Source of the DNA: Planctomycetota bacterium
GTDB lineage: Bacteria > Planctomycetota > UBA1135
DNA length: 64,000 bases
Direction of reading: 5' to 3'
NCBI GenBank assembly: GCA_030749235.1
Contig: JASMKM010000078.1
Span: 1 to 64,000 of the forward strand
How positions within the stretch are numbered: position 1 is the first letter of the stretch; every line of letters begins with the position of its first letter. The notes beneath the pieces were generated by a model. That model did no database searches. It saw only the letters and a program-made list of their open reading frames with translations, and was not told where the DNA came from. Below are positions 1 through 64,000 of this stretch, in pieces. A program made the translations under genes and the position numbers.

Positions 1-499
1 TGGTCAGAAAACCGATACCTACATAACCGATCATATAGACCAGCTGCACCAAGGTGGCGAGCAGGCGCACGAAGGGATTGAAGCGGCGTTCGAAATATTC
101 TGGAATCGAACGCACCTTCATGTAGTAGACAATCGGCAACCAACCGAAGATGAACAACGGCATGAAGAACCAATCGTTCATGTAGGCCATTGACCCAGAG
201 AAACCGTTCTCGAAGCTCTTGGCGCTGTACTTGACGAAACTATGGCTACCGACGCCTGTGGCGACGATGGACATGGTGATTAGCCACCAGGAGAAACGTC
301 GGCCGCCGAAAAAGAAGTCGGAGGTGGAGCGATTGAACTTCGCGAAGTAGGAACCAAAGCCGAGGACCACCACGAAGTAACCGATTAGGATGCTCCAGAA
401 TAGTGGCGATTCGCCTGCAGCGGCTGCAGCGCGCGAGGCTGCATCGGACGGCACCTCGGCGGCCGCATGTTGCAGCAACATTAGGGGCAGGGTCATCAT
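1..499 (-). CDS. Sodium:solute symporter family protein, N-terminal part
   Basis: This gene is absent from the ORF track because it runs off the left edge. Reading the minus strand from the ATG at 499 gives an open frame of about 166 codons to base 1. It contains the first hydrophobic segments and the signature FFFGGRRFSWW followed by MSIVATGVGSHSF, typical of the SSS (SLC5-like) family of Na+-coupled importers of sugars, amino acids or carboxylates. A motif RSIPEYFERRFNPFVR follows at about residue 128. The first 30 residues are Ala-rich and poorly conserved, so a later start is possible. The gene begins one base after the stop of the small membrane gene 501-716, so the two are probably co-transcribed. 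The substrate cannot be told from this fragment. Confidence 0.9.
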   Translation of the reverse strand, partial: MMTLPLMLLQHAAAEVPSDAASRAAAAAGESPLFWSILIGYFVVVLGFGSYFAKFNRSTSDFFFGGRRFSWWLITMSIVATGVGSHSFVKYSAKSFENGFSGSMAYMNDWFFMPLFIFGWLPIVYYMKVRSIPEYFERRFNPFVRLLATLVQLVYMIGYVGIGFLT

Positions 500-500
500 G

Positions 501-716
501 CTACAGGTTGATCGCGGCGAGAGTGCCTAGTCCGTGGATGGCTGCGTACCAGCAAAAACCGAAGATGAGGATGCCGAGCCAGCGGCGGTGACGGCGACGA
601 TGCCAATCCAGGGCGCCGCTCTTGACGACCAGAAGGATGCCGCTGAAGAAGCAAAGGCCTCCAACTCCGTACAGGTAGATGTACGGCAACCAAACGCGAT
701 CAAAGGGCAAATCCAT
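501..716 (-). CDS. Small two-TM membrane protein paired with the SSS symporter
   Basis: This 71-residue protein starts at MDLPFDRVWLPY; a GTG 42 bases upstream (758) would add 14 residues. It has two hydrophobic segments, about residues 10-29 (YIYLYGVGGLCFFSGILLVV) and 45-68, separated by a basic loop with HRRRHRRW, which predicts an N-out/C-out hairpin. It ends one base before the symporter start. Several SSS families, such as ActP with YjcH/DUF485 and the DUF4212 pairs, have a small membrane partner encoded directly upstream. By analogy this is probably an accessory subunit, but I do not recognise it as DUF485 or DUF4212. Confidence 0.65.
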   Translation of the reverse strand: MDLPFDRVWLPYIYLYGVGGLCFFSGILLVVKSGALDWHRRRHRRWLGILIFGFCWYAAIHGLGTLAAINL

Positions 717-833
717 CGGCGCAACATGATAGCTGCGCCGCCGATTGTCGAGCGCCACAAGCGTGCTGGAAGGGTGAAGACGGCGTGGAGTTGTGCTATG
801 CCAATGCTCCGCTTAGAATCAGCCCTGCATCCA

Positions 834-936
834 GACGGGAGGAGGGTAAGGCCCTGCGAATCCCGGCCAACCGGCTTCGCGCGGTGGCAATGCCTTTCGC
901 TGCGGCGAAGCGATGCGGAGGTCCTCTCCAACCGTC
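834..936 (+). promoter_or_regulatory. SAM-I clan (S-box type) riboswitch
   Basis: The leader of the methionine gene matches the S-box core element by element. GAGGG-T-AAGGCCC is followed by TGCGAA, then a CC-AACCGG block, then a small hairpin, GGTGGCAATGCC (the GGTGCTAAATCC position), a P4 hairpin TTCGC-TGCG-GCGAA, and ATGCGGAGG. The closing P1 helix is GAGGA (839-843) with TCCTC (922-926), extended by GACGG (834-838) with CCGTC (932-936). The element is short, about 95 nt, as in compact SAM-I/IV variants. The gene ATG lies 15 bases after it. S-box elements bind S-adenosylmethionine and switch off methionine genes; Bacillus yitJ is a classic target. Confidence 0.85.
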
Positions 937-951
937 GGTGGTGCTTTCTTC

Positions 952-2826
952 ATGACTACAAGCACTCCACCTCGACCAGACCTCCAAACCGCCCTCGAAA
1001 GCTGCATCTTGGTGCTCGATGGTGCCATGGGCACCCAGCTGCATGAACGCGGCATCGCCTTCAACAGTAGCTTCGAGACCGCCAACGTCGACAAGCCCAA
1101 CTGGGTCAAGGAGGTCCATCAATCCTTCCTGCAGGCCGGCGCCGACGCCATCCTGACCAACACCTTCGGTGCCAATCGATATCGGCTCGGTCGCCATCAG
1201 CTTGCTGACCGCCTTCCTGAACTGCTTGAAGCTGGTGGCACGCTGGCGCGCGAATGTGCCGCCGAGCAGGCCTTTGTGATCGGATCGCTCGGCCCTCTCG
1301 GCGTCGAGTTGGAGCCAATCGGACGCCTGGAAGGAGCGGAAGCAAGAGCTGCCTTCGCCGAGAGCGCCCGCATCCTTGCCCCTTTGGTGGATGGTTTCTC
1401 ACTTGAGACCTTCGACAACATCGCCGAACTGGAGCAGGCAATCCGCGGCGTCCGCGAAGTCTGCGACCTGCCGATCTTGGCTTTCCTGACCGTCGGTGAC
1501 GACACGCGCACCCAACATGGCGCCACTGCCGCTTCGGTGGCAATGCGTGCAGCGGCCGCTGGTGCTGACATGGTCGGCTTCAACTGCAGCAGTGGTCCAC
1601 GCGTGGTCCTGGATGCAATTCGCCAAGCCAGCCAGGAGATCGACCTGCCCTTAGGCGCCAAGCCCAATGCTGGTATGCCGCGGGAGGTCGATGGGCGTAT
1701 CTTTTACGAAAACGATCCTGATTATTTTGCACGCTTCGCACGGCGCTTCCTACAGGTCGGCGGTCAGGTAATCGGTGGCTGCTGCGGCACCACTCCGGAA
1801 CATATCCGCGCCATCACCCGAGCAGCGCGCGCCGGACAGCAGCATATGTTGCATACCGGTTCGCACCCCCACCAAGTCACCGTCAAGCCGAAGCAACCTA
1901 GCGCTGGCATCGAACCGGTGCCGTTGAAACGACGCTCGGCCTTCGGTAGCGCCCTAGCCAGCGGCCGCACTGTCGTCAGCGTCGAGCTAGTGCCACCGCG
2001 CTCCACTGACACCAGCAAGTTAATCCACGCCGCACGCGAGTTGCATGTGGTCGGAGTGGATGCAGTCAACCTGCCCGATGGCCCACGCGCGTCGGCACGC
2101 CTGTCGAACATGGCCACCGCCACCATCCTGCTGCGCGAAACGCGCATCGAACCACTGCTGCACTTTTGCTGCCGCGACCGCAACCTGCTTGGCATGCAGT
2201 CGGACCTGCTTGGTGCTGCAGCCTTGGGCCTGCATAACCTACTTGTCATCACCGGCGACCCACCATATCAAGGGGATTATCCCGACTTGACAGCCGTCTT
2301 TGACGTCGACGCCATCGGCTTGTGCAACATCGTTGCCAACCTGAATCGCGGCTTAGACTTGGGTGGCAACCCACTCGGTTCGCCGACCACCTTTTGCTTC
2401 GGCGGTGCCTTGAACCACACCGCGATGGATATAGAACGCGAACTGGAGCGCCTGAAGTGGAAGGTCGAGTCGGGCGTGAACTACCTAATCACTCAACCGG
2501 TCTTCGATGCCGCCTCGCTGCTCGACATGAAAGCCCATTTCCCCGACGGAACCCCACCGGTGCTGGCAGGCATCTGGCCCCTCCGCAGCCTGCGCAATGC
2601 CGAGTTCCTGCATTCGGAAGTCCCCGGCGTGCGCCTACCTCAAGATGTCCTGGATCGCATGCGCAAAGCCGAGGACGCCGGCCGGGCTGCCGAGGAAGGC
2701 TTGATTATCGCCACCGAAACCGTTCAGCAACTGCACGGCAAGGTCGCAGGTTTCCAGGTGGCCGCCCCCTTCAACAAGGTCGAGCCAGCGCTCGAGCTTA
2801 CGGAGTTGATTCGCGCAAGCGATTGA
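952..2826 (+). CDS. yitJ: Bifunctional homocysteine S-methyltransferase / 5,10-methylenetetrahydrofolate reductase (YitJ-like)
   Basis: This protein of 624 residues fuses two enzymes of methionine synthesis. Residues 1-300 form a homocysteine S-methyltransferase barrel (LDGAMGTQLHERG near the start). Its zinc cysteines are visible in GFNCSSGP and GGCCGTTPEH. Residues from about 325 on are a MetF-type reductase (VSVELVPPRS, LLVITGDPP, NYLITQPVFD), which reduces methylene-THF to methyl-THF with a flavin cofactor. The two halves would supply and transfer the methyl group to homocysteine. The ORF track starts at 913, but that lies inside the riboswitch, so the ATG at 952 (MTTSTPPRPD) is preferred. 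Regulation by the upstream SAM riboswitch is strongly suggested. The 3' end overlaps the convergent HAD gene by 29 bases. Confidence 0.9.
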   Translation: MTTSTPPRPDLQTALESCILVLDGAMGTQLHERGIAFNSSFETANVDKPNWVKEVHQSFLQAGADAILTNTFGANRYRLGRHQLADRLPELLEAGGTLARECAAEQAFVIGSLGPLGVELEPIGRLEGAEARAAFAESARILAPLVDGFSLETFDNIAELEQAIRGVREVCDLPILAFLTVGDDTRTQHGATAASVAMRAAAAGADMVGFNCSSGPRVVLDAIRQASQEIDLPLGAKPNAGMPREVDGRIFYENDPDYFARFARRFLQVGGQVIGGCCGTTPEHIRAITRAARAGQQHMLHTGSHPHQVTVKPKQPSAGIEPVPLKRRSAFGSALASGRTVVSVELVPPRSTDTSKLIHAARELHVVGVDAVNLPDGPRASARLSNMATATILLRETRIEPLLHFCCRDRNLLGMQSDLLGAAALGLHNLLVITGDPPYQGDYPDLTAVFDVDAIGLCNIVANLNRGLDLGGNPLGSPTTFCFGGALNHTAMDIERELERLKWKVESGVNYLITQPVFDAASLLDMKAHFPDGTPPVLAGIWPLRSLRNAEFLHSEVPGVRLPQDVLDRMRKAEDAGRAAEEGLIIATETVQQLHGKVAGFQVAAPFNKVEPALELTELIRASD

Positions 2827-3709
2827 CCAGACGCGGCAAGGCGGTGATATGCGGCACGATAAAGTCGATGTCCTGCGGCCGCGGACCAACCGACTCCAAC
2901 ACCCAATCCGGTGTATGCGGCAGGTGCATGATGCCGATGCCGCGGGGTGCAGTCGCCTCGCCGGCGGTACGCATCGCCAAGGGCATGGCCAAGTCCAGCG
3001 ACAGGACGTCGCCGACCAGCAGGTCGGGGTTCTCGCGCTCGATGATGGCGCGATACTGCGGGCGGTCAACATGGACCTCGCGGCCAGCAAAATCCATCAC
3101 CTGCTGGCTATCGCCCAACCACTGCTTGCCGGCGCGGCCATAGACACGTAGCGGTACCTCACCGGGTTCGGTGGTGGCGGCATCGGCCACGCCGAAACCG
3201 TGATGGGCGAACCAACCGACAATCTTCTCAGCCGGTGCATTGGTGGCAAAGACCACATGAACGTCATGGCTGCATAACCATTGCAGCACCCGCTCGGCAC
3301 CTTCAGTGAGGTCGTGGTCAACCTCGGCACGAAAACGCGCACAGGTGTCGTGATAGCAGTAGTCAAGAAACTCCAACACCGAGCCGAAGTCGCGCAGCAC
3401 CGCCTCCTTCAGGCTACCGGTGGTCTTGCACGAGGCCTGGTCGATGTACTGGCCGATGGAAGTGGGAACGGCGAAATAATCCTCATCCACGTAGGAACTC
3501 AAGCGACCTTCGATCTTCCAGCCATGCTGGTCCGGGGAAGCCAGTACCGCGGCACGGAAACTGTCGTAGGCGCCCTGCAGTTCCCCAGATGACATTCCAG
3601 ATAGGCGCGCCAGTTCATCGCGCACCGTGGTGTGCACGGCCTGCAACTCTCGCCACGGGTTGGTCCAGACTCCATCAAAGTCCGTTAAGAAAGCTAGGGG
3701 GCTTGCCAT
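2798..3709 (-). CDS. HAD-superfamily hydrolase
   Basis: This 303-residue protein opens with FLTDFDGVWTN, the DxD nucleophile motif of haloacid-dehalogenase-type phosphatases. Motif II is in VFATNAP at about residue 156. The acidic metal-binding motif is LLVGDVLSLDLAMP at about residue 231. A roughly 110-residue helical cap lies between motifs I and II (type C1). The substrate is unknown; members are mostly phosphomonoesterases or dehalogenases. It is monocistronic and convergent with the methionine gene, whose last 29 bases it overlaps. The start at MASPLAFLTDFDG sits directly before motif I. Confidence 0.8.
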   Translation of the reverse strand: MASPLAFLTDFDGVWTNPWRELQAVHTTVRDELARLSGMSSGELQGAYDSFRAAVLASPDQHGWKIEGRLSSYVDEDYFAVPTSIGQYIDQASCKTTGSLKEAVLRDFGSVLEFLDYCYHDTCARFRAEVDHDLTEGAERVLQWLCSHDVHVVFATNAPAEKIVGWFAHHGFGVADAATTEPGEVPLRVYGRAGKQWLGDSQQVMDFAGREVHVDRPQYRAIIERENPDLLVGDVLSLDLAMPLAMRTAGEATAPRGIGIMHLPHTPDWVLESVGPRPQDIDFIVPHITALPRLVNRLRESTP

Positions 3710-3767
3710 GAGCCCCTTAGCCTAGTGTCCGCGGGCGCGGGCGCAAAGTGTCTTGAGGCTATGACGC

Positions 3768-4634
3768 TTATTGCCCAGCTGGAGCAGAATCCACTTTGCT
3801 CAACGAAGCGACACCGGACCCCATTAGCGAGTCAAAGCCTGGCCCCCCCATCAGGGTGCCGCTCTCGTCAATCAGGGCATAAGTGAAGAACAGGATCGAA
3901 CCGTCGTCGGCAGTAATCTGCACGTTGTCCAGGCGACCGACGCTGTCGTTGGTGTAAGCGAACGTATTGCCTGGTCCGGCGGAGTAGGTGTGGTGCACGA
4001 AGCCGTCAATTGGACGAACCATCTGGCCAGAGAGCACGGCCCCTGCGACATCTAAAGTTAGGTCGATAAAGCGACGCTTACCACGATTGTTGATGCCGTT
4101 ACCTTTCCAGGCTCCTTCCAGCACGTTGGCGTTGAACTGCCCAGCGCCGATGCTGCGCTTCAGCACGAAACTACCTTCGACCAGGATGCCATCGGCATTG
4201 AGGTGGCTGAACTCGCCGGTGAGGGTGGAGAGCGAATCATCCATCTGTGCGGTCAGGACCATGTTGTTGGTGACCAGCACCGACTCGATGTTGGCAGCCA
4301 TCGCGCCATCGACGGTGAAGTCGAGGCTGATGTTGTCGATTGAGGTCCACTGGTTACCCGAGCTATCGGCCGATTCGACAATCTGACCGCCGATCACGGT
4401 GAAGTAATAGTTACGGACATCGCGGGCGACGCTGTCCGGAATCAACTGACCGAACCAGTCGCCTTCCATGTCATCCAACGTGAAGACGATGGGCGGTGGT
4501 TCCGTGCCACCGGTCGCCCCGCCTGTGATGCTGGCGGCATCGGAACCAGGATGCGAACAGGCCACAAATGCGCCTAGCAGAAGAACTGTTAGGCAGCGTG
4601 TTGGCAGTGCAGAGGGGCGTGAGGGGGTACTCAT
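3768..4634 (-). CDS. Hypothetical exported lipoprotein
   Basis: This 288-residue protein has an N-terminal signal with a lipobox (LLLGAFVAC, cysteine about residue 26) followed by a Ser/Gly-rich linker (GSDAASITGGATGGTEPPP), so it is predicted to be a lipid-anchored envelope protein. The rest is rich in alternating hydrophobic residues, consistent with beta structure, with phrases such as DDMEGDWFGQLIPD and LEGAWKGNGINNRGKRR. These look like two copies of a small barrel unit (G-x-W plus strands). I recognise no enzymatic motif. It is monocistronic; the AT-rich region upstream of 4634 is probably shared with the divergent peptidase gene. Confidence 0.7.
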   Translation of the reverse strand: MSTPSRPSALPTRCLTVLLLGAFVACSHPGSDAASITGGATGGTEPPPIVFTLDDMEGDWFGQLIPDSVARDVRNYYFTVIGGQIVESADSSGNQWTSIDNISLDFTVDGAMAANIESVLVTNNMVLTAQMDDSLSTLTGEFSHLNADGILVEGSFVLKRSIGAGQFNANVLEGAWKGNGINNRGKRRFIDLTLDVAGAVLSGQMVRPIDGFVHHTYSAGPGNTFAYTNDSVGRLDNVQITADDGSILFFTYALIDESGTLMGGPGFDSLMGSGVASLSKVDSAPAGQ

Positions 4635-4932
4635 GGTTTCCTAATCGTTGACCGCAAAGTGGCCGAGGGTGCAGGCGAGGCAGTGGGCAACAAAAGAGTA
4701 AGCTAAGTTAATCGTTCACTAAAATTTACCAGAAATCCACCTCCTTATCGACTAGGGTATCTTAAGAGCAAAAAAAAGATGCGAATTCCCCGCAATTTCG
4801 AGGGTTTTTCAAATCTTTCCGATGGCGCAAAAATCTTTCCGATGCCGCAAAGGTGTTGGAACAAATATGGGCAACCACCGTCCCATCTAAGGCATAAGTG
4901 TGTTTTCCCCCTTCCCTCTACCCCTTCCTCCG
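4635..4932. promoter_or_regulatory. Divergent AT-rich intergenic control region
   Basis: About 300 bases without a convincing gene separate the lipoprotein gene (minus) from the large peptidase gene (plus). Bases 4685-4790 are clearly AT-richer than the surroundings and probably hold promoters for both directions. A 20-base tandem repeat lies at 4811-4850. The stretch before the peptidase ATG is pyrimidine-rich and has no Shine-Dalgarno sequence. I do not assign exact -35/-10 boxes. Confidence 0.45.
4811..4850 (+). repeat. Two tandem copies of a 20-bp unit
   Basis: The unit aaatctttccgatggcgcaa (4811-4830) is followed immediately by aaatctttccgatgccgcaa (4831-4850), with a single mismatch. 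It lies 83 bases before the peptidase ATG. The spacing of nearly two helical turns would put both copies on one DNA face, as for a dimeric or repeat-binding regulator. The function is inferred only from position. Confidence 0.8.
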
Positions 4933-7848
4933 ATGATTCGAAGATCCCTAGCAGCCTCTCTGGCCGTACTTGGCGCTTTGGCGGTGCATGCACCCGCCTA
5001 CTCCCAAAATAGTCAGGAATCCGTAGACCCTGTCACCAAAGCCTTCCAAGGCTGGCAAGATGACACTGGCATGTCCTGGCGCCTCACACGCCACACAGAC
5101 CAGCCCACAGGTCAATTCCTGTATGGCGGCAAGCTCGCCGCACCATTTACCCCAGTGGTGGACGCGGATTGGTACGAGTTGGCTATGCAGGCCTTCGACA
5201 AGGCTTACGACGTCTTCTCAATTAGTGAGCAAACCTTGATTCCGGTTCGGGTGAAATACTTAACCCTGAGCCAAATTGGCACCACCGACAAGGTTTCCGT
5301 CGAGTTCATGCAGGCTGTCAACGGCGTGCCGGTCGTCGATGGTTCGGTTCAGGCCCTCTTCACTCCGCGGGGTGAACTGCTCGCCTTAGATAGCTTGGCC
5401 ATCGCAGGCGTGGAAAACCTCCGCACCCGCCCAGCCATCAACGCCTATCAGGCCGCCAACGCTGCGGTTGCCGACTACATCAACTTGGAGCAGCGCGAGC
5501 CAGTCGAAGTCAGCGATCCGCAACTGGTCATCATCAAGCATGCTTCGGGCAAATACATCGAAGGTCGTTTGGCTTGGTCCTTTGAGCTGCGCAATCGCGA
5601 GAACCCGGAGAACCCTGCCGGTCGCGAGATTTTCATCGCCGCCGATGATTCCTCGATGCCCATGCTGATGGAGAAGAACCTGATTCATCACCAGCAGGCC
5701 ACCGGCACAGTCGAGTCCTACGCGACTCCTGGCACTGCGGCCAATTCCGGTAGCAACCCGCCGACTCTGCACATCATGCCGTTCATGAACATTACCTCGA
5801 ATGCTGGTAATACGACCACGGACGAACTTGGAAACTTCAGCATCAACGTCGGCAACAACAACCCGCTGAACATCACTGCGACTTACGCAGGCCCTTACTG
5901 CCGCGTCTATAACCAGGCTGGTGGCGAACACAGCACTACCACCTCGTTCACGCCAGGCGTGCCCGGCACCTTGACCATGAACACCGGCCAGACGGAACAC
6001 GTCACGTCGGAAGCTTCTTGCTACGACTCGGTCTTGGACGTCCGTTCGTGGCTCAAGTCGATTGACCCGAGCGACAACACCCTCGACTTCCAGGTACGCA
6101 CCAACGCCAATCTGAACTCGACCTGTAACGCCTACTTCGATGGCGTGTCCATCAACATGTACCGTTCCGGTGGTGGCTGCAACAACACCGGCTTCAGCAC
6201 GGTGGTCGCGCACGAGGAAGGTCACTGGGCCAACGTGCTTTACGGAAGCGGTAACGGCTCCGACGGCTTCGGTGAAGGTAACGCTGACGTAATCTCGATG
6301 TACATCTACGACACGGCGAATGTAGGTGATGGCTTCTTCACTGGTGGCGGCTACATCCGCACCGGCAATAACACGCGTCAGTTCTGTGGTGACAGCAACG
6401 GTGGTTGCTACGGTCAAGTGCACGCCGATGGCGAAGTCCTGATGGGTGCTATGTGGAAGGTGCGGGAGCGCCTCAACGCCACCCTAGGTAACACCGCAGG
6501 CGACCTCACCGCCAACACCCTTTGGGTGGGTTGGATGAACGCCTACAACGATGGCCAGATTAAGACGGTCATCGAGGAGCACTGGCTCGCCTTGGACGAC
6601 AACGACGGCAACATCTTCAACGGTACACCGAACTTCGCCGACATCGATGCAGGCTTCCGCGACCAGGGTTTCCCAGGCGTGGACCTCGCTTTGATTGAGA
6701 TCCTCCACACCCCATTGGGCGACAGCCTCAGCGAAGCTGGGCCTTACGTGGTCGATGCCAACATCGACAGTGGAATCGGTGCGGTAATCACCGGTGCCGA
6801 AGTCCACTACACCGTGGATGGCGGTCCTGAGATGATTGTGCCCATGTCCAACACTACCGGCACCACCTACAGCGCCGGCATTCCTGGACAGGCCTCCCCA
6901 GCACGCTTGACTTACTGGATCACCGCGGAGGATTCGGCAGGAAACGATGAGCGGCTGCCACGCAACGCTGAATATGAGTTCGTCGTTGGCGTACGCACGC
7001 AGATCTACTTCAACGACTTCGAAGGTGCCACCGATGAAGGATGGACCCACGCCCAGATCGCCACGCAGGACGACTGGCAGCGCGGTGTGCCTCAAGGCAA
7101 TGGCGGTGACCCAGGAAGCGCCTACTCCGGCAACAACGTCTGGGCCAACGACCTCGGCAATCCCGGTTGGAACGGCACCTACGCGGCCAACACCAACAAC
7201 TACCTGAATTCCCCTGTCATCGACTGCACGGGTGCCTCTGGCGTGACCTTGCGTTTTGCCCGCCACCTCGCGGTGGAAGAAGGCATCTATGACCAAGCCA
7301 CCATCCGTGTCAACGGCACCACCGTCTGGGCCAACCCCCTGAACGGCAACACCATCGATTCGGACTGGACCATGGTCGAGTACGACATCTCGTCAATCGC
7401 CGACAACAACCCATCTGTACAGGTCCGCTTCACAATGCAGAGTGATGGCGGTCTCGAATTTGGTGGCTGGAACATCGATGACTTCGAGCTCTACACCTTG
7501 GATTCCGTCCCAGGTGGCGGCACCGACGTCATTCTGCTCACTGGCGACGCCAACGGCAATGCCGGTGGTCCGATTTCCTACACCTTCACTGGCATGGAAG
7601 CCGGTCGCCCATGGCAGATGCTCGGCGGCTTGTCCAATGCGGGTAGCGTGATCTTCGGTCACAGCTTTGACATCGGACCTGGATACCGCTCGCTCGGTTC
7701 CGGTACCGCAACGGCTTCGGGCGATGGTTCCATCACCTTCAACATTCCAGCCAACTTGCCTTCGGGTACGGTCGGCTATCTGGAAGTCGGTGCGCAATCC
7801 TCCTCCGGTATCACCGATTCCAACATCCTCAGCGTGACTGTGAACTAA
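4933..7848 (+). CDS. Exported gluzincin metallopeptidase with FTP propeptide and C-terminal beta modules (M36/M4-like)
   Basis: This 971-residue protein starts at MIRRSLAASLAVLGALAVHA; the GTG at 4900 adds 11 unlikely residues. A canonical signal peptide ends near AYSQ. Residues about 60-230 resemble the fungalysin/thermolysin propeptide (VNGVPVVDGS). The zinc site is HEEGH at residues 427-431, and the third ligand is probably Glu448 in GFGEGNADV. It therefore belongs to the gluzincin type rather than the metzincins. Three C-terminal parts follow: an Ig-like domain (HTPLGDSLSEAGPY), a jelly-roll-like module of about 165 residues ending WNIDDFELYTL, and a final 95-residue beta domain. All three recur in the next gene, eight bases downstream. 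It probably degrades extracellular protein. Confidence 0.85.
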   Translation: MIRRSLAASLAVLGALAVHAPAYSQNSQESVDPVTKAFQGWQDDTGMSWRLTRHTDQPTGQFLYGGKLAAPFTPVVDADWYELAMQAFDKAYDVFSISEQTLIPVRVKYLTLSQIGTTDKVSVEFMQAVNGVPVVDGSVQALFTPRGELLALDSLAIAGVENLRTRPAINAYQAANAAVADYINLEQREPVEVSDPQLVIIKHASGKYIEGRLAWSFELRNRENPENPAGREIFIAADDSSMPMLMEKNLIHHQQATGTVESYATPGTAANSGSNPPTLHIMPFMNITSNAGNTTTDELGNFSINVGNNNPLNITATYAGPYCRVYNQAGGEHSTTTSFTPGVPGTLTMNTGQTEHVTSEASCYDSVLDVRSWLKSIDPSDNTLDFQVRTNANLNSTCNAYFDGVSINMYRSGGGCNNTGFSTVVAHEEGHWANVLYGSGNGSDGFGEGNADVISMYIYDTANVGDGFFTGGGYIRTGNNTRQFCGDSNGGCYGQVHADGEVLMGAMWKVRERLNATLGNTAGDLTANTLWVGWMNAYNDGQIKTVIEEHWLALDDNDGNIFNGTPNFADIDAGFRDQGFPGVDLALIEILHTPLGDSLSEAGPYVVDANIDSGIGAVITGAEVHYTVDGGPEMIVPMSNTTGTTYSAGIPGQASPARLTYWITAEDSAGNDERLPRNAEYEFVVGVRTQIYFNDFEGATDEGWTHAQIATQDDWQRGVPQGNGGDPGSAYSGNNVWANDLGNPGWNGTYAANTNNYLNSPVIDCTGASGVTLRFARHLAVEEGIYDQATIRVNGTTVWANPLNGNTIDSDWTMVEYDISSIADNNPSVQVRFTMQSDGGLEFGGWNIDDFELYTLDSVPGGGTDVILLTGDANGNAGGPISYTFTGMEAGRPWQMLGGLSNAGSVIFGHSFDIGPGYRSLGSGTATASGDGSITFNIPANLPSGTVGYLEVGAQSSSGITDSNILSVTVN

Positions 7849-7855
7849 CGAACAC

Positions 7856-10366
7856 ATGTACCTACCTCTACTTCTCGCCTCCCTGCTTCAGCAGGGAGCC
7901 GACGTCCTCGGTCCCCCTCCAGGGGCCGAGGCGACGGCTCAAGTCCCTACCACAGACAGCGAAATCGCTGTCTATGCCTATGGCACTGACACCGCCTTGC
8001 GCGATCTGCTGATTCGCAACGGCGAGATGTACGACGACATGGGCGGCCTAATCGCCGGTCGTACCGACTCGCAACTTGCCCAACGGCTGGGCGTGGCGAT
8101 GACGGTGCTGCCTGCCTTGGCCGCCGATGAAGAACTCTTCACCTTGGTGGCTCACCATGATGAAGAGGAAGCAGGTCCCGTGGCGTCTTCCGGCCGCGAG
8201 ATTTGGCGATCAGCTGACGGTCGCGTGCGCCTGCGCGCCTTGACCAAGGCACAGTTGGCCACCATGGTCAACCCTGGCTTTCGTTGCCATGGTGCGGTGC
8301 GCAAGATTGGCCACCAGGCAATCAAACCAATCTCGGCCCAAAGCTATGGCGGTCGCCAGAATGCCGTCACCCCGGATCCGGTAATTGCATCGTGGGTCGC
8401 ACAGGTCTCCGACAGCAACATCGCTGCCGACATCGCCACCATGGAGGCCTTCGGTACGCGCCGTCACGGTCAACCAGGTTCGATCAACGCGCAGAACTGG
8501 CTGGTGGCACAGATGAACGCTCGCGGTCTCAACACCACCACCTTCAGCTACGACAGCAATGCCGACGTCGTCATCGGCGAAAAGCAAGGCATCACCGACC
8601 CAAGCAAGATCGTCATCATTGGCGCCCACTACGATTCGGTGAACTGGCAAGGCTCGTCCACGTCGCCGGCACCTGGTGCTGACGATGATGCCTCTGGTAC
8701 TGCCGGCGTACTCGAAATCGCGCGCATCCTGGCGTCGAATGACTTCGACTACACCATCCGCTTCTGCGCCTTCTCCGGCGAGGAGTTGGGCCTGCTCGGT
8801 TCCGAAGCCTACGCCACCTATCTGGACAACATCAACGCTAACGTCATCGGCATGGTGCAGCTCGACATGACTGCCTATCGCGCGCCGGGCGATTCGCGTT
8901 CGGTCGGCTTCATTACCAACGATACCGACACCAACCTGAACAACTTCGCGATGGATGTGTACGCTGCGTACGTCCCAAGCCTGCCGATTACCATTGGCCC
9001 GTTGAGTGGCGGCACCAGTGACCACCGCTCCTTCTTCAACCACGGCTTCCCGGCGATTTTCCCCTTCGAGGATCTGGGTCAGTACAGCCCCTACATCCAT
9101 ACCGCCAACGACGTCACCGGCACTTCGGCAAACGACTTCATCTTGGCGGAGATGATTACCGCGGGTGCTTTGGCGACTGTCGCCGAACTAGCGCGCCCGG
9201 TGTCTATGACCATGACCCACACCCCGCTCGGCAACACCCAAGACGAGCTCGGTCCTTATGTGGCTACCGCCGACGTGGTTTCGCAGACCGCGGCTTCGGT
9301 CAACACGGTGGAACTGAACTGGCGTCTGGAAGGTGGTAACTGGAACGCAGTCGCGATGAGCCCAACCGGCAACCCTAACCAGTGGTCCGGCACGATTCCT
9401 GGTCAGGTGAGCCCCACGCGCGTCGAGTATTACATCGTGGCCACCGATACCAATAGCCGCAGCGTTTGGACCCCGGAAGGATTCGCCCCAGGCGACAACG
9501 TGCATAAGTTCGTAGTCGGCATCTACAACCGCATCGCCTTCGACAACTTCGATGGCGCCAGCGATAACGGCTGGACCCACACTCAAGTGGCCACCCAAGA
9601 TGACTGGCAACGCGGCACGCCTCAGGGCAACGCCGGCGACCCAGGTGGCGCTTACTCCGGTACTAACGTCTGGGCCAACGACCTCGGCCTGCCGGGCTGG
9701 AACGGCAACTACGCCAGCAACACCAACAACCACTTGGATTCGCCTTCCTTTGATTGCAGCGGTGCAAACGGCGTCTACCTGCGCTTCGCGCGCTGGCTGA
9801 CGGTGGAAGATGCTACCTATGACCATGCCCGCATCGAAGTAAACGGCCAGACGGTCTGGTCGAACCCAGTTGGCAGTGACCTACTCGACAACTCCTGGAG
9901 CATCCAGGACATCGACATCTCCGCGATCGCCGACAACAATCCTTCGGTCTCGATCCGTTTCCATCTGGATTCCGACGGTGGCCTCGAGTATGGCGGCTGG
10001 AACATTGACGACTTCGAGCTCTACACCCTCGAACCAGTCGGTGGCCCTAATGGCCCTAACCTTACCGCGCCTGGTTCGGTGAATGCTGGCTCGCCAATCA
10101 CCATCGACCTGTCGAACGCCCCAAGCAACAGCCCTTGGTGGTTGCTCTATAGCTTTAGCAACAGCGGTTCGGTGATCTCGGGCTTGAACTTCGAGATTGG
10201 CGCCCCCTGGGTGCTGCTCCACAATGGTTCAGCGGATGGCAACGGTGATGCATCCTACACACAAACGGTCCCGCCGATTGCCAGTGGCTTCACGGTCTAT
10301 CTGGAAGCCGCGACCAGTGGTGGCACACCGACGACCACCAACATGCTGACCTTGCAGATCAACTAA
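7856..10366 (+). CDS. Exported M28-family zinc aminopeptidase with C-terminal beta modules
   Basis: This 836-residue protein carries the M28 di-zinc site in order: GAHYDS (His/Asp), PGADDDASG (bridging Asp), FSGEELGLLG (catalytic and metal Glu), QLDMTAY (Asp) and YIHTANDV (His). M28 enzymes remove N-terminal residues from peptides. The N-terminus MYLPLLLASLLQQG is hydrophobic but lacks a basic n-region. An N-terminal extension of about 160 residues precedes the catalytic domain. The last 400 residues repeat the layout of the upstream peptidase, including QDDWQRG-x-PQGN and WNIDDFELYTL, so the two are probably partners in one proteolytic operon: an endopeptidase followed by an aminopeptidase. 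Confidence 0.88.
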   Translation: MYLPLLLASLLQQGADVLGPPPGAEATAQVPTTDSEIAVYAYGTDTALRDLLIRNGEMYDDMGGLIAGRTDSQLAQRLGVAMTVLPALAADEELFTLVAHHDEEEAGPVASSGREIWRSADGRVRLRALTKAQLATMVNPGFRCHGAVRKIGHQAIKPISAQSYGGRQNAVTPDPVIASWVAQVSDSNIAADIATMEAFGTRRHGQPGSINAQNWLVAQMNARGLNTTTFSYDSNADVVIGEKQGITDPSKIVIIGAHYDSVNWQGSSTSPAPGADDDASGTAGVLEIARILASNDFDYTIRFCAFSGEELGLLGSEAYATYLDNINANVIGMVQLDMTAYRAPGDSRSVGFITNDTDTNLNNFAMDVYAAYVPSLPITIGPLSGGTSDHRSFFNHGFPAIFPFEDLGQYSPYIHTANDVTGTSANDFILAEMITAGALATVAELARPVSMTMTHTPLGNTQDELGPYVATADVVSQTAASVNTVELNWRLEGGNWNAVAMSPTGNPNQWSGTIPGQVSPTRVEYYIVATDTNSRSVWTPEGFAPGDNVHKFVVGIYNRIAFDNFDGASDNGWTHTQVATQDDWQRGTPQGNAGDPGGAYSGTNVWANDLGLPGWNGNYASNTNNHLDSPSFDCSGANGVYLRFARWLTVEDATYDHARIEVNGQTVWSNPVGSDLLDNSWSIQDIDISAIADNNPSVSIRFHLDSDGGLEYGGWNIDDFELYTLEPVGGPNGPNLTAPGSVNAGSPITIDLSNAPSNSPWWLLYSFSNSGSVISGLNFEIGAPWVLLHNGSADGNGDASYTQTVPPIASGFTVYLEAATSGGTPTTTNMLTLQIN

Positions 10367-10376
10367 AGACTGCCAC

Positions 10377-11591
10377 TCAGACGGAAGCCGCCAGTTCCTC
10401 GAACAGCTGCTCGTAATCGCCCGCTGCCTTATCCCAGGAATGCAGCCTCGCCATCACCTCGCGCCCATGTTCGCCTAGCTGATTGCGCTGGGCATCGTCG
10501 TCGAGCAGCTCGCATACGGCCTTGGCGAAGTCCTGCGGATCGTCGGCTAGGCGCAGCAACTGACTCACCTCGGCATGCATGGCTTCGACCCCGGTGGAGT
10601 TGGTCACCACTGGCTTCTCGACCGCCATCGCCTCCAGCACTTTGTTCTTGATGCCAGCGCCAAAGCGCATTGGTGCCACCAACATAGCGGCCCGTTGAAT
10701 CCAAGGCTTCAAGTCCTCGACGCGACCGGTGACCTCCACTCCTGGGATCTCGGCCAGGGCCTGAACCTCCGGTGCAGGGTTAGTCCCCACTACCGTAAAG
10801 CTGGCCTGCGGATGAGTCTTGCGCACGATCGGCAGGATGTCCTTGGCAAAGTGAATCGCGGCGTCGTAGTTAGGTAGGAAATCCATATTGCCAAAGAGGA
10901 TCAGGTTGCCTGGCACCTCGTCGACACCTTCGACCGGCTGAAACATCTCCAAGTCGACACCGTTGGGGATGATCTCCACCCGACAATTAGGCTTCAGGCG
11001 CTGCAGGCAATCCCGGTCCAACGGCGAGACCACCGTGGAAATCGGATAGCGCTCCAGGGTAAAGGTCTCGTAGCGCCGGAAGCGGTGTAACAGCTGCTTG
11101 GTGCGAAGGCGTTCCCTGAAGCCGAGGTCGCCACGCTCGAGACGACGTTCATAGAACATCGTGCGGCAATCGCAAACATCCAGCAGGGTGGGGATCTCCA
11201 GGGCGGCATCGCAGAACCACAAGTCGGCCCAAGGGTCGAAGACATAGGCCGCATCCAACTGCAGCTTCGCCTTCATGGCGCGCACTTCCTGGCACAAGGT
11301 CTGGCGGAAACCTGGATACTCGGCGTGGAAGGCACCGACCGGGTCGATCCCAAGGTTAGTGCGCAGGCGGCCGAGCATATTGCGCGCCGGCACGTCGCGC
11401 ATGGTAATCGACTGGAAGATGCCTTGAGACTCCACGCTGGCTAACTTGGCACGCTGCTCGTCCTCATGGTTGAGAGCAAGCAGGTGAATCTCATGGCGCT
11501 GCGCCAGCCTGCGGAAGATATGCAGGATGCGTAGGTGATAGCCCTCCGAGATTGGCCAGGGCATGCCGCGGTAGACCACGAGTAGGCGCAT
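10377..11591 (-). CDS. Family GT4-like glycosyltransferase
   Basis: This protein of 404 residues starts at MRLLVVYRGMPWP, two codons after the ORF-track start. It has a GT-B fold layout: an N-terminal acceptor half (GYHLRILHIFRRLAQRHEIHLLAL), a hinge IIPNGVDLEMFQP, then a nucleotide-sugar half with VVGTNPAPEV and APMRFGAGIKNKVLEAMA, which holds the conserved GT4 glutamate. The N-terminus and LLDVCDCRTMFYE region resemble the exopolysaccharide-associated sugar transferases of the TIGR03087 type. No other polysaccharide gene is nearby, so the acceptor is unknown. It is convergent with the M28 gene, with an 11-base gap. Confidence 0.82.
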   Translation of the reverse strand: MRLLVVYRGMPWPISEGYHLRILHIFRRLAQRHEIHLLALNHEDEQRAKLASVESQGIFQSITMRDVPARNMLGRLRTNLGIDPVGAFHAEYPGFRQTLCQEVRAMKAKLQLDAAYVFDPWADLWFCDAALEIPTLLDVCDCRTMFYERRLERGDLGFRERLRTKQLLHRFRRYETFTLERYPISTVVSPLDRDCLQRLKPNCRVEIIPNGVDLEMFQPVEGVDEVPGNLILFGNMDFLPNYDAAIHFAKDILPIVRKTHPQASFTVVGTNPAPEVQALAEIPGVEVTGRVEDLKPWIQRAAMLVAPMRFGAGIKNKVLEAMAVEKPVVTNSTGVEAMHAEVSQLLRLADDPQDFAKAVCELLDDDAQRNQLGEHGREVMARLHSWDKAAGDYEQLFEELAASV

Positions 11592-11641
11592 ACCCAACTA
11601 TAAAGCCACGGGCCTGCGGAATCTCGGCTTGCGGCTGCGCC

Positions 11642-11971
11642 TCAGTCCGCGCTTTCGGCCTGCAGGACCTTGTCGAGCATGCCACGCAACTCACCGTTGT
11701 CGTAAAGCTCGCGCAGGATGTCGCCGCCGCCGATGAACTCACCGCCAAGGAAGATCTGTGGGGTGGTCGGCCAATTGCTGATTTCGACCAGTGCCGGCTT
11801 GATGCCTTCGTGCTGGAAGATATCGATGACCTCAAAGGGCACCTGCATACCGTTCATGATGTCGATCACGGCCTTCGAGAAGCCGCAGCGCGGGAACATT
11901 TTGTTGCCCTTGGCGAACACTAGGATTGGTTGCTCGGCGATGGCCTGTTCTAAGGATTCTTTGATGTTCAT
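11642..11971 (-). CDS. grxD: Monothiol CGFS-type glutaredoxin (Grx4/GrxD-like)
   Basis: This 109-residue protein has the CGFS active site in MFPRCGFSKAV, the SNWPTTPQIF cis-Pro segment and GGEFIGGGDI. CGFS glutaredoxins carry bridging [2Fe-2S] clusters with glutathione and act in Fe-S delivery and iron sensing rather than disulfide reduction. The start at MNIKESLEQ (11971) gives a 4-base ATGA overlap with the upstream bolA gene and is preferred over the longer track start. BolA/CGFS proteins form heterodimers, so the coupled translation fits a complex. Confidence 0.92.
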   Translation of the reverse strand: MNIKESLEQAIAEQPILVFAKGNKMFPRCGFSKAVIDIMNGMQVPFEVIDIFQHEGIKPALVEISNWPTTPQIFLGGEFIGGGDILRELYDNGELRGMLDKVLQAESAD

Positions 11972-12210
11972 GATGCTGTTGGGCAAGTGGTCTTGATTTG
12001 GACGGCGTGAACCGTGTTATCACCCTCGGACATGTAGGGGCGCATGACGTCGAGCACCTTCCGATGCTGCTCGAGCAAGGACAGGCCTTGAAAGCCAGCC
12101 CATGAGATCTGGAGGTTCCAGTGATCCATGGTGCCGGTGAGATCCGTGGCGACACAGGATGCGCCTTCAAGGCCATCCATGACAATTTTTTCGACTGCGG
12201 AAGCTTCCAT
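11968..12210 (-). CDS. bolA: BolA/IbaG-family protein
   Basis: This 80-residue protein matches the BolA fold: an N-terminal helix, then DHWNLQISWAGFQGLSLLEQH, which holds the conserved His before the second helix, and VHAVQIKT as the last strand. BolA proteins partner with monothiol glutaredoxins to bind a [2Fe-2S] cluster. Here the CGFS glutaredoxin follows with a 4-base overlap. It is divergent from grxC (12311) across a 100-base region that must contain both promoters. Confidence 0.88.
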   Translation of the reverse strand: MEASAVEKIVMDGLEGASCVATDLTGTMDHWNLQISWAGFQGLSLLEQHRKVLDVMRPYMSEGDNTVHAVQIKTTCPTAS

Positions 12211-12310
12211 CGATTGGGTATTTTATCCTGGTGAGACTGGATTCGGGAACCAACCACCGAATTCTGGTACTAAGAAGTCCAGGTCCATATCTAGGACAGG
12301 AATCTGAACG

Positions 12311-12565
12311 ATGGCAAAAATCGAGATCTACACCAAAACCACCTGCCCCTACTGTGTCCATGCGAAGCGCCTGCTCGAGAGCAAAGGCCAGAGCTTCGAG
12401 GAAATCAACCTCATGGAGTCACCAGAGCGCACCGACGAAATGGTGGAACGTGCGGGCGGCCGAACCACCGTGCCAGAGATCTTCATCGATGGCAAGCTGA
12501 TTGGCGGTTTCGATGACCTCGCTGCCTTGGAGCAAAAGGGCGAGCTTGACAAGCTGCTGGCCTAG
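12311..12565 (+). CDS. grxC: Dithiol glutaredoxin GrxC
   Basis: This 84-residue protein has the dithiol active site CPYC at residues 12-15 (TKTTCPYCVHAKRLL), the cis-Pro in TTVPEIFIDG, and the glutathione-binding GGFDDL. Length and motifs match bacterial glutaredoxin 3. It reduces glutathione-mixed disulfides and ribonucleotide-reductase-type substrates. It is transcribed divergently from bolA-CGFS glutaredoxin, so three glutathione/Fe-S genes sit together. Confidence 0.93.
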   Translation: MAKIEIYTKTTCPYCVHAKRLLESKGQSFEEINLMESPERTDEMVERAGGRTTVPEIFIDGKLIGGFDDLAALEQKGELDKLLA

Positions 12566-12598
12566 ACCGCCTCTCCAATCGCCCCGTTTCCTACCGGC

Positions 12599-13690
12599 CT
12601 ATTTGCCCAGCAGGAAGTGTGCCACGTCGCCTTCCCGCATCAGGTAATCGCGCCCTTCGGTGCGTAATTTCCCGGCGGCGCGGATTGCAGTCTCGGAATG
12701 GAACTCCTGCAGATCCGACACCGAATAGACTTCGGCACGGATGAAGGCCTTCTCGAAGTCGGTGTGGATCACGCCAGCGGCCTTCGGCGCGGCATCGCCA
12801 GCATGGATGGTCCATGCGCGGACCTCCTTTTCGCCGGCGGTAAAGTAGGTTTGCAGCCCGAGCAGCTGATAGACCGTGCGAATCAGGCGTTCCAAGCCGA
12901 GTTGCTCTACGCCCAAGTCCTCCATAAACATGGCGCGGTCCTCCTCCTCCATCGAACGTAGCTCAAATTCCAGGTCGCCGCAGATTGGCAACCACTGGGA
13001 ACCTTGATTGGCCGCGTGCTCAGCGACCTGCTTACACCACGGGTTATCGCCTTCGAGGTCGTCGTCACTGACGTTGGCAACGTACAGCACCGGTTTCATC
13101 GTCATCAGAAACAGCGGCTTCAACGACATACGCTGACGCTCGTTCCACTCGTATTCGCGCAGCTGCTGACCGCCGTCGAGGATCTCGATAGCCTTCTCGA
13201 AAGTCTCGGCATCGAGCAAGGCATCCTTGTCGCCAGCGCGCCCTTTCTTGGCCACGCGGTCAGCGGCTCGACGCAAGGTCTCTAAGTCCGCCATCGCCAA
13301 TTCCAGCTCGATGACCTCGATATCGCCGAGCGGATCAATGTCGCCCTCGCGCAGCACCTTCTCGCCACCGAAGCAACGTACCACTTGCATGATGGCGTCG
13401 CACTCCTTGATGTTGCCGAGGAACTTATTGCCCATGCCTTCACCTTCGGAGGCGCCCGCCACAAGACCAGCGATATCAACGATCTTGACTACCGCCGGCA
13501 GCACGCGCTTGGTTTCGATGAAGCCATGGATAATCTCAAGACGTTCATCAGGGACCTCCACCACCGCTACATTGGGTTCGATCGTGCAGAAAGGAAAATT
13601 GCCGACCTCGGCCTTGGCCGAGGACAGGGCGCTGAAGATGGTGGACTTACCGACGTTCGGAAGCCCTACGATGCCGCAGGAGACGCTCAT
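12599..13690 (-). CDS. ychF: Ribosome-binding ATPase YchF
   Basis: This Obg-family P-loop protein is 363 residues from the start [17 protein letters not shown] (four codons into the track ORF). It shows the G1 loop GLPNVGKST, the G3 motif [20 protein letters not shown], and the YchF-type NVSDDD motif in place of NKxD, the feature linked to ATP over GTP preference. The C-terminal TGS domain is seen as [21 protein letters not shown]...FIRAEV. It binds ribosomes and is linked to stress and translation control. It stands alone, convergent with grxC. Confidence 0.95.
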
Positions 13691-13824
13691 GTGACCCGGC
13701 ATTGTACCCTTTTCGCGCCTGCGTCGGCGCCGCCACTCGACCGCCCGGTGCAGAGCTCAAGCAGTCTGGACCAAGGCCTGGAGGGGCGATTGGTCGAAAG
13801 CGTGCACTTCGCTTCAGCTCAGAA

Positions 13825-15723
13825 CTATGCCGCACGAGATCGCGAGGTCAGGCGGAATAGGAATCCTAGCAACAGGATGGCGGCGCCGAATCGCTGACCG
13901 GGGTTCCAGCTGGTGATGGCATCGGCCACAGCTACAGGGCCGGCCAAAGCGACCCTTGCAGACTTACGCGCCCACTCATGCTCGAGCAAGAATGCCGCGC
14001 CAATCGGGCCATTGTCGTAATACCAATCGACGAAGCTCTGCCCCACTGGATTGGCCTTCAGGTATTGGTCGCGGAAACGCCGCAGGGCAACGACTTCGCG
14101 CGAAGCATAATCCCCATGCGCTGCGGTCGCGACAAAGCAATCGTTGCCGGCCTCGCCTGCTCCACCGCCGGATCCGGGAGCGGTCACGTTAAGGGTGAAG
14201 GTGCCGGTCTGGCCGCCAGGATTGGTGACGGTCACGCTCTTGCTGCCGGCGCTCAAGGCCGGCACCTGCAGCAGTAAGCCTGCACCTAGCGCCAACTCGG
14301 TGATGTCGGCTTGGTCGAGTTGGGTACCATCGACAACCACCTCGATCTGACCGGTCGCTGCATCACCGTCATAATCGACGAAGGCCGAGTTGGCCGCGGC
14401 ATTGAGCTGGACCTGGGTGGCGGTGTCCGGCGCCACGCTGGAGGCGAAGGCACCGTTGATGGTGTTGGTCAGTATTCCCGCGGTATCCGGCACGCCACCG
14501 GTGGCGGTCGGCGGACCGTCGGCAAAGAAGTTGAAACGTGCGCTGATGGTATTGACCACACCGGCACCGATGCGGAAATCCTGCACGTTACTTTGAAAGG
14601 TATTCAGACAGGCAGTGCGACCGGTATGACCGGGACCGAAGTCCGGATCGTTGTTGTCATTGCCGGCAGTGGGCACCACAGTGGTCAACTCAACACCCGC
14701 GCGCCTAGCATTCTCGATGCGGTTGCCGTAGAAATCTGCCAGGATGTCGGCGGTATGGCCACTGCCGTTGATCGTCTCGCAGAGCACATTGACCTGGTTA
14801 TCGGTGATGCGGCTGTAGCAGATCCATGGCGACACCACTCCGCCTTGCCCAACCACGTTATGTTCGGCGCGCAGCTGGAAGCCGTTCTCAGTACCACCTG
14901 CGCCGGTCAGGAAGTTGCCGTTGGCTTGGCAGTTAATCGTGGAGACCAACAATGGGTTTCCAGGGCCACCTTTGGCGTGGAAGAAGATTCCCGCCTCGCT
15001 ATATCCAGCAAAGACGTTGTCGTGCACGTTGTAGGTGGCGGCCACCGTCGAGGCCTCGTCAGCGAGCAGGTACAGGGTGCGGTCGACACCACCGGAACTG
15101 GTATTGGCCAACACGCCACCACCATTCATGATGGTACCGCTGGAGAGCTGGATGGAGATGGCATCGCGGGCCGTGGCACCGGCGAAGGTGCAACTGTCCA
15201 CGGTGAAGTCTTCGTTAAGCGCACCACTGCTCAACAAGGCCAACACGCCGTAACCGTCATTGGCGCCTAGCGCACTGTCGGCGAAACCACTGAAGTTGCA
15301 CTCGCGAATGGTGAAGCCTGCGACCCCAGTACCGGCAGGGATTTCCACGCCGACAGTGCAGTCGGTGATGTCCAGGCCGCGCAGGGTAGTCTGCGTGGTC
15401 ACGTTCTCGCTGAGGCGGAACAAGGTGCCACTGCCACCCCCATCGAAGACCGGAGTCTCGGCCTGGAAGACGTCGACGTCGACACCGTTGAGCAACAGGA
15501 TTGGAAAGGTCTCATTCACCGCCGAGTAAGTCCCAGCACGCAAGGTCACCGAATCGCCTGCCGTGGTCTGTGTGAGGGCGAAGGTGAGGCTCTTAAATGG
15601 TGCCCCTTGGGTACCGGCCGCACCATCACTGCCACTGGCAGGGTCGACGAAGAATTCGGTCTGTGCTTGCACGACCGTTAAGCCGCACAAGACCATCAAG
15701 AAAGCGAGCAAGAAAGACTTCAT
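13825..15723 (-). CDS. Exported right-handed beta-helix protein with CFI-box-like C-terminal membrane domain
   Basis: This protein of 632 residues starts at MKSFLLAFLMVLCGLTVVQA, a signal peptide. A DUF1565-like opening follows (FFVDPASGSDGAAGTQGAPFKSL), then a long parallel beta-helix rich in Gly/Thr/Val to about residue 420. A small Ig/IPT-like domain comes next (SKSVTVTNPGGQTGTFTLNV). The last 110 residues carry DCFVATAAHGDYASREV, close to the CFI-box-CTERM consensus CFIATAAYG, then a hydrophobic segment (FGAAILLLGFLFRL) and a basic end. This suggests a protein processed or anchored at the envelope through its C-terminus. It starts four bases after gpmI, so it is probably co-transcribed. 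The ligand is unknown; polysaccharide is usual for beta-helices. Confidence 0.78.
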   Translation of the reverse strand: MKSFLLAFLMVLCGLTVVQAQTEFFVDPASGSDGAAGTQGAPFKSLTFALTQTTAGDSVTLRAGTYSAVNETFPILLLNGVDVDVFQAETPVFDGGGSGTLFRLSENVTTQTTLRGLDITDCTVGVEIPAGTGVAGFTIRECNFSGFADSALGANDGYGVLALLSSGALNEDFTVDSCTFAGATARDAISIQLSSGTIMNGGGVLANTSSGGVDRTLYLLADEASTVAATYNVHDNVFAGYSEAGIFFHAKGGPGNPLLVSTINCQANGNFLTGAGGTENGFQLRAEHNVVGQGGVVSPWICYSRITDNQVNVLCETINGSGHTADILADFYGNRIENARRAGVELTTVVPTAGNDNNDPDFGPGHTGRTACLNTFQSNVQDFRIGAGVVNTISARFNFFADGPPTATGGVPDTAGILTNTINGAFASSVAPDTATQVQLNAAANSAFVDYDGDAATGQIEVVVDGTQLDQADITELALGAGLLLQVPALSAGSKSVTVTNPGGQTGTFTLNVTAPGSGGGAGEAGNDCFVATAAHGDYASREVVALRRFRDQYLKANPVGQSFVDWYYDNGPIGAAFLLEHEWARKSARVALAGPVAVADAITSWNPGQRFGAAILLLGFLFRLTSRSRAA

Positions 15724-15727
15724 GAAT

Positions 15728-17266
15728 CTAAGGAACGAGGAGCGAATGTCCATCCATCACCACCGGCTGCTCAATGGACATGATTTCCATCAAGGTCGGC
15801 GCGACATCGGCGAGCACGCCCATCGGGCGTAACTTAGCACCGCGAGTACTCTCACCAATAAGCAAAAATGGCACGGGATTGACCGTATGTGCGGTGTGCA
15901 CTTCGCCGGTCACCGGATCGGCCATCTGTTCGGCGTTGCCGTGGTCAGCAGTGATGCCGATGGTCCCCCCTTTTGCCAATGCCGCATCGACAATCTGCTT
16001 CAGGCAGGCATCGACGGCGCGCACCGCAGCTTCGGCGGCGCTTTCAATGCCGGTATGACCGACCATGTCCGAGTTGGCAAAATTGATCACATACAAATCG
16101 TGTTCTCCACGCTCGAGCCTGTCGAGCACGGCAGCGGTCACCTCGAAGGCGGACATCTCCGGCTTCAGATCGTAGGTCGCCACCTTCGGTGACGCGATCA
16201 GGCAACGCTCTTCCCCCTTATAGACATCTTCGCGGCCACCATTAAAGAAAAATGTGACGTGGGCGTATTTCTCGGTCTCGGCGCAGCGAAATTGGCGCAA
16301 CCCCTTAGCGCTGACCAGTTCGCCGAACAGGCTATGCAGTTCCAGCGGCGGAAAGGCCACCGGACAAGGAAAATCCTTGCGGTACTGGGTCATCGTGACG
16401 AAATGCACCGCCGGCACCGCACCGCGTTCGAAACCTGCAAAGGCGTCATCAGCCAAGAAGGCCTCAGAGACCTGACGCACCCGATCGGCGCGGAAGTTGA
16501 ACGAAATCACCGCATCGTTGGCGTTCATCGGACAGGGAGCGCCGACTAGCGTCGGTTGCACAAACTCATCGCTCTCGTCGCGGTCACGGGCAGCCTGCAG
16601 AGCAGCGGGGACGCTCTCGGCAGTGAACTCGGCGCGGCCATGCACCATTACATCCCAAAATCTTGACGTACGTTCCCAGTTGGTGTCGCGATCCATGCCG
16701 AAGTAGCGTCCGCAGATCGAACCAACCCGACCGCCATGTTGCTGCAAGGATGCATCCAGTTGCTTTAGATAACCGTCGGCCGAACGCGGTGGCGTATCAC
16801 GCCCATCCAAGAGCGCATGGAAGACCACTGATTCGCTCGGCAAGCCCATTTCCTTAGCCAGAGCAAGCAGTTCCACATAATGGCTGTCGATAGCATGCAC
16901 GCCGCCGTCGCCGACCAAGCCGAAGAGGTGCAATGTGCCTTGTTTGGTGCGGGCGTGGTCAATGGCGTTGCGCAGGTCTCCTAGGCGATGGAACTCACCG
17001 CTGGCAATCGATGCATCGATGCGCGAGATGGTCTGATAGACGATGCGTCCGGCGCCGATGTTGGTATGCCCAACCTCGGAATTACCCATCAAACCGAGCG
17101 GCAGACCGACTTCCTTGCCGGAAGCGGACAGCAGCGCATGAGGGTATTCCTCCCACCAGGACAGGAAATTTTCGGCCGGGGCATGAGTGATAGCGTTGTG
17201 TTTGCCAGCCTTGGCGTAACCCCAGCCGTCCAGGACGATGAGCAGAGTTGGGTGTTTGGTTTCCAT
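15728..17266 (-). CDS. gpmI: 2,3-bisphosphoglycerate-independent phosphoglycerate mutase
   Basis: This 512-residue protein has the usual GpmI length. LLIVLDGWGYAKAG opens the metal-binding phosphatase domain. The phosphoserine sits in GLMGNSEVGHTNIGAGR. Further sites are LLDGRDTPPRSA, the YFGMDRDTNWERT substrate loop, and the metal ligands in NFANSDMVGHTG and TADHGNAEQM. It interconverts 3- and 2-phosphoglycerate in glycolysis and gluconeogenesis using Mn2+. It is divergent from the M48 gene across 50 bases, and four bases upstream of the beta-helix gene. Confidence 0.96.
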   Translation of the reverse strand: METKHPTLLIVLDGWGYAKAGKHNAITHAPAENFLSWWEEYPHALLSASGKEVGLPLGLMGNSEVGHTNIGAGRIVYQTISRIDASIASGEFHRLGDLRNAIDHARTKQGTLHLFGLVGDGGVHAIDSHYVELLALAKEMGLPSESVVFHALLDGRDTPPRSADGYLKQLDASLQQHGGRVGSICGRYFGMDRDTNWERTSRFWDVMVHGRAEFTAESVPAALQAARDRDESDEFVQPTLVGAPCPMNANDAVISFNFRADRVRQVSEAFLADDAFAGFERGAVPAVHFVTMTQYRKDFPCPVAFPPLELHSLFGELVSAKGLRQFRCAETEKYAHVTFFFNGGREDVYKGEERCLIASPKVATYDLKPEMSAFEVTAAVLDRLERGEHDLYVINFANSDMVGHTGIESAAEAAVRAVDACLKQIVDAALAKGGTIGITADHGNAEQMADPVTGEVHTAHTVNPVPFLLIGESTRGAKLRPMGVLADVAPTLMEIMSIEQPVVMDGHSLLVP

Positions 17267-17316
17267 GGTGAGGAGGGGGTGTCTTGGAGACGGTTTGCCA
17301 CTACGATAGAGACATC

Positions 17317-18114
17317 ATGCGTGCATTGCTCATCTCTCTTCTGCTCGCCGTCGTCGTCGGAGCCTGCTCCACCGTGCCTGGCACAGGGCGCTCGCAACTC
17401 TTGCTCCTCAGTAGCGGCCAGGAAATGAAACTTGGCGCACAAGCCTACACCGAGATGTTGGTCCATGAGCGCGTCATCACCTCCGGCAACGATGCCGCCA
17501 TGGTGCAACGCATCGGCGAGCGTATCGCCCAATCCGCCATCGAACTGCTACCAGAATCCGACGCCAAGCGTTTCCGCTGGGAGTTCAAGCTCATCGATGA
17601 CCCGCAGATGATCAACGCCTGGGCCTTGCCCGGCGGAAAGACCGCGGTCTATACCGGCCTATTGCCGATTACAGGTGACGAGGACAGCCTCGCCATCGTC
17701 ATGGGCCATGAGGTCGCCCACGCCATCGCGCGTCACGGTAACGAGCGCATGAGTCACGGCATGGTGCTGCAGCTCGGCATGTTGGGTGCCGACATGGGTA
17801 TGCGCGATATGGATCCTGATGACCGTGCCATGATCATGGCCGGCTTGGGCGTCGGCGCCAACATTGGCGTGATGCTGCCTTTCTCGCGCAGCCATGAATC
17901 GGAAGCCGACGAGATTGGCCTGATGTTGGCGGCCAACGCCGGCTATCACCCCGAAGCGTCAATTGGTTTGTGGCAGCGTATGGGCGCGGCTTCCAGTGGC
18001 TCACCTCCCGAATGGCTCAGCACCCACCCCAGTTCGGAAACGCGCATCCGTAGGCTGCAGGCACTGATGCCCGAAGCCAACAAGCTTTACCGTCGTGCAC
18101 TGAATCGACGCTGA
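17317..18114 (+). CDS. M48-family zinc peptidase, lipoprotein
   Basis: This 265-residue protein starts at MRALLISLLLAVVVGACST, a lipoprotein signal (VVGAC) rather than the longer track start. The zinc site is GHEVAHAIARHGNERM (HExxH), and the third ligand is Glu in SHESEADEIGL. NAWALPGGKTAVYTGL is the typical upstream strand of BepA/LoiP/YcaL-like periplasmic M48 peptidases, which clear misfolded envelope proteins. The final STHPSSETRI is also typical of the family. The ROK kinase begins two bases after its stop, so the genes are co-transcribed. Confidence 0.92.
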   Translation: MRALLISLLLAVVVGACSTVPGTGRSQLLLLSSGQEMKLGAQAYTEMLVHERVITSGNDAAMVQRIGERIAQSAIELLPESDAKRFRWEFKLIDDPQMINAWALPGGKTAVYTGLLPITGDEDSLAIVMGHEVAHAIARHGNERMSHGMVLQLGMLGADMGMRDMDPDDRAMIMAGLGVGANIGVMLPFSRSHESEADEIGLMLAANAGYHPEASIGLWQRMGAASSGSPPEWLSTHPSSETRIRRLQALMPEANKLYRRALNRR

Positions 18115-18116
18115 CC

Positions 18117-19007
18117 ATGTCGGATTCCATCACCCAACCGCGTTTTGGCGTGGACCTTGGCGGCACGGCAATCAAGCTCGGCCGCGTCGAGGGCGAGGAG
18201 CTGGTGCAGCGCCTCGAGATCGACACACCACACGAAGGCGAAGCTTGTCTCGATGCCATCGCCACAGCGCTGCGCGAACTCGCTGCTGGGGATCCAATCG
18301 CTTCCGTCGGCATCGGTTTGCCTGGGGTCGTCGACCTGGAACGCCGTTGCGTAATCGAGGCACCGAACTTGGAGTTCCTCGGTGGATTGCCTACAGCAGA
18401 CATGCTTAGTGAGCGCCTCGGTTGTCCTGTACTGCTCGAGAACGACGCCAATGCCGCCGCCTTCGGCGAGGCCCAAGTCGGCGCCGGTCGTGGTTTTTCT
18501 GATTTCCTGTTCCTGACGCTAGGTACCGGCGTCGGCGGCGGCGTTATCTTGGATGGGCTGCCCTTCCATGGGCCAGGTGGTATGGCTGGCGAAATTGGCC
18601 ACATAACCACCGGACATGATCGTCAATGCGGTTGTGGCACCATCGGCTGCCTGGAAGCGATTGCCTCGGCACGCGCGATGGAGACCTTGGCCGCCCAGGA
18701 ACTCGGCCGCGCCTTGTCGCTGGAGGAAATGGCCAAGGCCGCACGCAAAGGCGATAAGGATGCCCTATCGGTGTTCCGCACCAGCGGAATCGCACTCGGA
18801 ATCGCACTCGCCCAGGTCGCCCTCTTGCTCGATCTGCGTATCTTCCTGGTCGGCGGTGGCGGCGCCCCCACCTTGGATTTGTTGGCTCCGCATGCCTTGG
18901 ATCAATTGGAGAAGCGCTGCTTCGGGCGTACAGCCAGCGATTTCAAGCTGACCCAAGCGAGTCTCGGCAACGACGCCGGCATCCATGGCGCCGCCCGCTT
19001 GAGCTGA
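18117..19007 (+). CDS. ROK-family sugar kinase (glucokinase-like)
   Basis: This 296-residue protein has the phosphate-binding FGVDLGGTAIKLG, the catalytic LENDANAAAFGE, LGTGVGGGVI, and the ROK zinc motif GHDRQCGCGTIGCLEA. There is no N-terminal helix-turn-helix, so it is an enzyme of glucokinase or N-acetylhexosamine-kinase type rather than a repressor. It uses ATP to phosphorylate a hexose; glucose is the most likely substrate but cannot be proven here. It overlaps the next gene by one base (TGATG). Confidence 0.88.
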   Translation: MSDSITQPRFGVDLGGTAIKLGRVEGEELVQRLEIDTPHEGEACLDAIATALRELAAGDPIASVGIGLPGVVDLERRCVIEAPNLEFLGGLPTADMLSERLGCPVLLENDANAAAFGEAQVGAGRGFSDFLFLTLGTGVGGGVILDGLPFHGPGGMAGEIGHITTGHDRQCGCGTIGCLEAIASARAMETLAAQELGRALSLEEMAKAARKGDKDALSVFRTSGIALGIALAQVALLLDLRIFLVGGGGAPTLDLLAPHALDQLEKRCFGRTASDFKLTQASLGNDAGIHGAARLS

Positions 19008-20044
19008 TGACTCATAAGGGCTCGGGTATCTTCCTCGAAGGTAGAGAGCGCCAGCGATTGGTTCGCTTGGCCGTTTTGTTGGTGGTCTTGATTGGAGTCA
19101 TGATTGCCTTGAGCGACTTGGCGACGCGCCTGAAGGAGAAGATCGAGTTCGATTACGTCCGTCATCAGAGTAGCCTGCTGCAGAATGATCCTGCGCAAGT
19201 CGTGGCCTTCGTCAACCAGAGGATCCAGGATGCGGCCCATGAGGGTTCGCTACTCGGCCCGGTCGCCACCCTGTGGTCCGGCAGCGGCAGCGAGTTGGAT
19301 CGCGCACAGCTGCTGATGGAGATGTTGATTGATTGCGGCGAGCAAGCTCAATTGGCGCGCAGTGGCAAGCGTTGGTGGGTCGAGAGCCCTGCGCTGCCGC
19401 CGCCAGCAGGAGTTGGCACAGCGCAATGGCGAGGCAGCTTGATCCCGCCTTCCGATTGTCACCGCCTCGAGGTCGAAATCCGCACCAATTCCGACCAAGA
19501 GCCGTTGTGCCTATTGTGGAACTTGGCCGATATCAACAACGATCCAATCCTGATGGATTGGACAGCCGGTTCGATTCATGTGCGTCGCGCTTCACGAAGT
19601 ACACCGATGGCTTCCATCCCGTTGCCGGCCGAAGGCCAATCACTGCAGGTTCTATGCCGACATCTGCGGCCGGATGATTCGGTCGTCTTTGAAGGCACCA
19701 AGACTTTGCCGCTGAGTTACCTGCAGATGATGTCAAGCCAAGAGGACGGGGAAGAAACTAGCTTTGAAGTCGGTGTGTTGGTGGTAATGCTAGCCACACC
19801 GCCGCAGGATGAGCGGATTCACCCTTCGCAGCTCAGTGGCAGAATCCTGCCGCGCCATGCATCCTTCGCCTACCAGAATGTTGTCGACATGCGACGTGCG
19901 CAGGAAACCGATGGTGGCATGATGGCGACCAATCCTGCTGATCCGATTGGCGCCGAAATCCCTTACCTCTACTTGGCGACCATCCCGCCGAGAATGGACT
20001 GGATGACGAATGCTGCGGCGATTCGTGTAGAAGCCTATGAATAA
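19007..20044 (+). CDS. Hypothetical membrane-anchored protein
   Basis: I do not recognise this 345-residue protein. It has a 20-residue basic N-terminus, one membrane span (about 20-41, LVRLAVLLVVLIGVMIAL) and a roughly 300-residue outside domain rich in acidic residues, with phrases such as LLQNDPAQVVAFVNQRIQD and SDCHRLEVEIRTNSDQEP. A region around LLMEMLIDCGEQAQLARSGKRWWVES resembles the short helix-strand unit of transglutaminase-like folds, but I see no catalytic triad. The start codon overlaps the ROK stop (TGATG), so it is translationally coupled to the kinase. Confidence 0.65.
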   Translation: MTHKGSGIFLEGRERQRLVRLAVLLVVLIGVMIALSDLATRLKEKIEFDYVRHQSSLLQNDPAQVVAFVNQRIQDAAHEGSLLGPVATLWSGSGSELDRAQLLMEMLIDCGEQAQLARSGKRWWVESPALPPPAGVGTAQWRGSLIPPSDCHRLEVEIRTNSDQEPLCLLWNLADINNDPILMDWTAGSIHVRRASRSTPMASIPLPAEGQSLQVLCRHLRPDDSVVFEGTKTLPLSYLQMMSSQEDGEETSFEVGVLVVMLATPPQDERIHPSQLSGRILPRHASFAYQNVVDMRRAQETDGGMMATNPADPIGAEIPYLYLATIPPRMDWMTNAAAIRVEAYE

Positions 20045-20104
20045 GACAAGCAGTCTACATCGCAGTGTTGCCCTTTTTGCGGTCAGTCGAACCGAGGGCC
20101 TTGT

Positions 20105-20974
20105 TCAGCGCAGCGGAAATAGCTTGTTGGGGTTCTCCACCAGCACCTTGTGCTTGAGAATATCGCTGTAGGTGACCAAACCGCAAAAGGCCTCGAGGTT
20201 CTTACGCAGGTCCAAGACGCCCGGACTCGGCCAGTCCGTCCCCCACAATACGTGATCGGCGATGACCTCCAGACGCGGCAAGCGCTCGGGCAGTTGTAGC
20301 GGTGGGATGCCGCTCAACTCGAGCCAAACATTCTGGTGTCGACGCGCCACAAAAAAAGCTTGGTCGTACCAGAAAGGACGACCGCAGTGGGCCATGATGA
20401 TCTGCAGTTCAGGGAAATCGATGGCGATGTCGTCGACATCCATTGGATCGCCGTAACGTGCGCGCGCGCCGGGAAACACCGACGTGCCAGTGTGGATCAT
20501 CACCGGGATGGCGCGCTCCTCACATGCAGCATAGACGTCGGCCAAACCCTTCATACCTTGGCTGCGATAGGCATTGGAGCGGATGCCCTGATGCGGCGGA
20601 TGGATCTTGATGCCGTCAATCCGCAGATCATCCAGGAGACGTTCCATCTCGGCAGGCACATCATCGCAGAATCCCGGATGCACCCCACCCCAAGCGATGA
20701 ACTTGGTCGGATCATGGTCACGGTATTTGGCAATCCAGTCGTTACAGCTGGCATCGAAGCCCATCAGCTCAGGCGACACGTAGTTGATCAAGCCAACGCG
20801 GGCCACGCCTTGTTCGGCCATGTACGCGACGAGGGCCGCCGGATTGGACTGGAACTCGAGGATCTTGTCGACGTCCGAACGGCCACTCTCAATGGTGGCG
20901 CGAGGCTCATCTCGAATCTGCTGCCACGGCTGCATGTGCACGTGGACATCGACCACACCAGGTGGGATCTTCAT
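20105..20974 (-). CDS. Amidohydrolase-2 family metal-dependent hydrolase
   Basis: This 289-residue TIM-barrel protein has VDVHVHMQ (first metal pair), GIKIHPPHQG, MIHTGTS and MAHCGRP (metal histidines) and LWGTDWPSP (terminal Asp). These form the mononuclear site of the ACMSD/decarboxylase-like amidohydrolase_2 family, whose members decarboxylate or hydrolyse carboxylated substrates. Its start overlaps the symporter stop by four bases (ATGA). It is the last gene of the methylmalonyl-CoA mutase operon, which suggests a substrate linked to a carboxylate catabolic route. The exact substrate is unknown. Confidence 0.82.
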   Translation of the reverse strand: MKIPPGVVDVHVHMQPWQQIRDEPRATIESGRSDVDKILEFQSNPAALVAYMAEQGVARVGLINYVSPELMGFDASCNDWIAKYRDHDPTKFIAWGGVHPGFCDDVPAEMERLLDDLRIDGIKIHPPHQGIRSNAYRSQGMKGLADVYAACEERAIPVMIHTGTSVFPGARARYGDPMDVDDIAIDFPELQIIMAHCGRPFWYDQAFFVARRHQNVWLELSGIPPLQLPERLPRLEVIADHVLWGTDWPSPGVLDLRKNLEAFCGLVTYSDILKHKVLVENPNKLFPLR

Positions 20975-22374
20975 GGCCTCAGTTTACGGCTGCCGGCCAG
21001 GCAGACGCCAAGTGCAAGCAGAAATGCCGGCACCAGCTCATAGACCATGGCTTTCAGCGCCGGCGTATAGAACCACACGATGCTGGTTACAAAGCCGACC
21101 CACAGCGCGGACAGAGCGAAGCGAGGATCGACGATACGGCCGCTAAGTCGCACCAACAACAGGGGGCCGAAGGCGGCGCCAAGGCCGGACCAGGCGAACA
21201 GCACAGTATTAAAGATGGTGTCGTCGATCAGAATGGCAGCAAGAATGGCAGCCACCCCGAGCCCGATCATGGTCTGGCGATTGCTGAACATGCGCTGCGT
21301 ACCTTGCTGACGCGGCATGTCGTAGGCGACGGTCGATCCGCACACCAGCAACTGACTGTCGGCAGTGGACATGATCGCTGACAGAACTGCGGCGATGATG
21401 ACGCCGGCCGGAATCGGGCTGAACAGGTCGGTAGTCAGGCGCAGGAGGATGGTCTCGTCGTTGCGGATGCTTGAGACCATCGCACGCCCGCACCAACCGG
21501 TGATCAACATGCCACCATAGATGATCACTCCCCACGACATCGTGATGATGGTGCCGCGACGGATTTCCTGCTCGGAACGAATCGCCATGAAGCGGTTGAC
21601 CACATGCGGTTGGCCCGGATATCCGAGGCCGATGCCAAACTTGCCAACCAGGAAGGCAACCAATAACCATCCACTGTTGCCTGCAGTCCAATCTACATAT
21701 TGCGGACCGGCCTGCTCGAGGCCTTCGAACATCGCCTGGAATCCACCAAGCTCGACTAAGGCCATTAAAGGTACGGCGATGGCCGCCGCCGCCATCACTA
21801 GCCCTTGGATGGTATCAGTGACCGATGCTGCCCAAAATCCACCAAGCGTGGTGTAGAACAGAACAATCACGCCGCCGACGATCACAGCAGTGATGAAGTT
21901 CATATCCAAGGTGGTGGCGAAAGTCTCCCCTGCAGCTTGGAACTGCGAAGCAACGTAGACCAGCAGGCAAAGCAGGATGATGATGCTGGCGCTCAGCACG
22001 AATTTGCGCGCGAGGGTCGGCGAAGCACCTTGTGACAGGTATTCGGTGAGGGTGACCGCGCCGCTGATGTCGGCGGCACGCTTCAAGGGCCTAGCAACCA
22101 CACACCAGTTCAGTAAAAAACCGCACAAGCAGGCAGGGAACAACCAAACGGCACCGAATCCCATGGTGTAAGCCGCACCGCTGACACCGAGCAACGTCCA
22201 TGCCGAACTGGACGATGCCGCAGAACTGAGGCTGGCCACCCATGGGCCAAGTCCCCGACCGCCGAGATAGAAGTCGGCATCGTCCTTGGTGCGCTTTGAT
22301 GCCCAAAACCCGACTCCAAGCAGGAGCAGCTTGTAAGCCACAAGGGTGACGACGATGGCGGCCTCAGCACTCAT
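20971..22374 (-). CDS. Sodium:solute symporter (PutP-like)
   Basis: This 467-residue protein has 12-13 hydrophobic segments. It carries the SSS signatures FYLGGRGLGPWVASLSSAAS, GVSGAAYTMGFGAVW and GLGYPGQPHVVNRFMAIRS, with SAIMSTADSQLLV in a late helix, all close to the proline permease PutP. It imports an organic solute with Na+. It overlaps both meaB upstream and the amidohydrolase downstream by four bases. Proline is one candidate; the operon context makes a carboxylate or branched-chain precursor equally possible. Confidence 0.88.
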   Translation of the reverse strand: MSAEAAIVVTLVAYKLLLLGVGFWASKRTKDDADFYLGGRGLGPWVASLSSAASSSSAWTLLGVSGAAYTMGFGAVWLFPACLCGFLLNWCVVARPLKRAADISGAVTLTEYLSQGASPTLARKFVLSASIIILLCLLVYVASQFQAAGETFATTLDMNFITAVIVGGVIVLFYTTLGGFWAASVTDTIQGLVMAAAAIAVPLMALVELGGFQAMFEGLEQAGPQYVDWTAGNSGWLLVAFLVGKFGIGLGYPGQPHVVNRFMAIRSEQEIRRGTIITMSWGVIIYGGMLITGWCGRAMVSSIRNDETILLRLTTDLFSPIPAGVIIAAVLSAIMSTADSQLLVCGSTVAYDMPRQQGTQRMFSNRQTMIGLGVAAILAAILIDDTIFNTVLFAWSGLGAAFGPLLLVRLSGRIVDPRFALSALWVGFVTSIVWFYTPALKAMVYELVPAFLLALGVCLAGSRKLRP

Positions 22375-23410
22375 GCCGAGGCGTCACCTGGATTCGGATT
22401 CGCTGTCCGATCCGCGTCCTGTCGGGTTGCGGCGGTGAAGACCTCAAGTAAGCGATCGGCGGCAAGCGAAGGCGGTAGGCTACCGTCGGCGATAGCCTGC
22501 TCTACACTTGCCAGCTCGGCAGCCACGCGTGGATGCTGCTGGAAGGAACTGAGCAGGCGTTCCTCTATCTGTGACCACATCCAGTTGCGTTTCTGGTCGC
22601 GGCGAGTGCTTTCAAGCTCGTCGCCATCGACCATCGCCTTGCGATGAGCTTGCACGATCTGCCACAGCTCTTTGAGCCCATGACCTTCCAGACCGGAGAT
22701 TGAGATGGCTTGCGGTCGCCACAACTCCGACTTGGCGTGCAGGTAGTGCAGTGCCGACGCGTAGTCGGCTTGGGCGGAGTTGGCGCGTCCGAGGTTGTCG
22801 CCATCGGCCTTGTTGACCGCGATGACGTCGGCCAACTCCAGGATGCCCTTCTTGATGCCTTGCAACTCATCGCCAGCACCAGGCAGCATCAGCACAAGGA
22901 AAAAGTCCACCATGTCGGCGACCACGGTCTCCGATTGCCCAACGCCAACGGTCTCGACCAACACCACATCGAAGCCGGCAGCCTCGCACAGCAGCATCGA
23001 TTCGCGCGTACGTCGGGCGACGCCACCCAAGGTGGTGCCGGATGGGCTGGGGCGGATGAAGGCCTGGTCGGACAAGGCCAAGCGGTTCATGCGTGCCTTG
23101 TCGCCGAGGATGCTACCGCCGGTCAGGGAACTAGATGGATCGACGGTGAGGACGGCGACCTTGTGGCCTTGCTCCACCAAGAACATGCCGAAACTATCGA
23201 GAAAGGTGCTCTTGCCGACGCCAGGCACACCAGTCACGCCGATGCGTTGTGCCCCACCGGTTTCGGCCAGCAAGGTGGTCAACAACTCCTGGGCCTGCTG
23301 GCGATGAGCGTCCCGCTGCGACTCCACCAAGGTGATGGCGCGCGCCAGCATCGTGCGATCGCCGGCACGAATGCCTTCGGCAAGATCCTGAGTGGGAAAG
23401 GAAGGTTGAC

Positions 23411-23414
<4 letters not shown>
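22371..23414 (-). CDS. meaB: Methylmalonyl-CoA mutase-associated GTPase MeaB
   Basis: This 347-residue G3E GTPase has the Walker [16 protein letters not shown], the Walker B region [36 protein letters not shown] and the base-recognition NKAD. MeaB/ArgK proteins load and protect the B12 cofactor of methylmalonyl-CoA mutase. The gene overlaps the large mutase subunit by four bases and the symporter by four. Length and order (mutA-mutB-meaB) are typical. Confidence 0.95.
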
Positions 23415-25566
<2,152 letters not shown>

Positions 25567-25570
<4 letters not shown>

Positions 25571-27636
25571 CCGTAAACCTCCTGAAGATCCGACAGGATG
25601 GTCAAGGCATCGCAACCTAAGCCGATGAAGCCGTCCAAGCCGGCTTGTTGCCAGGTACTGTCGGTGGGCACATCAGGTGGTCGCCCGGCAAGGAGCATCT
25701 TCTTGACCCCAGCCTTTTTGTAGTCTTCCAGATAGGAGACTTCCATCTTGGCGTAGGCCTGATCGTTGCCGCAGACACAAAGGATCTTGGCACCGGATTC
25801 ACGGAGATCCTCGAGCGAGGAACCGACGATGCATTCGAAGCCACCAACGCGAAAGAACTGCTGGGCGTAGGACAGGCGTGCTGCATATTCGGCGGTACTT
25901 CCTAAGGTGGCGAGGAAGACAATCGGCTTGAGACCGGCGACACGCAATTCCATGGCACGTGCTTGCATGCCCTCGAAACCTGCGGCATCGCGCATCTGCG
26001 GCAATGGGTCAGCCTTGGGGCCGTCACAGGAGTTGCCGGAGAGATCGCCTAGCGCCTCGGTCAAGGCGAAGACGTCGGCGCCATCTTCGCAGGCAGCGAT
26101 GATCTCCTCAAAACCACCGGCGACGGTCAGGGCGCAGCACTGGTTCTCTGGATCCCTGGTCTGAATCCATTCACGTACACCTTCCTCATCGCGTTGGGTC
26201 AGATAGGGTTCGCCCTCCTCAACGACAGCATCCACCAAGGGGTAGGAACTCACGCCGGAGATCAGTAGCTTGCGTTTGCGCACCGCGGCTTCGGTGTTGA
26301 TCCGGTCCTGGGCTAAGCGATCATGGATCCAGCCGGTGGTCAACACGTTGGGCATGCCGCCATTGGCCTGGATGCCTTGAAAGATCGCCCAAGCCTCGCT
26401 GGCCAAGGACTCGGTCAAGGATTCGATCAGGTAGGAACCTCCGCCGGCATCAACCACTTGATCGAGGCGACTTTCCTCACTGAGGATGTTCTGCGTATTG
26501 CGCGCCACGCGACGCCCCAAGGTGGACGGTTGTCCCAAGGCTTCGTCGTAGGCATAGGTGGTAATCATGTCAGCGCCACCGAGTACTGCAGCCAAGGTTT
26601 GGGTGGTGCCACGTAACTGGTTGGTCCATGCGTCGGCACGCGCCAAGGTGCGTCGCGAGTTGACACCATGGATCCATGGTGCCGGCATTTCATCCTCGCT
26701 AAAGCCGCAGGCCTGCAGGACGCGCGCCCAGATTAGGCGTGCCGCGCGCAAACTCGCGATCCCGGGGAACAGTTCACGCCCTGGCACAAGGCGCAGCCCC
26801 ATCCCGGCGGCGAGATCCTCGAATGGAATGTCGAGGCGTTCGCCCAAGCTCAGGTAATGGCTCATCGTCGCAGCCATAATGCCGAGTTGTTGTGGCAGGG
26901 TGGCACCGGCCATGTGATAGACCTCGGTGCTGACCAACATCGGCCGGGTATGCGGCATATGTTCCTTGGTCCAGGCGACTGCAGTACCAATCTGGTGCAT
27001 CATGCAGCGCGACCCCAACGGCAGGAAGCCATCGCGCGCTAGGTTGCCGAGCGGATCCAACCCCAGGTTCCAACGCGCCTTCGAGATGTCCTCGCCCCGC
27101 TCACCCGCCAAGGCGACCAAACCGGCAAAGTTGCACAAACTGTTGGCACCGGCATCGAGGGCCAAGTCAATCATGTCGAGACGGATGTCGGCCATCAGTG
27201 CGCGCCAGCCTGCCAAGGACCAGACAATGCAGCCTCCATCGCCCCAAGCCTCGGAGCCGTTGGGTGAATCCGGCGCCAGACCAAGACGGGCACAGGCGTC
27301 AAGTTGCAGCCACATGCCATGACTGCCGCCTTCGAGGTCCTTCAGGGCAGCCTTGCGTACCTCCTCGGCATGAGGAATGTCGTAGCGCGGCGCATTGCTC
27401 CAGCTGGCAGTGTCCCGGCTGCCACGCAAGAAGGGTGGCTTCGCGGGTTGGCTAGGCTCCGGAGCTGGACTATTACCTGCTCCATAGACCGGCTCTATCC
27501 TCCCTGCTTCAAAGCTCTTACGAACAACAGCTCGCTCGTAATCAGCACCTTGAAGCTCCTTTTCAACCTGAGCACGCCAAGTCTCTAGATCGATCTGAGG
27601 AGGAGTCGAGGAGGTGAGCTTGGGGGCGGAATCCAT
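25567..27636 (-). CDS. mutA: Methylmalonyl-CoA mutase, small subunit
   Basis: This 689-residue paralogue of the large subunit retains the barrel and the Rossmann-like half ([20 protein letters not shown]) but lacks the DxHxxG cobalt ligand, as is normal for MutA. It forms the heterodimer with the catalytic subunit. It is the first gene of a five-gene operon with 4-base overlaps throughout. The divergent sensor-kinase gene begins about 108 bases away. The start at 27636 ([20 protein letters not shown]) looks right. Confidence 0.93.
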
Positions 27637-27744
27637 GGGAACAGGACGGGGAAGCAGGCTCTGATTCTACCTTCGCCACGCTTTGCGAAGAATCGGATAA
27701 ATTCCTCCTCCGACCATATTTGGGCCTTCAGCAGCACCCCTCAG

Positions 27745-29619
27745 GTGGCCGAAAAAGCACATGAGCCCTCAGTATTGGGGGTATCAAGCTGCCGCCGAAT
27801 TGTGATTGCATTCCTCAAGGATTTGTTGCGCCCCCCAACGAAATTAGGGGGCACTTGCACCGTTGGCCTGACCAAGTACCGAGTCGTGACCGGCATGGCC
27901 ATTGCCATGACCGGGGTTGCCTTGTTCTACATGGTGTTGGATTTTCGCGACGAAGGCCCGAGCGGTTTCTCGTTGGCGATGTCCGGCGTCATCGGCCTGG
28001 CTCTCTGCATCCGTTCCATGCTGCGCCAAGGACGTTCGGTCGAGTCCATCGGACAAGTCACCACCGTCGGCCTGTTCATGGCGGCGACCTTCGTCACCCT
28101 GCATAGCGGTGGTGGCGAGGCGACCTCGATTGGTTGGTATGCGATGCTGCCTCTGAGTGCAGCCCTGTTGTGTGGTTATCGCGCCGGCATGGCTTGGGCC
28201 GTCGTCAGCCTCACCTCGCTGCTGATCATTGGTCAACTGGCGAACCTCGGGATTGAGATTCCCGATGCCTTGCCGAAGACCAGTCGTAATCTCTATCGCC
28301 TGTTCGAGAACCTATTACTGCTCGCTGGTGTGGCCTATCTGGTAACCGGTTTCATCGCCGAACACAAGCGCGCCCAGGATGAACTGGAGATGACCAACCG
28401 CATGCTCGACGAGGAGCGTAACGCACGCACTCAGGCAGACAAGCGAGTCAACCAGACCTTGCAGATTCAGAACCAGATTCTTGCCAAGGTCGGCAGCGAA
28501 ATGCGTACTCCGCTGAACGGCATCAAGGGCATGACTCGCATGCTGAACAGCACCAATCTTGACCAAGTCCAGAAGGACTACGCCGTAGCCATCCAGTCCT
28601 CCGGCCGTGCCTTGCTGGAATTGCTCGAGGACGTGCTCGACTTCTCACGGATCGAATCCGGTGAGCTGCAGCTGGATTACAAGCCCTTCGACATCGAAGT
28701 GGCCGTCGCCGGCGTCGCCAAGCACTTGTCGACCATTGCCGAGGTCAAGAACCTCGAAGTCCTGCTGCGCTTCGCCCCCGATACTCCGCGCTTCTACACC
28801 GGCGATGCTGGACGGATTCAGCAGGTGCTAGGCAGCCTGGTCAAAAACGGCGTCAAGCATGCCACCGACGGCCATGTGCTAATCGACGTCGAAGAGACCG
28901 ATCGTGACGGGAATGATTCCATTCTGCGCTTCCATGTCCGCAACTCCGGCGTCTCGCTGGATAAGGGCGAATGCAAGGCCTTGCGCCAAATGCTTGCCAA
29001 CCAAGATGAGGATGGTTCCTCCTCCGAATCCGACAGCGGCTTCGGCCTTGCCCTCAGTCAGCGCATCGTGCGCCTGATGGGTGGCGACATGGGCTTCGAT
29101 GGCGACGGCGAAGAGGCTGACTTCTGGTTCTCGCTGACGCTGCCGCGCTCACGTGAACCAAAGGTACAGAACCTGTTCTCCGGCAACCTTGCCGGCCTGA
29201 AGGCCTTGGTGGTCGAGGACAACGCACGCAACCGCGAGATTCTGGTCGAGCAGTTGATGAGCTGGGGAATACAACCGGTACTTGCTTCCTCTGGACAGAA
29301 AGCCTTGCAGATGATGCACGTCGACCAGGATTCCAATTGCCCATACGATTTAGCGATTATCGATCACCAGTTGGAGGACATTGACGGCAAGCGTCTCGGC
29401 ATGATGATGCAATCCGATTCGGTACTCGAAGAGTGCTGCATGGTCCTGCTCACTTCCGACGCCGGAGCTGGCCGCGGTCGTGAATACCGCACGGCTGGTT
29501 TCTCCGCCTACCTCGCCAAGCCGGTCACGCCAAGCATCCTGCGCGACACTCTGGCGATGGCTTGGGGGCTGGATCGCGAGACCAAGGTTGCACAAGCTGC
29601 AAACCAACGCGATTCCTGA
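27745..29619 (+). CDS. Degenerate hybrid sensor histidine kinase with intact receiver domain
   Basis: This protein of 624 residues starts at a GTG; a start near residue 20 (another GTG) is possible. Residues 45-210 contain about six hydrophobic spans (a membrane sensor), then a short coiled coil to about 240. The HisKA-like region reads ILAKVGSEMRTPLNG, where the usual phosphoacceptor His is Ser251. The ATPase domain keeps an N-box-like KNGVKHAT and a G2-like DSGFGLALS, but the G1 box DxGxG is NSGVS. The C-terminal receiver keeps VVEDN, the phosphoacceptor position Asp540 (IIDHQLEDIDG), a Ser/Thr switch and Lys in AYLAKPV. It probably receives or relays phosphate from another kinase, or acts without phosphorylation. 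Confidence 0.88.
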   Translation: MAEKAHEPSVLGVSSCRRIVIAFLKDLLRPPTKLGGTCTVGLTKYRVVTGMAIAMTGVALFYMVLDFRDEGPSGFSLAMSGVIGLALCIRSMLRQGRSVESIGQVTTVGLFMAATFVTLHSGGGEATSIGWYAMLPLSAALLCGYRAGMAWAVVSLTSLLIIGQLANLGIEIPDALPKTSRNLYRLFENLLLLAGVAYLVTGFIAEHKRAQDELEMTNRMLDEERNARTQADKRVNQTLQIQNQILAKVGSEMRTPLNGIKGMTRMLNSTNLDQVQKDYAVAIQSSGRALLELLEDVLDFSRIESGELQLDYKPFDIEVAVAGVAKHLSTIAEVKNLEVLLRFAPDTPRFYTGDAGRIQQVLGSLVKNGVKHATDGHVLIDVEETDRDGNDSILRFHVRNSGVSLDKGECKALRQMLANQDEDGSSSESDSGFGLALSQRIVRLMGGDMGFDGDGEEADFWFSLTLPRSREPKVQNLFSGNLAGLKALVVEDNARNREILVEQLMSWGIQPVLASSGQKALQMMHVDQDSNCPYDLAIIDHQLEDIDGKRLGMMMQSDSVLEECCMVLLTSDAGAGRGREYRTAGFSAYLAKPVTPSILRDTLAMAWGLDRETKVAQAANQRDS

Positions 29620-29629
29620 TTCCCAGAGC

Positions 29630-30511
29630 TCAGTCCGCCAACAAGGCTGTCACCGCCTCGACGAAGCTGGCGACGGCTTCCACATGCACATGGTGGCTGA
29701 TCCCCGGTAAGTTCTGGCGCGTGGCATGCGGCAACTGTTCGAAGCGCTCCTGCAGAGCAGGGATGCGGTGAATATAACCAAACTCCGGCGCCAACAAGTG
29801 CACCCTTGCCGTCACCCGGCTGCAGATTTCGAGCCAATGGTGCTCCGGAAAGCGATAAGGGTTAGGGCCACGCAGGCGCGGGTCCAAACGCACCGTGAAA
29901 CGACCGTCCTCCTGTTCGTCGAGGTAGTGACGCACGATGCGCTCCGCCCCGGCCTGACTTAGACCATCGTTGTTGGCCATCACCCTCTCGATTGCGGACT
30001 CGCGCGAGGCGAAACTGCGAAAGGGCCGCGTCGGTCGACGCGCATGTTCCAATAAAGCCGTCATCTGGTCGACCTGGGTGCTGGAATCGGCAGCATAACC
30101 GCCGACGCAATCGACCAGCATCAGGCGCTGGATCATGGCCGGAGCAAAACTCGCCAACATCAAGGCCACTGTCCCTCCCATCGAATGGGCGACGACGGCG
30201 GCGACCTCGATGCCGTCGGCCTGAAGCTCATCGAGCACCGCAGCCAGATCCTTTAAGTGGTCGAGCTGATGGTAGGCCGCATCGGTGTGGATACGACCGC
30301 TGGAGCCATGACCGCGCCAATCCAAGCACAGCGGTCTACAGATACCTTCAGCGACCAAGGCACGCGCGGCATCCTCGAAGCTGCGTCCGGTATCCAGGAA
30401 GCCATGCAAGAACAACACCGCTGGCCCGCTGCCGCCGTAATCCCACAGGGCCAACGGCAGACGCTCACGATTGACGGTGCGTGGCTCTGGCTGAATCGGT
30501 GAAGTCTGCAT
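29630..30511 (-). CDS. Alpha/beta hydrolase
   Basis: This protein of 293 residues starts at MQTSPIQPEP; the track start adds 12 residues overlapping an inverted repeat. It has the oxyanion motif LFLHGFLDTGRSF, LDWRGHGSSG, the nucleophile elbow AHSMGGTVALML (Ser) and a late His in GISHHVHVE. It belongs to the broad family of esterases, lactonases and haloalkane-dehalogenase-like hydrolases with a helical lid around residues 150-210. The substrate is unknown. It lies convergent with the kinase gene. Confidence 0.82.
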   Translation of the reverse strand: MQTSPIQPEPRTVNRERLPLALWDYGGSGPAVLFLHGFLDTGRSFEDAARALVAEGICRPLCLDWRGHGSSGRIHTDAAYHQLDHLKDLAAVLDELQADGIEVAAVVAHSMGGTVALMLASFAPAMIQRLMLVDCVGGYAADSSTQVDQMTALLEHARRPTRPFRSFASRESAIERVMANNDGLSQAGAERIVRHYLDEQEDGRFTVRLDPRLRGPNPYRFPEHHWLEICSRVTARVHLLAPEFGYIHRIPALQERFEQLPHATRQNLPGISHHVHVEAVASFVEAVTALLAD

Positions 30512-30534
30512 GAAAAGAGGCGACGAACAATCGA

Positions 30535-30564
30535 CCCACGCATGCACCCTTCGGGTTGCGTGGG
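30535..30564. terminator. Stable inverted repeat, possible terminator
   Basis: CCCACGCA (30535-30542) pairs with TGCGTGGG (30557-30564), with an inner ACCC-TTC-GGGT hairpin. On the plus strand it is followed by tttggtt; on the minus strand, the strand of both flanking genes, there is no long U-run. It lies between the ALDH stop and the alpha/beta-hydrolase start. It could end ALDH transcripts or stabilise their 3' ends. Confidence 0.45.
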
Positions 30565-30670
30565 TTTGGTTCCTGATGATACCCCAATGCTAGGCGGCCA
30601 CTCAGCCCCCCGACATGGGCAGATTCCCCTAGTTTCTGGCAATCACTGATTGCCATGCCTGCAGCGCAGT

Positions 30671-32221
30671 CTAGTCGACGTCGAAGGAGATGCCTTGTGC
30701 CAATGGCAGTTCGGAACTCCAGTTGATCGTGTTGGTTTGACGCCGCATGTAGACCTTCCAAGAATCGGAGCCGGACTCGCGGCCGCCACCGGTCTCCTTC
30801 TCACCACCGAAAGCACCGCCAATCTCAGCACCAGAGGTACCGATGTTGACGTTGGCGATACCACAGTCACTACCGACTGCTGACAGGAAGCGCTCTGCAT
30901 GCTGCATGTTCATGGTGAAAATCGATGACGACAAGCCTTGTGGCACGTCGTTGTGTTTCTCGATGGCATCGTCCAGGTCGTCGACGTCGATGATGTAAAG
31001 CAACGGGCCGAAGGTCTCGTCCTGCACCACCTGCCATTCGTTCTGCGCAGTGGCGATACAGGGAGTCATGAAGGAACCGCCTTCGCAGCCTTCTGGCTGG
31101 TAGCGCTCGCCACCACAGAGGATTTCACCGCCCATTTCCTTGACGCGCTCGATGGAATCAAGAGTGTCCTGCACCGCACCGTCGTCGATCATTGGGCCCA
31201 TCAAGGTGTTCGGATCCAGCGGGTGGCCGATATTGACCTTGGAGTAGAGCTCTAGCAGGCGATTGACCACCTGCTCACGCACGCTCTTTTGTACCAGGAC
31301 GCGGCGAGTAGAGGTGCAACGCTGACCGGCTGTTCCGACGGCACCGAACATGATCGCGCGACAGGCCATCTCGAGGTCGGCATCTTCCAACACGATGACG
31401 GCGTTGTTACCACCGAGCTCGAGAATCGCACGGCCGTAGCGTTGTGCGAGCTTCTCGGCGACGCGCTTGCCCATGGCGCAGGAGCCGGTCGCCGAAATCA
31501 GTGGCGCGCGCTTGTCGCCAAGCAGCAACTCACCGACCTCGGAACCTCGACCGGCGGCCAACGAGACCACTGCGCCGAAGCCTGCTGGCTCGAGCACCTT
31601 GGCGGCGACCTTGGTCATGGCAATGGCAGTCAAAGGCGTCTTGGACGAAGGCTTCCACAAGCAAGAATCACCACAGATCAGGGCCAATGCGGAGTTCCAG
31701 GTCCAAACGGCCGACGGAAAGTTAAAGGCCGAGATCACGCCGACCACGCCCAGTGGATGCCACTGCTCGCGCATAGCGTGCTGCGGACGCTCGGAGTGCA
31801 TCGACAGGCCGTAAAGCATGCGCGATTGGCCGACGGCGAAATCGCAGATGTCGATGGCCTCTTGTACTTCCCCTAGACCTTCCTGGAGGATCTTGCCCAT
31901 TTCCAGGGCAACCAACTTGCCGAGCGGCTCCTTGTACTTGCGCAGTTGTTCACCAATCTGGCGTACATATTCGCCACGCACAGGAGCAGGCAGTTCGCGC
32001 CAACGCAGGAAGGCGTCATGCGCGGCGGCGGCGACCGTTTCATAGTCGCCGGCGTCAGCCTGCTTCACGGTACCAATTTTTTCGCCGGTAGCGGGAGCGT
32101 AGACATCGAGGATGGAGCCGGAGCAAGAAAGCCACTCGCCACAGTAGGCGCCAGCTTGCTCACCTTCGAGGCCGAGTTCCTTGAGGAAAGATAGATCCGA
32201 AGAGGTCGCGGTAGGTGTCAT
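30671..32221 (-). CDS. ALDH7-type aldehyde dehydrogenase (aminoadipate-semialdehyde dehydrogenase-like)
   Basis: This protein of 516 residues starts at MTPTATSSDLSFLKELG; the longer track start overlaps the divergent gene. Near residue 160 it shows EQWHPLGVVGVISAFNFPSAVW and the ALDH7-type GDSCLWKPSSKTPL. The catalytic glutamate is in LELGGNNAVIV and the catalytic Cys in VGTAGQRCTSTRR. The family (antiquitin/AmaB) oxidises alpha-aminoadipic semialdehyde in lysine breakdown or related aldehydes with NAD+. No lysine-catabolic partner is adjacent, so the substrate is open. Confidence 0.88.
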   Translation of the reverse strand: MTPTATSSDLSFLKELGLEGEQAGAYCGEWLSCSGSILDVYAPATGEKIGTVKQADAGDYETVAAAAHDAFLRWRELPAPVRGEYVRQIGEQLRKYKEPLGKLVALEMGKILQEGLGEVQEAIDICDFAVGQSRMLYGLSMHSERPQHAMREQWHPLGVVGVISAFNFPSAVWTWNSALALICGDSCLWKPSSKTPLTAIAMTKVAAKVLEPAGFGAVVSLAAGRGSEVGELLLGDKRAPLISATGSCAMGKRVAEKLAQRYGRAILELGGNNAVIVLEDADLEMACRAIMFGAVGTAGQRCTSTRRVLVQKSVREQVVNRLLELYSKVNIGHPLDPNTLMGPMIDDGAVQDTLDSIERVKEMGGEILCGGERYQPEGCEGGSFMTPCIATAQNEWQVVQDETFGPLLYIIDVDDLDDAIEKHNDVPQGLSSSIFTMNMQHAERFLSAVGSDCGIANVNIGTSGAEIGGAFGGEKETGGGRESGSDSWKVYMRRQTNTINWSSELPLAQGISFDVD

Positions 32222-32294
32222 GGAACCACCCATTCTACCGGCGTCGACCCGCTTTCGCGCAACCTTTGGTAGGCTGGACTGCCCCTTCCCAATC

Positions 32295-34715
32295 ATGGAC
32301 ACCCTCACCCTCATCCTCCTTAGCCTTTGTCTCAGTCAGGGCGCGCCCAGCGAACCTGCCACGAAGGATCTCGTCAAGATTCCAGTTGCCAGCGTGGTGG
32401 AATACCAGCAGCTCCAGGACCTGATCTCGGACGTCGACGACCACCAATCCGTCGGTGATTCCGGCATGGCCCGTGCCTATGCCACCGACGCCGAGCAGGC
32501 CATCCTGCGAGCAGCCAATATCCCCTTCACTGTCGAAATCGAGGATTTGCAGTCCTTCTACGCCGCACGTGCCGCCACCGAGCTCGGCTCCGGTGCTGCT
32601 TTTGCGTCGGTAGGGTCGATGGGCGGCTTCCGCACCTTGGCCGAGATCGAGCAGGAACTGGACCGACTCAGCGCCGCCTTCCCGGCAATCTGCTCGCCCA
32701 AGTTCAGCGTCGGCACCACCATCCAAGGCCGCAATATCTGGGCCATCCGCATCAGCACCACACCTACGGTGCACGATCCTGGTAAGGCCGTCGCCTGGTA
32801 CGACGCCATGCACCACTCGCGCGAGCCAATGTCGGGCGAATCGCTATTGATGTTCGCCAACGAGATCCTCACCGGCTACGGTTCCAATGCCGACGCCACC
32901 CGCCTAGTCGAGACGCGCAACATGATCTTCATCCCTTGTGTCAACCCTGATGGTTATGAATACAACCGTCAGATTGCCCCAAACGGTGGCGGCATGTGGC
33001 GCAAGAACCGCCGCAACAATCTGGACGGGACCTATGGAGTGGACTTGAACCGCAACTACGATTGGGAATGGGGACCGCAATGGCCAGGCTCAAGCAGCAA
33101 TACCTCGAGCGAGACTTATCGCGGCACGTCACCATTCTCTGAACCGGAAACGCAAGCGCTCGCCACCTTGATGAGCACCATGCCGCCGAAGATGTCAATG
33201 TCGGTCCATACCTACAGCGACTTGATGCTCTACCCATGGGGCTACAACACCATCGTGACCAACAACGACGCGCTTTACCGTGAGTTCGGCGCCTCATTCA
33301 CCGCGAACAATGGTTGGCCTTTCGGCACCATCTGGCAAGTGCTATACATCGCCAATGGCGGCAGCGTGGATTACCACTATGGCACCTATGGCACGATCGC
33401 CTTCACCCCGGAGATCGGCGGCGACAGCGATGGTTTCTGGCCTGCACCTTCGCGCATACCAGCACTGTACGAAGATGTGCGTCCCTCCTACCTTGAGACT
33501 GCCAAGGGCACCGGTGCTTGGGCCCAGGTCGACGACCTAGTCTGGACCGAGATCAGCGGCGACGGCGATGCTTGGCAGGAGCCTGGTGAGAGCTGGGGCC
33601 TACAGCTACAGATGTTCAACCTTGGCCTATCGGCACTCGATGTCAACTTGGGCTTGTCCTCGACCAGCCCGCACTTGAGCATTTCCGGCGCACAGTCCAA
33701 TCTGCAGATTGGCGCGCGTAGCACCGCCTTGAGCAGCAGTTTCCTGGTAGATTTCGATGCCAATGCACCTACCGGTCAACCACTGGCGCTGCAACTTGGT
33801 CTTGACTACGAAAGCTGGGTCAGCAGCAACGACGTCCTCGTTACCCTAGGACGCCAGCGCGTGTTGATTCGTGATCGCATGGAGGCCAATGACTTTGGTT
33901 GGAGCAGCAACGTGCAGACCAATTGGTCGTGGGAGCGTGCCAATCCGCAGGGCACCACGTCCAGCGGTTCCGATGTGCAACCGGAAAACGACCATACGCC
34001 GAACGGCAGCTTGTGCTGGGTTACCGGTGCAGCCGCCGGCAGCAGCGTTGGCACCAACGATGTCGATGGCACAGCAATCCTGACTTCACCGACCTTCAAC
34101 CTGGATAGCCACAGTAACGCCACCTTGAGCTACGCGCGTTGGTTCGCCAACCGCCCAGGCAGTAGTCTGGACGATCGCTGGCTCAGTGAGTTGAGCAACG
34201 ACGGCGGCTCCAGTTGGGTGGCTCTTGAGGACCTCGGCGATACCGGTTCGGCTTGGCGGGATTCCGAAGTCGCGCTGCATGGCGTACTCCCCTTCACCGA
34301 TCAGATGCGCTTGCGCTTCCTCGTCGCCGACGATCCCAACAACGACATCACCGAAGGTCTGTTGGACGACCTGGAGATCCGTACTCTGCAGGGCGCACCG
34401 ACCCTCGGACTGTGGGGTGCTTCGCAAGTGGGCGAGACCATGCGGTTCACCATCGATGGCGATCCAGGTGCAAGCTTCAGCATCGCCTGGAGCTTGGCGA
34501 CCAATGGCGGCACGACCTACCCTGGCATCGAGGGAAGCTTGTACTTGGCAGCGCCGCAGGTCTTTCTGACCGGAAGTTGTGCGGCAGATGGCGTAGCCAC
34601 CAGTGATTTGACGGTTCCAGTCAGCGTCGCTGGGCGCACCGTCTACCTGCAGGGCATCATCGGTCAAGGCACGCCAAGCGCAGCATTCACCACGCTGACC
34701 AGCGCCAGTTTCTAG
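32295..34715 (+). CDS. Exported M14 zinc carboxypeptidase with C-terminal beta modules
   Basis: This protein of 806 residues starts at MDTLTLILLSLCLSQG, a short hydrophobic N-terminus without basic residues. The catalytic domain (about 100-400) has MHHSREPMSGES (HxxE zinc ligands), VDLNRNYDWEW, MSVHTYSDLMLYP (third His) and FTPEIGGD (catalytic Glu). It removes C-terminal residues from peptides. After about residue 430 come beta modules: one of about 180 residues with a concanavalin-like look, and a final 100-residue domain (LGLWGASQVGETMRF to the end) resembling the C-termini of the two peptidases at 5-10 kb. It is divergent from the ALDH gene across 73 bases. Confidence 0.88.
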   Translation: MDTLTLILLSLCLSQGAPSEPATKDLVKIPVASVVEYQQLQDLISDVDDHQSVGDSGMARAYATDAEQAILRAANIPFTVEIEDLQSFYAARAATELGSGAAFASVGSMGGFRTLAEIEQELDRLSAAFPAICSPKFSVGTTIQGRNIWAIRISTTPTVHDPGKAVAWYDAMHHSREPMSGESLLMFANEILTGYGSNADATRLVETRNMIFIPCVNPDGYEYNRQIAPNGGGMWRKNRRNNLDGTYGVDLNRNYDWEWGPQWPGSSSNTSSETYRGTSPFSEPETQALATLMSTMPPKMSMSVHTYSDLMLYPWGYNTIVTNNDALYREFGASFTANNGWPFGTIWQVLYIANGGSVDYHYGTYGTIAFTPEIGGDSDGFWPAPSRIPALYEDVRPSYLETAKGTGAWAQVDDLVWTEISGDGDAWQEPGESWGLQLQMFNLGLSALDVNLGLSSTSPHLSISGAQSNLQIGARSTALSSSFLVDFDANAPTGQPLALQLGLDYESWVSSNDVLVTLGRQRVLIRDRMEANDFGWSSNVQTNWSWERANPQGTTSSGSDVQPENDHTPNGSLCWVTGAAAGSSVGTNDVDGTAILTSPTFNLDSHSNATLSYARWFANRPGSSLDDRWLSELSNDGGSSWVALEDLGDTGSAWRDSEVALHGVLPFTDQMRLRFLVADDPNNDITEGLLDDLEIRTLQGAPTLGLWGASQVGETMRFTIDGDPGASFSIAWSLATNGGTTYPGIEGSLYLAAPQVFLTGSCAADGVATSDLTVPVSVAGRTVYLQGIIGQGTPSAAFTTLTSASF

Positions 34716-34792
34716 GCGCAAGCTGGCACATTGCCCCGGGAAAGCACGCGCGCGTGGCAGCCGCCAAACCGCCGCGCGCGTAGACTGCCGAG

Positions 34793-35575
34793 ATGCGCGC
34801 CATCAGTTGGAATGTCAACTCGCTGCGCACTCGCTTTGAGCGGGTGCTCGGTGTCCTCGAACGCCATCAGCCCGATCTGCTTTGCCTGCAGGAGACCAAG
34901 GTCCAGGATGAGCAGTTCCCAGTCGACGCCTTGGCCGACGCCGGATACCTATCCTCCTTCCACGGCCAGAAGACCTATAACGGCGTGGCTTTGTTGAGCA
35001 AGGAGCCGCTCGCCGACGTACAAAACGGATTCCCGGGCGACCCGGCGCCGGACCAGGCGCGAGTCATCTCTTGCGTGTTGGATGGCATCCGCTACGTCAA
35101 TGTCTATGTAATCAACGGCAAGGCGCTCGGCACCGATAAGTTCGCGCTGAAGATGCAGTGGCTGGATGCGCTCACGACATGGCTCGGCAGCTTCGACCCG
35201 AAAGACGCCCTAGTCGTGCTTGGGGACTTCAACATTGCACCCGATGAACGTGATGTGCATGACGTCGACAAATGGCGTGGCAAGATTCACTTCTCCGAGG
35301 AGGAGCATGAGAAGCTGGCCGCGATGGCAGCCTTAGGGCTGACCGACATGTACCGTGAGTTCCACAGTGAGGGCGGCCTGTACTCGTGGTGGGATTACCG
35401 CGGAGGCGCCTTTCCGCGCGATTTCGGCCTACGCATCGACCTGGCGCTGGGCTCCGAAGCGGCGGTGAAACGCTGTTCTGGCACCCTCCTCGACCGGGAT
35501 GAGCGCAAGAAGGGCGATTGGGAGGCCAAACCCAGCGATCATGTGCCGCTAATCCTGGATTTCCGCTCTGCTTAG
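34793..35575 (+). CDS. xth: Exodeoxyribonuclease III
   Basis: This 260-residue protein has the EEP-fold motifs in order: MRAISWNVNSLR, LCLQETKVQDEQFP (metal Glu), YNGVALLSK, VVLGDFNIAPDERDVHD, LYSWWDYRGGAF, GLRIDLAL and the final PSDHVPLILDF (catalytic His). The length matches XthA. It cleaves AP sites and digests DNA 3'-5' in base-excision repair. It stands alone between the carboxypeptidase and the pseudopilin genes. Confidence 0.95.
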   Translation: MRAISWNVNSLRTRFERVLGVLERHQPDLLCLQETKVQDEQFPVDALADAGYLSSFHGQKTYNGVALLSKEPLADVQNGFPGDPAPDQARVISCVLDGIRYVNVYVINGKALGTDKFALKMQWLDALTTWLGSFDPKDALVVLGDFNIAPDERDVHDVDKWRGKIHFSEEEHEKLAAMAALGLTDMYREFHSEGGLYSWWDYRGGAFPRDFGLRIDLALGSEAAVKRCSGTLLDRDERKKGDWEAKPSDHVPLILDFRSA

Positions 35576-35677
35576 CCTCAAGACGGCTCGTTTGTTCACC
35601 GATAACGTAATTGGACGCCTCAAGGTAATCGCCCGGTTGCCGAGATTCCAGGATCCCAAAGAAACGAAACAGAACAC

Positions 35678-36169
35678 ATGAAACGAACCTCCCAATCAGG
35701 CTTTACGATCATCGAAATGTTAATCGTGGTCACGATTTTGGCCATGCTTGCCGGAATCCTATTGCCAGTACTCGAAGACGCAGCGATGTCTTCCCGCGAT
35801 GCTCGTCGTTCTTCTGACCTGAAGAGCATGCAGGCCGCATTGGAAAGCTATAAGCGCGTCAACGGCACCTACCCAGACACTGGTGGTGCTTTTCAAGGCG
35901 ATGCCCCGACTTATGGTGGCTTGCTCTACGATGCCACTGGCTACTGCCCAGGCCTAGTACCTGACTACCTTCCTGCGCTGCCGAAAGATCCAAGCCCGGA
36001 TATCCCGAACGCGACCACCGGTGGTTACATGTACCGCTCCGATGGTGTCGACTACAAGTTCGTCTGTAACGAAGGACCTGAGACTTACCCAGCAGGCAAC
36101 CCCTTCTACGATCCTACCCGACCTGCAACCGCATGGCAGATCAGCTCGCCAGGGGGCTACAACTGGTAG
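35678..36169 (+). CDS. Type II secretion/type IV pilus-like pseudopilin (GspG-like), copy 1
   Basis: This 163-residue protein has the prepilin peptidase site SQSGFTIIEML, with Gly/Phe cleavage and Glu5 of the mature protein, followed by the hydrophobic helix VVTILAMLAGILLPVL. The C-terminal half is Tyr/Pro/Gly-rich (YMYRSDGVDYKF), as in major pseudopilins, and ends SSPGGYNW. A paralogue follows after a terminator. No other secretion gene is in the window, so it probably assembles with machinery encoded elsewhere. Confidence 0.88.
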   Translation: MKRTSQSGFTIIEMLIVVTILAMLAGILLPVLEDAAMSSRDARRSSDLKSMQAALESYKRVNGTYPDTGGAFQGDAPTYGGLLYDATGYCPGLVPDYLPALPKDPSPDIPNATTGGYMYRSDGVDYKFVCNEGPETYPAGNPFYDPTRPATAWQISSPGGYNW

Positions 36170-36202
36170 GACCTTTGGGAACTCGATGACCGAGTACGTT
36201 GG

Positions 36203-36239
36203 AATCGTCGACTCTTTGGAGTCGGCGATTTCTTTTTTT
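36203..36239 (+). terminator. Rho-independent terminator between the two pseudopilin genes
   Basis: AATCGTCGACTC (36203-36214) pairs with GAGTCGGCGATT (36219-36230), a 12-bp stem with one G-T pair and a TTTG loop, followed by TCTTTTTTT. It ends the first pilin transcript, so the second pilin must have its own promoter or be read through. Confidence 0.9.
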
Positions 36240-36304
36240 GCCCAAGGGCCACGCCGACGTTGCGGCCTCCGCTCACTCAACCGAATCCCTATTCAAGCCG
36301 ATAA

Positions 36305-36823
36305 ATGATGAAGATGAGGCTCACCTATCCATATCAGCTGTCAGCACGCCATGGCTTCACCATCCTAGAGATGCTGATCGTGGTCACGATTCTGGCGCTT
36401 CTGGCTGGCATTCTGGCTCCAATCCTCGCTGACGAAGCGGAGAATGCTCGAGACGGCCGACGTGCCGCGGACTTGCGTTCCATCGCCTCCACCCTGGCAC
36501 ACTACAAACAGGTGACAGGCGGTTATCCATCTACCGGGGGAGCCTGGCAGGGTGATGCCAGCATATATGGTGGTTTTGGTTACGGTGTCGGTGGGTACAT
36601 CCCGGATTTAGTTCCGGACTATCTGCCCTTCCTGCCGAAGGATCCGAACCCGATTTACCCGACCGTAGGGACCGGTGGCTACATGTACCGCTCTGACGGC
36701 ATCGACTACAAGTTCGTGCTGAACGATACGCCCTCGGAATACTACGTCAGTAACCCCTTCTACGATCCCACGCGCCCGCTGACGGGCTGGCAGGTGTCGT
36801 CGCCGGGTGGCTACAACTGGTAG
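36305..36823 (+). CDS. Pseudopilin (GspG-like), copy 2
   Basis: This 172-residue paralogue of the upstream protein has the cleavage site ARHGFTILEML and the same helix and C-terminal layout (YMYRSDGIDYKFV, end SSPGGYNW). Its leader is longer (MMKMRLTYPYQLSARHG). The stretch between the helix and C-terminus is shared (GGAWQGDASIYGG versus GGAFQGDAPTYGG), showing a tandem duplication. It is separated from copy 1 by a strong terminator, so the two can be expressed at different levels. Confidence 0.88.
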   Translation: MMKMRLTYPYQLSARHGFTILEMLIVVTILALLAGILAPILADEAENARDGRRAADLRSIASTLAHYKQVTGGYPSTGGAWQGDASIYGGFGYGVGGYIPDLVPDYLPFLPKDPNPIYPTVGTGGYMYRSDGIDYKFVLNDTPSEYYVSNPFYDPTRPLTGWQVSSPGGYNW

Positions 36824-36859
36824 AGGTTACGCAAGAGTGCCAGATGTGTAGACTCTGGC

Positions 36860-38095
36860 ATGTTCTCCATCGCGCTGGCCATGACCTTGTTCCAGGGGCC
36901 TGCAGAGGTTCCTGATGATGTCCTGATGACCACCAAGGGGCGCACATACAGCGGCGTGGTCTTGCTTCAGACCGAGGAAAATATCATCCTCGGCATGGGT
37001 TCGAAGACCAAGGAGTTCGACCTCGACAAGGTCCAGAATATTACCGGCCCACGCGCCAGTTATGGCCTCTACGTGGACAAGCTGGAATGGGTCTACGCAC
37101 ATGCGTCGCCATCCAAGGATGCGGTCAAGTTGGCCACTTGGTGCAAGGCCAATGGTTTGTTGCGCGACGTCGAAATCCACTATTGGCAGGCACTGGTCAA
37201 GGATCCTGAGAACGCCGCCGCGCATCAGGCACTTGGTCATCGACAGTCCGGGGATACCTGGCAGGCCCCCATCGCTGGCAGCCAGTGGCGCGACCTGGAA
37301 GCCTTGGACCAGTGGCATAGCGACAAGGACAACCCTTGGGAATTCCGCAGTGCCCATTTCGACGTCAAGGTCAACGGGCCGCTCGCAGACGCCTTGCGTG
37401 CCGTGGCGCATCTGGAGTTGCTCTACGCGCGTTTCTACGACGTGTTCCAGCAGGCCGGTGGCATCCATGAGTTGCGTCAGCCGATCGCCGTGCGCATCTA
37501 CACAAATCGTGAATCCGGTTATGCCGAGATCTCCGCCAACACTTTCGGTTACTTCGATCGCGAGAGCGAGATCATCAACACTTGGATGCACGAGGGGCGC
37601 GCGGTGAACCTCGTGCGCCTGGCTTGCCACGCGCTGCAGTTCCGCTGTGTCACCGAGACCGCCAATGCCAGGCCTGAAGATTACCCCGGTTGGCTGAACG
37701 AAGGCATCGCCACCTATTTCGAGGCCTCTTTCACCGAAAACGAAGGCTTATCCGATTTTTTCTTTGATCGTCTGGACGCCGATTGGCTGCGCGTACATCA
37801 CCAGGCCAAGGAGCCGTTGGAGCTAGATCAGGTCCTGAATTTGCCCATCACGATGGGTGACCGCGGTGACTCGCAGCTTGCCTTTGCGCAGTCTTACAGC
37901 CTGCTCTGCTTCCTGTTGCACAACGAGGAGCTGCCAATCCTCAGCGGCTTCAAGGCGTACCTGCACCAAGTCTTCCGCGGCAAGTTCTCTAGCTCTGTGT
38001 TCAAGAAGTCCTTCAAGAAGAAGACCTTCAAGGGGCTGGAAAAGAAATGGGCCGACTTCGTGGAGAAGTCGGCCCTGAGGAATCAGATGAAGTAG
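36860..38095 (+). CDS. Exported MA-like (DUF1570-type) protein with a degenerate zinc site
   Basis: This 411-residue protein begins with a short uncharged hydrophobic N-terminus (MFSIALAMTLFQG). Residues 20-65 form a small barrel (TTKGRTYSGVVLL), then helical repeats, then a peptidase-MA-like domain. Where the family has HExxH(Q), this reads RLACHALQF at about residues 253-261, so the first His and catalytic Glu are lost. The downstream PGWLNEGIATYFE motif is kept. It is probably catalytically dead and used for binding, or uses another chemistry. The C-terminus is Lys-rich (KKSFKKKTFKG). Confidence 0.72.
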   Translation: MFSIALAMTLFQGPAEVPDDVLMTTKGRTYSGVVLLQTEENIILGMGSKTKEFDLDKVQNITGPRASYGLYVDKLEWVYAHASPSKDAVKLATWCKANGLLRDVEIHYWQALVKDPENAAAHQALGHRQSGDTWQAPIAGSQWRDLEALDQWHSDKDNPWEFRSAHFDVKVNGPLADALRAVAHLELLYARFYDVFQQAGGIHELRQPIAVRIYTNRESGYAEISANTFGYFDRESEIINTWMHEGRAVNLVRLACHALQFRCVTETANARPEDYPGWLNEGIATYFEASFTENEGLSDFFFDRLDADWLRVHHQAKEPLELDQVLNLPITMGDRGDSQLAFAQSYSLLCFLLHNEELPILSGFKAYLHQVFRGKFSSSVFKKSFKKKTFKGLEKKWADFVEKSALRNQMK

Positions 38096-38140
38096 CCGCG
38101 GCTACCGAACTCGCGGTCATCGCTGGACTGATGTGCTTCC

Positions 38141-39205
38141 TTAGGCGATTGTGACCTCGTCGCAGAGGTAGACATCCTGAATGGCGTTGAGCAACTGGAT
38201 GCCTTCGGCCATCGGCTTCTGGAAAGCCTTTCTACCGGAGATCAAGCCCATGCCACCTGCACGCTTGTTCACCACTGCGGTTTCGACGGCCTGCGCCAAG
38301 TCGTTGGAACCGGAAGCACCACCGGAGTTAATCAGACCGGCGCGTCCCATGTAGGAGTTGGCGATTTGATAACGGGTCATGTCGATTGGGTGATCGCTGG
38401 ACAGCTCGGAGTAGACCTTATCGTGAGTCTTGCCGAAGCTGATGTCGGTGAAGCCAGGGTTGTTCTTGGTCGGCAGCTTCTGCTTGACGATGTCGGCCTG
38501 GATGGTCACGCCGAGGTGATTGGCCTGGCCGGTGAGGTCGGCGGCGTCATGGTAATCCACCCCGTCCTTCTTGAAGGCGCCGTTACGCAGGTAGCACCAC
38601 AGCACGGTAGCCATGCCGAGCTCATGGGCGCGACCAAAGGCTTCGGAGATCTCCATAATCTGGCGACGTGACTCGTGGCTGCCGAAGTAGATTGTGGCAC
38701 CAACTGCTTGGGCACCCATGTCAAAGGCCTGGTCGACCGAGGCAAACATGGTCTGGTCATAGAAGTTCGGGTAGCTGAGGCTCTCGTTGTGGTTCAGCTT
38801 GACCATGAACGGGATGCGGTGTGCATACTTGCGAGCCACCATGCCAAGTACACCCAAAGTGGAAGCCACGGCGTTGCAGCCGCCTTCCATGGCAAGCTCG
38901 ACGATCTTGGCGGGATCGAAGTAATCCGGATTGGGTGCGAAGCTGGCGCCACCGGTGTGCTCGATGCCCTGGTCAACCGGGAGGATGGAAACGTAGCCAG
39001 TGTTGGCCAAGCGACCATGACCAAGCATGGCCTGCAAGCCACCGAGGGCGCGAGTAGGACGGTCCGACTGACCGTGCACGCGGTCAATCCAATCGTTGCC
39101 AGGGAGGTGCAGGCGCTCTTTTGCGATGGTCGTGCAAGAGTGGCCAAGAAGAGACTCGGCCCGATCGCCAAGTAGACTTTGAATGTCAGAGTAGGAAGCG
39201 CTCAT
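38141..39205 (-). CDS. fbaB: Class I fructose-bisphosphate aldolase (DhnA/FbaB type)
   Basis: This 354-residue protein has the archaeal-type class I aldolase motifs: [22 protein letters not shown], the strand VGATIYFGS and the glycine-rich phosphate site SGGASG, followed by [12 protein letters not shown] with a lysine in the expected Schiff-base region. It cleaves fructose-1,6-bisphosphate in glycolysis or forms it in gluconeogenesis. It is monocistronic; the 180 bases upstream contain a small GCACGC-GCT-GCGTGC hairpin and an A/C-rich plus strand but no gene. Confidence 0.93.
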
Positions 39206-39388
39206 CGTTGGGGTTCTGGTGAAGGTCTAAGGGAAATAGGATAGCGTTGCCGACTGGGTGGTTTTTGGGTTTTTGTAGGGAGCAGATGGCCACCTCTGCA
39301 AATGCACGCGCTGCGTGCTTAGCCGTCTGGCCTCCATCGCCACATCCACGGAGCACCCAACAAACAGAACCAACCCAAACACCAACCA

Positions 39389-40348
39389 CTAAACAACAGC
39401 CAGCATCCGCTCCAGCGCTTTCCGCGCCGGCCCCCGCAACTCCTCGGCCACATCGACCTGCGGCCCGCGGCGATGCAACGACGTCCACAATTTCTCGGGC
39501 GTATTGAGTTGCATATAGGGACATAGATTGCAGGCGCAGGATGCACCAGGCGCAGCCAGATAAGTATTCTGCGGTGCTTCCTTTTCGAAACGATAGATCA
39601 TGTTGGCTTCGGTCCCGACGATGAAGGTCTCACCTTCCCTGCTCTTGACCAAGCGCAACATGCCGGCAGTGCCAAGCACATAATCGCTGGCGTCACGCAC
39701 TGGCTTCGGACACTCAGGGTGACTGATGGTTATCGCCCCAGGGTGCTCGGCTTGCATGTCCTTCAATGTGTCCACGGAGAACAACTCATGCACTTCACAA
39801 GCCCCGTCCCAAAGGATCATTTCACGATCTAAAGTCTCGTTCAGCCAACCACCGAGATGCTTGTCTGGTACGAATAGGATTGGTTCCCCCTCGGGGATGG
39901 ACTCGACCACCTGACGCGCATTGCCGCTGGTGCAGATGATGTCGCACTGTGCCTTGACCGCTGCGGTGCAGTTCACGTAGGCCACTGTGGTCGGGCGCTT
40001 GCCGAGCTTGACAGTCAAGTGCTCCTTGTAAGCGGCTAGGTCCTCGGCCTTGCAGGAATCGGCCAACGAACAGCCTGCATCCATGTCGGGCACGAAGACC
40101 TCGGCTTCCGGACTCAACAACTTGGCCGTCTCGGCCATGAAGTGCACACCACAGAAGCAGATCGCCTTGGCGTTGGCCTCGGCGGCATAACGCGCCAACT
40201 CCAAGCTGTCGCCGACGAAGTGTGCGGCTTCTTGCAGGAAGCCCTCCTGGTAACTGTGCGCCAGGATCGTGATGCCATTTTCCGTAGCCCATGCGCGGAT
40301 TTCCGCAGGTTCGGGTACCTCAAGCAAAGTCAGTTCTTGATTCTTCAT
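39389..40348 (-). CDS. nadA: Quinolinate synthase NadA
   Basis: This 319-residue protein carries the three cysteine sites for the [4Fe-4S] cluster: AICFCGVHFMAETAKLL, SLADSCKAEDL and the later SCACNLCPYMQ. HPECP and TEANMIYR are also conserved. It condenses iminoaspartate with dihydroxyacetone phosphate to quinolinate in NAD synthesis. It is the last gene of a probable minus-strand operon starting at deoA and lies 30 bases after rsmJ. The nadB and nadC partners are not in the window. Confidence 0.95.
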   Translation of the reverse strand: MKNQELTLLEVPEPAEIRAWATENGITILAHSYQEGFLQEAAHFVGDSLELARYAAEANAKAICFCGVHFMAETAKLLSPEAEVFVPDMDAGCSLADSCKAEDLAAYKEHLTVKLGKRPTTVAYVNCTAAVKAQCDIICTSGNARQVVESIPEGEPILFVPDKHLGGWLNETLDREMILWDGACEVHELFSVDTLKDMQAEHPGAITISHPECPKPVRDASDYVLGTAGMLRLVKSREGETFIVGTEANMIYRFEKEAPQNTYLAAPGASCACNLCPYMQLNTPEKLWTSLHRRGPQVDVAEELRGPARKALERMLAVV

Positions 40349-40378
40349 CGGTTTGCAGGAACACGAGAGTGGAGCATT

Positions 40379-41053
40379 CTAAGTAGCCGCAAGGTATACG
40401 TCGAACCTCGTGGTCTTACCTGGAACTGAAGAACTCACTCCTAGTGCCAAAGGTGGCGCAGAGGAAGGGCGTTTCACGACGACCTTGCGGACGCCAGTAG
40501 CACGCGCGGCTTCCAACAACTGCTCCTGATCGAGGTCTTCACCGACCAACTTGCGGAAAAGGCGCATCTCCTTACGCGGCAAAGCCGACTTGGGTCGCGG
40601 TGGATGCATCGGATCCAGGTAAAGCACGTCTGGTGCAAAGTCGGCCAGCACGCTGTCGGGCCATTGCTGCAGCAGCTCGAGAGCATCGTCATGCAATAAC
40701 TGCAGGCGATTACCCAAGGCCTCTGCAGTGCTGACATCCTGCATGGCATGCGCAAGGCCGTCGGCCACCAGGTCGTGGATCTCAGTTTGGCGTTCGACCG
40801 CCAATACTGGGCAACCCAAAGTGGCAAGCACGAAGGCATCGCGTGCCAAGCCGGCAGTCAGATCAATCACGCGCGGCGCAACCTTGGCACCACGCAGGCC
40901 AACGGCACGGGCAACGGCTTGGCCCTTGCCGCCGCCACGTCGGCGGCGAAAGCCCATGGTGCCACCCACCCAATCCACGCAAACCTTGCCTTCTTCACCG
41001 CATAGGTAAAGGCGGCCGTCGATGCGCTGCAGGACCGGGCGGGCGGATTCCAA
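40379..41053 (-). CDS. rsmJ: 16S rRNA (guanine(1516)-N(2))-methyltransferase RsmJ-like
   Basis: This 224-residue Rossmann methyltransferase has VIDLTAGLARDAFVLATLGCPV as the SAM-binding loop, LAVERQ as motif II and LYLDPMHPPRPKSALPRKEMR as the RsmJ/YhiQ catalytic signature. VVVKRPSSAPPL lies near the end. It methylates the 16S rRNA 3' region in the family. It is three bases upstream of the lipoprotein gene stop, on the same strand. The N-terminal 40 residues are shorter than in Escherichia coli RsmJ. Confidence 0.85.
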   Translation of the reverse strand: MESARPVLQRIDGRLYLCGEEGKVCVDWVGGTMGFRRRRGGGKGQAVARAVGLRGAKVAPRVIDLTAGLARDAFVLATLGCPVLAVERQTEIHDLVADGLAHAMQDVSTAEALGNRLQLLHDDALELLQQWPDSVLADFAPDVLYLDPMHPPRPKSALPRKEMRLFRKLVGEDLDQEQLLEAARATGVRKVVVKRPSSAPPLALGVSSSVPGKTTRFDVYLAAT

Positions 41054-41056
41054 GAA

Positions 41057-41449
41057 TCACTGTACGCGAAATGCGATGCGATCGGCAGTAGCCTGCGCGA
41101 GGTCGAGGTCCGGCGCGGTCTCACGCCACTTGCGCGCCTTGACGACAATGCGCGTGGTGCTTTCGGTGACGCCGGTCAGGAACACTTCCACTTCGACATC
41201 GTCAACGGTGGCGGCGACGAAGGCCTCGCGAACGCCGATGTCATCCATCGTCACCTCTCCGGATTCGCCAAGGTCGTCGCGCGTGGCTTCGTAGACCTCG
41301 TCCAAATCGGCGTCGACGTACAGCTCGACGGAATCCTCACCAAGCACGTACATCGCACCGACGCCGATGCCAGCACCGACGGCGAGTACACAGGAAGGAG
41401 CAGCTAGCAGAGTGACCAGCAGGAAGACGGATGGGGCATACCTTTTCAT
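41057..41449 (-). CDS. DUF3568-like small lipoprotein
   Basis: This 130-residue protein has a lipoprotein signal (LLVTLLAAPSCVLAVGAG) followed by a Gly-rich hydrophobic stretch (GAGIGVGAMYVLG) and a compact alpha/beta domain that starts YVDADLDEVYEATRDDL and contains the TTRIVVKAR strand. This layout matches the DUF3568 family of periplasmic lipoproteins of unknown role. Its ATG overlaps the stop of the HlyD-like gene by four bases (ATGA), so the two are translationally coupled. Confidence 0.75.
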   Translation of the reverse strand: MKRYAPSVFLLVTLLAAPSCVLAVGAGIGVGAMYVLGEDSVELYVDADLDEVYEATRDDLGESGEVTMDDIGVREAFVAATVDDVEVEVFLTGVTESTTRIVVKARKWRETAPDLDLAQATADRIAFRVQ

Positions 41450-43341
41450 TTGCTTTCGTGTACGGACGACAACGGCGCAGTGATGCGTAATTCTAGCTGC
41501 GTTGCGTTCTCCAAGCTGATGCCACCGCTACCGTCGAGCCAACCGACCGGCAAACGCAAACGCAACATAGTGAGCCCCGTAGGCACGGATTCGGCCCCGA
41601 GGATTTTAGTCGGCATCCAACTCGATCGCTGTGGTCGTCGCAGGCGGGCCACTCCCTGCAGATAGAGCGGATCCCAATCGGCGGTCGCCAGGACTGCCTC
41701 CACTTGGCCGGATCCGGACCTGCGCAGTTGGCCAAGGACTTCACGGACCGACACCTTTCTGCCTTCGGGAATCCGTTTCACGAACTGTCCGGAATCACGA
41801 ACGACCACAGGGATCGCCTCCGCGGCCACTTGCGGTGCTTGCATCTGGTTCTGGATGGCGCTGATGCGTGCTTGCCAAAGCGGATCCTCGGCAACCCGTG
41901 GGGTCTCATAGGCCAAGGCAGCCTGCAACTCCGCCTGATGCTCCTCGATGGCAGCACTGGTGTCGGCCAGTTGTTGCTTGGCTGCTTGCAGCTTCTGCCA
42001 ATCAGGCCGAATCTCGCGGAAACTCAAAATGCCTTCTTGAGCCAATTTCAGCTGACGCTGATAAATTTCATCCAGCTCTTCAACCCGCAAGCCTAGCTGC
42101 TGCTCGTCTTGTTGTACCTGTTCGATAGCGCCGCGGGCCTCGAAGATGCGCGTAGCTGCAGTGGCATTGGCCAAAGTCTGTTGATCATCGATCTGCTGAT
42201 AAAGCCCATCGAGTTGATCCTGCAAAGTCACACGATCGATCGCGGGTTGCGGCGTAGGCGGGTTGAGAAAGGCGATGATGTCACCCGCCTGCACTTGATT
42301 GTTCTCGGCAAGCCGCCATTCCACCACACCCTCGCCAGGAGTGTGCACGTCCACGATCTCCCAACTCAGGTGCGCATCCAGCGACAACTCCGGCGGCGGC
42401 GATGGCGGCAGTTCCAACAGCATCGATGGTGGTCCTTCCGCTACCGAATCGACTTGCGTTTCGGCCAGCTCCGGCGGAATGAAGTCATCTTGGCCATAAC
42501 GCTTCCACAAGTCAAAGGTGATGAGAGCCAGCAGGGCGACCAGTAGGACATCGCGAACACCAAAGCCACGGCGAGTCTTCACCGCCACTGAGTTCGGCGT
42601 AGGCATCGACCGTTCACGCGCCTTAGAATCCTGCAGCAAGGATGACACGACATCGGCATGAACGGTGGCCACGTCGGCGGCAATCGATGCGACGTGGTCA
42701 TCTTCCCGATCACCGACGGACTCGAAGACCTCGGAGTCCTCGACAGCAGGCATGGCTGGCAACTCATCGGGATTTTCGCGCCAGATCTGTTGTTGTAAGG
42801 CTGCCGTTGCCTGCAGTCTTTCGCTGCCAATCAACTCGATCCAATCGTTGCGTTGCCAACGACTCAGGGCGCCTTGGGTGAATTCCAGCCCAAAGACATC
42901 CATGCAGGCGATGCTGGCCACACCACGGCTCACCATATAACGCAGGAACAGGTGCTCGCGACGCTCTTGCTCATCAAGCTCCGCCACCGGACGCGTCTTG
43001 GCCAAGGTCTTCTGCCAATCTGCGGCCAAGGCCAGCTGGTTCTCATTCCAACTGACGACGTTGCCATCCCAACCGGGAGCGACGCGGGCACTACTTCCCC
43101 AACAGAAGATCGGCAGGCATGCGGTACGTTCATGACGACGTAAGGTCTCGATCACCTTGGCACCACCCACTGCCACCAACAAACCCGGCGCATCCTGGCC
43201 GGCGTCCAACTCGGCCAAGAAGGAATCCAACTCACGCCCCTCCGCAACCCCACGTGGATGCTCGACCAGACGCACGACCTCGGCAGGAGGCGCTTCATCG
43301 GCAGTCAGAAATACGACGCGAGCTAGAAGGTCGACGGTCAT
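41446..43341 (-). CDS. Receiver-like / transmembrane / HlyD-like fusion protein
   Basis: This 631-residue protein has an unusual order. Residues 1-120 look like a CheY/receiver fold without a clear phosphoacceptor Asp (VVFLTADEAPP, LPIFCWG). Residues 125-210 are helical and unassigned. A Ser/Asp-rich linker leads to one membrane span at about 265-283 (VRDVLLVALLALITFDLW). Outside lies a HlyD/membrane-fusion type part: a biotinyl-lipoyl-like half (VHTPGEGVVEWRL), a long coiled coil of about 130 residues and a returning beta region with VVVRDSGQFVKRIPEGRKV. Membrane-fusion proteins link inner-membrane pumps to outer channels, but no pump is adjacent. It lies between deoA and the DUF3568-like lipoprotein. 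Confidence 0.75.
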   Translation of the reverse strand: MTVDLLARVVFLTADEAPPAEVVRLVEHPRGVAEGRELDSFLAELDAGQDAPGLLVAVGGAKVIETLRRHERTACLPIFCWGSSARVAPGWDGNVVSWNENQLALAADWQKTLAKTRPVAELDEQERREHLFLRYMVSRGVASIACMDVFGLEFTQGALSRWQRNDWIELIGSERLQATAALQQQIWRENPDELPAMPAVEDSEVFESVGDREDDHVASIAADVATVHADVVSSLLQDSKARERSMPTPNSVAVKTRRGFGVRDVLLVALLALITFDLWKRYGQDDFIPPELAETQVDSVAEGPPSMLLELPPSPPPELSLDAHLSWEIVDVHTPGEGVVEWRLAENNQVQAGDIIAFLNPPTPQPAIDRVTLQDQLDGLYQQIDDQQTLANATAATRIFEARGAIEQVQQDEQQLGLRVEELDEIYQRQLKLAQEGILSFREIRPDWQKLQAAKQQLADTSAAIEEHQAELQAALAYETPRVAEDPLWQARISAIQNQMQAPQVAAEAIPVVVRDSGQFVKRIPEGRKVSVREVLGQLRRSGSGQVEAVLATADWDPLYLQGVARLRRPQRSSWMPTKILGAESVPTGLTMLRLRLPVGWLDGSGGISLENATQLELRITAPLSSVHESK

Positions 43342-43371
43342 GAGGGGAATGGCGGCTGCGCGCAGGAGGAC

Positions 43372-44571
43372 TCAGCCGATTCGATAAGACCGTTCTATCA
43401 AATTCAAGGCCTCGTCGAGGCCGTTGCCACAATGGAAAACTTCGGCAATCACGTCGCCGGCTTGAACCGTGGTGCCGACCTTAGCGACTGCACGTACGCC
43501 GACGCCATGATGCACCGAGTCTTCGGCACGTTGTCGTCCCGCACCCAATCGGAATGCAGCGCGGCCAATCCCTTCGGCGTCACAGCGTTTCACCACCCCA
43601 GTTGCCGACGCCTTGACTTCCACCTGTTCACAGCCTGCACCCCGTAAGGCTTGCTCCAGGTCTCCACCCTGAGCCTTCACCAAGCGTTGCCAATAAGGCA
43701 GCGCCGCGCCACTTTGTAATTGCTCGCGCGCGACCTCGCCGAGACCACTGAGTTGCACGACTAGGTCGACCAGGTCCTCGGGGCCATTGCCCTCCAAGGT
43801 GGCGATTGACTCCTCTACTTCGAGCGCATTGCCGACCGCATGGCCTAGCGGCTGCGACATGTCGGTTAATACGGCGGAAGTATCGCAACCTGCCCCCTTA
43901 CCGACCTCTACCAAGGACTCGGCCAAGGCTTGCGCATCCTGCTTATTCTTCATGAAGGCACCACTGCCATACTTCACGTCCAACACCAAGCTGTCCAAAC
44001 CAGCAACCAACTTCTTCGACAGAATCGAAGCAGTGATCAGCGGGATCGACGGCACTGTGCCAGTCTCATTACGGGTGGCGTAAAGGATGCGGTCAGCTGG
44101 AGCGATATCGGGCGTCTGCCCAGTGATGAAGCAGCCCGCATCAGCAAGGACCTCATGCAGCTCCTGCTGGCTGAGGTCGGTGCGATACCCGGCAATCGCT
44201 TCGAGCTTGTCGAGGGTGCCACCGGTGATGCCCAAGCCGCGCCCCGACAGCATCGGCACCTTCTTGCCGAGACTTGCCCACAACGGTGCCAGGATCAATG
44301 AAACCTTGTCCCCCACGCCACCAGTGGAATGCTTGTCGACGAAAGGCCCCACGATGCCCGGCCAAGCCAAGGTGGTGCCACTGTCAGTCATGGCCTTGGT
44401 CAGCAGCACGGTCTCGGCGGCGGTCATGCCACCGGTCATCACAAAAGCCAACCAGGCGCCAATCTGGGCTGGGGAGACCGACCCGTCGAGCACGCCATCG
44501 ACGAATCCACGAATCCCCGCCTCGTCTTGTTCGACTCCTTCGCGGCGCTGTTCAAGCCAAATATCGATCAT
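43372..44571 (-). CDS. deoA: Thymidine/pyrimidine-nucleoside phosphorylase
   Basis: This 399-residue protein has the phosphate-binding KHSTGGVGDKVSL, LSGRGLGITGGTLDKLEAI, the catalytic RNETGTVPSIPLI region and LDVKYGSGAFMK. The length falls between bacterial DeoA (440) and Pdp (433) and is slightly short. It splits thymidine to thymine and deoxyribose-1-phosphate in nucleoside salvage. It heads the minus-strand cluster; its start lies 100 bases from the porin promoter on the opposite strand. Confidence 0.94.
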   Translation of the reverse strand: MIDIWLEQRREGVEQDEAGIRGFVDGVLDGSVSPAQIGAWLAFVMTGGMTAAETVLLTKAMTDSGTTLAWPGIVGPFVDKHSTGGVGDKVSLILAPLWASLGKKVPMLSGRGLGITGGTLDKLEAIAGYRTDLSQQELHEVLADAGCFITGQTPDIAPADRILYATRNETGTVPSIPLITASILSKKLVAGLDSLVLDVKYGSGAFMKNKQDAQALAESLVEVGKGAGCDTSAVLTDMSQPLGHAVGNALEVEESIATLEGNGPEDLVDLVVQLSGLGEVAREQLQSGAALPYWQRLVKAQGGDLEQALRGAGCEQVEVKASATGVVKRCDAEGIGRAAFRLGAGRQRAEDSVHHGVGVRAVAKVGTTVQAGDVIAEVFHCGNGLDEALNLIERSYRIG

Positions 44572-44629
44572 GTCGGCATAGGCTAACGACGCCGGACGCC
44601 CACTTTCTTGAAGAAAATTTCAAAATGGC

Positions 44630-44657
44630 TTGCGCAATAGCGAACGCGCAGTACACT
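44630..44657 (+). promoter_or_regulatory. Predicted sigma70-type promoter of the porin operon
   Basis: TTGCGC (44630-44635) and TACACT (44652-44657) are separated by 16 bases, a fair match to -35/-10 boxes. The predicted transcript start (about 44664-44668) falls immediately before the Fur-box-like operator, as expected for a repressed promoter. Confidence 0.5.
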
Positions 44658-44672
44658 TTGCCCGCGAGCCTT

Positions 44673-44691
44673 AATGAGAATGCGTCTCATT
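44673..44691 (+). promoter_or_regulatory. Fur-box-like operator
   Basis: AATGAGAATGCGTCTCATT is a 19-base inverted repeat (AATGAGA-5-TCTCATT). Compared with the classic iron box AATGAGAATnATTCTCATT, all but two specified positions match. It lies just downstream of the predicted promoter and 24 bases before the porin ATG. Repression by Fe(II)-Fur is therefore likely; a Zur or PerR relative is the main alternative. Confidence 0.75.
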
Positions 44692-44719
44692 ATCAATAAG
44701 CTCGAATTCGAGATAATGA
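44687..44719 (+). promoter_or_regulatory. Second inverted repeat overlapping the porin start codon
   Basis: TCATTATC (44687-44694) pairs perfectly with GATAATGA (44712-44719), and the spacer holds the perfect palindrome CTCGAATTCGAG (44701-44712). The ATG at 44716 is inside the 3' arm. Both arms are Fur-hexamer-like, so this may be a second operator or an RNA hairpin that hides the start codon. Confidence 0.5.
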
Positions 44720-45855
44720 AAAAAAACACGTTCCTCTTTCTAACGTCAGCTGCCCTGTTGGCTGGCCCACTCTCCGCGCAAGATCCTCAGACCCCCTCCA
44801 ACGAGGAGCTCGCCCGCCGCATCGACATGCTTGGCGAACGGATCGACTTCAGCGGCAACCACAGCCAGTTCTCCTTCGGCGGTTATGGCGAAGCCACCTA
44901 CCGCAATTGGTCCTCCAAGACCGACGGTGGTGCCCCATCGGGCAAGGACAGCGAGTTCGATCTGCACCGCGTGGTCTTCTACTTCGGTTATCAGTTCGAC
45001 GACGTCTGGTCCTTCAGCTCCGAGATCGAATACGAACACACCGATGAGCTTTCGGTCGAGTTCGCCCAAATCGACGGAAACTTCACCAATGAATTGAACT
45101 TCCGCGGCGGTCATGTGCTGATCCCGATGGGCTTGATCAACCCGATCCACGAGCCCACGACCTTCTTCAGTGCACGTCGCCCTCTTGTGGAGCGCTATAT
45201 CCTCCCCTCCACTTGGCATGAGAGTGGTGTCGGTACCTTCGGCGCTTCCGGCGACTTCAGCTGGGAAGCCTACATCGTCAATGGTTTCGATGCGTCCGGC
45301 TTCGACCTGGCCGACAGTGGCTTGCGCGGCGGTCGCCAAGGTGGCGACAAGTCGCTGGCCGATGATTTCGCCTTGACTGGTCGCTTGGATTGGCGCGGCG
45401 TCGACGGCCTTTTGCTTGGCGGTTCCTTCTACCAGGGGGATTCGGGCCAGAATTCGTCAACCAGCGATTTCGGCGTGACCATCACCGAACTGCACGCGCA
45501 GTACGACCATGGCCCGATGCGCCTTCGCGCTTTATGGGCCGATGCCAGCATTGACGAGGCTGACATGCTCCCAACTCCATCGGCTAGCGATGACCTTAGC
45601 GGTTGGTACCTAGAAGGCGGCTACGACGTCTTTGCTGGTTCTGACAACGGTCAGTCCCTGACTCCTTTCGTCCGCTACGAGCAATACGACCTCCAAGAGA
45701 GCACCAACGCCGACACCGCAGTCACCGCGATGGTGGTCGGCGTGGCTTATCAGCCTCAGCAGAACGTCACCTTCAAGTTGGATTACATGGACCTCGGCAA
45801 TGAAGCCGATACCCAAGTCGACGTAGTCGAGTTCACCATCGGTTGGTCTTTCTAG
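44716..45855 (+). CDS. Outer-membrane porin-like beta-barrel (phosphate-selective porin O/P type)
   Basis: This protein of 379 residues starts at MKKNTFLFLTSAALLAGPLSAQ, a signal peptide; the track start 42 bases earlier lies in the operator. After a short helical stretch (NEELARRIDMLGERIDF) the protein is made of amphipathic strands (FSFGGYGEATYRNW, EFDLHRVVFYFGYQF) and ends with an aromatic residue in FTIGWSF, the typical outer-membrane insertion signal. It resembles O/P porins. Its Fur-box-like control and the FMN/cytochrome-like genes behind it suggest passage of an iron-related substrate rather than phosphate. The next gene begins nine bases downstream. Confidence 0.82.
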   Translation: MKKNTFLFLTSAALLAGPLSAQDPQTPSNEELARRIDMLGERIDFSGNHSQFSFGGYGEATYRNWSSKTDGGAPSGKDSEFDLHRVVFYFGYQFDDVWSFSSEIEYEHTDELSVEFAQIDGNFTNELNFRGGHVLIPMGLINPIHEPTTFFSARRPLVERYILPSTWHESGVGTFGASGDFSWEAYIVNGFDASGFDLADSGLRGGRQGGDKSLADDFALTGRLDWRGVDGLLLGGSFYQGDSGQNSSTSDFGVTITELHAQYDHGPMRLRALWADASIDEADMLPTPSASDDLSGWYLEGGYDVFAGSDNGQSLTPFVRYEQYDLQESTNADTAVTAMVVGVAYQPQQNVTFKLDYMDLGNEADTQVDVVEFTIGWSF

Positions 45856-45864
45856 GGTTTTGTA

Positions 45865-46434
45865 ATGAAGACAGCACTCTGTTTCCTTCTCCTAAGCGCC
45901 GTCGCCGCTGGACCTGCCAAGACCTTCTTCACGCATGAACAGGCGTTAAGCACCGCGTTTGGAGAACAGGTTGAGACCAGCAAGAAGACACACTACTGGA
46001 GTAAGGAGCAGCGTGCGCGTCTCGCCGAGTTGGCCGGCGTCCAGGATGCCGACGACGTGCTGGCCTACCACGCCGCCTATTCCGCAAAGGCCGTCCAAAG
46101 CAAGTTGACCAAGGTCAACGGCGACACCGCGTGGTTCGACAAGCGCATCGTGCGCACCAAAGGGCAGGAGATCATGTTGGTCATTGACGATCAAGGCGTA
46201 ATCCAGGACCTGATGGTCTGCAGCTTCGACGAGCCGATCAAGTACAAGCCCAGCGCCAAGTGGTACGCCCAGTTCAAGGGCAAGAAGCTCGACGACAAGT
46301 TGCAACTCAAGCAAGATATCCATGGCATCAGCGGCGCGACGCTGACCGCGCGCTCCACCACCAAGGCAGCGCGTGAGCTGCTGGCTGCTGCACAGGTCGC
46401 AGCTGAAGCAGCCAGGGACAAGAAAGTGCAATGA
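45865..46434 (+). CDS. Exported FMN-binding domain protein (NqrC/RnfG-like flavinylation motif)
   Basis: This 189-residue protein has a short signal (MKTALCFLLLSAVAAG). The C-terminal half (LVIDDQGVIQDLMVCSFDEP) is an FMN-binding domain, and SGATLT at residues 156-161 is the motif where ApbE attaches FMN to the threonine. The aspartate usually three residues before the Ser is His153 here, although another Asp lies two residues earlier. It is predicted to be a periplasmic covalent flavoprotein shuttling electrons. It overlaps the membrane gene by four bases (ATGA). Confidence 0.82.
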   Translation: MKTALCFLLLSAVAAGPAKTFFTHEQALSTAFGEQVETSKKTHYWSKEQRARLAELAGVQDADDVLAYHAAYSAKAVQSKLTKVNGDTAWFDKRIVRTKGQEIMLVIDDQGVIQDLMVCSFDEPIKYKPSAKWYAQFKGKKLDDKLQLKQDIHGISGATLTARSTTKAARELLAAAQVAAEAARDKKVQ

Positions 46435-46889
46435 CACGCCTGGAAGCCCTTTTTCACCACTGTGCCAGCCTGTTGGTTGGCGGGACGGGCTTGCTCTATG
46501 CGTGGATGCTCTTTTTCTCCAGGCCAGCAGATGAGTTCTCGATCTGGAACCACCCATGGCAAGGCGACGTCCATGACCTGCACCTACTGACCGCACCCTT
46601 ATTGGTAATCTCGGTCGGCATGGTGTGGAAAGGGCACGCCGGCGCGCGCCTGCGTAGCCGTAACCCGAAACATCGCGGCAGTGGCGTCAGCCTACTGCTG
46701 AGCTTCCTGCCGATGGTCTTCAGTGGCTACCTCTTGCAAGTCACCGTAGAAGAGAGGTGGCGCAGCATTTGGTTGTGGGTGCACCTAATCACTTCAGGCA
46801 TGTGGTTAGCTGCCTACGCGGTGCATTGGATTCTGAAGTACGTCGGCAAGGCCAACGAAGTCACTCCACCGTCAGCACCAAATCCGTAG
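46431..46889 (+). CDS. Small His-rich four-TM membrane protein, cytochrome b-like
   Basis: This 152-residue protein has four hydrophobic spans: about 10-28, 51-66, 84-101 and 114-136. Histidines sit at span ends: HH at 9-10, HDLH at 48-51, H68, and a pair 14 residues apart in the last span (VHLITSGMWLAAYAVH). The layout resembles small b561/DUF4405-type di-heme cytochromes. It would pass electrons from the membrane to the flavoprotein encoded just upstream. I cannot name the family with certainty. Its 3' end overlaps the convergent lipoprotein gene by 29 bases. Confidence 0.7.
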   Translation: MTRLEALFHHCASLLVGGTGLLYAWMLFFSRPADEFSIWNHPWQGDVHDLHLLTAPLLVISVGMVWKGHAGARLRSRNPKHRGSGVSLLLSFLPMVFSGYLLQVTVEERWRSIWLWVHLITSGMWLAAYAVHWILKYVGKANEVTPPSAPNP

Positions 46890-48441
46890 TGCCACGCTGG
46901 ATGCCACCTTGGGCGACTCGCGGCTTGCCTGGCGCACGGACTGTCAAGTTGAAGCTGGAATCATAGAGTTCGTTGAACTGGAAGCTGCCGTCGGGGCCAG
47001 TCAACACAGCATCGCGGTCGAGAAAGCGCTCGGGCATATGGGCTGCCAGGAAGCCTTCCATCGGTAGCGACCCCTGGATGCGGACCGGCACACCGGACAT
47101 GCCCTTGCCCTCGGCATCGACGACCTTGCCGGCCACGGAAACGCCACCTTCAAGCACCACGTCGAGTGGTTGCATGCCGACATCGATGTCCATCGGGCCG
47201 AGGAAGCTCATGCCGTAACCGGCCTTGTACAACAACACACAGACATCCTTCTTTGGTTTGCCGACGCCGAACAGGTAGTTGCCCTCCTTGTCGGTAAAGA
47301 CACTCGGATTGCCATCGGCACTCAGCATCCAAATCTGCACGCTGGAAATCTCCTTGCCATTGACATCCTGCACGCGGCCCGCGAGTGATGCACCTTCGGA
47401 CATCTCCAACCAGACATCCTGTTGACCGGCGCCGAAGGACTTGCGCAAGGGCAAGTAGCGCGGGTGCCGCCCGACGATGTTCCAACCTTGCGATTCCGGC
47501 ACAGCCGGCAAAGTGAACAAGCCAGCCTCATCGGACTTAGCCAGGCAGGCGCGCGGCCCATACATGAAGACCTCCTCGTATTGGGTAGGGCGACGATTGG
47601 TCTTGCGATTGGGTTTGCCGGCCACCACCATCACGTCGGCGATTGGCTCCTCGTTGGCATCGATAGCTTGGCCGTAGACCACATGCCCGGGTTCCATATG
47701 GATTTCGAGGTCACGAAATTCACGTGCCTCGATCATGCTTCCGCCTGGGCGCCAAACAGACATCATGTTCTCCCAATTGGCCTCTAATACAAAAGGACCG
47801 CTCGGGAATCCGCCGAGGCGGAAGGCACCATCCTTATCGCTACGCGTGAACACGTCGACGCGGGTGCTGACCATATTGTCGAGGCTAATTGGGTCAGTGA
47901 AGAAGGCGCCGACGGTGGCACCGGCGACTGGATTGCCTTCGACATCTAGGACTATCCCACTGACGATGCCACCGGCTTCCAACTCGACGTGGATCTTGTG
48001 TGTGCGCCCACCCATCAGGAGAGCACTTTCCTTGTAAGTGGTCGGGGCAGTGCGGGCACTGGGGTTGATATCCAGGCCGACCAGACGGGAGCCATGTTCG
48101 AATTGCACGCGGCGCGTACCGTCGGGAGTGGTGCGCACATCGGTATTGGATGGTTTGCCGTCCGCCTCCCAGAAGATCTTGATCGGCACATCAGGAGCAC
48201 CCTGGTCCGTACCTTTGATGGTCAAAGCGAGCTCCAAGAAAGCGATCGCTTGTGGATCAATCGGAGGCAAATCCTCAGGCTCTTGGGAAGAGTGCGCATT
48301 TGCCCCATCAGAATTGGCACCACCGGCTCCAACACCTTGATTAGAAGGGTCTTGAGAGGATTTGCCTGCATCACTGCAGGCACTCAGGAAAGCGAGGGCC
48401 AGCAGGAAGGCCCATGTCAGACGACCGAATCGCATGTGCAT
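46861..48441 (-). CDS. Lipoprotein with four carboxypeptidase-regulatory-like (Cna-B-type) repeats
   Basis: This protein of 526 residues starts at MHMRFGRLTWAFLLALAFLSAC; the 85 extra track residues overlap the divergent gene. The lipobox is LSAC. A Ser/Gly/Asn-rich linker follows, then four or more repeats of the type G-x-V-x-D-x-x-G-x-P-x-x-G/D-x-x-V: GIVLDVEGNPVAGATVGAF, GQAIDANEEPIADVMVV, GRVQDVNGKEISSVQIW and GKVVDAEGKGMSGVPVRI. These prealbumin-like folds are structural or adhesive. No enzyme motif is seen. Confidence 0.82.
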   Translation of the reverse strand: MHMRFGRLTWAFLLALAFLSACSDAGKSSQDPSNQGVGAGGANSDGANAHSSQEPEDLPPIDPQAIAFLELALTIKGTDQGAPDVPIKIFWEADGKPSNTDVRTTPDGTRRVQFEHGSRLVGLDINPSARTAPTTYKESALLMGGRTHKIHVELEAGGIVSGIVLDVEGNPVAGATVGAFFTDPISLDNMVSTRVDVFTRSDKDGAFRLGGFPSGPFVLEANWENMMSVWRPGGSMIEAREFRDLEIHMEPGHVVYGQAIDANEEPIADVMVVAGKPNRKTNRRPTQYEEVFMYGPRACLAKSDEAGLFTLPAVPESQGWNIVGRHPRYLPLRKSFGAGQQDVWLEMSEGASLAGRVQDVNGKEISSVQIWMLSADGNPSVFTDKEGNYLFGVGKPKKDVCVLLYKAGYGMSFLGPMDIDVGMQPLDVVLEGGVSVAGKVVDAEGKGMSGVPVRIQGSLPMEGFLAAHMPERFLDRDAVLTGPDGSFQFNELYDSSFNLTVRAPGKPRVAQGGIQRGTTDLVLTVE

Positions 48442-48547
48442 GGGGCAAGGATAACCCCCGTCTCTTGGTATTTCAGGCCAAGATTGCCAAGGAACCCGCA
48501 TTCCTATGGGGTAGGATTGTGCACCGGACTGCCTTCCGGAAAACGTG

Positions 48548-50563
48548 ATGAAAACCCCTCGGAAACTCTCCCTCGCCTTTGCAGCTGCACTGATCACGCT
48601 GCTGGCCCCTCTTTCGGCCCAACAGGATTGGGTGGCTTGGAGCAGCGTCGACGGTGCCGCCAACACAGACCAATTCAGCTTTGCCATGGAAGGCATAGGT
48701 GATTGGAACCAAGATGGTTACGACGATTACGCCGTGTCCTCTCCTGGTTCTGATGCCATGTACCAGAATGGTGGCATGGTCACGATCCACTCCGGCGAGA
48801 ATGACGCCATCCTGCTGACCATCGACGCCATGAATGCCGGCGAGCAGCTTGGTTTCTGCTTGGCCAGTCTGGGCAGCCACGGCGACAACATGCCGAAGCT
48901 TGCCATTGGCGCCCCCTTTGCCTCCACCGCGAGCGGCCCCTTCTCTGGATTGGTGCGGATTTATGCCTGGGACAACGTCACCGGCACCCTCACCATGATG
49001 GATGAAATCGCTGGCACTGGCCCCGGAATGTTGTTCGGCGCCAGCATGACCGCCTTCGACCGCGAAGGTAATGGCCAGATGGATCTTGCCGTCGGCGCGA
49101 TTGGTGCGAACTTCCAGGACGGGCAGGTCCTGACCTTCGCCATGAGCAGCGCAGGTGTTGCCATGCCTGCCGTCGACATCTTCGATGGCGAAGCCGGAAG
49201 CGGCCAAATGTTCGGTTGGGCCCTTTCGCGAGTCAACGCGCAGAACGCTTCCCGTACGGGTGGAACCGTCGGCGATGATCTGATCGTCGGTGTGCCTTTC
49301 GCCGACGCCTCGGCCAGCGAAGCCGGTGCCGTGATCCTGATCGATGAGACGGGAGTCATGACCGAACTAACCAATCCCTTCTCCACCAATGCTGGAGCCC
49401 ACCTCGGCTATTGCGTCTCGGCCGGTCTCGATGCCTTGGGTGATTTCACCGAGGACATCTCCGCAGGAGCTCCGGATACGCAGTCCGGTAACGTCCTGCT
49501 CTGGTCCGGCGAGAACCTGATGCTCGGACGCAACCTGATTGGTCTTAACACTGGCGACCGCTACGGTTTCTCGGCGATATTGATTCCCGACACCAACTTC
49601 GACGGCAAGGCTGACGTCGCCGCAGGTGCCCCAGGCTTTAGCTCCAATCGTGGTGTCCTGAAGGTACGCGAAGTCGACGTAAGTGGCGCGGACCTCTACA
49701 CCGCACTGGGCACCGCCGGCACCAGCGCGCAGTTCGGCTTCACCGTCGCTTCAGTCGGTGATATCAACCAGACCGACAAGATGGAAGTCGCTGTCGGTAC
49801 GCCGTGGATCGCCAACAACCGCGGTCGCCTCGAAACCTTCGCTCCACCGGCACAGGACATCGGTCCAATCACTTTGGTTGTCAGCGGTAACTTCAACTGG
49901 GCAACCGATGCCATCATCGATGTCACCAACCTCTCCGAAGGCACAGGCGGCGACCTCTACTGGTACGTCGGCACCCAACTCAGTGATGTGGTTTCAAACG
50001 ACGGGTACGACGTAAACATTAGCAATGGTGGCGCCCCACCGACCCGCTTTGCACTGACCACCAGTCCTGGCTCCTCGGATCAGATTCTCTTCCCATTGGA
50101 CGATCACATTGACGATGGCACCGTGCTTTACTTCCAGCTGGTCGAGGATCGTAACGGTTTCGTACGCACCTCCAGCGTTGACGGCGGTGTGGTCAACAAC
50201 CCGGGTGTCTCGATCTTCGTGGAAGGCAACCAGGCTCCTGGTACCGTCATCGTGAAGACGCGCTGGGGTTACTACAACAGCCCGATTTACCTCTACGCCA
50301 CGCCATTCGGCTTCACCCCAGGTGCAGTGAACTCGGTCCCTGACAACAACTGGAGAATTAACCTGCGTAACCCTCGTTTCATCGGTAGCGAATCCAGCAC
50401 CGACATCTCCGGCGCATTGGGTGATCCGGATGAAGGAGACTTCACCTCCGACCCAATCGCGGTGCCTGCCGCTGCAGCAGGACGTACGATCCACTTCCAG
50501 GCCTATGACTGGGACCTGTTCAACCCGCAGCTCACCAACGTGCTCGGCGTTGATTTCCAGTAA
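48548..50563 (+). CDS. Exported FG-GAP/integrin-alpha-like repeat protein
   Basis: This protein of 671 residues starts at MKTPRKLSLAFAAALITLLAPLSAQ, a canonical signal; the GTG one codon earlier is less likely. FG-GAP-type repeats with calcium-loop-like segments run to about residue 430, such as GIGDWNQDGYDDYAVSSPG, IPDTNFDGKADVAAGAPG and SVGDINQTDKMEVAVGTPW. They form a beta-propeller. The remaining 230 residues are beta-rich and may include a C-terminal module like those of the secreted peptidases. The role is probably surface binding. A strong terminator follows. Confidence 0.85.
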   Translation: MKTPRKLSLAFAAALITLLAPLSAQQDWVAWSSVDGAANTDQFSFAMEGIGDWNQDGYDDYAVSSPGSDAMYQNGGMVTIHSGENDAILLTIDAMNAGEQLGFCLASLGSHGDNMPKLAIGAPFASTASGPFSGLVRIYAWDNVTGTLTMMDEIAGTGPGMLFGASMTAFDREGNGQMDLAVGAIGANFQDGQVLTFAMSSAGVAMPAVDIFDGEAGSGQMFGWALSRVNAQNASRTGGTVGDDLIVGVPFADASASEAGAVILIDETGVMTELTNPFSTNAGAHLGYCVSAGLDALGDFTEDISAGAPDTQSGNVLLWSGENLMLGRNLIGLNTGDRYGFSAILIPDTNFDGKADVAAGAPGFSSNRGVLKVREVDVSGADLYTALGTAGTSAQFGFTVASVGDINQTDKMEVAVGTPWIANNRGRLETFAPPAQDIGPITLVVSGNFNWATDAIIDVTNLSEGTGGDLYWYVGTQLSDVVSNDGYDVNISNGGAPPTRFALTTSPGSSDQILFPLDDHIDDGTVLYFQLVEDRNGFVRTSSVDGGVVNNPGVSIFVEGNQAPGTVIVKTRWGYYNSPIYLYATPFGFTPGAVNSVPDNNWRINLRNPRFIGSESSTDISGALGDPDEGDFTSDPIAVPAAAAGRTIHFQAYDWDLFNPQLTNVLGVDFQ

Positions 50564-50639
50564 GTCCTGAGATTCGGCCGCGCGGCCTCGATTGCCAAGC
50601 CGCGTGGCCCGAAGCCAACCCCTGCGGCTCTCAAAAGAT

Positions 50640-50672
50640 AAGCCGGCTCCATCTTTGCGGAGCCGGCTTTCT
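50640..50672 (+). terminator. Rho-independent terminator of the FG-GAP gene
   Basis: AGCCGGCTCC (50641-50650) pairs perfectly with GGAGCCGGCT (50659-50668), with an eight-base loop, and is followed by ttctgcttt. It lies 77 bases after the FG-GAP stop. Confidence 0.85.
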
Positions 50673-50720
50673 GCTTTACGGGAAGGAGCTTCTCTTATGA
50701 AGCTGCTTGGGTGGAAAAGC

Positions 50721-50909
50721 TCAAGCGGAGGGGAGGGTTGGTTGCTGTGTTTCTCTGGGGGCAGCCTGACTACTTTCAGGAGTCTCGATGCTCGCGTCGT
50801 TGCGCGGGTTAGCTCCGCTTCCAAGCAACATGCTCGCAGCTACGAGTAAAACAAACATCACCAAGATGGCCGCAAGGGCGACGAGGGGGCGTTCCGCGGA
50901 AGTACGCAC
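50721..50909 (-). CDS. Possible small single-TM protein
   Basis: This open frame of 62 codons starts at a GTG. It has a short basic start (MRTSAERP), one membrane span at about residues 9-29 (VALAAILVMFVLLVAASMLLG) and a Ser/Pro/Gln-rich tail. The composition fits a real small membrane protein. The GTG start, the absence of an obvious ribosome site and the isolated position keep it uncertain. It is the only gene candidate in the stretch from 50564 to 51081. Confidence 0.4.
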   Translation of the reverse strand: MRTSAERPLVALAAILVMFVLLVAASMLLGSGANPRNDASIETPESSQAAPRETQQPTLPSA

Positions 50910-51000
50910 GAGTGAGGAGGAACTGGGGGATGTGTGGGGGAAAGGGATGGACAGGTGACTGCCTCATTGAATCAACCGTATCACGGTTTTAAATCTTAGG

Positions 51001-51030
51001 GGAACTATTTATAGGGAACTATTAGGAACT
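51001..51030. repeat. Three copies of GGAACT in 30 bp
   Basis: GGAACT occurs at 51001, 51015 and 51025 within an AT-rich stretch downstream of folE and upstream of the possible small gene at 50909 (minus). On the minus strand the motif reads AGTTCC. It may be a regulator site or a slipped repeat. Confidence 0.5.
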
Positions 51031-51081
51031 TTCTAATCCAGAGTGATGGAGATTCTCCGGCAGGACGCCGCCGCACCTCGA

Positions 51082-51666
51082 TCAAGCCAGTGGATTCGAT
51101 GACCGTACCAAACTCAAGAACTCGCTGCGCGTTCGCGGGTCGGAACGGAAGGTGCCGAGCATGCACGAGGTGGCCGTCACGCTGGCCTGCTTCGCTACCC
51201 CACGCATCATCATGCAAAGATGAGCGGCCTCAGTAACCACCGCAACGCCAAGAGGTTCCAGCACCTCACTGATGGCTTCGGCAATCTGCACGGTCATCCG
51301 CTCCTGCACCTGCAGGCGTCGCGCGAACATATCCACAATGCGAGGCAGTTTGCTCAGGCCGATTATCTTGCCTTTCGGCAGGTAGGCGATGTGGACGCGC
51401 CCATAGAAAGGCAACATGTGGTGTTCGCACAAGGAGTAGAACTCGATGTCCTTGACCAGCACCATCTCATCGACTTCCTCGGTGAACAGGGCGCCGTTGA
51501 CGACTTCGGCAAGCTTGGTGCTATGGCCGCTGACCAGGTACTCATAACTCTTGGCAACTCGCTCCGGGGTCTGCTTCAGGCCTTCGCGTTCTGGATCCTC
51601 CCCCAGCTCGACAAGCATCTTCTTGACGAGGGCTTCCACCTGCGGATTTGGCTGATTCTTACTCAT
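51082..51666 (-). CDS. folE: GTP cyclohydrolase I
   Basis: This protein of 194 residues starts at [18 protein letters not shown]; the track start adds 29 residues from the overlapping gene. The FolE motifs are [38 protein letters not shown] (zinc Cys and catalytic His), [24 protein letters not shown] and [10 protein letters not shown] (second zinc Cys). It makes dihydroneopterin triphosphate from GTP. Its start overlaps the last bases of the pterin synthase gene, so the two enzymes act in sequence in a pterin or queuosine pathway. Confidence 0.96.
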
Positions 51667-52087
51667 GGTCAGGTCCGAAGTAATCACTACGACAATCGCG
51701 GCTCTCTTCAATACGCAAGCGATACAGCTTGGCACTGCTGTCGGTGAAGGCATCAGCCAGCTGTTCCCAGAACGCGATCAGCAGGTTCTCTGATGTGGGC
51801 ACGATGCCCTGCAGGAAGGGCACGTCCAGATTCAGGTTGCGATGGTCAACCTGGTCGTAGATGCGCTGATCGACCAACTGCTTGAGTTTCAGAAAGTCGT
51901 AGACCATGCCGGTCTCCGAATCCACCGGCCCCTGCAGGGTGACGGTGAAGAGGTAATTGTGGCCGTGACTGTTGGGGCTGGCACAAATGCCGTAGATATC
52001 GCGATTGCGCTGCTCGGACCAGTCTTCACGGTAAAGACGGTAAGCAGCGCAAAACTCGGTGCGGTAACTGATCTGCTGGACAGGCAT
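51659..52087 (-). CDS. 6-pyruvoyl-tetrahydropterin synthase / QueD-family protein with an altered zinc ligand
   Basis: This 142-residue protein has the catalytic Cys35 and zinc pair His41/His43 in [11 protein letters not shown]. The spacing C-x5-HGH is that of animal PTPS rather than E. coli QueD (C-x3-HGH). DHRNLN and TSENLL supply the remaining catalytic residues. The usual first zinc His in F-x-A-x-H-R-L is Tyr16 here (FCAAYRLY). It would act on the folE product to make a tetrahydropterin. The gene precedes and overlaps folE by eight bases, so a dedicated biopterin-like pathway is plausible. Confidence 0.85.
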
Positions 52088-52148
52088 GAGGCTTGCCGGG
52101 GAAGGCTAGCCACATATGATACCGGTGCGGCTTGGCTAGAATCAGGGC

Positions 52149-53447
52149 ATGCCCATAAAGCAGCGCCCTCTGGACCCCCGCAGTATCGCATTCGGCGTGT
52201 TCTGGGCGGTAGCCGTGATGTTGAGCGTGAGGTTTCTGTTGGCCCCGTGGATCGACCTGAATACGCGCGAACGCCATGAGCAGATCTTGGCCCAGGCGCA
52301 TGCCACCATCCTGCAGCACAGCCTCGAGCAGCAGGATCCGTCAGACCTGATGCGCAGTGCTGCCGAAGGAATGTTGATGTCCTTGGAGGATCCCTATGCC
52401 AGCTTCGTCGGGCCGGAGCAGATGCGGCGCTTCAACGAGGACAGCAGTGGCACCTTGGTCGGCATCGGCGTGATGCTCAACGGACTCGGTACCGTGCTCT
52501 ACCCGCAACCCGACGGCTTGGCCGAGGCGGCAGGCATCCGCCCCGGGGATCGCTTCCTCGAAGTCGACGGCCTGGACGTCTCCGACTGGATGATGGACCA
52601 GCTCACCGAGGTCTTGCGTGGCGAGATGGGCAGCGAAGTCAACCTACTGATGAAGCATCCCGATGACACTGTCTACGAGGCGCTAGTGAAACGCAGCAAG
52701 GTGCCGACTCTGACCGTCGGCGACGTGCGCCTGCTGGATGAGCAGGCTGGCATCGGCCATGTGCATATCCGGTCCTTCGCCGGCACCACGGCCGACGAGT
52801 TTGAACGCGCGATGTGGCGTCTCAATGGTGCCGCGCCGGACGGCAAGCTGAAGGCCTTGGTGTTGGACCTTCGCTGGAACATTGGCGGCCAATTGAGTTC
52901 GGCGATTGCAATCTTGTCCTTCTTTCTCGATGGCGAACTGGTCTGCAGCCTGGAAGGACGAAACCACACGAGCGAACAGCGTTTCTCGGCACGCGGCAAG
53001 GCGGTCTACAAAGACCTGCCAATCGTACTGGTGGTCAACGAATGGAGTGCGTCGGGTTCCGAGGTGTTGGCTGCGGCCTTACGCGAACGCGGCAAGGCAG
53101 TGCTGGTCGGAGCCCGCACCTACGGCAAGGGCATCTATCAACAGGTCTATGATTTCGAGAAGGGCAACTTCGTGTTGAAGTTCACTGCCGGTTACTACAC
53201 CACGCCGTCCGGGCGTATCCTTGAAGGCCATCTGAACCCGTCCTTGGTCGGCGGCCTGGAAGCAGATATTCCGGTGCGCACCTTGGCTGAGAACAGTGCC
53301 GGGATTCGCGCTTGGCTGCGCCTCAATCCACCGCCTTCACGATTCCGTGACGAGGTCTACGCGATGTTCCCTGCCATCCGCGACGCTCAACCTCCTGATG
53401 ATCTTGCCCTCGAGACGGCGCTGCGCCTGATGCAGTCCAGCCTTTGA
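52149..53447 (+). CDS. S41-family C-terminal processing peptidase
   Basis: This 432-residue protein has an N-terminal membrane anchor (about 12-32), a helical stretch with LEDPYASFVGPEQM, a PDZ domain (about 95-175, AGIRPGDRFLEVDG) and the S41 catalytic core. The core has GHVHIRSFAG, LVLDLRWNIGGQL, the nucleophile in NEWSASGSEVLAAAL and the lysine in GARTYGKGIYQQ. It resembles CtpA/Prc, which trims or degrades envelope proteins at their C-termini. It is four bases upstream of tsaD. Confidence 0.92.
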   Translation: MPIKQRPLDPRSIAFGVFWAVAVMLSVRFLLAPWIDLNTRERHEQILAQAHATILQHSLEQQDPSDLMRSAAEGMLMSLEDPYASFVGPEQMRRFNEDSSGTLVGIGVMLNGLGTVLYPQPDGLAEAAGIRPGDRFLEVDGLDVSDWMMDQLTEVLRGEMGSEVNLLMKHPDDTVYEALVKRSKVPTLTVGDVRLLDEQAGIGHVHIRSFAGTTADEFERAMWRLNGAAPDGKLKALVLDLRWNIGGQLSSAIAILSFFLDGELVCSLEGRNHTSEQRFSARGKAVYKDLPIVLVVNEWSASGSEVLAAALRERGKAVLVGARTYGKGIYQQVYDFEKGNFVLKFTAGYYTTPSGRILEGHLNPSLVGGLEADIPVRTLAENSAGIRAWLRLNPPPSRFRDEVYAMFPAIRDAQPPDDLALETALRLMQSSL

Positions 53448-53451
53448 TGCC

Positions 53452-54474
53452 ATGAACAGTCGACTGGTCCTCGGGATCGAATCCTCATGCGACGAGACCG
53501 CTGCTGCGGTTGTCGCAGACGGCAAGCAGGTGCTTTCGTCGGTAGTCCACACGCAGATTGAAGAACATGCCGCCTGGGGTGGCGTGGTGCCGGAAATTGC
53601 TGGGCGCAGTCATCTGCGCGCGATCCGCCCAGCCATCGAGCAAGCCTTTGCCGATGCCGACATCTGCCATGAACAGTTAGCGGGCATCGCAGTGACCAAT
53701 CGTCCTGGCCTGCTCGGTTCCCTGTTGATTGGCGCCACCGCTGCGAAGGCCTTGTCCTGGGCTTGGAAAAAACCCTTAGTCGGCGTGCATCACATCGAGG
53801 CGCATGTCTATGCGGCCTTGATGACAATCGAGCAGCCACAGTTTCCCTACATCACCTTGGTGGTTTCCGGTGGCCATACCTCCCTGTACCGCACCACTTC
53901 CCCACTGGAGCATGAGCTGCTCGGCTGCACCCGCGACGACGCCGCCGGCGAGGCCTTGGACAAGGCCGCGAAGATGCTTGACCTTGGCTACCCAGGTGGC
54001 CCGGCAATCCAACAAGCCGCCATGGAAGGCGACCCCAAGGCCTTCCCATTTAAATTGCCGTTGTTGGACAAGGACTCCTTGGAGTTCTCCTTCTCGGGCT
54101 TGAAGACAGCCTTGCTCTACACCATCAAAGGCCCCGGCGGCAAGATGGAGGATCCATGGATTATCGATCGCGCGCGCTTGGCCGACTTATGCGCAAGTTA
54201 TGAATATGCCGTCACCGAAACCTTGGCGCGAAAATGCATACGCGCTTGTCAGCAGACCGGCATCGAGCGCATCCTGGTCGGCGGCGGCGTAGCATGCAAC
54301 AAGCGCTTGCGTGAATTGATGCAAGCAGCTGCGCAGAATGCAGGCTTAGAGGCGACTTTCGCCCCTCCGGCTTACTGCACCGACAATGCCGTGATGATCG
54401 CCGGCCTCGGATTCGAACTGCTCGATCGGAATCAGATCGACGACCTTAACCTCGACGTCTTCGCGCGCGCCTAG
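53452..54474 (+). CDS. tsaD: tRNA N6-adenosine threonylcarbamoyltransferase TsaD
   Basis: This 340-residue ASKHA-fold protein has LGIESSCDETAAAVV, the metal-binding HHIEAHVYA, VVSGGHTSLY, GEALDKAAKMLDLGYPGGP and GGGVACNKRLRE. It transfers threonylcarbamoyl to A37 of ANN-decoding tRNAs as part of t6A synthesis with TsaB/TsaE, which are not in this window. It is followed by larB after two bases. Confidence 0.96.
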   Translation: MNSRLVLGIESSCDETAAAVVADGKQVLSSVVHTQIEEHAAWGGVVPEIAGRSHLRAIRPAIEQAFADADICHEQLAGIAVTNRPGLLGSLLIGATAAKALSWAWKKPLVGVHHIEAHVYAALMTIEQPQFPYITLVVSGGHTSLYRTTSPLEHELLGCTRDDAAGEALDKAAKMLDLGYPGGPAIQQAAMEGDPKAFPFKLPLLDKDSLEFSFSGLKTALLYTIKGPGGKMEDPWIIDRARLADLCASYEYAVTETLARKCIRACQQTGIERILVGGGVACNKRLRELMQAAAQNAGLEATFAPPAYCTDNAVMIAGLGFELLDRNQIDDLNLDVFARA

Positions 54475-54476
54475 TC

Positions 54477-55238
54477 ATGGATCGTAATCAACTACGTGAC
54501 TTGCTCGAAGCCGTACGCGACGGTTCCCTGAACGCTGACGACGCCTTGGAACGACTGGCGCGCTTGCCGGTAAGTCATGGCGAACACACTGTGGCGGATA
54601 CCCATCGTGAGTTGCGTTGTGGAGTGCCGGAAGTCATCTACGCCGCCGGCAAGACTCCCGAGCAATGCGCCGCCGCCGCCAAACTATTGGCAGAAGCGCA
54701 TGATCGTGTATTGCTGACCAAGGCCGACGCCACACGTCATATGGCCGTCGCCAAGGTGCTGCCGCAAGCCACCTTTCATGCCGAAGCCGGCTGCGTCACC
54801 TGGTTCCGCCAAGCACAACAGGAGAAACGCGGCTTTGTCCTGGTGCTAGCCGCCGGCACTTCCGACCTGCAAGTTGCCGCCGAAGCCCAGGTCACCCTCG
54901 ATTGGATGGGTGTGCAGACCGAGTTGATCACCGATATCGGCGTCGCAGGACTCCACCGCCTGCTGCACCACGTTGAGCGATTACGCACAGCGGATTGCCT
55001 AGTGGTCGCCGCCGGCATGGAGGGGGCTTTGCCGTCGGTGGTTGCCGGATTGGTCGCATGCCCACTTGTGGCCGTTCCGACCAGCGTTGGCTATGGTTCT
55101 TCTTTTCAAGGACTTACGGCACTTCTCGCAATGCTGAACAGCTGCGCGCCGGGCATCGGCGTGGTCAACATCGACAATGGCTTCGGCGCTGGCCTGCTGG
55201 CGGCGAAAATCGCGAAATCGGCACATCCTTTGCACTAA
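54477..55238 (+). CDS. larB: Nickel-pincer cofactor biosynthesis protein LarB
   Basis: This 253-residue protein has the PurE-like half: VLAAGTSDLQVAAEAQVTL, VVAAGMEGALPSVVAGLV, VAVPTSVGYGSSFQGLTALL and GIGVVNIDNGFGAG. LarB carboxylates and hydrolyses nicotinic acid adenine dinucleotide, the first step toward the nickel-pincer nucleotide of lactate racemase-type enzymes. The N-terminal helical segment (LRDLLEAVRDGSLNADDAL) is typical. LarC, LarE and LarA are not in the window. Confidence 0.93.
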   Translation: MDRNQLRDLLEAVRDGSLNADDALERLARLPVSHGEHTVADTHRELRCGVPEVIYAAGKTPEQCAAAAKLLAEAHDRVLLTKADATRHMAVAKVLPQATFHAEAGCVTWFRQAQQEKRGFVLVLAAGTSDLQVAAEAQVTLDWMGVQTELITDIGVAGLHRLLHHVERLRTADCLVVAAGMEGALPSVVAGLVACPLVAVPTSVGYGSSFQGLTALLAMLNSCAPGIGVVNIDNGFGAGLLAAKIAKSAHPLH

Positions 55239-55245
55239 GGAACGG

Positions 55246-56412
55246 ATGGCTTCCTTAGCCGGATCTCTTCTGGCTGTGATTCTGGTCCAGTCAGCCCCGG
55301 AGCCGCAAGCTCCACCTATTCCGATTGCCGTGTTGCAATCCGGTCAACGGGTGGAATGCGTCGAAGCCGAGGCCGGCGATCGCGAGTTCCAGACTCCTTA
55401 TGGTCTGTTCCGCTCGCCAACCAATCCGGTCGAGAAGGTCGTCGATGGCGCCCAGCAGGCCAAGGACTTACGCAAGCTTCGCAGCGCGGGCGTGCTGGAT
55501 GATTTTACTTGGTTGCATGACCTGTCCACCGCCGGCCAACTGCGCGAATTGTCGATGGCTTGTCTCGAGGTGTTGGCACAGGATCATCAGAATACCTATC
55601 CCTATGAACTCCTCGAATCCTGGGGCCGCAAGCTTGATCCGGTGCCGGCCAAACTAGACCGCGACAAGCGCATCTCATGGTTGTGGAAGCGCGTGACTGG
55701 CAAAGACTTCACCTTGGCGGTCTTAGCTGGTGCAAAGTTGCGCGAAGAAGTTTCACAGAGTTCGCAAGCGCAGAACGAACGCGTGGTGAGCATCCGCCAG
55801 TTGCGCAGCGCCATCCGCAGCAAGAGCATTGTGCAACGCCGCGTTGCATGTTTGGTCGCCGGCCAGCAACGCGAGTTCACGATGCGTGAGTTGCTGCTCG
55901 AGACGTCGATCGCTGACAAGCTGGATCCGGTGCGCTGCGCTGCCGCCGAAGGCACGCATCAAATACACGCCCACAGTGCTCGCCAGTATTGGGTGCGCAA
56001 CCTAGCGCAGGGCAGCGGTGCACATCGCGATGCAGCCGCTTGGAACCTCGGTCACTTCGGTGGCGCCGACGCCCTCAACGCCTTGATTCACGTGCTGGCC
56101 GCTTGGGAGCACAAGCCACCAGAACGATTCAGGTTTGCCGACCGCACCATCTGGGTAGTCCATCGATCAGACCGCAGCGCCGGTGACTTGGGTGGCTACA
56201 ACCCCGAGAAGCTCGAGGTCGATTTCCGTCACCTGTCCCCAGACCTCGAGTTCCTCGATCTGGGGTCTACATTCACCGTCACGCGTTACGGCGAAAGCCT
56301 CCATATCTTGATTCTCGAAGCCCTAGACACCTGGGCAGGAGAAAAAACTGACCGCGATACTGCGGCTTGGATAACTTGGTACCTTGAGGTTTGGTTGCCG
56401 TCGCGCGCCTAA
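55246..56412 (+). CDS. Novel exported HEAT-like protein, triplet member 1
   Basis: This protein of 388 residues starts at MASLAGSLLAVILVQSAPEP, a short hydrophobic N-terminus without basic residues; the track start lies inside larB. A small beta unit (PIAVLQSGQRVECVE, FQTPYGLFRSP) is followed by a conserved helical core containing WGRKLDPVPAKLDRDKRISWLWK. HEAT-like repeats follow (VQRRVACLVAGQQ, DPVRCAAAEGTHQ, HRDAAAWNLGHFGG), and a beta-rich end. It is a paralogue of the two next genes. No catalytic motif is seen; it is probably a periplasmic binding or scaffold protein. Confidence 0.75.
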   Translation: MASLAGSLLAVILVQSAPEPQAPPIPIAVLQSGQRVECVEAEAGDREFQTPYGLFRSPTNPVEKVVDGAQQAKDLRKLRSAGVLDDFTWLHDLSTAGQLRELSMACLEVLAQDHQNTYPYELLESWGRKLDPVPAKLDRDKRISWLWKRVTGKDFTLAVLAGAKLREEVSQSSQAQNERVVSIRQLRSAIRSKSIVQRRVACLVAGQQREFTMRELLLETSIADKLDPVRCAAAEGTHQIHAHSARQYWVRNLAQGSGAHRDAAAWNLGHFGGADALNALIHVLAAWEHKPPERFRFADRTIWVVHRSDRSAGDLGGYNPEKLEVDFRHLSPDLEFLDLGSTFTVTRYGESLHILILEALDTWAGEKTDRDTAAWITWYLEVWLPSRA

Positions 56413-56427
56413 GCCCTAGTCCTTTTC

Positions 56428-57501
56428 ATGCTCTGCACATTCCTAGCTGTCCTCATCAGTCAACATCCGATTGCGGTCCTCGAATCCGGTACCCGCATCG
56501 AAGTCGAAGGCACGACCGAAATTGGTGCCAGGAAGGTGCAGACCACACATGGAAGTTACGACGCGAGCATCGACCCGGTCGCCTCGATCGCCGATGCAGC
56601 CCATGACCTCGTATTGCTGGCACCGTTACGCGAACTGGATTACGAGGCTTGGCTGTCGCGCATCGCCGAGCGTGGCTTGGTCAGCGTGATTTATGCCGAT
56701 AAGCCACCTAAGGGTTTCGCGGCTGCACGCTTGAACGCCTTGGAGCAATGGGGTCAACGGTTGGATCGTTTGCCGGGAAAGACCAAGCGTGATGAGCGCG
56801 TCGAGCTGTTGTGGAAGCTGTTGCAGAAGGCCAACGATGCCGATCAGGCGCTGCTGACCGGCGAGTTGTTGCGCGAAGTGTCGCTGTCCAGCGTACGTCA
56901 GAAGCGCCGCGTGCCGCTTGCCGACCTAGGTCGCGCCCTCGATTCCAAGGATGTGGAAATCCGTCGCGCCGCCTGCCGTCTTGCTGCCCACCAACAGGAA
57001 CTTAGCACCCAACATCGCTTGAGTAAGTTGAGCCTGACAGATAGATCCGAACTGGTGCGCCCAGCCGCTGCCGAGGCGATGATGAGCCTTGACGAGGAGC
57101 GCGCCTTAGGCCGCTGGGCTGTCGAGCTCTGGACTTCCCGTAAGGATTCCGAGCGTATTCATGCTGCCGAGCACTTGGGCGATTTCGGGGCCAACAACGA
57201 GGACGTCCTGAAGACCTTGATCTACGCGCTCGGGACTGGCGACCACCAGGCACCGGGGCAATATGTATTCTTCGGCAAGCAGGTGTCGATCATCACCGAC
57301 TTCGACGTCGAGGTCGCCAACAATGCCGTAATCGCCGACCCACAGATTTCGGTGGTCACCGAAGGGGCTGTCCTGCACGTGAGAATCATCTCTATCCATT
57401 TGGGGCGCACGATTACGAGCTCTCTGCAGCAACTCTCAAAGGCTGATTTCGGCAATGATCGACAGGCATGGCTACGCTGGTACGAAGCCCGCCGGAAATG
57501 A
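56428..57501 (+). CDS. Novel exported HEAT-like protein, triplet member 2
   Basis: This 357-residue protein begins MLCTFLAVLISQHPIAVLESG, an even shorter uncharged N-terminus that runs directly into the conserved beta unit. It shares with its neighbours LRELDYEAWLSRIAERG, WGQRLDRLPGKTKRDERVE and the HEAT-like segments (EIRRAACRLAAHQ, VRPAAAEAMMSLD, RIHAAEHLGDFG). It keeps the layout of member 1 but is about 30 residues shorter. Its stop overlaps the start of member 3 by four bases (ATGA), so the pair is coupled. Confidence 0.75.
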   Translation: MLCTFLAVLISQHPIAVLESGTRIEVEGTTEIGARKVQTTHGSYDASIDPVASIADAAHDLVLLAPLRELDYEAWLSRIAERGLVSVIYADKPPKGFAAARLNALEQWGQRLDRLPGKTKRDERVELLWKLLQKANDADQALLTGELLREVSLSSVRQKRRVPLADLGRALDSKDVEIRRAACRLAAHQQELSTQHRLSKLSLTDRSELVRPAAAEAMMSLDEERALGRWAVELWTSRKDSERIHAAEHLGDFGANNEDVLKTLIYALGTGDHQAPGQYVFFGKQVSIITDFDVEVANNAVIADPQISVVTEGAVLHVRIISIHLGRTITSSLQQLSKADFGNDRQAWLRWYEARRK

Positions 57502-58640
57502 CATTCACCCCCACCTTGCTTCTTGCCCTTTTCGCCAGCGCTCCATTGCTTGCCCAAAAGGCTGCAACCGCACCCACTGATGCGGAAGTTACCACTGCGG
57601 TGCTGAGTGATGGCACGCGGCTGGATGTATTGGCAGGGACCAAGGTCGGCACCTTCATGATCAAGACGGAGTTTGGCATCCTGCGCAGCCAAGGCGAGCA
57701 AGTCGAGAGGATTGTCGATGGCAAGCAGGAGGTGCGCATCCTCGAACCGCTGCGGGAATTGGATTATGCGCAGTGGGTTGCGCGGCTTGCCGAACGTGGG
57801 CACATCAATCGGCTGTTCGCAGATGTTCCGCCGACAGAACATGAAGGCGTGCTGCTCGAGGCCTTGCGGGTTTGGGGTCGGCGTTTGGATGCCTTGTCTC
57901 CGAAGATCGACCGTGATGAACGGGTCGAGACTTTGTACAAACATTTGCTGAAGACCACCGACAGCAAGCAAATCGCCCTATTGGTCGGTGCCCTGGAGCA
58001 CGAAATCTCGCCAGTACCCGACTCGAAGCGTCGGCCAACGGTGGCGGAATGGGGCAAGCTGCATCAGAGTCCGATTGCCGCCCAACGTTGGGCGGCCGCG
58101 CGCATCGCTGCGGTGTTGAACGACGCCAACCTCGAGTTGGACCTGCTCGAGTTGAGCTTGCATGATAAGAAGCTCTGGGTTGGCCTAGAGGCTGGCCTTG
58201 CCCTGAACCTGATCGACAAGAGAGGAGCCATCTATCGTTGGTCCTACGAGATGGTGCGGCGCAATCCGACTATGGTGCAGAACCGCAGCGCGCTGCAGCT
58301 GGCCGCCTGGTGCCGCCAAGACCGACAGAACGCCAAGGAGATGAGCTTGCGGGTGCGCAGTGGTGCCTTCTTCCGCACCAACTCCTATCCATTGACCTAT
58401 CGGCCGCTGACCAGTCGCCGTTATTCGGATGAGGATCGTGAAGGCACTTTCCATTCGGTGCTAGCCGTGGGGGTGCCTTCACGGCTACTAATGCTGCAGG
58501 TCGCCGAAATCATCGAGCGTGTCGGCAATGCTGCCGAGATGGAGCCCCCAGCGATCGAAGCCTTGCCGGAAGACGCTACCACAGCAGACTTTGAGAAGGC
58601 GCAAGGGGAAGCTTGGCGAAAGGTGTTCCTGGGACGATAA
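57498..58640 (+). CDS. Novel exported HEAT-like protein, triplet member 3
   Basis: This protein of 380 residues starts at MTFTPTLLLALFASAPLLAQ, a clearer signal peptide. The conserved parts are AVLSDGTRLDVLAGTK, LEPLRELDYAQWVARLAERG and WGRRLDALSPKIDRDERVETL. The C-terminal 150 residues differ from members 1 and 2 and contain fewer recognisable HEAT units. It starts inside the stop of member 2. The carA gene follows after nine bases. The function is unknown. Confidence 0.75.
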   Translation: MTFTPTLLLALFASAPLLAQKAATAPTDAEVTTAVLSDGTRLDVLAGTKVGTFMIKTEFGILRSQGEQVERIVDGKQEVRILEPLRELDYAQWVARLAERGHINRLFADVPPTEHEGVLLEALRVWGRRLDALSPKIDRDERVETLYKHLLKTTDSKQIALLVGALEHEISPVPDSKRRPTVAEWGKLHQSPIAAQRWAAARIAAVLNDANLELDLLELSLHDKKLWVGLEAGLALNLIDKRGAIYRWSYEMVRRNPTMVQNRSALQLAAWCRQDRQNAKEMSLRVRSGAFFRTNSYPLTYRPLTSRRYSDEDREGTFHSVLAVGVPSRLLMLQVAEIIERVGNAAEMEPPAIEALPEDATTADFEKAQGEAWRKVFLGR

Positions 58641-58649
58641 TGCCCAGCG

Positions 58650-59795
58650 ATGGCCGCCTCCGACATCCCCGCCACCTTAGTCCTTGAAGATGGTTCTGTA
58701 TTCCGCGGCCGCAGCGTCGGCACCAGCGGTCAACGAGCCTTTGAGCTGGTCTTCCACACTGGAATGACCGGGTACCAGGAAATCCTGACCGATCCGTCCT
58801 ACTGCGGCCAAGCGGTGGTCATGACCTATCCGCAGATTGGCAATTATGGCTGCCAAGCAGCAGCTGATGAATCGGACCGCTGCTGGGCGTCGGCAATGAT
58901 TATGCGCCAGCTTACGCCCTGCACTTCCAGCTGGACCGCCGAGCAGAGCCTCCAGGAATACTTTCTTGATCGCGACGTGATGGCCATGGATGGTGTCGAC
59001 ACCCGTGAGTTGACCCTAATTCTGCGCAACAAGGGTGCGCAACGCGCCATCATCAGTACCGAGACCGACGACGTGGCAACACTGCTGGAACTGGCTCGTG
59101 CCCACAAGTCACTCGATAACCGCGACCTGGCCTCCGAGGTCAGTTGTAAGCAGAGCTATACGTGGAGCGAAGGCCTTCCTGATACTGAGACTTGGAACCC
59201 AAGCGGCTTGCACGATGGTGCGCGTAAACTGGTGTGCTACGACTTCGGCATCAAGCGCAACATTCTGCGCAATCTGGTCAGTGCCGGTTTTGCACCAGTG
59301 GTGGTGCCCGTTGATACCCCTGCGGCCGACGTCCTCGCCATGAAGCCCGATGCGGTCTTCCTGTCGAACGGTCCGGGTGACCCCGCTGCGGTGACGGCGG
59401 CAATCGAAGCCGTCAGTGAGTTGGTCGCTGCCGACATGCCGCTGTTCGGAATCTGCCTGGGCCATCAGATTCTGGCGCTGGCGCTGGGAGGCCGTACCTA
59501 CAAGATGAAGTTCGGTCACCATGGTGCCAATCATCCGGTGGTCGAGCCAGCCAGTGGCCGAATCGACATCAGCTCGCAGAACCATGGTTTCGCGGTGGAC
59601 CCCGACAGCCTGGAAGGCACTGGCCTCGAAGTCAGCCACTACAACGGCAATGACAAGACCGTCGCCGGTCTGCGCCACAACAGTAAGCCAGTATTCTCGG
59701 TGCAATACCACCCAGAGGGCGCTCCAGGCCCCCATGACCCAGAGCACTTATTTCAGCGCTTTATGTCGCTCCTGGCGGAACCTGCGGCCTTGTAG
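58650..59795 (+). CDS. carA: Carbamoyl-phosphate synthase small subunit
   Basis: This 381-residue protein has the N-terminal CarA domain (LEDGSVFRGRSVG, FHTGMTGYQEILTDPSY) and the class I glutamine amidotransferase triad: Cys in GICLGHQILALALGG, and His/Glu in YHPEGAPGP. It releases ammonia from glutamine for carbamoyl phosphate used in pyrimidine and arginine synthesis. The carB subunit is not in the window. It follows the exported-protein triplet in the same orientation. Confidence 0.96.
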   Translation: MAASDIPATLVLEDGSVFRGRSVGTSGQRAFELVFHTGMTGYQEILTDPSYCGQAVVMTYPQIGNYGCQAAADESDRCWASAMIMRQLTPCTSSWTAEQSLQEYFLDRDVMAMDGVDTRELTLILRNKGAQRAIISTETDDVATLLELARAHKSLDNRDLASEVSCKQSYTWSEGLPDTETWNPSGLHDGARKLVCYDFGIKRNILRNLVSAGFAPVVVPVDTPAADVLAMKPDAVFLSNGPGDPAAVTAAIEAVSELVAADMPLFGICLGHQILALALGGRTYKMKFGHHGANHPVVEPASGRIDISSQNHGFAVDPDSLEGTGLEVSHYNGNDKTVAGLRHNSKPVFSVQYHPEGAPGPHDPEHLFQRFMSLLAEPAAL

Positions 59796-59874
59796 GGGTT
59801 ATCCTGGGTAGACCACTCGGTTCTCGCCCCTGCGGGGACATTTAGTCTTTGGTCCAACGTCCTGTAACTCCACG

Positions 59875-60759
59875 ATGCTCTCGACCCTCCTCCTAAGCTC
59901 CCCTTTCCTCTTCACACCCACCGCTTTCGCCATCCCGCAGGACCCACCTGCCGAAGAAGCCGAAGTCGATGCCGAGATGGAGAAGGTCAAGGCCGGCGAG
60001 GCCGCCGCGCAAATCAAGGAAGCCCTAAAGGGCAAGGAAGAGATTGTGATGGTCGCAACCATCGATAATCTCGGACAGATCAAGTCCAAGCTAGTGACCA
60101 AGGAGGTCTCCAAGGCGCTGAAGATTAAGAAGGAAGCCGTACAGATCTCGGCGATTAAGGCTCTGCGCTTCAACGAGGATCCCACTGCACTTGGCTACTT
60201 ACTAAAGGTGCGCAAGGAGAAGAGCATCCAGGACAACGTCCAGACTGCGGTCGAGTATGCCTACGCCTTAGGACAGAAGGGTGACAAGAAGGCTATCTCG
60301 GCCTTACAGGACAACTTGGTCGGCACGTCGAAGACTCCCAAGGAGGTCCTGAATGCCAAAGTTCTCGCGCTTGGCCACATCCGCCACAAGGATTCGGTTG
60401 AGGCCATCCTCGATTACGCCAAGACGACCATCGGCCGTGGGCGTCGCGGCGCCGTAAAGCAAAAGGTTTCGCGCGAGGTCCGTGGTTCCTTGTCGATTCT
60501 GACTGGCACCGATCAAGGAGATTCCCTCGCGGCTTGGGAAGACTGGTGGTATGACCATCGTTCCAAGTTCAAGATGTCGACGGTCGAAGGCGAACTGGAC
60601 AATGAACGTCAGCAGCGTGCATGGACCAAGCTGTGGATGACGCCCGCAGAGAAGGAAGAGGCGGCCGAAAAGGCTGAAGGAGAGAAGAAGAAACGGAAGG
60701 AGAAGCGGGAGAAGGGTGCGGATGCAGAAAGCTCCAGCGACAGCGACGAGGACTTCTAG
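59875..60759 (+). CDS. Exported HEAT-repeat protein with mixed-charge tail
   Basis: This 294-residue protein has a hydrophobic N-terminal segment (MLSTLLLSSPFLFTPTAFA) ending in a likely cleavage site, then an acidic region and HEAT-like repeats (KKEAVQISAIKALRFNEDP, NVQTAVEYAYALGQKGDK, VLNAKVLALGHIRHKDS). The last 50 residues switch from a Lys/Glu-rich run to an acidic Ser/Asp end (SSSDSDEDF), which is probably disordered. No enzyme motif is visible. It stands 80 bases after carA and ends in a convergent terminator. Confidence 0.72.
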   Translation: MLSTLLLSSPFLFTPTAFAIPQDPPAEEAEVDAEMEKVKAGEAAAQIKEALKGKEEIVMVATIDNLGQIKSKLVTKEVSKALKIKKEAVQISAIKALRFNEDPTALGYLLKVRKEKSIQDNVQTAVEYAYALGQKGDKKAISALQDNLVGTSKTPKEVLNAKVLALGHIRHKDSVEAILDYAKTTIGRGRRGAVKQKVSREVRGSLSILTGTDQGDSLAAWEDWWYDHRSKFKMSTVEGELDNERQQRAWTKLWMTPAEKEEAAEKAEGEKKKRKEKREKGADAESSSDSDEDF

Positions 60760-60768
60760 GGAATCTGA

Positions 60769-60805
60769 CCCCTTGGCTGTGCTTCATGGCCGTGCAACCA
60801 AGGGG
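60769..60805. terminator. Inverted repeat between convergent genes, probable bidirectional terminator
   Basis: CCCCTTGG (60769-60776) pairs with CCAAGGGG (60798-60805) across a 21-base loop that contains partial inner pairing. It sits in the 53-base gap between the HEAT-protein stop and the ABC permease stop. A ttttt run follows at 60820. Confidence 0.6.
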
Positions 60806-60812
60806 CCGGTCT

Positions 60813-62477
60813 CTACTGGTTTTTGAGTGGCGTCGTAAGATTCCGTATCAACTCAAGAATCTTCGGCGGCTGCCCAGTACGCAACACCCCAATCCGGAAG
60901 ATGCGACTTGAAAGCCACAGCATCAGGATGACGGTCACGAACATCAACACGCCGGTACCGACCAGGTCGAACATCGGTGGATCCGCCGCGGCGCGGTTCA
61001 TCATCACGAAGGGCGTATAGAGAGGAATCCAAGTCAGGAAGGTCGCGAGTGATCCATGGGGATCCTGTGCCACGAAGACCATGGTGAACAGCGGCACCAT
61101 CAGGATGATCATCGCAGTACCCATGAAGTTCTGCGCCTCCTTTACCGTGCTGCACAGGCTACCAATCGCTAGGAAAACTCCGGCGTAGGTCAGGTACCCA
61201 GCCGCGAAGTACAAGGCGAATAGTGGCAACAAGCCGGAAGTCTGGACTACCTCCAGCACCACCCCGGCCCATTCGACCGTGGGACCAGCCAGGTATTTGA
61301 GCACACCCAGCAGGGAAAGGATCCACGCCACCATCATGGTCAAGCCGACGCAAGCGATGCCGACCAGCTTGCCAACCATAATCTCCCAAGGAGTGGCGGA
61401 CGAGAGCAGCACTTCGATGATCCGGTTGGACTTCTCTTCGACCGTATTGTTCAAAAGCATCTGTACTACCGTGAAGATGGCCACCCACAGCAGGTAGACG
61501 AAACCGATTGGTGCCCACTTGCGAATGGTATCGGCCATGCTGACGACTTCCTCGCCGACGGCCTTCTTCGGGTCGAAGGAGGCGAACAGCATTTTGGTGC
61601 TCTGGGCCGCCATGACTTCGTTGCCATCCAGGTTACGCGCCAGCAACTCTCGTTGCTGGACCTCAAGGTTCAGGGCCCGTTCAATGACATTGGCAAGATC
61701 CTTATCAGTCAGGTTCGTTGACCAATATTGCACCCCAAGCTTCGGAGCTTCGGTGGGATCGATCATCGGCTTATCTCGCCCTTTCAGCTGCTGAAAGGCG
61801 TCCTCTGGGATGATCACGAAAGCGAACAAAGGATCCTTATGGTCACGGAAGGCTTTCTTGTCAAGCAAGTACGGCTTCATATGCGCGACAAGGTCGTCCT
61901 TGCTAGAAGTCATCGGATCAAGCTCGCCCCATTCGTCCTCCGGCATGTCGACACGCTCCAACATGCGACGCGGTGCCTCGAACTCTGGCGCACCTTCCTT
62001 CATCTTGGGTTTCATGAATGCCAACATGGCGTCCAGCGACTCAGGGTTCGCCAGGGCATCCATCATGCGCGGATCGTAATCATCCAGCATGTCCAGGATG
62101 CTGTCGGTCATGTCCCCGGTCATGTCCATCTGGAAGGAATCAGCCGGCATTTTCTCCAGCATGTCGGCCATATTCGGCTGTTCGACGCCATCCTCGCCTT
62201 CTGGCGTGGCCATATGGGTCTTCATGTACTCACTGAGCTTGCGGAACAGCTCGCGCTTGTAATGGCGCTCCAGGCCAGCATCGACCACCCCCGCAAGTTC
62301 GCCGCTCTGGTCGACCATTACAAAATGGCGGGTAGGTTTGGCCTTCTCTTCGAGCAACTGCGGCACCTTGACCGAAGCCAAAATGATGACAGGGAACATC
62401 AACAGGTTAATCCAGAAGCCTTTGGTGCGCGCGTTGTCGGAAAACTCGCGGCCGGCAATGTGCAATGTGTTCTTCAT
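60813..62477 (-). CDS. ABC-2 type transporter permease (NatB-like)
   Basis: This 554-residue protein has one span near residue 25-45, a large extracytoplasmic domain (about 50-320) and five or six spans at the C-terminus (PIGFVYLLWVAIFTVVQMLL, ACVGLTMMVAWILSLLGVL, LPLFALYFAAGYLTYAGVFLA and others). NNTVEEKSNRIIEVLLSSATPWEIMVGK is the signature of the NatB/ABC-2 exporter family. It is 12 bases downstream of its ATPase gene. It would export a cation or lipid-like compound; the substrate is unknown. Confidence 0.9.
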   Translation of the reverse strand: MKNTLHIAGREFSDNARTKGFWINLLMFPVIILASVKVPQLLEEKAKPTRHFVMVDQSGELAGVVDAGLERHYKRELFRKLSEYMKTHMATPEGEDGVEQPNMADMLEKMPADSFQMDMTGDMTDSILDMLDDYDPRMMDALANPESLDAMLAFMKPKMKEGAPEFEAPRRMLERVDMPEDEWGELDPMTSSKDDLVAHMKPYLLDKKAFRDHKDPLFAFVIIPEDAFQQLKGRDKPMIDPTEAPKLGVQYWSTNLTDKDLANVIERALNLEVQQRELLARNLDGNEVMAAQSTKMLFASFDPKKAVGEEVVSMADTIRKWAPIGFVYLLWVAIFTVVQMLLNNTVEEKSNRIIEVLLSSATPWEIMVGKLVGIACVGLTMMVAWILSLLGVLKYLAGPTVEWAGVVLEVVQTSGLLPLFALYFAAGYLTYAGVFLAIGSLCSTVKEAQNFMGTAMIILMVPLFTMVFVAQDPHGSLATFLTWIPLYTPFVMMNRAAADPPMFDLVGTGVLMFVTVILMLWLSSRIFRIGVLRTGQPPKILELIRNLTTPLKNQ

Positions 62478-62489
62478 GGCTGGCTGCGT

Positions 62490-63428
62490 CTAGCGGAAGG
62501 TTGCGACCTTGGCATCTTCGCCGACGAGGTGCAGGAAGACGTCGTGCAAAGTTGGTTCGCGGTAGTTAAAGGAAGTGAGTTCAATGTCGTCGCGGAAGCA
62601 GTCGCGCAGCAACTGCTGTGGATCGGCATCGTCGGCCATGCAGACCTCGTAGCTCCCTGGCATGCCCTCGGTGGCTTCTGCGCTGGTCACGCCAGGAAGG
62701 GCACGTAGCTTGTTCGCGTCATGCACGCCGGAGAGGTTGACCATCTTCGGGATGATGGCCTTGGCTTCTGGGATGGTACCGTCGAAGATCTTTTCGGCCT
62801 TGGCGATTAGCAGCAGGCGATCGCAGATCCGTTCAGCATGCGACATCACATGGGTGCTGAATACGATGGTCGAGCCGGCGTCGCTCAGGTCGGAAATCAC
62901 GTCCTCCATGACCTGCTGATTGGACGGATCCAAACCGGAGAAGGGCTCATCGAGGATTACAAACTCCGGCTGATGCGCGATCGACGCCAGCACCTGTACC
63001 TTCTGGCCCATGCCCTTCGAGAGCGTCTCGACCTTCTTGTCCGAGAAGTCCTTCAGCCCGTAGCGCTCGAGCAGTTCATAGGCGCGTTGCTTGGCTTCCT
63101 TACCACCGACGCCCTTCAGCCGCGCAAAGTAGGCAATGACCGCCCAGGTCTTCATCTTTTTGTAGAGGCCCTTCTCCTCTGGCAGGTAGCCAATGCGTTC
63201 GCGCACGTCCATCGCCGAGGGTGCTCCCAGCACGCTCAAGCTCCCCGAGGTCGGCTTAACGATGTCGAGGATCATGCGCAAGGTCGTCGTTTTGCCGGCA
63301 CCGTTGGGCCCGAGGAACCCGTAAATCGAGCCACGTGGAACCTGCAGGCTGACGTCGCGCACGGCAGTGAACTCGCCATAACGTTTGGTCAAGTTGTTCA
63401 GTTCAACAGCGTATTGGTAATCACTCAT
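62490..63428 (-). CDS. ABC transporter ATP-binding protein (NatA-like)
   Basis: This protein of 312 residues starts at MSDYQYAVELNNLTKRYGEF; the track start lies inside the preceding gene. It has Walker A GPNGAGKTTTLRM, a Q-loop near YLPEEKGLYKKM, the signature LSKGMGQKVQV, Walker B FVILDEPFSGLDPSNQQ and the H-loop STHVMSHAE. The C-terminal extension of about 90 residues is typical of NatA-like exporters (DUF4162-like). Its ATG overlaps the aminopeptidase stop by one base (TGATG). Confidence 0.94.
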   Translation of the reverse strand: MSDYQYAVELNNLTKRYGEFTAVRDVSLQVPRGSIYGFLGPNGAGKTTTLRMILDIVKPTSGSLSVLGAPSAMDVRERIGYLPEEKGLYKKMKTWAVIAYFARLKGVGGKEAKQRAYELLERYGLKDFSDKKVETLSKGMGQKVQVLASIAHQPEFVILDEPFSGLDPSNQQVMEDVISDLSDAGSTIVFSTHVMSHAERICDRLLLIAKAEKIFDGTIPEAKAIIPKMVNLSGVHDANKLRALPGVTSAEATEGMPGSYEVCMADDADPQQLLRDCFRDDIELTSFNYREPTLHDVFLHLVGEDAKVATFR

Positions 63429-64000
63429 CAACGGACCTCTGCAGTGTCCAAGGTCGGCGGTGCCATGCGCTCGGCGCGGCATGCTTCCTCGACGTCGGCC
63501 ACAGTCTTGGGTGTGGCGGCGGTCAGGTTCTCTGGCTCACCGCCGGTGACGTGAATGTCATCCTCGATGCGTACGCCAATGCCACGCAAAGCTTCCGGTA
63601 CCGAATGATCGTCAGCTGGGAAGTAAAGGCCGGGCTCCACGGTCAACACCATGCCGGGCTCAAGCTTGCGCGAGACCGTTTCAGTTCTGCTCACGCCGCA
63701 GTCATGCACATCGAGACCGATGTAATGCGACGTGTTGTGGATGGTCCATTGCAGGTGCGCCTTGGTCTCGATCGCTTCCTCCAGGCTGCACTTCAACACG
63801 CCAAGCTGAATCAAACCATCGGACAAAGTGGCCAGCGAGACGTCGTGGGCCTGATGAAATTCGTTACCGGCGCGCACCACGTCGATGGCCTTCAGTTGTG
63901 CAGCCAATACGACTTCATAGATGTCGCGTTGCGCAGGGCTAAACTTGCCGTTGACCGGAAAGGTACGAGTAATGTCGGCCGCGTAGTGCTGGTACTCACC
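63428..64000 (-). CDS. pepP: M24 Xaa-Pro aminopeptidase (PepP-like), C-terminal part
   Basis: The frame continues to the right edge (the ORF track starts at an internal TTG, 63907), so only the last 190 codons are present. The metal ligands are ADITRTFP (Asp), HNTSHYIGLDVHDCG (His), VEPGLYF (Glu) and RIEDDIHVTGG (Glu), matching aminopeptidase P. It removes N-terminal residues before proline. It heads a likely operon with the ABC exporter genes. Confidence 0.9.
   Translation of the reverse strand, partial: GEYQHYAADITRTFPVNGKFSPAQRDIYEVVLAAQLKAIDVVRAGNEFHQAHDVSLATLSDGLIQLGVLKCSLEEAIETKAHLQWTIHNTSHYIGLDVHDCGVSRTETVSRKLEPGMVLTVEPGLYFPADDHSVPEALRGIGVRIEDDIHVTGGEPENLTAATPKTVADVEEACRAERMAPPTLDTAEVR

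Follow-up and report, generated by a model that had tools for sequence, protein, structure and literature searches.

A His-less hybrid pseudo-histidine kinase with an intact receiver in a clade of Planctomycetota

We describe a hybrid histidine kinase homologue from a Planctomycetota bacterium that has Ser in place of the phosphoacceptor His and a degenerate ATP site, but has kept the active site of its receiver. The gene lies in the window, by which we mean the whole stretch of 64,000 nucleotides that was analysed (contig JASMKM010000078.1, assembly GCA_030749235.1). We suggest that its product is a membrane-anchored hybrid pseudo-histidine kinase that acts in a RetS-like manner, as a phosphate-accepting or hetero-complex modulator, and we give this reading about an even chance. 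Few HisKA proteins that lack the His are understood, and they make up about 0.9% of HisKA domains in a published survey (PMC12632262). The six to seven orthologues reported here are a natural series in which the ATP-binding segment has escaped selection while the DHp domain and the receiver stayed fixed; C121, an active kinase of the same genomes, serves as the matched control. The role of a hybrid kinase that is no longer able to phosphorylate can be tested here with a small set of candidates, since the window's genome has one canonical hybrid kinase of this type and one Hpt protein.

Gene and domain architecture

The first-pass annotation placed the gene at 27745-29619. The reading frame is real, but translation probably begins at the GTG at 27802, since the orthologues align from there on, with VIAFLxDLxRPP. 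Ser251 would then become residue 232; the numbers below are those of the longer frame. The features of the locus are as follows.

27745-29619, forward strand: open reading frame of the first-pass annotation, 624 residues by translation.
27802-29619, forward strand: probable true extent of the coding sequence for the His-less hybrid pseudo-histidine kinase, with GTG at the conserved VIAFL and the N-terminus kept across six orthologues.
27877-28371, forward strand: N-terminal membrane domain, residues 45-209, with four hydrophobic segments (Kyte-Doolittle) and sub-threshold similarity to MASE6/MASE11.
28463-28674, forward strand: DHp/HisKA domain without the phosphoacceptor His (Pfam HisKA match plus flank).
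28495-28497, forward strand: Ser251 codon AGC at the phosphoacceptor position.
28507-28509, forward strand: Thr255, the H+4 residue (HxxxT phosphatase position).
28801-29145, forward strand: degenerate HATPase_c (CA) domain (Pfam match), with Ser364 for the first N-box Asn, G1 NSGVS, and G2 SGFGLAL kept.
28942-29037, forward strand: G1 box and ATP lid, residues 400-431 (Asn400 at 28942), singled out by identity between orthologues.
29206-29550, forward strand: C-terminal receiver with an intact active site (Pfam match), comprising Glu491, Asp492, Asp540 (29362), Thr570 and Lys592.

The order in the protein is thus membrane domain, HisKA, HATPase_c and receiver. The Pfam matches to HisKA (residues 242-306, E 4e-15, 55.9 bits), HATPase_c (residues 353-466, E 7e-14) and Response_reg (residues 488-602, E 1e-11) each exceed the gathering cut-offs. 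An AlphaFold model with two orthologues in the input was unusable (pLDDT 35, pTM 0.23).

Loss of the phosphoacceptor and of the ATP site

The H-box is readable in six orthologues and is ILAKVGSEMR[T/V]PL in each of them, with the Ser codon AGC or AGT. These six copies come from five species of one genus and one of its sister genus; a seventh copy, in G002, is split by contig ends and is missing the site. All the canonical kinases aligned with the pseudokinase have His at this position. Six of six orthologues have Ser, which excludes a sequencing error as well as a recent mutation. The first-pass annotation, which had named Ser251 as the replacement of the His and proposed an alignment of orthologues as a check, was therefore right on this point and in its residue numbers, and no His-bearing orthologue was found among the six. 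It had also considered that another His in the helix could be phosphorylated. We reject this candidate: no His is conserved in the DHp domain of the six orthologues, and the copies of G000 (the window's genome) and G001 lack any His at residues 231-326.

Loss of the G1 box had also been proposed, from NSGVS. This stands, but the damage is wider. Across the six orthologues G1 reads NSGVS, NSGVA, GAGQN, GSGQN, GSGQN and DWNHE. All six have Ser or Ala for the first N-box Asn, four have lost the N-box Lys, and the ATP lid is scrambled. What is kept is the second N-box Asn together with the GFG of G2. The control C121, named after its contig in G000, is a canonical hybrid kinase in the same six genomes with the His, an intact DTGCGI and two receivers. 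Mean identity over G1 and the ATP lid is 28-29% for the pseudokinase versus 88% for C121, but the DHp domains are equally conserved (83% versus 86% mean pairwise identity). The values are 74% versus 65% for the CA domain up to G1 and 73% versus 80% for G2 with the remainder of CA. Residues 400-431 are the least conserved stretch from the coiled coil to the C-terminus, compared with 73% identity over residues 242-620. These domain-wise identities indicate that the nucleotide-binding lid is out of selection, with the other domains still under it. The loss of autokinase activity is expected because the His, G1 and the lid are all lost, and the protein is almost certainly kinase-dead. On established chemistry autophosphorylation would be excluded, unless a residue that is not conserved serves instead.

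Conservation of the receiver and the membrane domain

The acidic pocket (Glu491/Asp492), Asp540 and Lys592 had already been recognised in the receiver, and they are present together with Thr570; all five residues are invariant in seven of seven orthologues. The receiver thus has the acidic pair, the Asp, the Thr/Ser and the Lys of a true receiver. Its identity between orthologues is 81%, versus 67 and 66% for the two receivers of C121, and its dN/dS is 0.074 between G000 and G001. The receiver probably becomes phosphorylated. The broader proposal that kinase function was lost and the receiver retained is backed by the orthologues, by selection and by motif conservation. The pattern suggests that selection guards the DHp surface, the receiver active site and the membrane domain.

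Distribution and origin

A search of 26 genomes of the family (E <= 1e-75) found the pseudokinase in seven, namely all six of one genus (G000-G005) and one of the sister genus (G006). Beyond this clade no orthologue was found in 154 genomes of the order (E <= 1e-68) or 392 of the phylum (E <= 1e-75); five other matches from these searches, at 34-37% identity, are all canonical, with His and DxGxG. Whole-gene dN/dS between G000 and G001 is 0.054, where this and the domain values are rough Nei-Gojobori estimates with dS near 1. By its substitution pattern the pseudokinase is a maintained protein under strong purifying selection and not a decaying one.

The six full-length sequences form one clade with support of 100/100 on a stem of 2.4 changes per site, and because of this long stem the exact parent is uncertain. 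The nearest branch is another canonical group (G016_C166, G013_C172, G007_C44), at a sub-threshold support of 94/77. C121 was considered as the parent, but the tree does not group the clade with it. The membrane domains of the two proteins are homologous (hhalign probability 96.3, E 1.5e-9), with sub-threshold MASE matches in both. Given the tree, we claim only this membrane-domain homology.

G006 encodes another His-less hybrid kinase, outside the pseudokinase clade (L094:4616-7039, forward strand). Its H-box, SSISQEIRTPM, has Gln for the His and its DTGSGI is intact, so that it has an ATP site without the His. It carries a MASE3 domain and two receivers, and lies directly downstream of a canonical paralogue (L094:1794-4493).

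The genes that flank the pseudokinase in the window are as follows.

25567-27636, reverse strand: mutA-like methylmalonyl-CoA mutase small subunit, the divergent neighbour, used in the empty-site comparison.
29630-30547, reverse strand: alpha/beta hydrolase, the convergent neighbour, which adjoins mutA in genera without the pseudokinase.

The pseudokinase is syntenic in the seven genomes. Wherever the contigs reach, mutB-mutA is on one side, and the hydrolase and an ALDH of the L-piperidine-6-carboxylate dehydrogenase type are on the other, with additional genes between these two in some genomes. In G022 and G014, which are without the pseudokinase, ALDH, hydrolase and mutA lie head to tail with a hydrolase-mutA gap of about 19-58 bp. 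The empty site is seen when window positions 27636-29630, where the divergent pseudokinase gene stands between hydrolase and mutA, are compared with L129 and L122. Most likely, the ancestor shared by both genera already had this operon and acquired the pseudokinase gene within it, on the opposite strand. Such an insertion into an older operon argues for a single origin and against deriving a metabolic function from the neighbours. For this reason, and as the protein has no DNA-binding output, we do not claim a link to methylmalonyl-CoA metabolism.

Several other features of the region were observed. A sigma-70-family (ECF-like) factor and a downstream gene adjoin the pseudokinase in G006, are near it in G003 and are absent from the window (L044:7789-9062; L042:14845-16082); the downstream gene of G003 matches FecR. 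Small reading frames between pseudokinase and mutA in G003-G005 (L041:6372-6680; L043:11044-11670) are AhpD-like by eye, without a Pfam match; G000 and G001 lack them. The mutA small subunit changes very rapidly, with 36-45% identity to its more distant orthologues, compared with 75-77% for mutB. Further along the window is a tandem pilin-like pair (35678-36169 and 36305-36823), whose two members have N-terminal methylation motifs and clearly resemble each other in sequence.

Candidate partners and mechanism

In G000, Pfam finds 14 HATPase_c, 15 receiver and one Hpt match. C121 is the only canonical kinase of such a hybrid type at E <= 1e-30 in this genome, which is about 90% complete, so that others may be missing. 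Each of the seven genomes with the pseudokinase has orthologues of both C121 and the Hpt protein. C121, which is older than the pseudokinase, is found in five family members without it as well; its co-occurrence value of 0.0012, obtained by counting, is not a probability, as the seven genomes are one clade. The co-occurrence thus amounts to one evolutionary event and is weak evidence. No operon links the pseudokinase to a partner kinase. The C121-type kinase and the Hpt protein would be the likeliest partners, and the odds that the partner is indeed one of these two seem roughly balanced.

We propose the following mechanism. The protein would be unable to autophosphorylate, with the His absent and the ATP site non-working, but would keep a dimerising DHp scaffold and its receiver. 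Most probably it would pair with a canonical hybrid kinase in its own cell or receive phosphate from it, directly or by way of the one Hpt protein; the C121 type is the candidate. Receiver phosphorylation together with the membrane input would then set how much signal passes to the rest of the phosphorelay, by RetS-like modulation or as a phosphate sink. In the simplest device the receiver would be phosphorylated by another kinase or the Hpt while the DHp domain contacts a kinase, corresponding to RetS mechanisms 1 and 3. The identity of the partner, the receipt of phosphate and the direction of the effect are what we infer here from sequence.

Four other modes of action were weighed. The first, which we consider unlikely, is a DivL-like allosteric scaffold, whose DHp domain would bind a phosphorylated response regulator or another kinase and switch that kinase, with no phosphate passing through the pseudokinase. 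DivL has no attached receiver, and a scaffold would leave unexplained why the five phosphorylation residues of the receiver are invariant while its other positions vary. Yet the DHp domain is nearly frozen, with a dN/dS of 0.006 between G000 and G001, and there is a precedent in DivL itself, which has neither kinase nor phosphatase activity; it works by binding DivK~P and exerts control over CckA (PMC4211667).

A second and less probable possibility is that the Hpt phosphorylates the receiver and that the signal travels in reverse, via the DHp domain, to the membrane domain and from there to a partner in the membrane. The membrane domain is 62% identical between orthologues, versus 37% for C121 in the same genomes, and the Hpt orthologue accompanies the pseudokinase everywhere. 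However, such conservation is equally expected from ligand sensing, and no candidate for a membrane partner emerged. On this reading, with all the catalytic input (His, ATP site and HxxxT Thr) gone, the usual path would run backwards.

That the protein is a kinase-inactive transmitter phosphatase acting on another receiver, a role the first-pass annotation had not named, seems more doubtful still. The conserved His is dispensable for HisKA phosphatase activity (PMC12632262), and the H+4 Thr is retained in G000 and G001. In the other four orthologues (G003, G004, G005 and G006) it is Val, and since RetS requires this Thr for phosphatase activity (PMC5992135), a general phosphatase role is unlikely.

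It is highly improbable that Ser251 is autophosphorylated in place of the His. This chemistry has been proposed for some plant ethylene receptors, which are among the weaker PDB sequence matches, and Ser251 is invariant; but the first N-box Asn, G1 and the lid were lost differently in each orthologue, so that no shared nucleotide chemistry is under selection. A decaying pseudogene or sequence error, which the loss of several catalytic motifs might suggest, is refuted by the low dN/dS (0.05), intact frames, the same Ser in six species and the synteny in seven genomes.

Comparison with known systems

The best NCBIfam matches are TorS/BarA/ArcB-type proteins, all far below cut-off. These canonical hybrid kinases share the HisKA-HATPase_c-REC fold and order, but have the His, G1 DxGxG and ATP lid that the pseudokinase lacks. 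One of the closest sequences in the PDB is RetS of Pseudomonas aeruginosa (6dk7/6dk8, E about 1e-36), likewise a membrane hybrid kinase with a degenerate HATPase, no autophosphorylation and a functional receiver. However, both the phosphoacceptor His and the HExxT Thr are still present in RetS, which carries two receivers (PMC5992135). The pseudokinase shares the degenerate HATPase, but not the His with its HExxT motif, and has a different sensor domain.

DivL of Caulobacter and other alphaproteobacteria, whose structure 4q20 is among the PDB matches, is defined by Tyr, N-terminal PAS sensors and the lack of a receiver, in contrast to the Ser, membrane domain and attached receiver found here. 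The two proteins are alike in that a non-His residue is conserved at the phosphoacceptor position, ATP binding is very poor in DivL, and DivL has a conserved regulatory role (PMC4211667). RcsD of Enterobacteriaceae is also a membrane protein with a His-less kinase-like domain, and partners the canonical hybrid kinase RcsC (PMC3762810), but it has an Hpt domain instead of a receiver, and one report claims autophosphorylation.

CCNA_03265 of Caulobacter crescentus is a hybrid kinase whose HK domain lacks the His and whose receiver Asp is retained; its authors suggested that an Hpt might phosphorylate it or that it might heterodimerise (PMC11481889). It comes from another organism and lineage, and a nearby His, H151, is a candidate there, whereas the pseudokinase has no such conserved His. 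Literature searches turned up no account of a lineage like this one in Planctomycetota, a weak indication of novelty. With a HisKA domain without the His, in a stable lineage under selection, the protein belongs to a known kind, the pseudo-histidine kinases that include RetS, DivL, RcsD and especially CCNA_03265, and by the defining features compared here it is neither a RetS nor a DivL.
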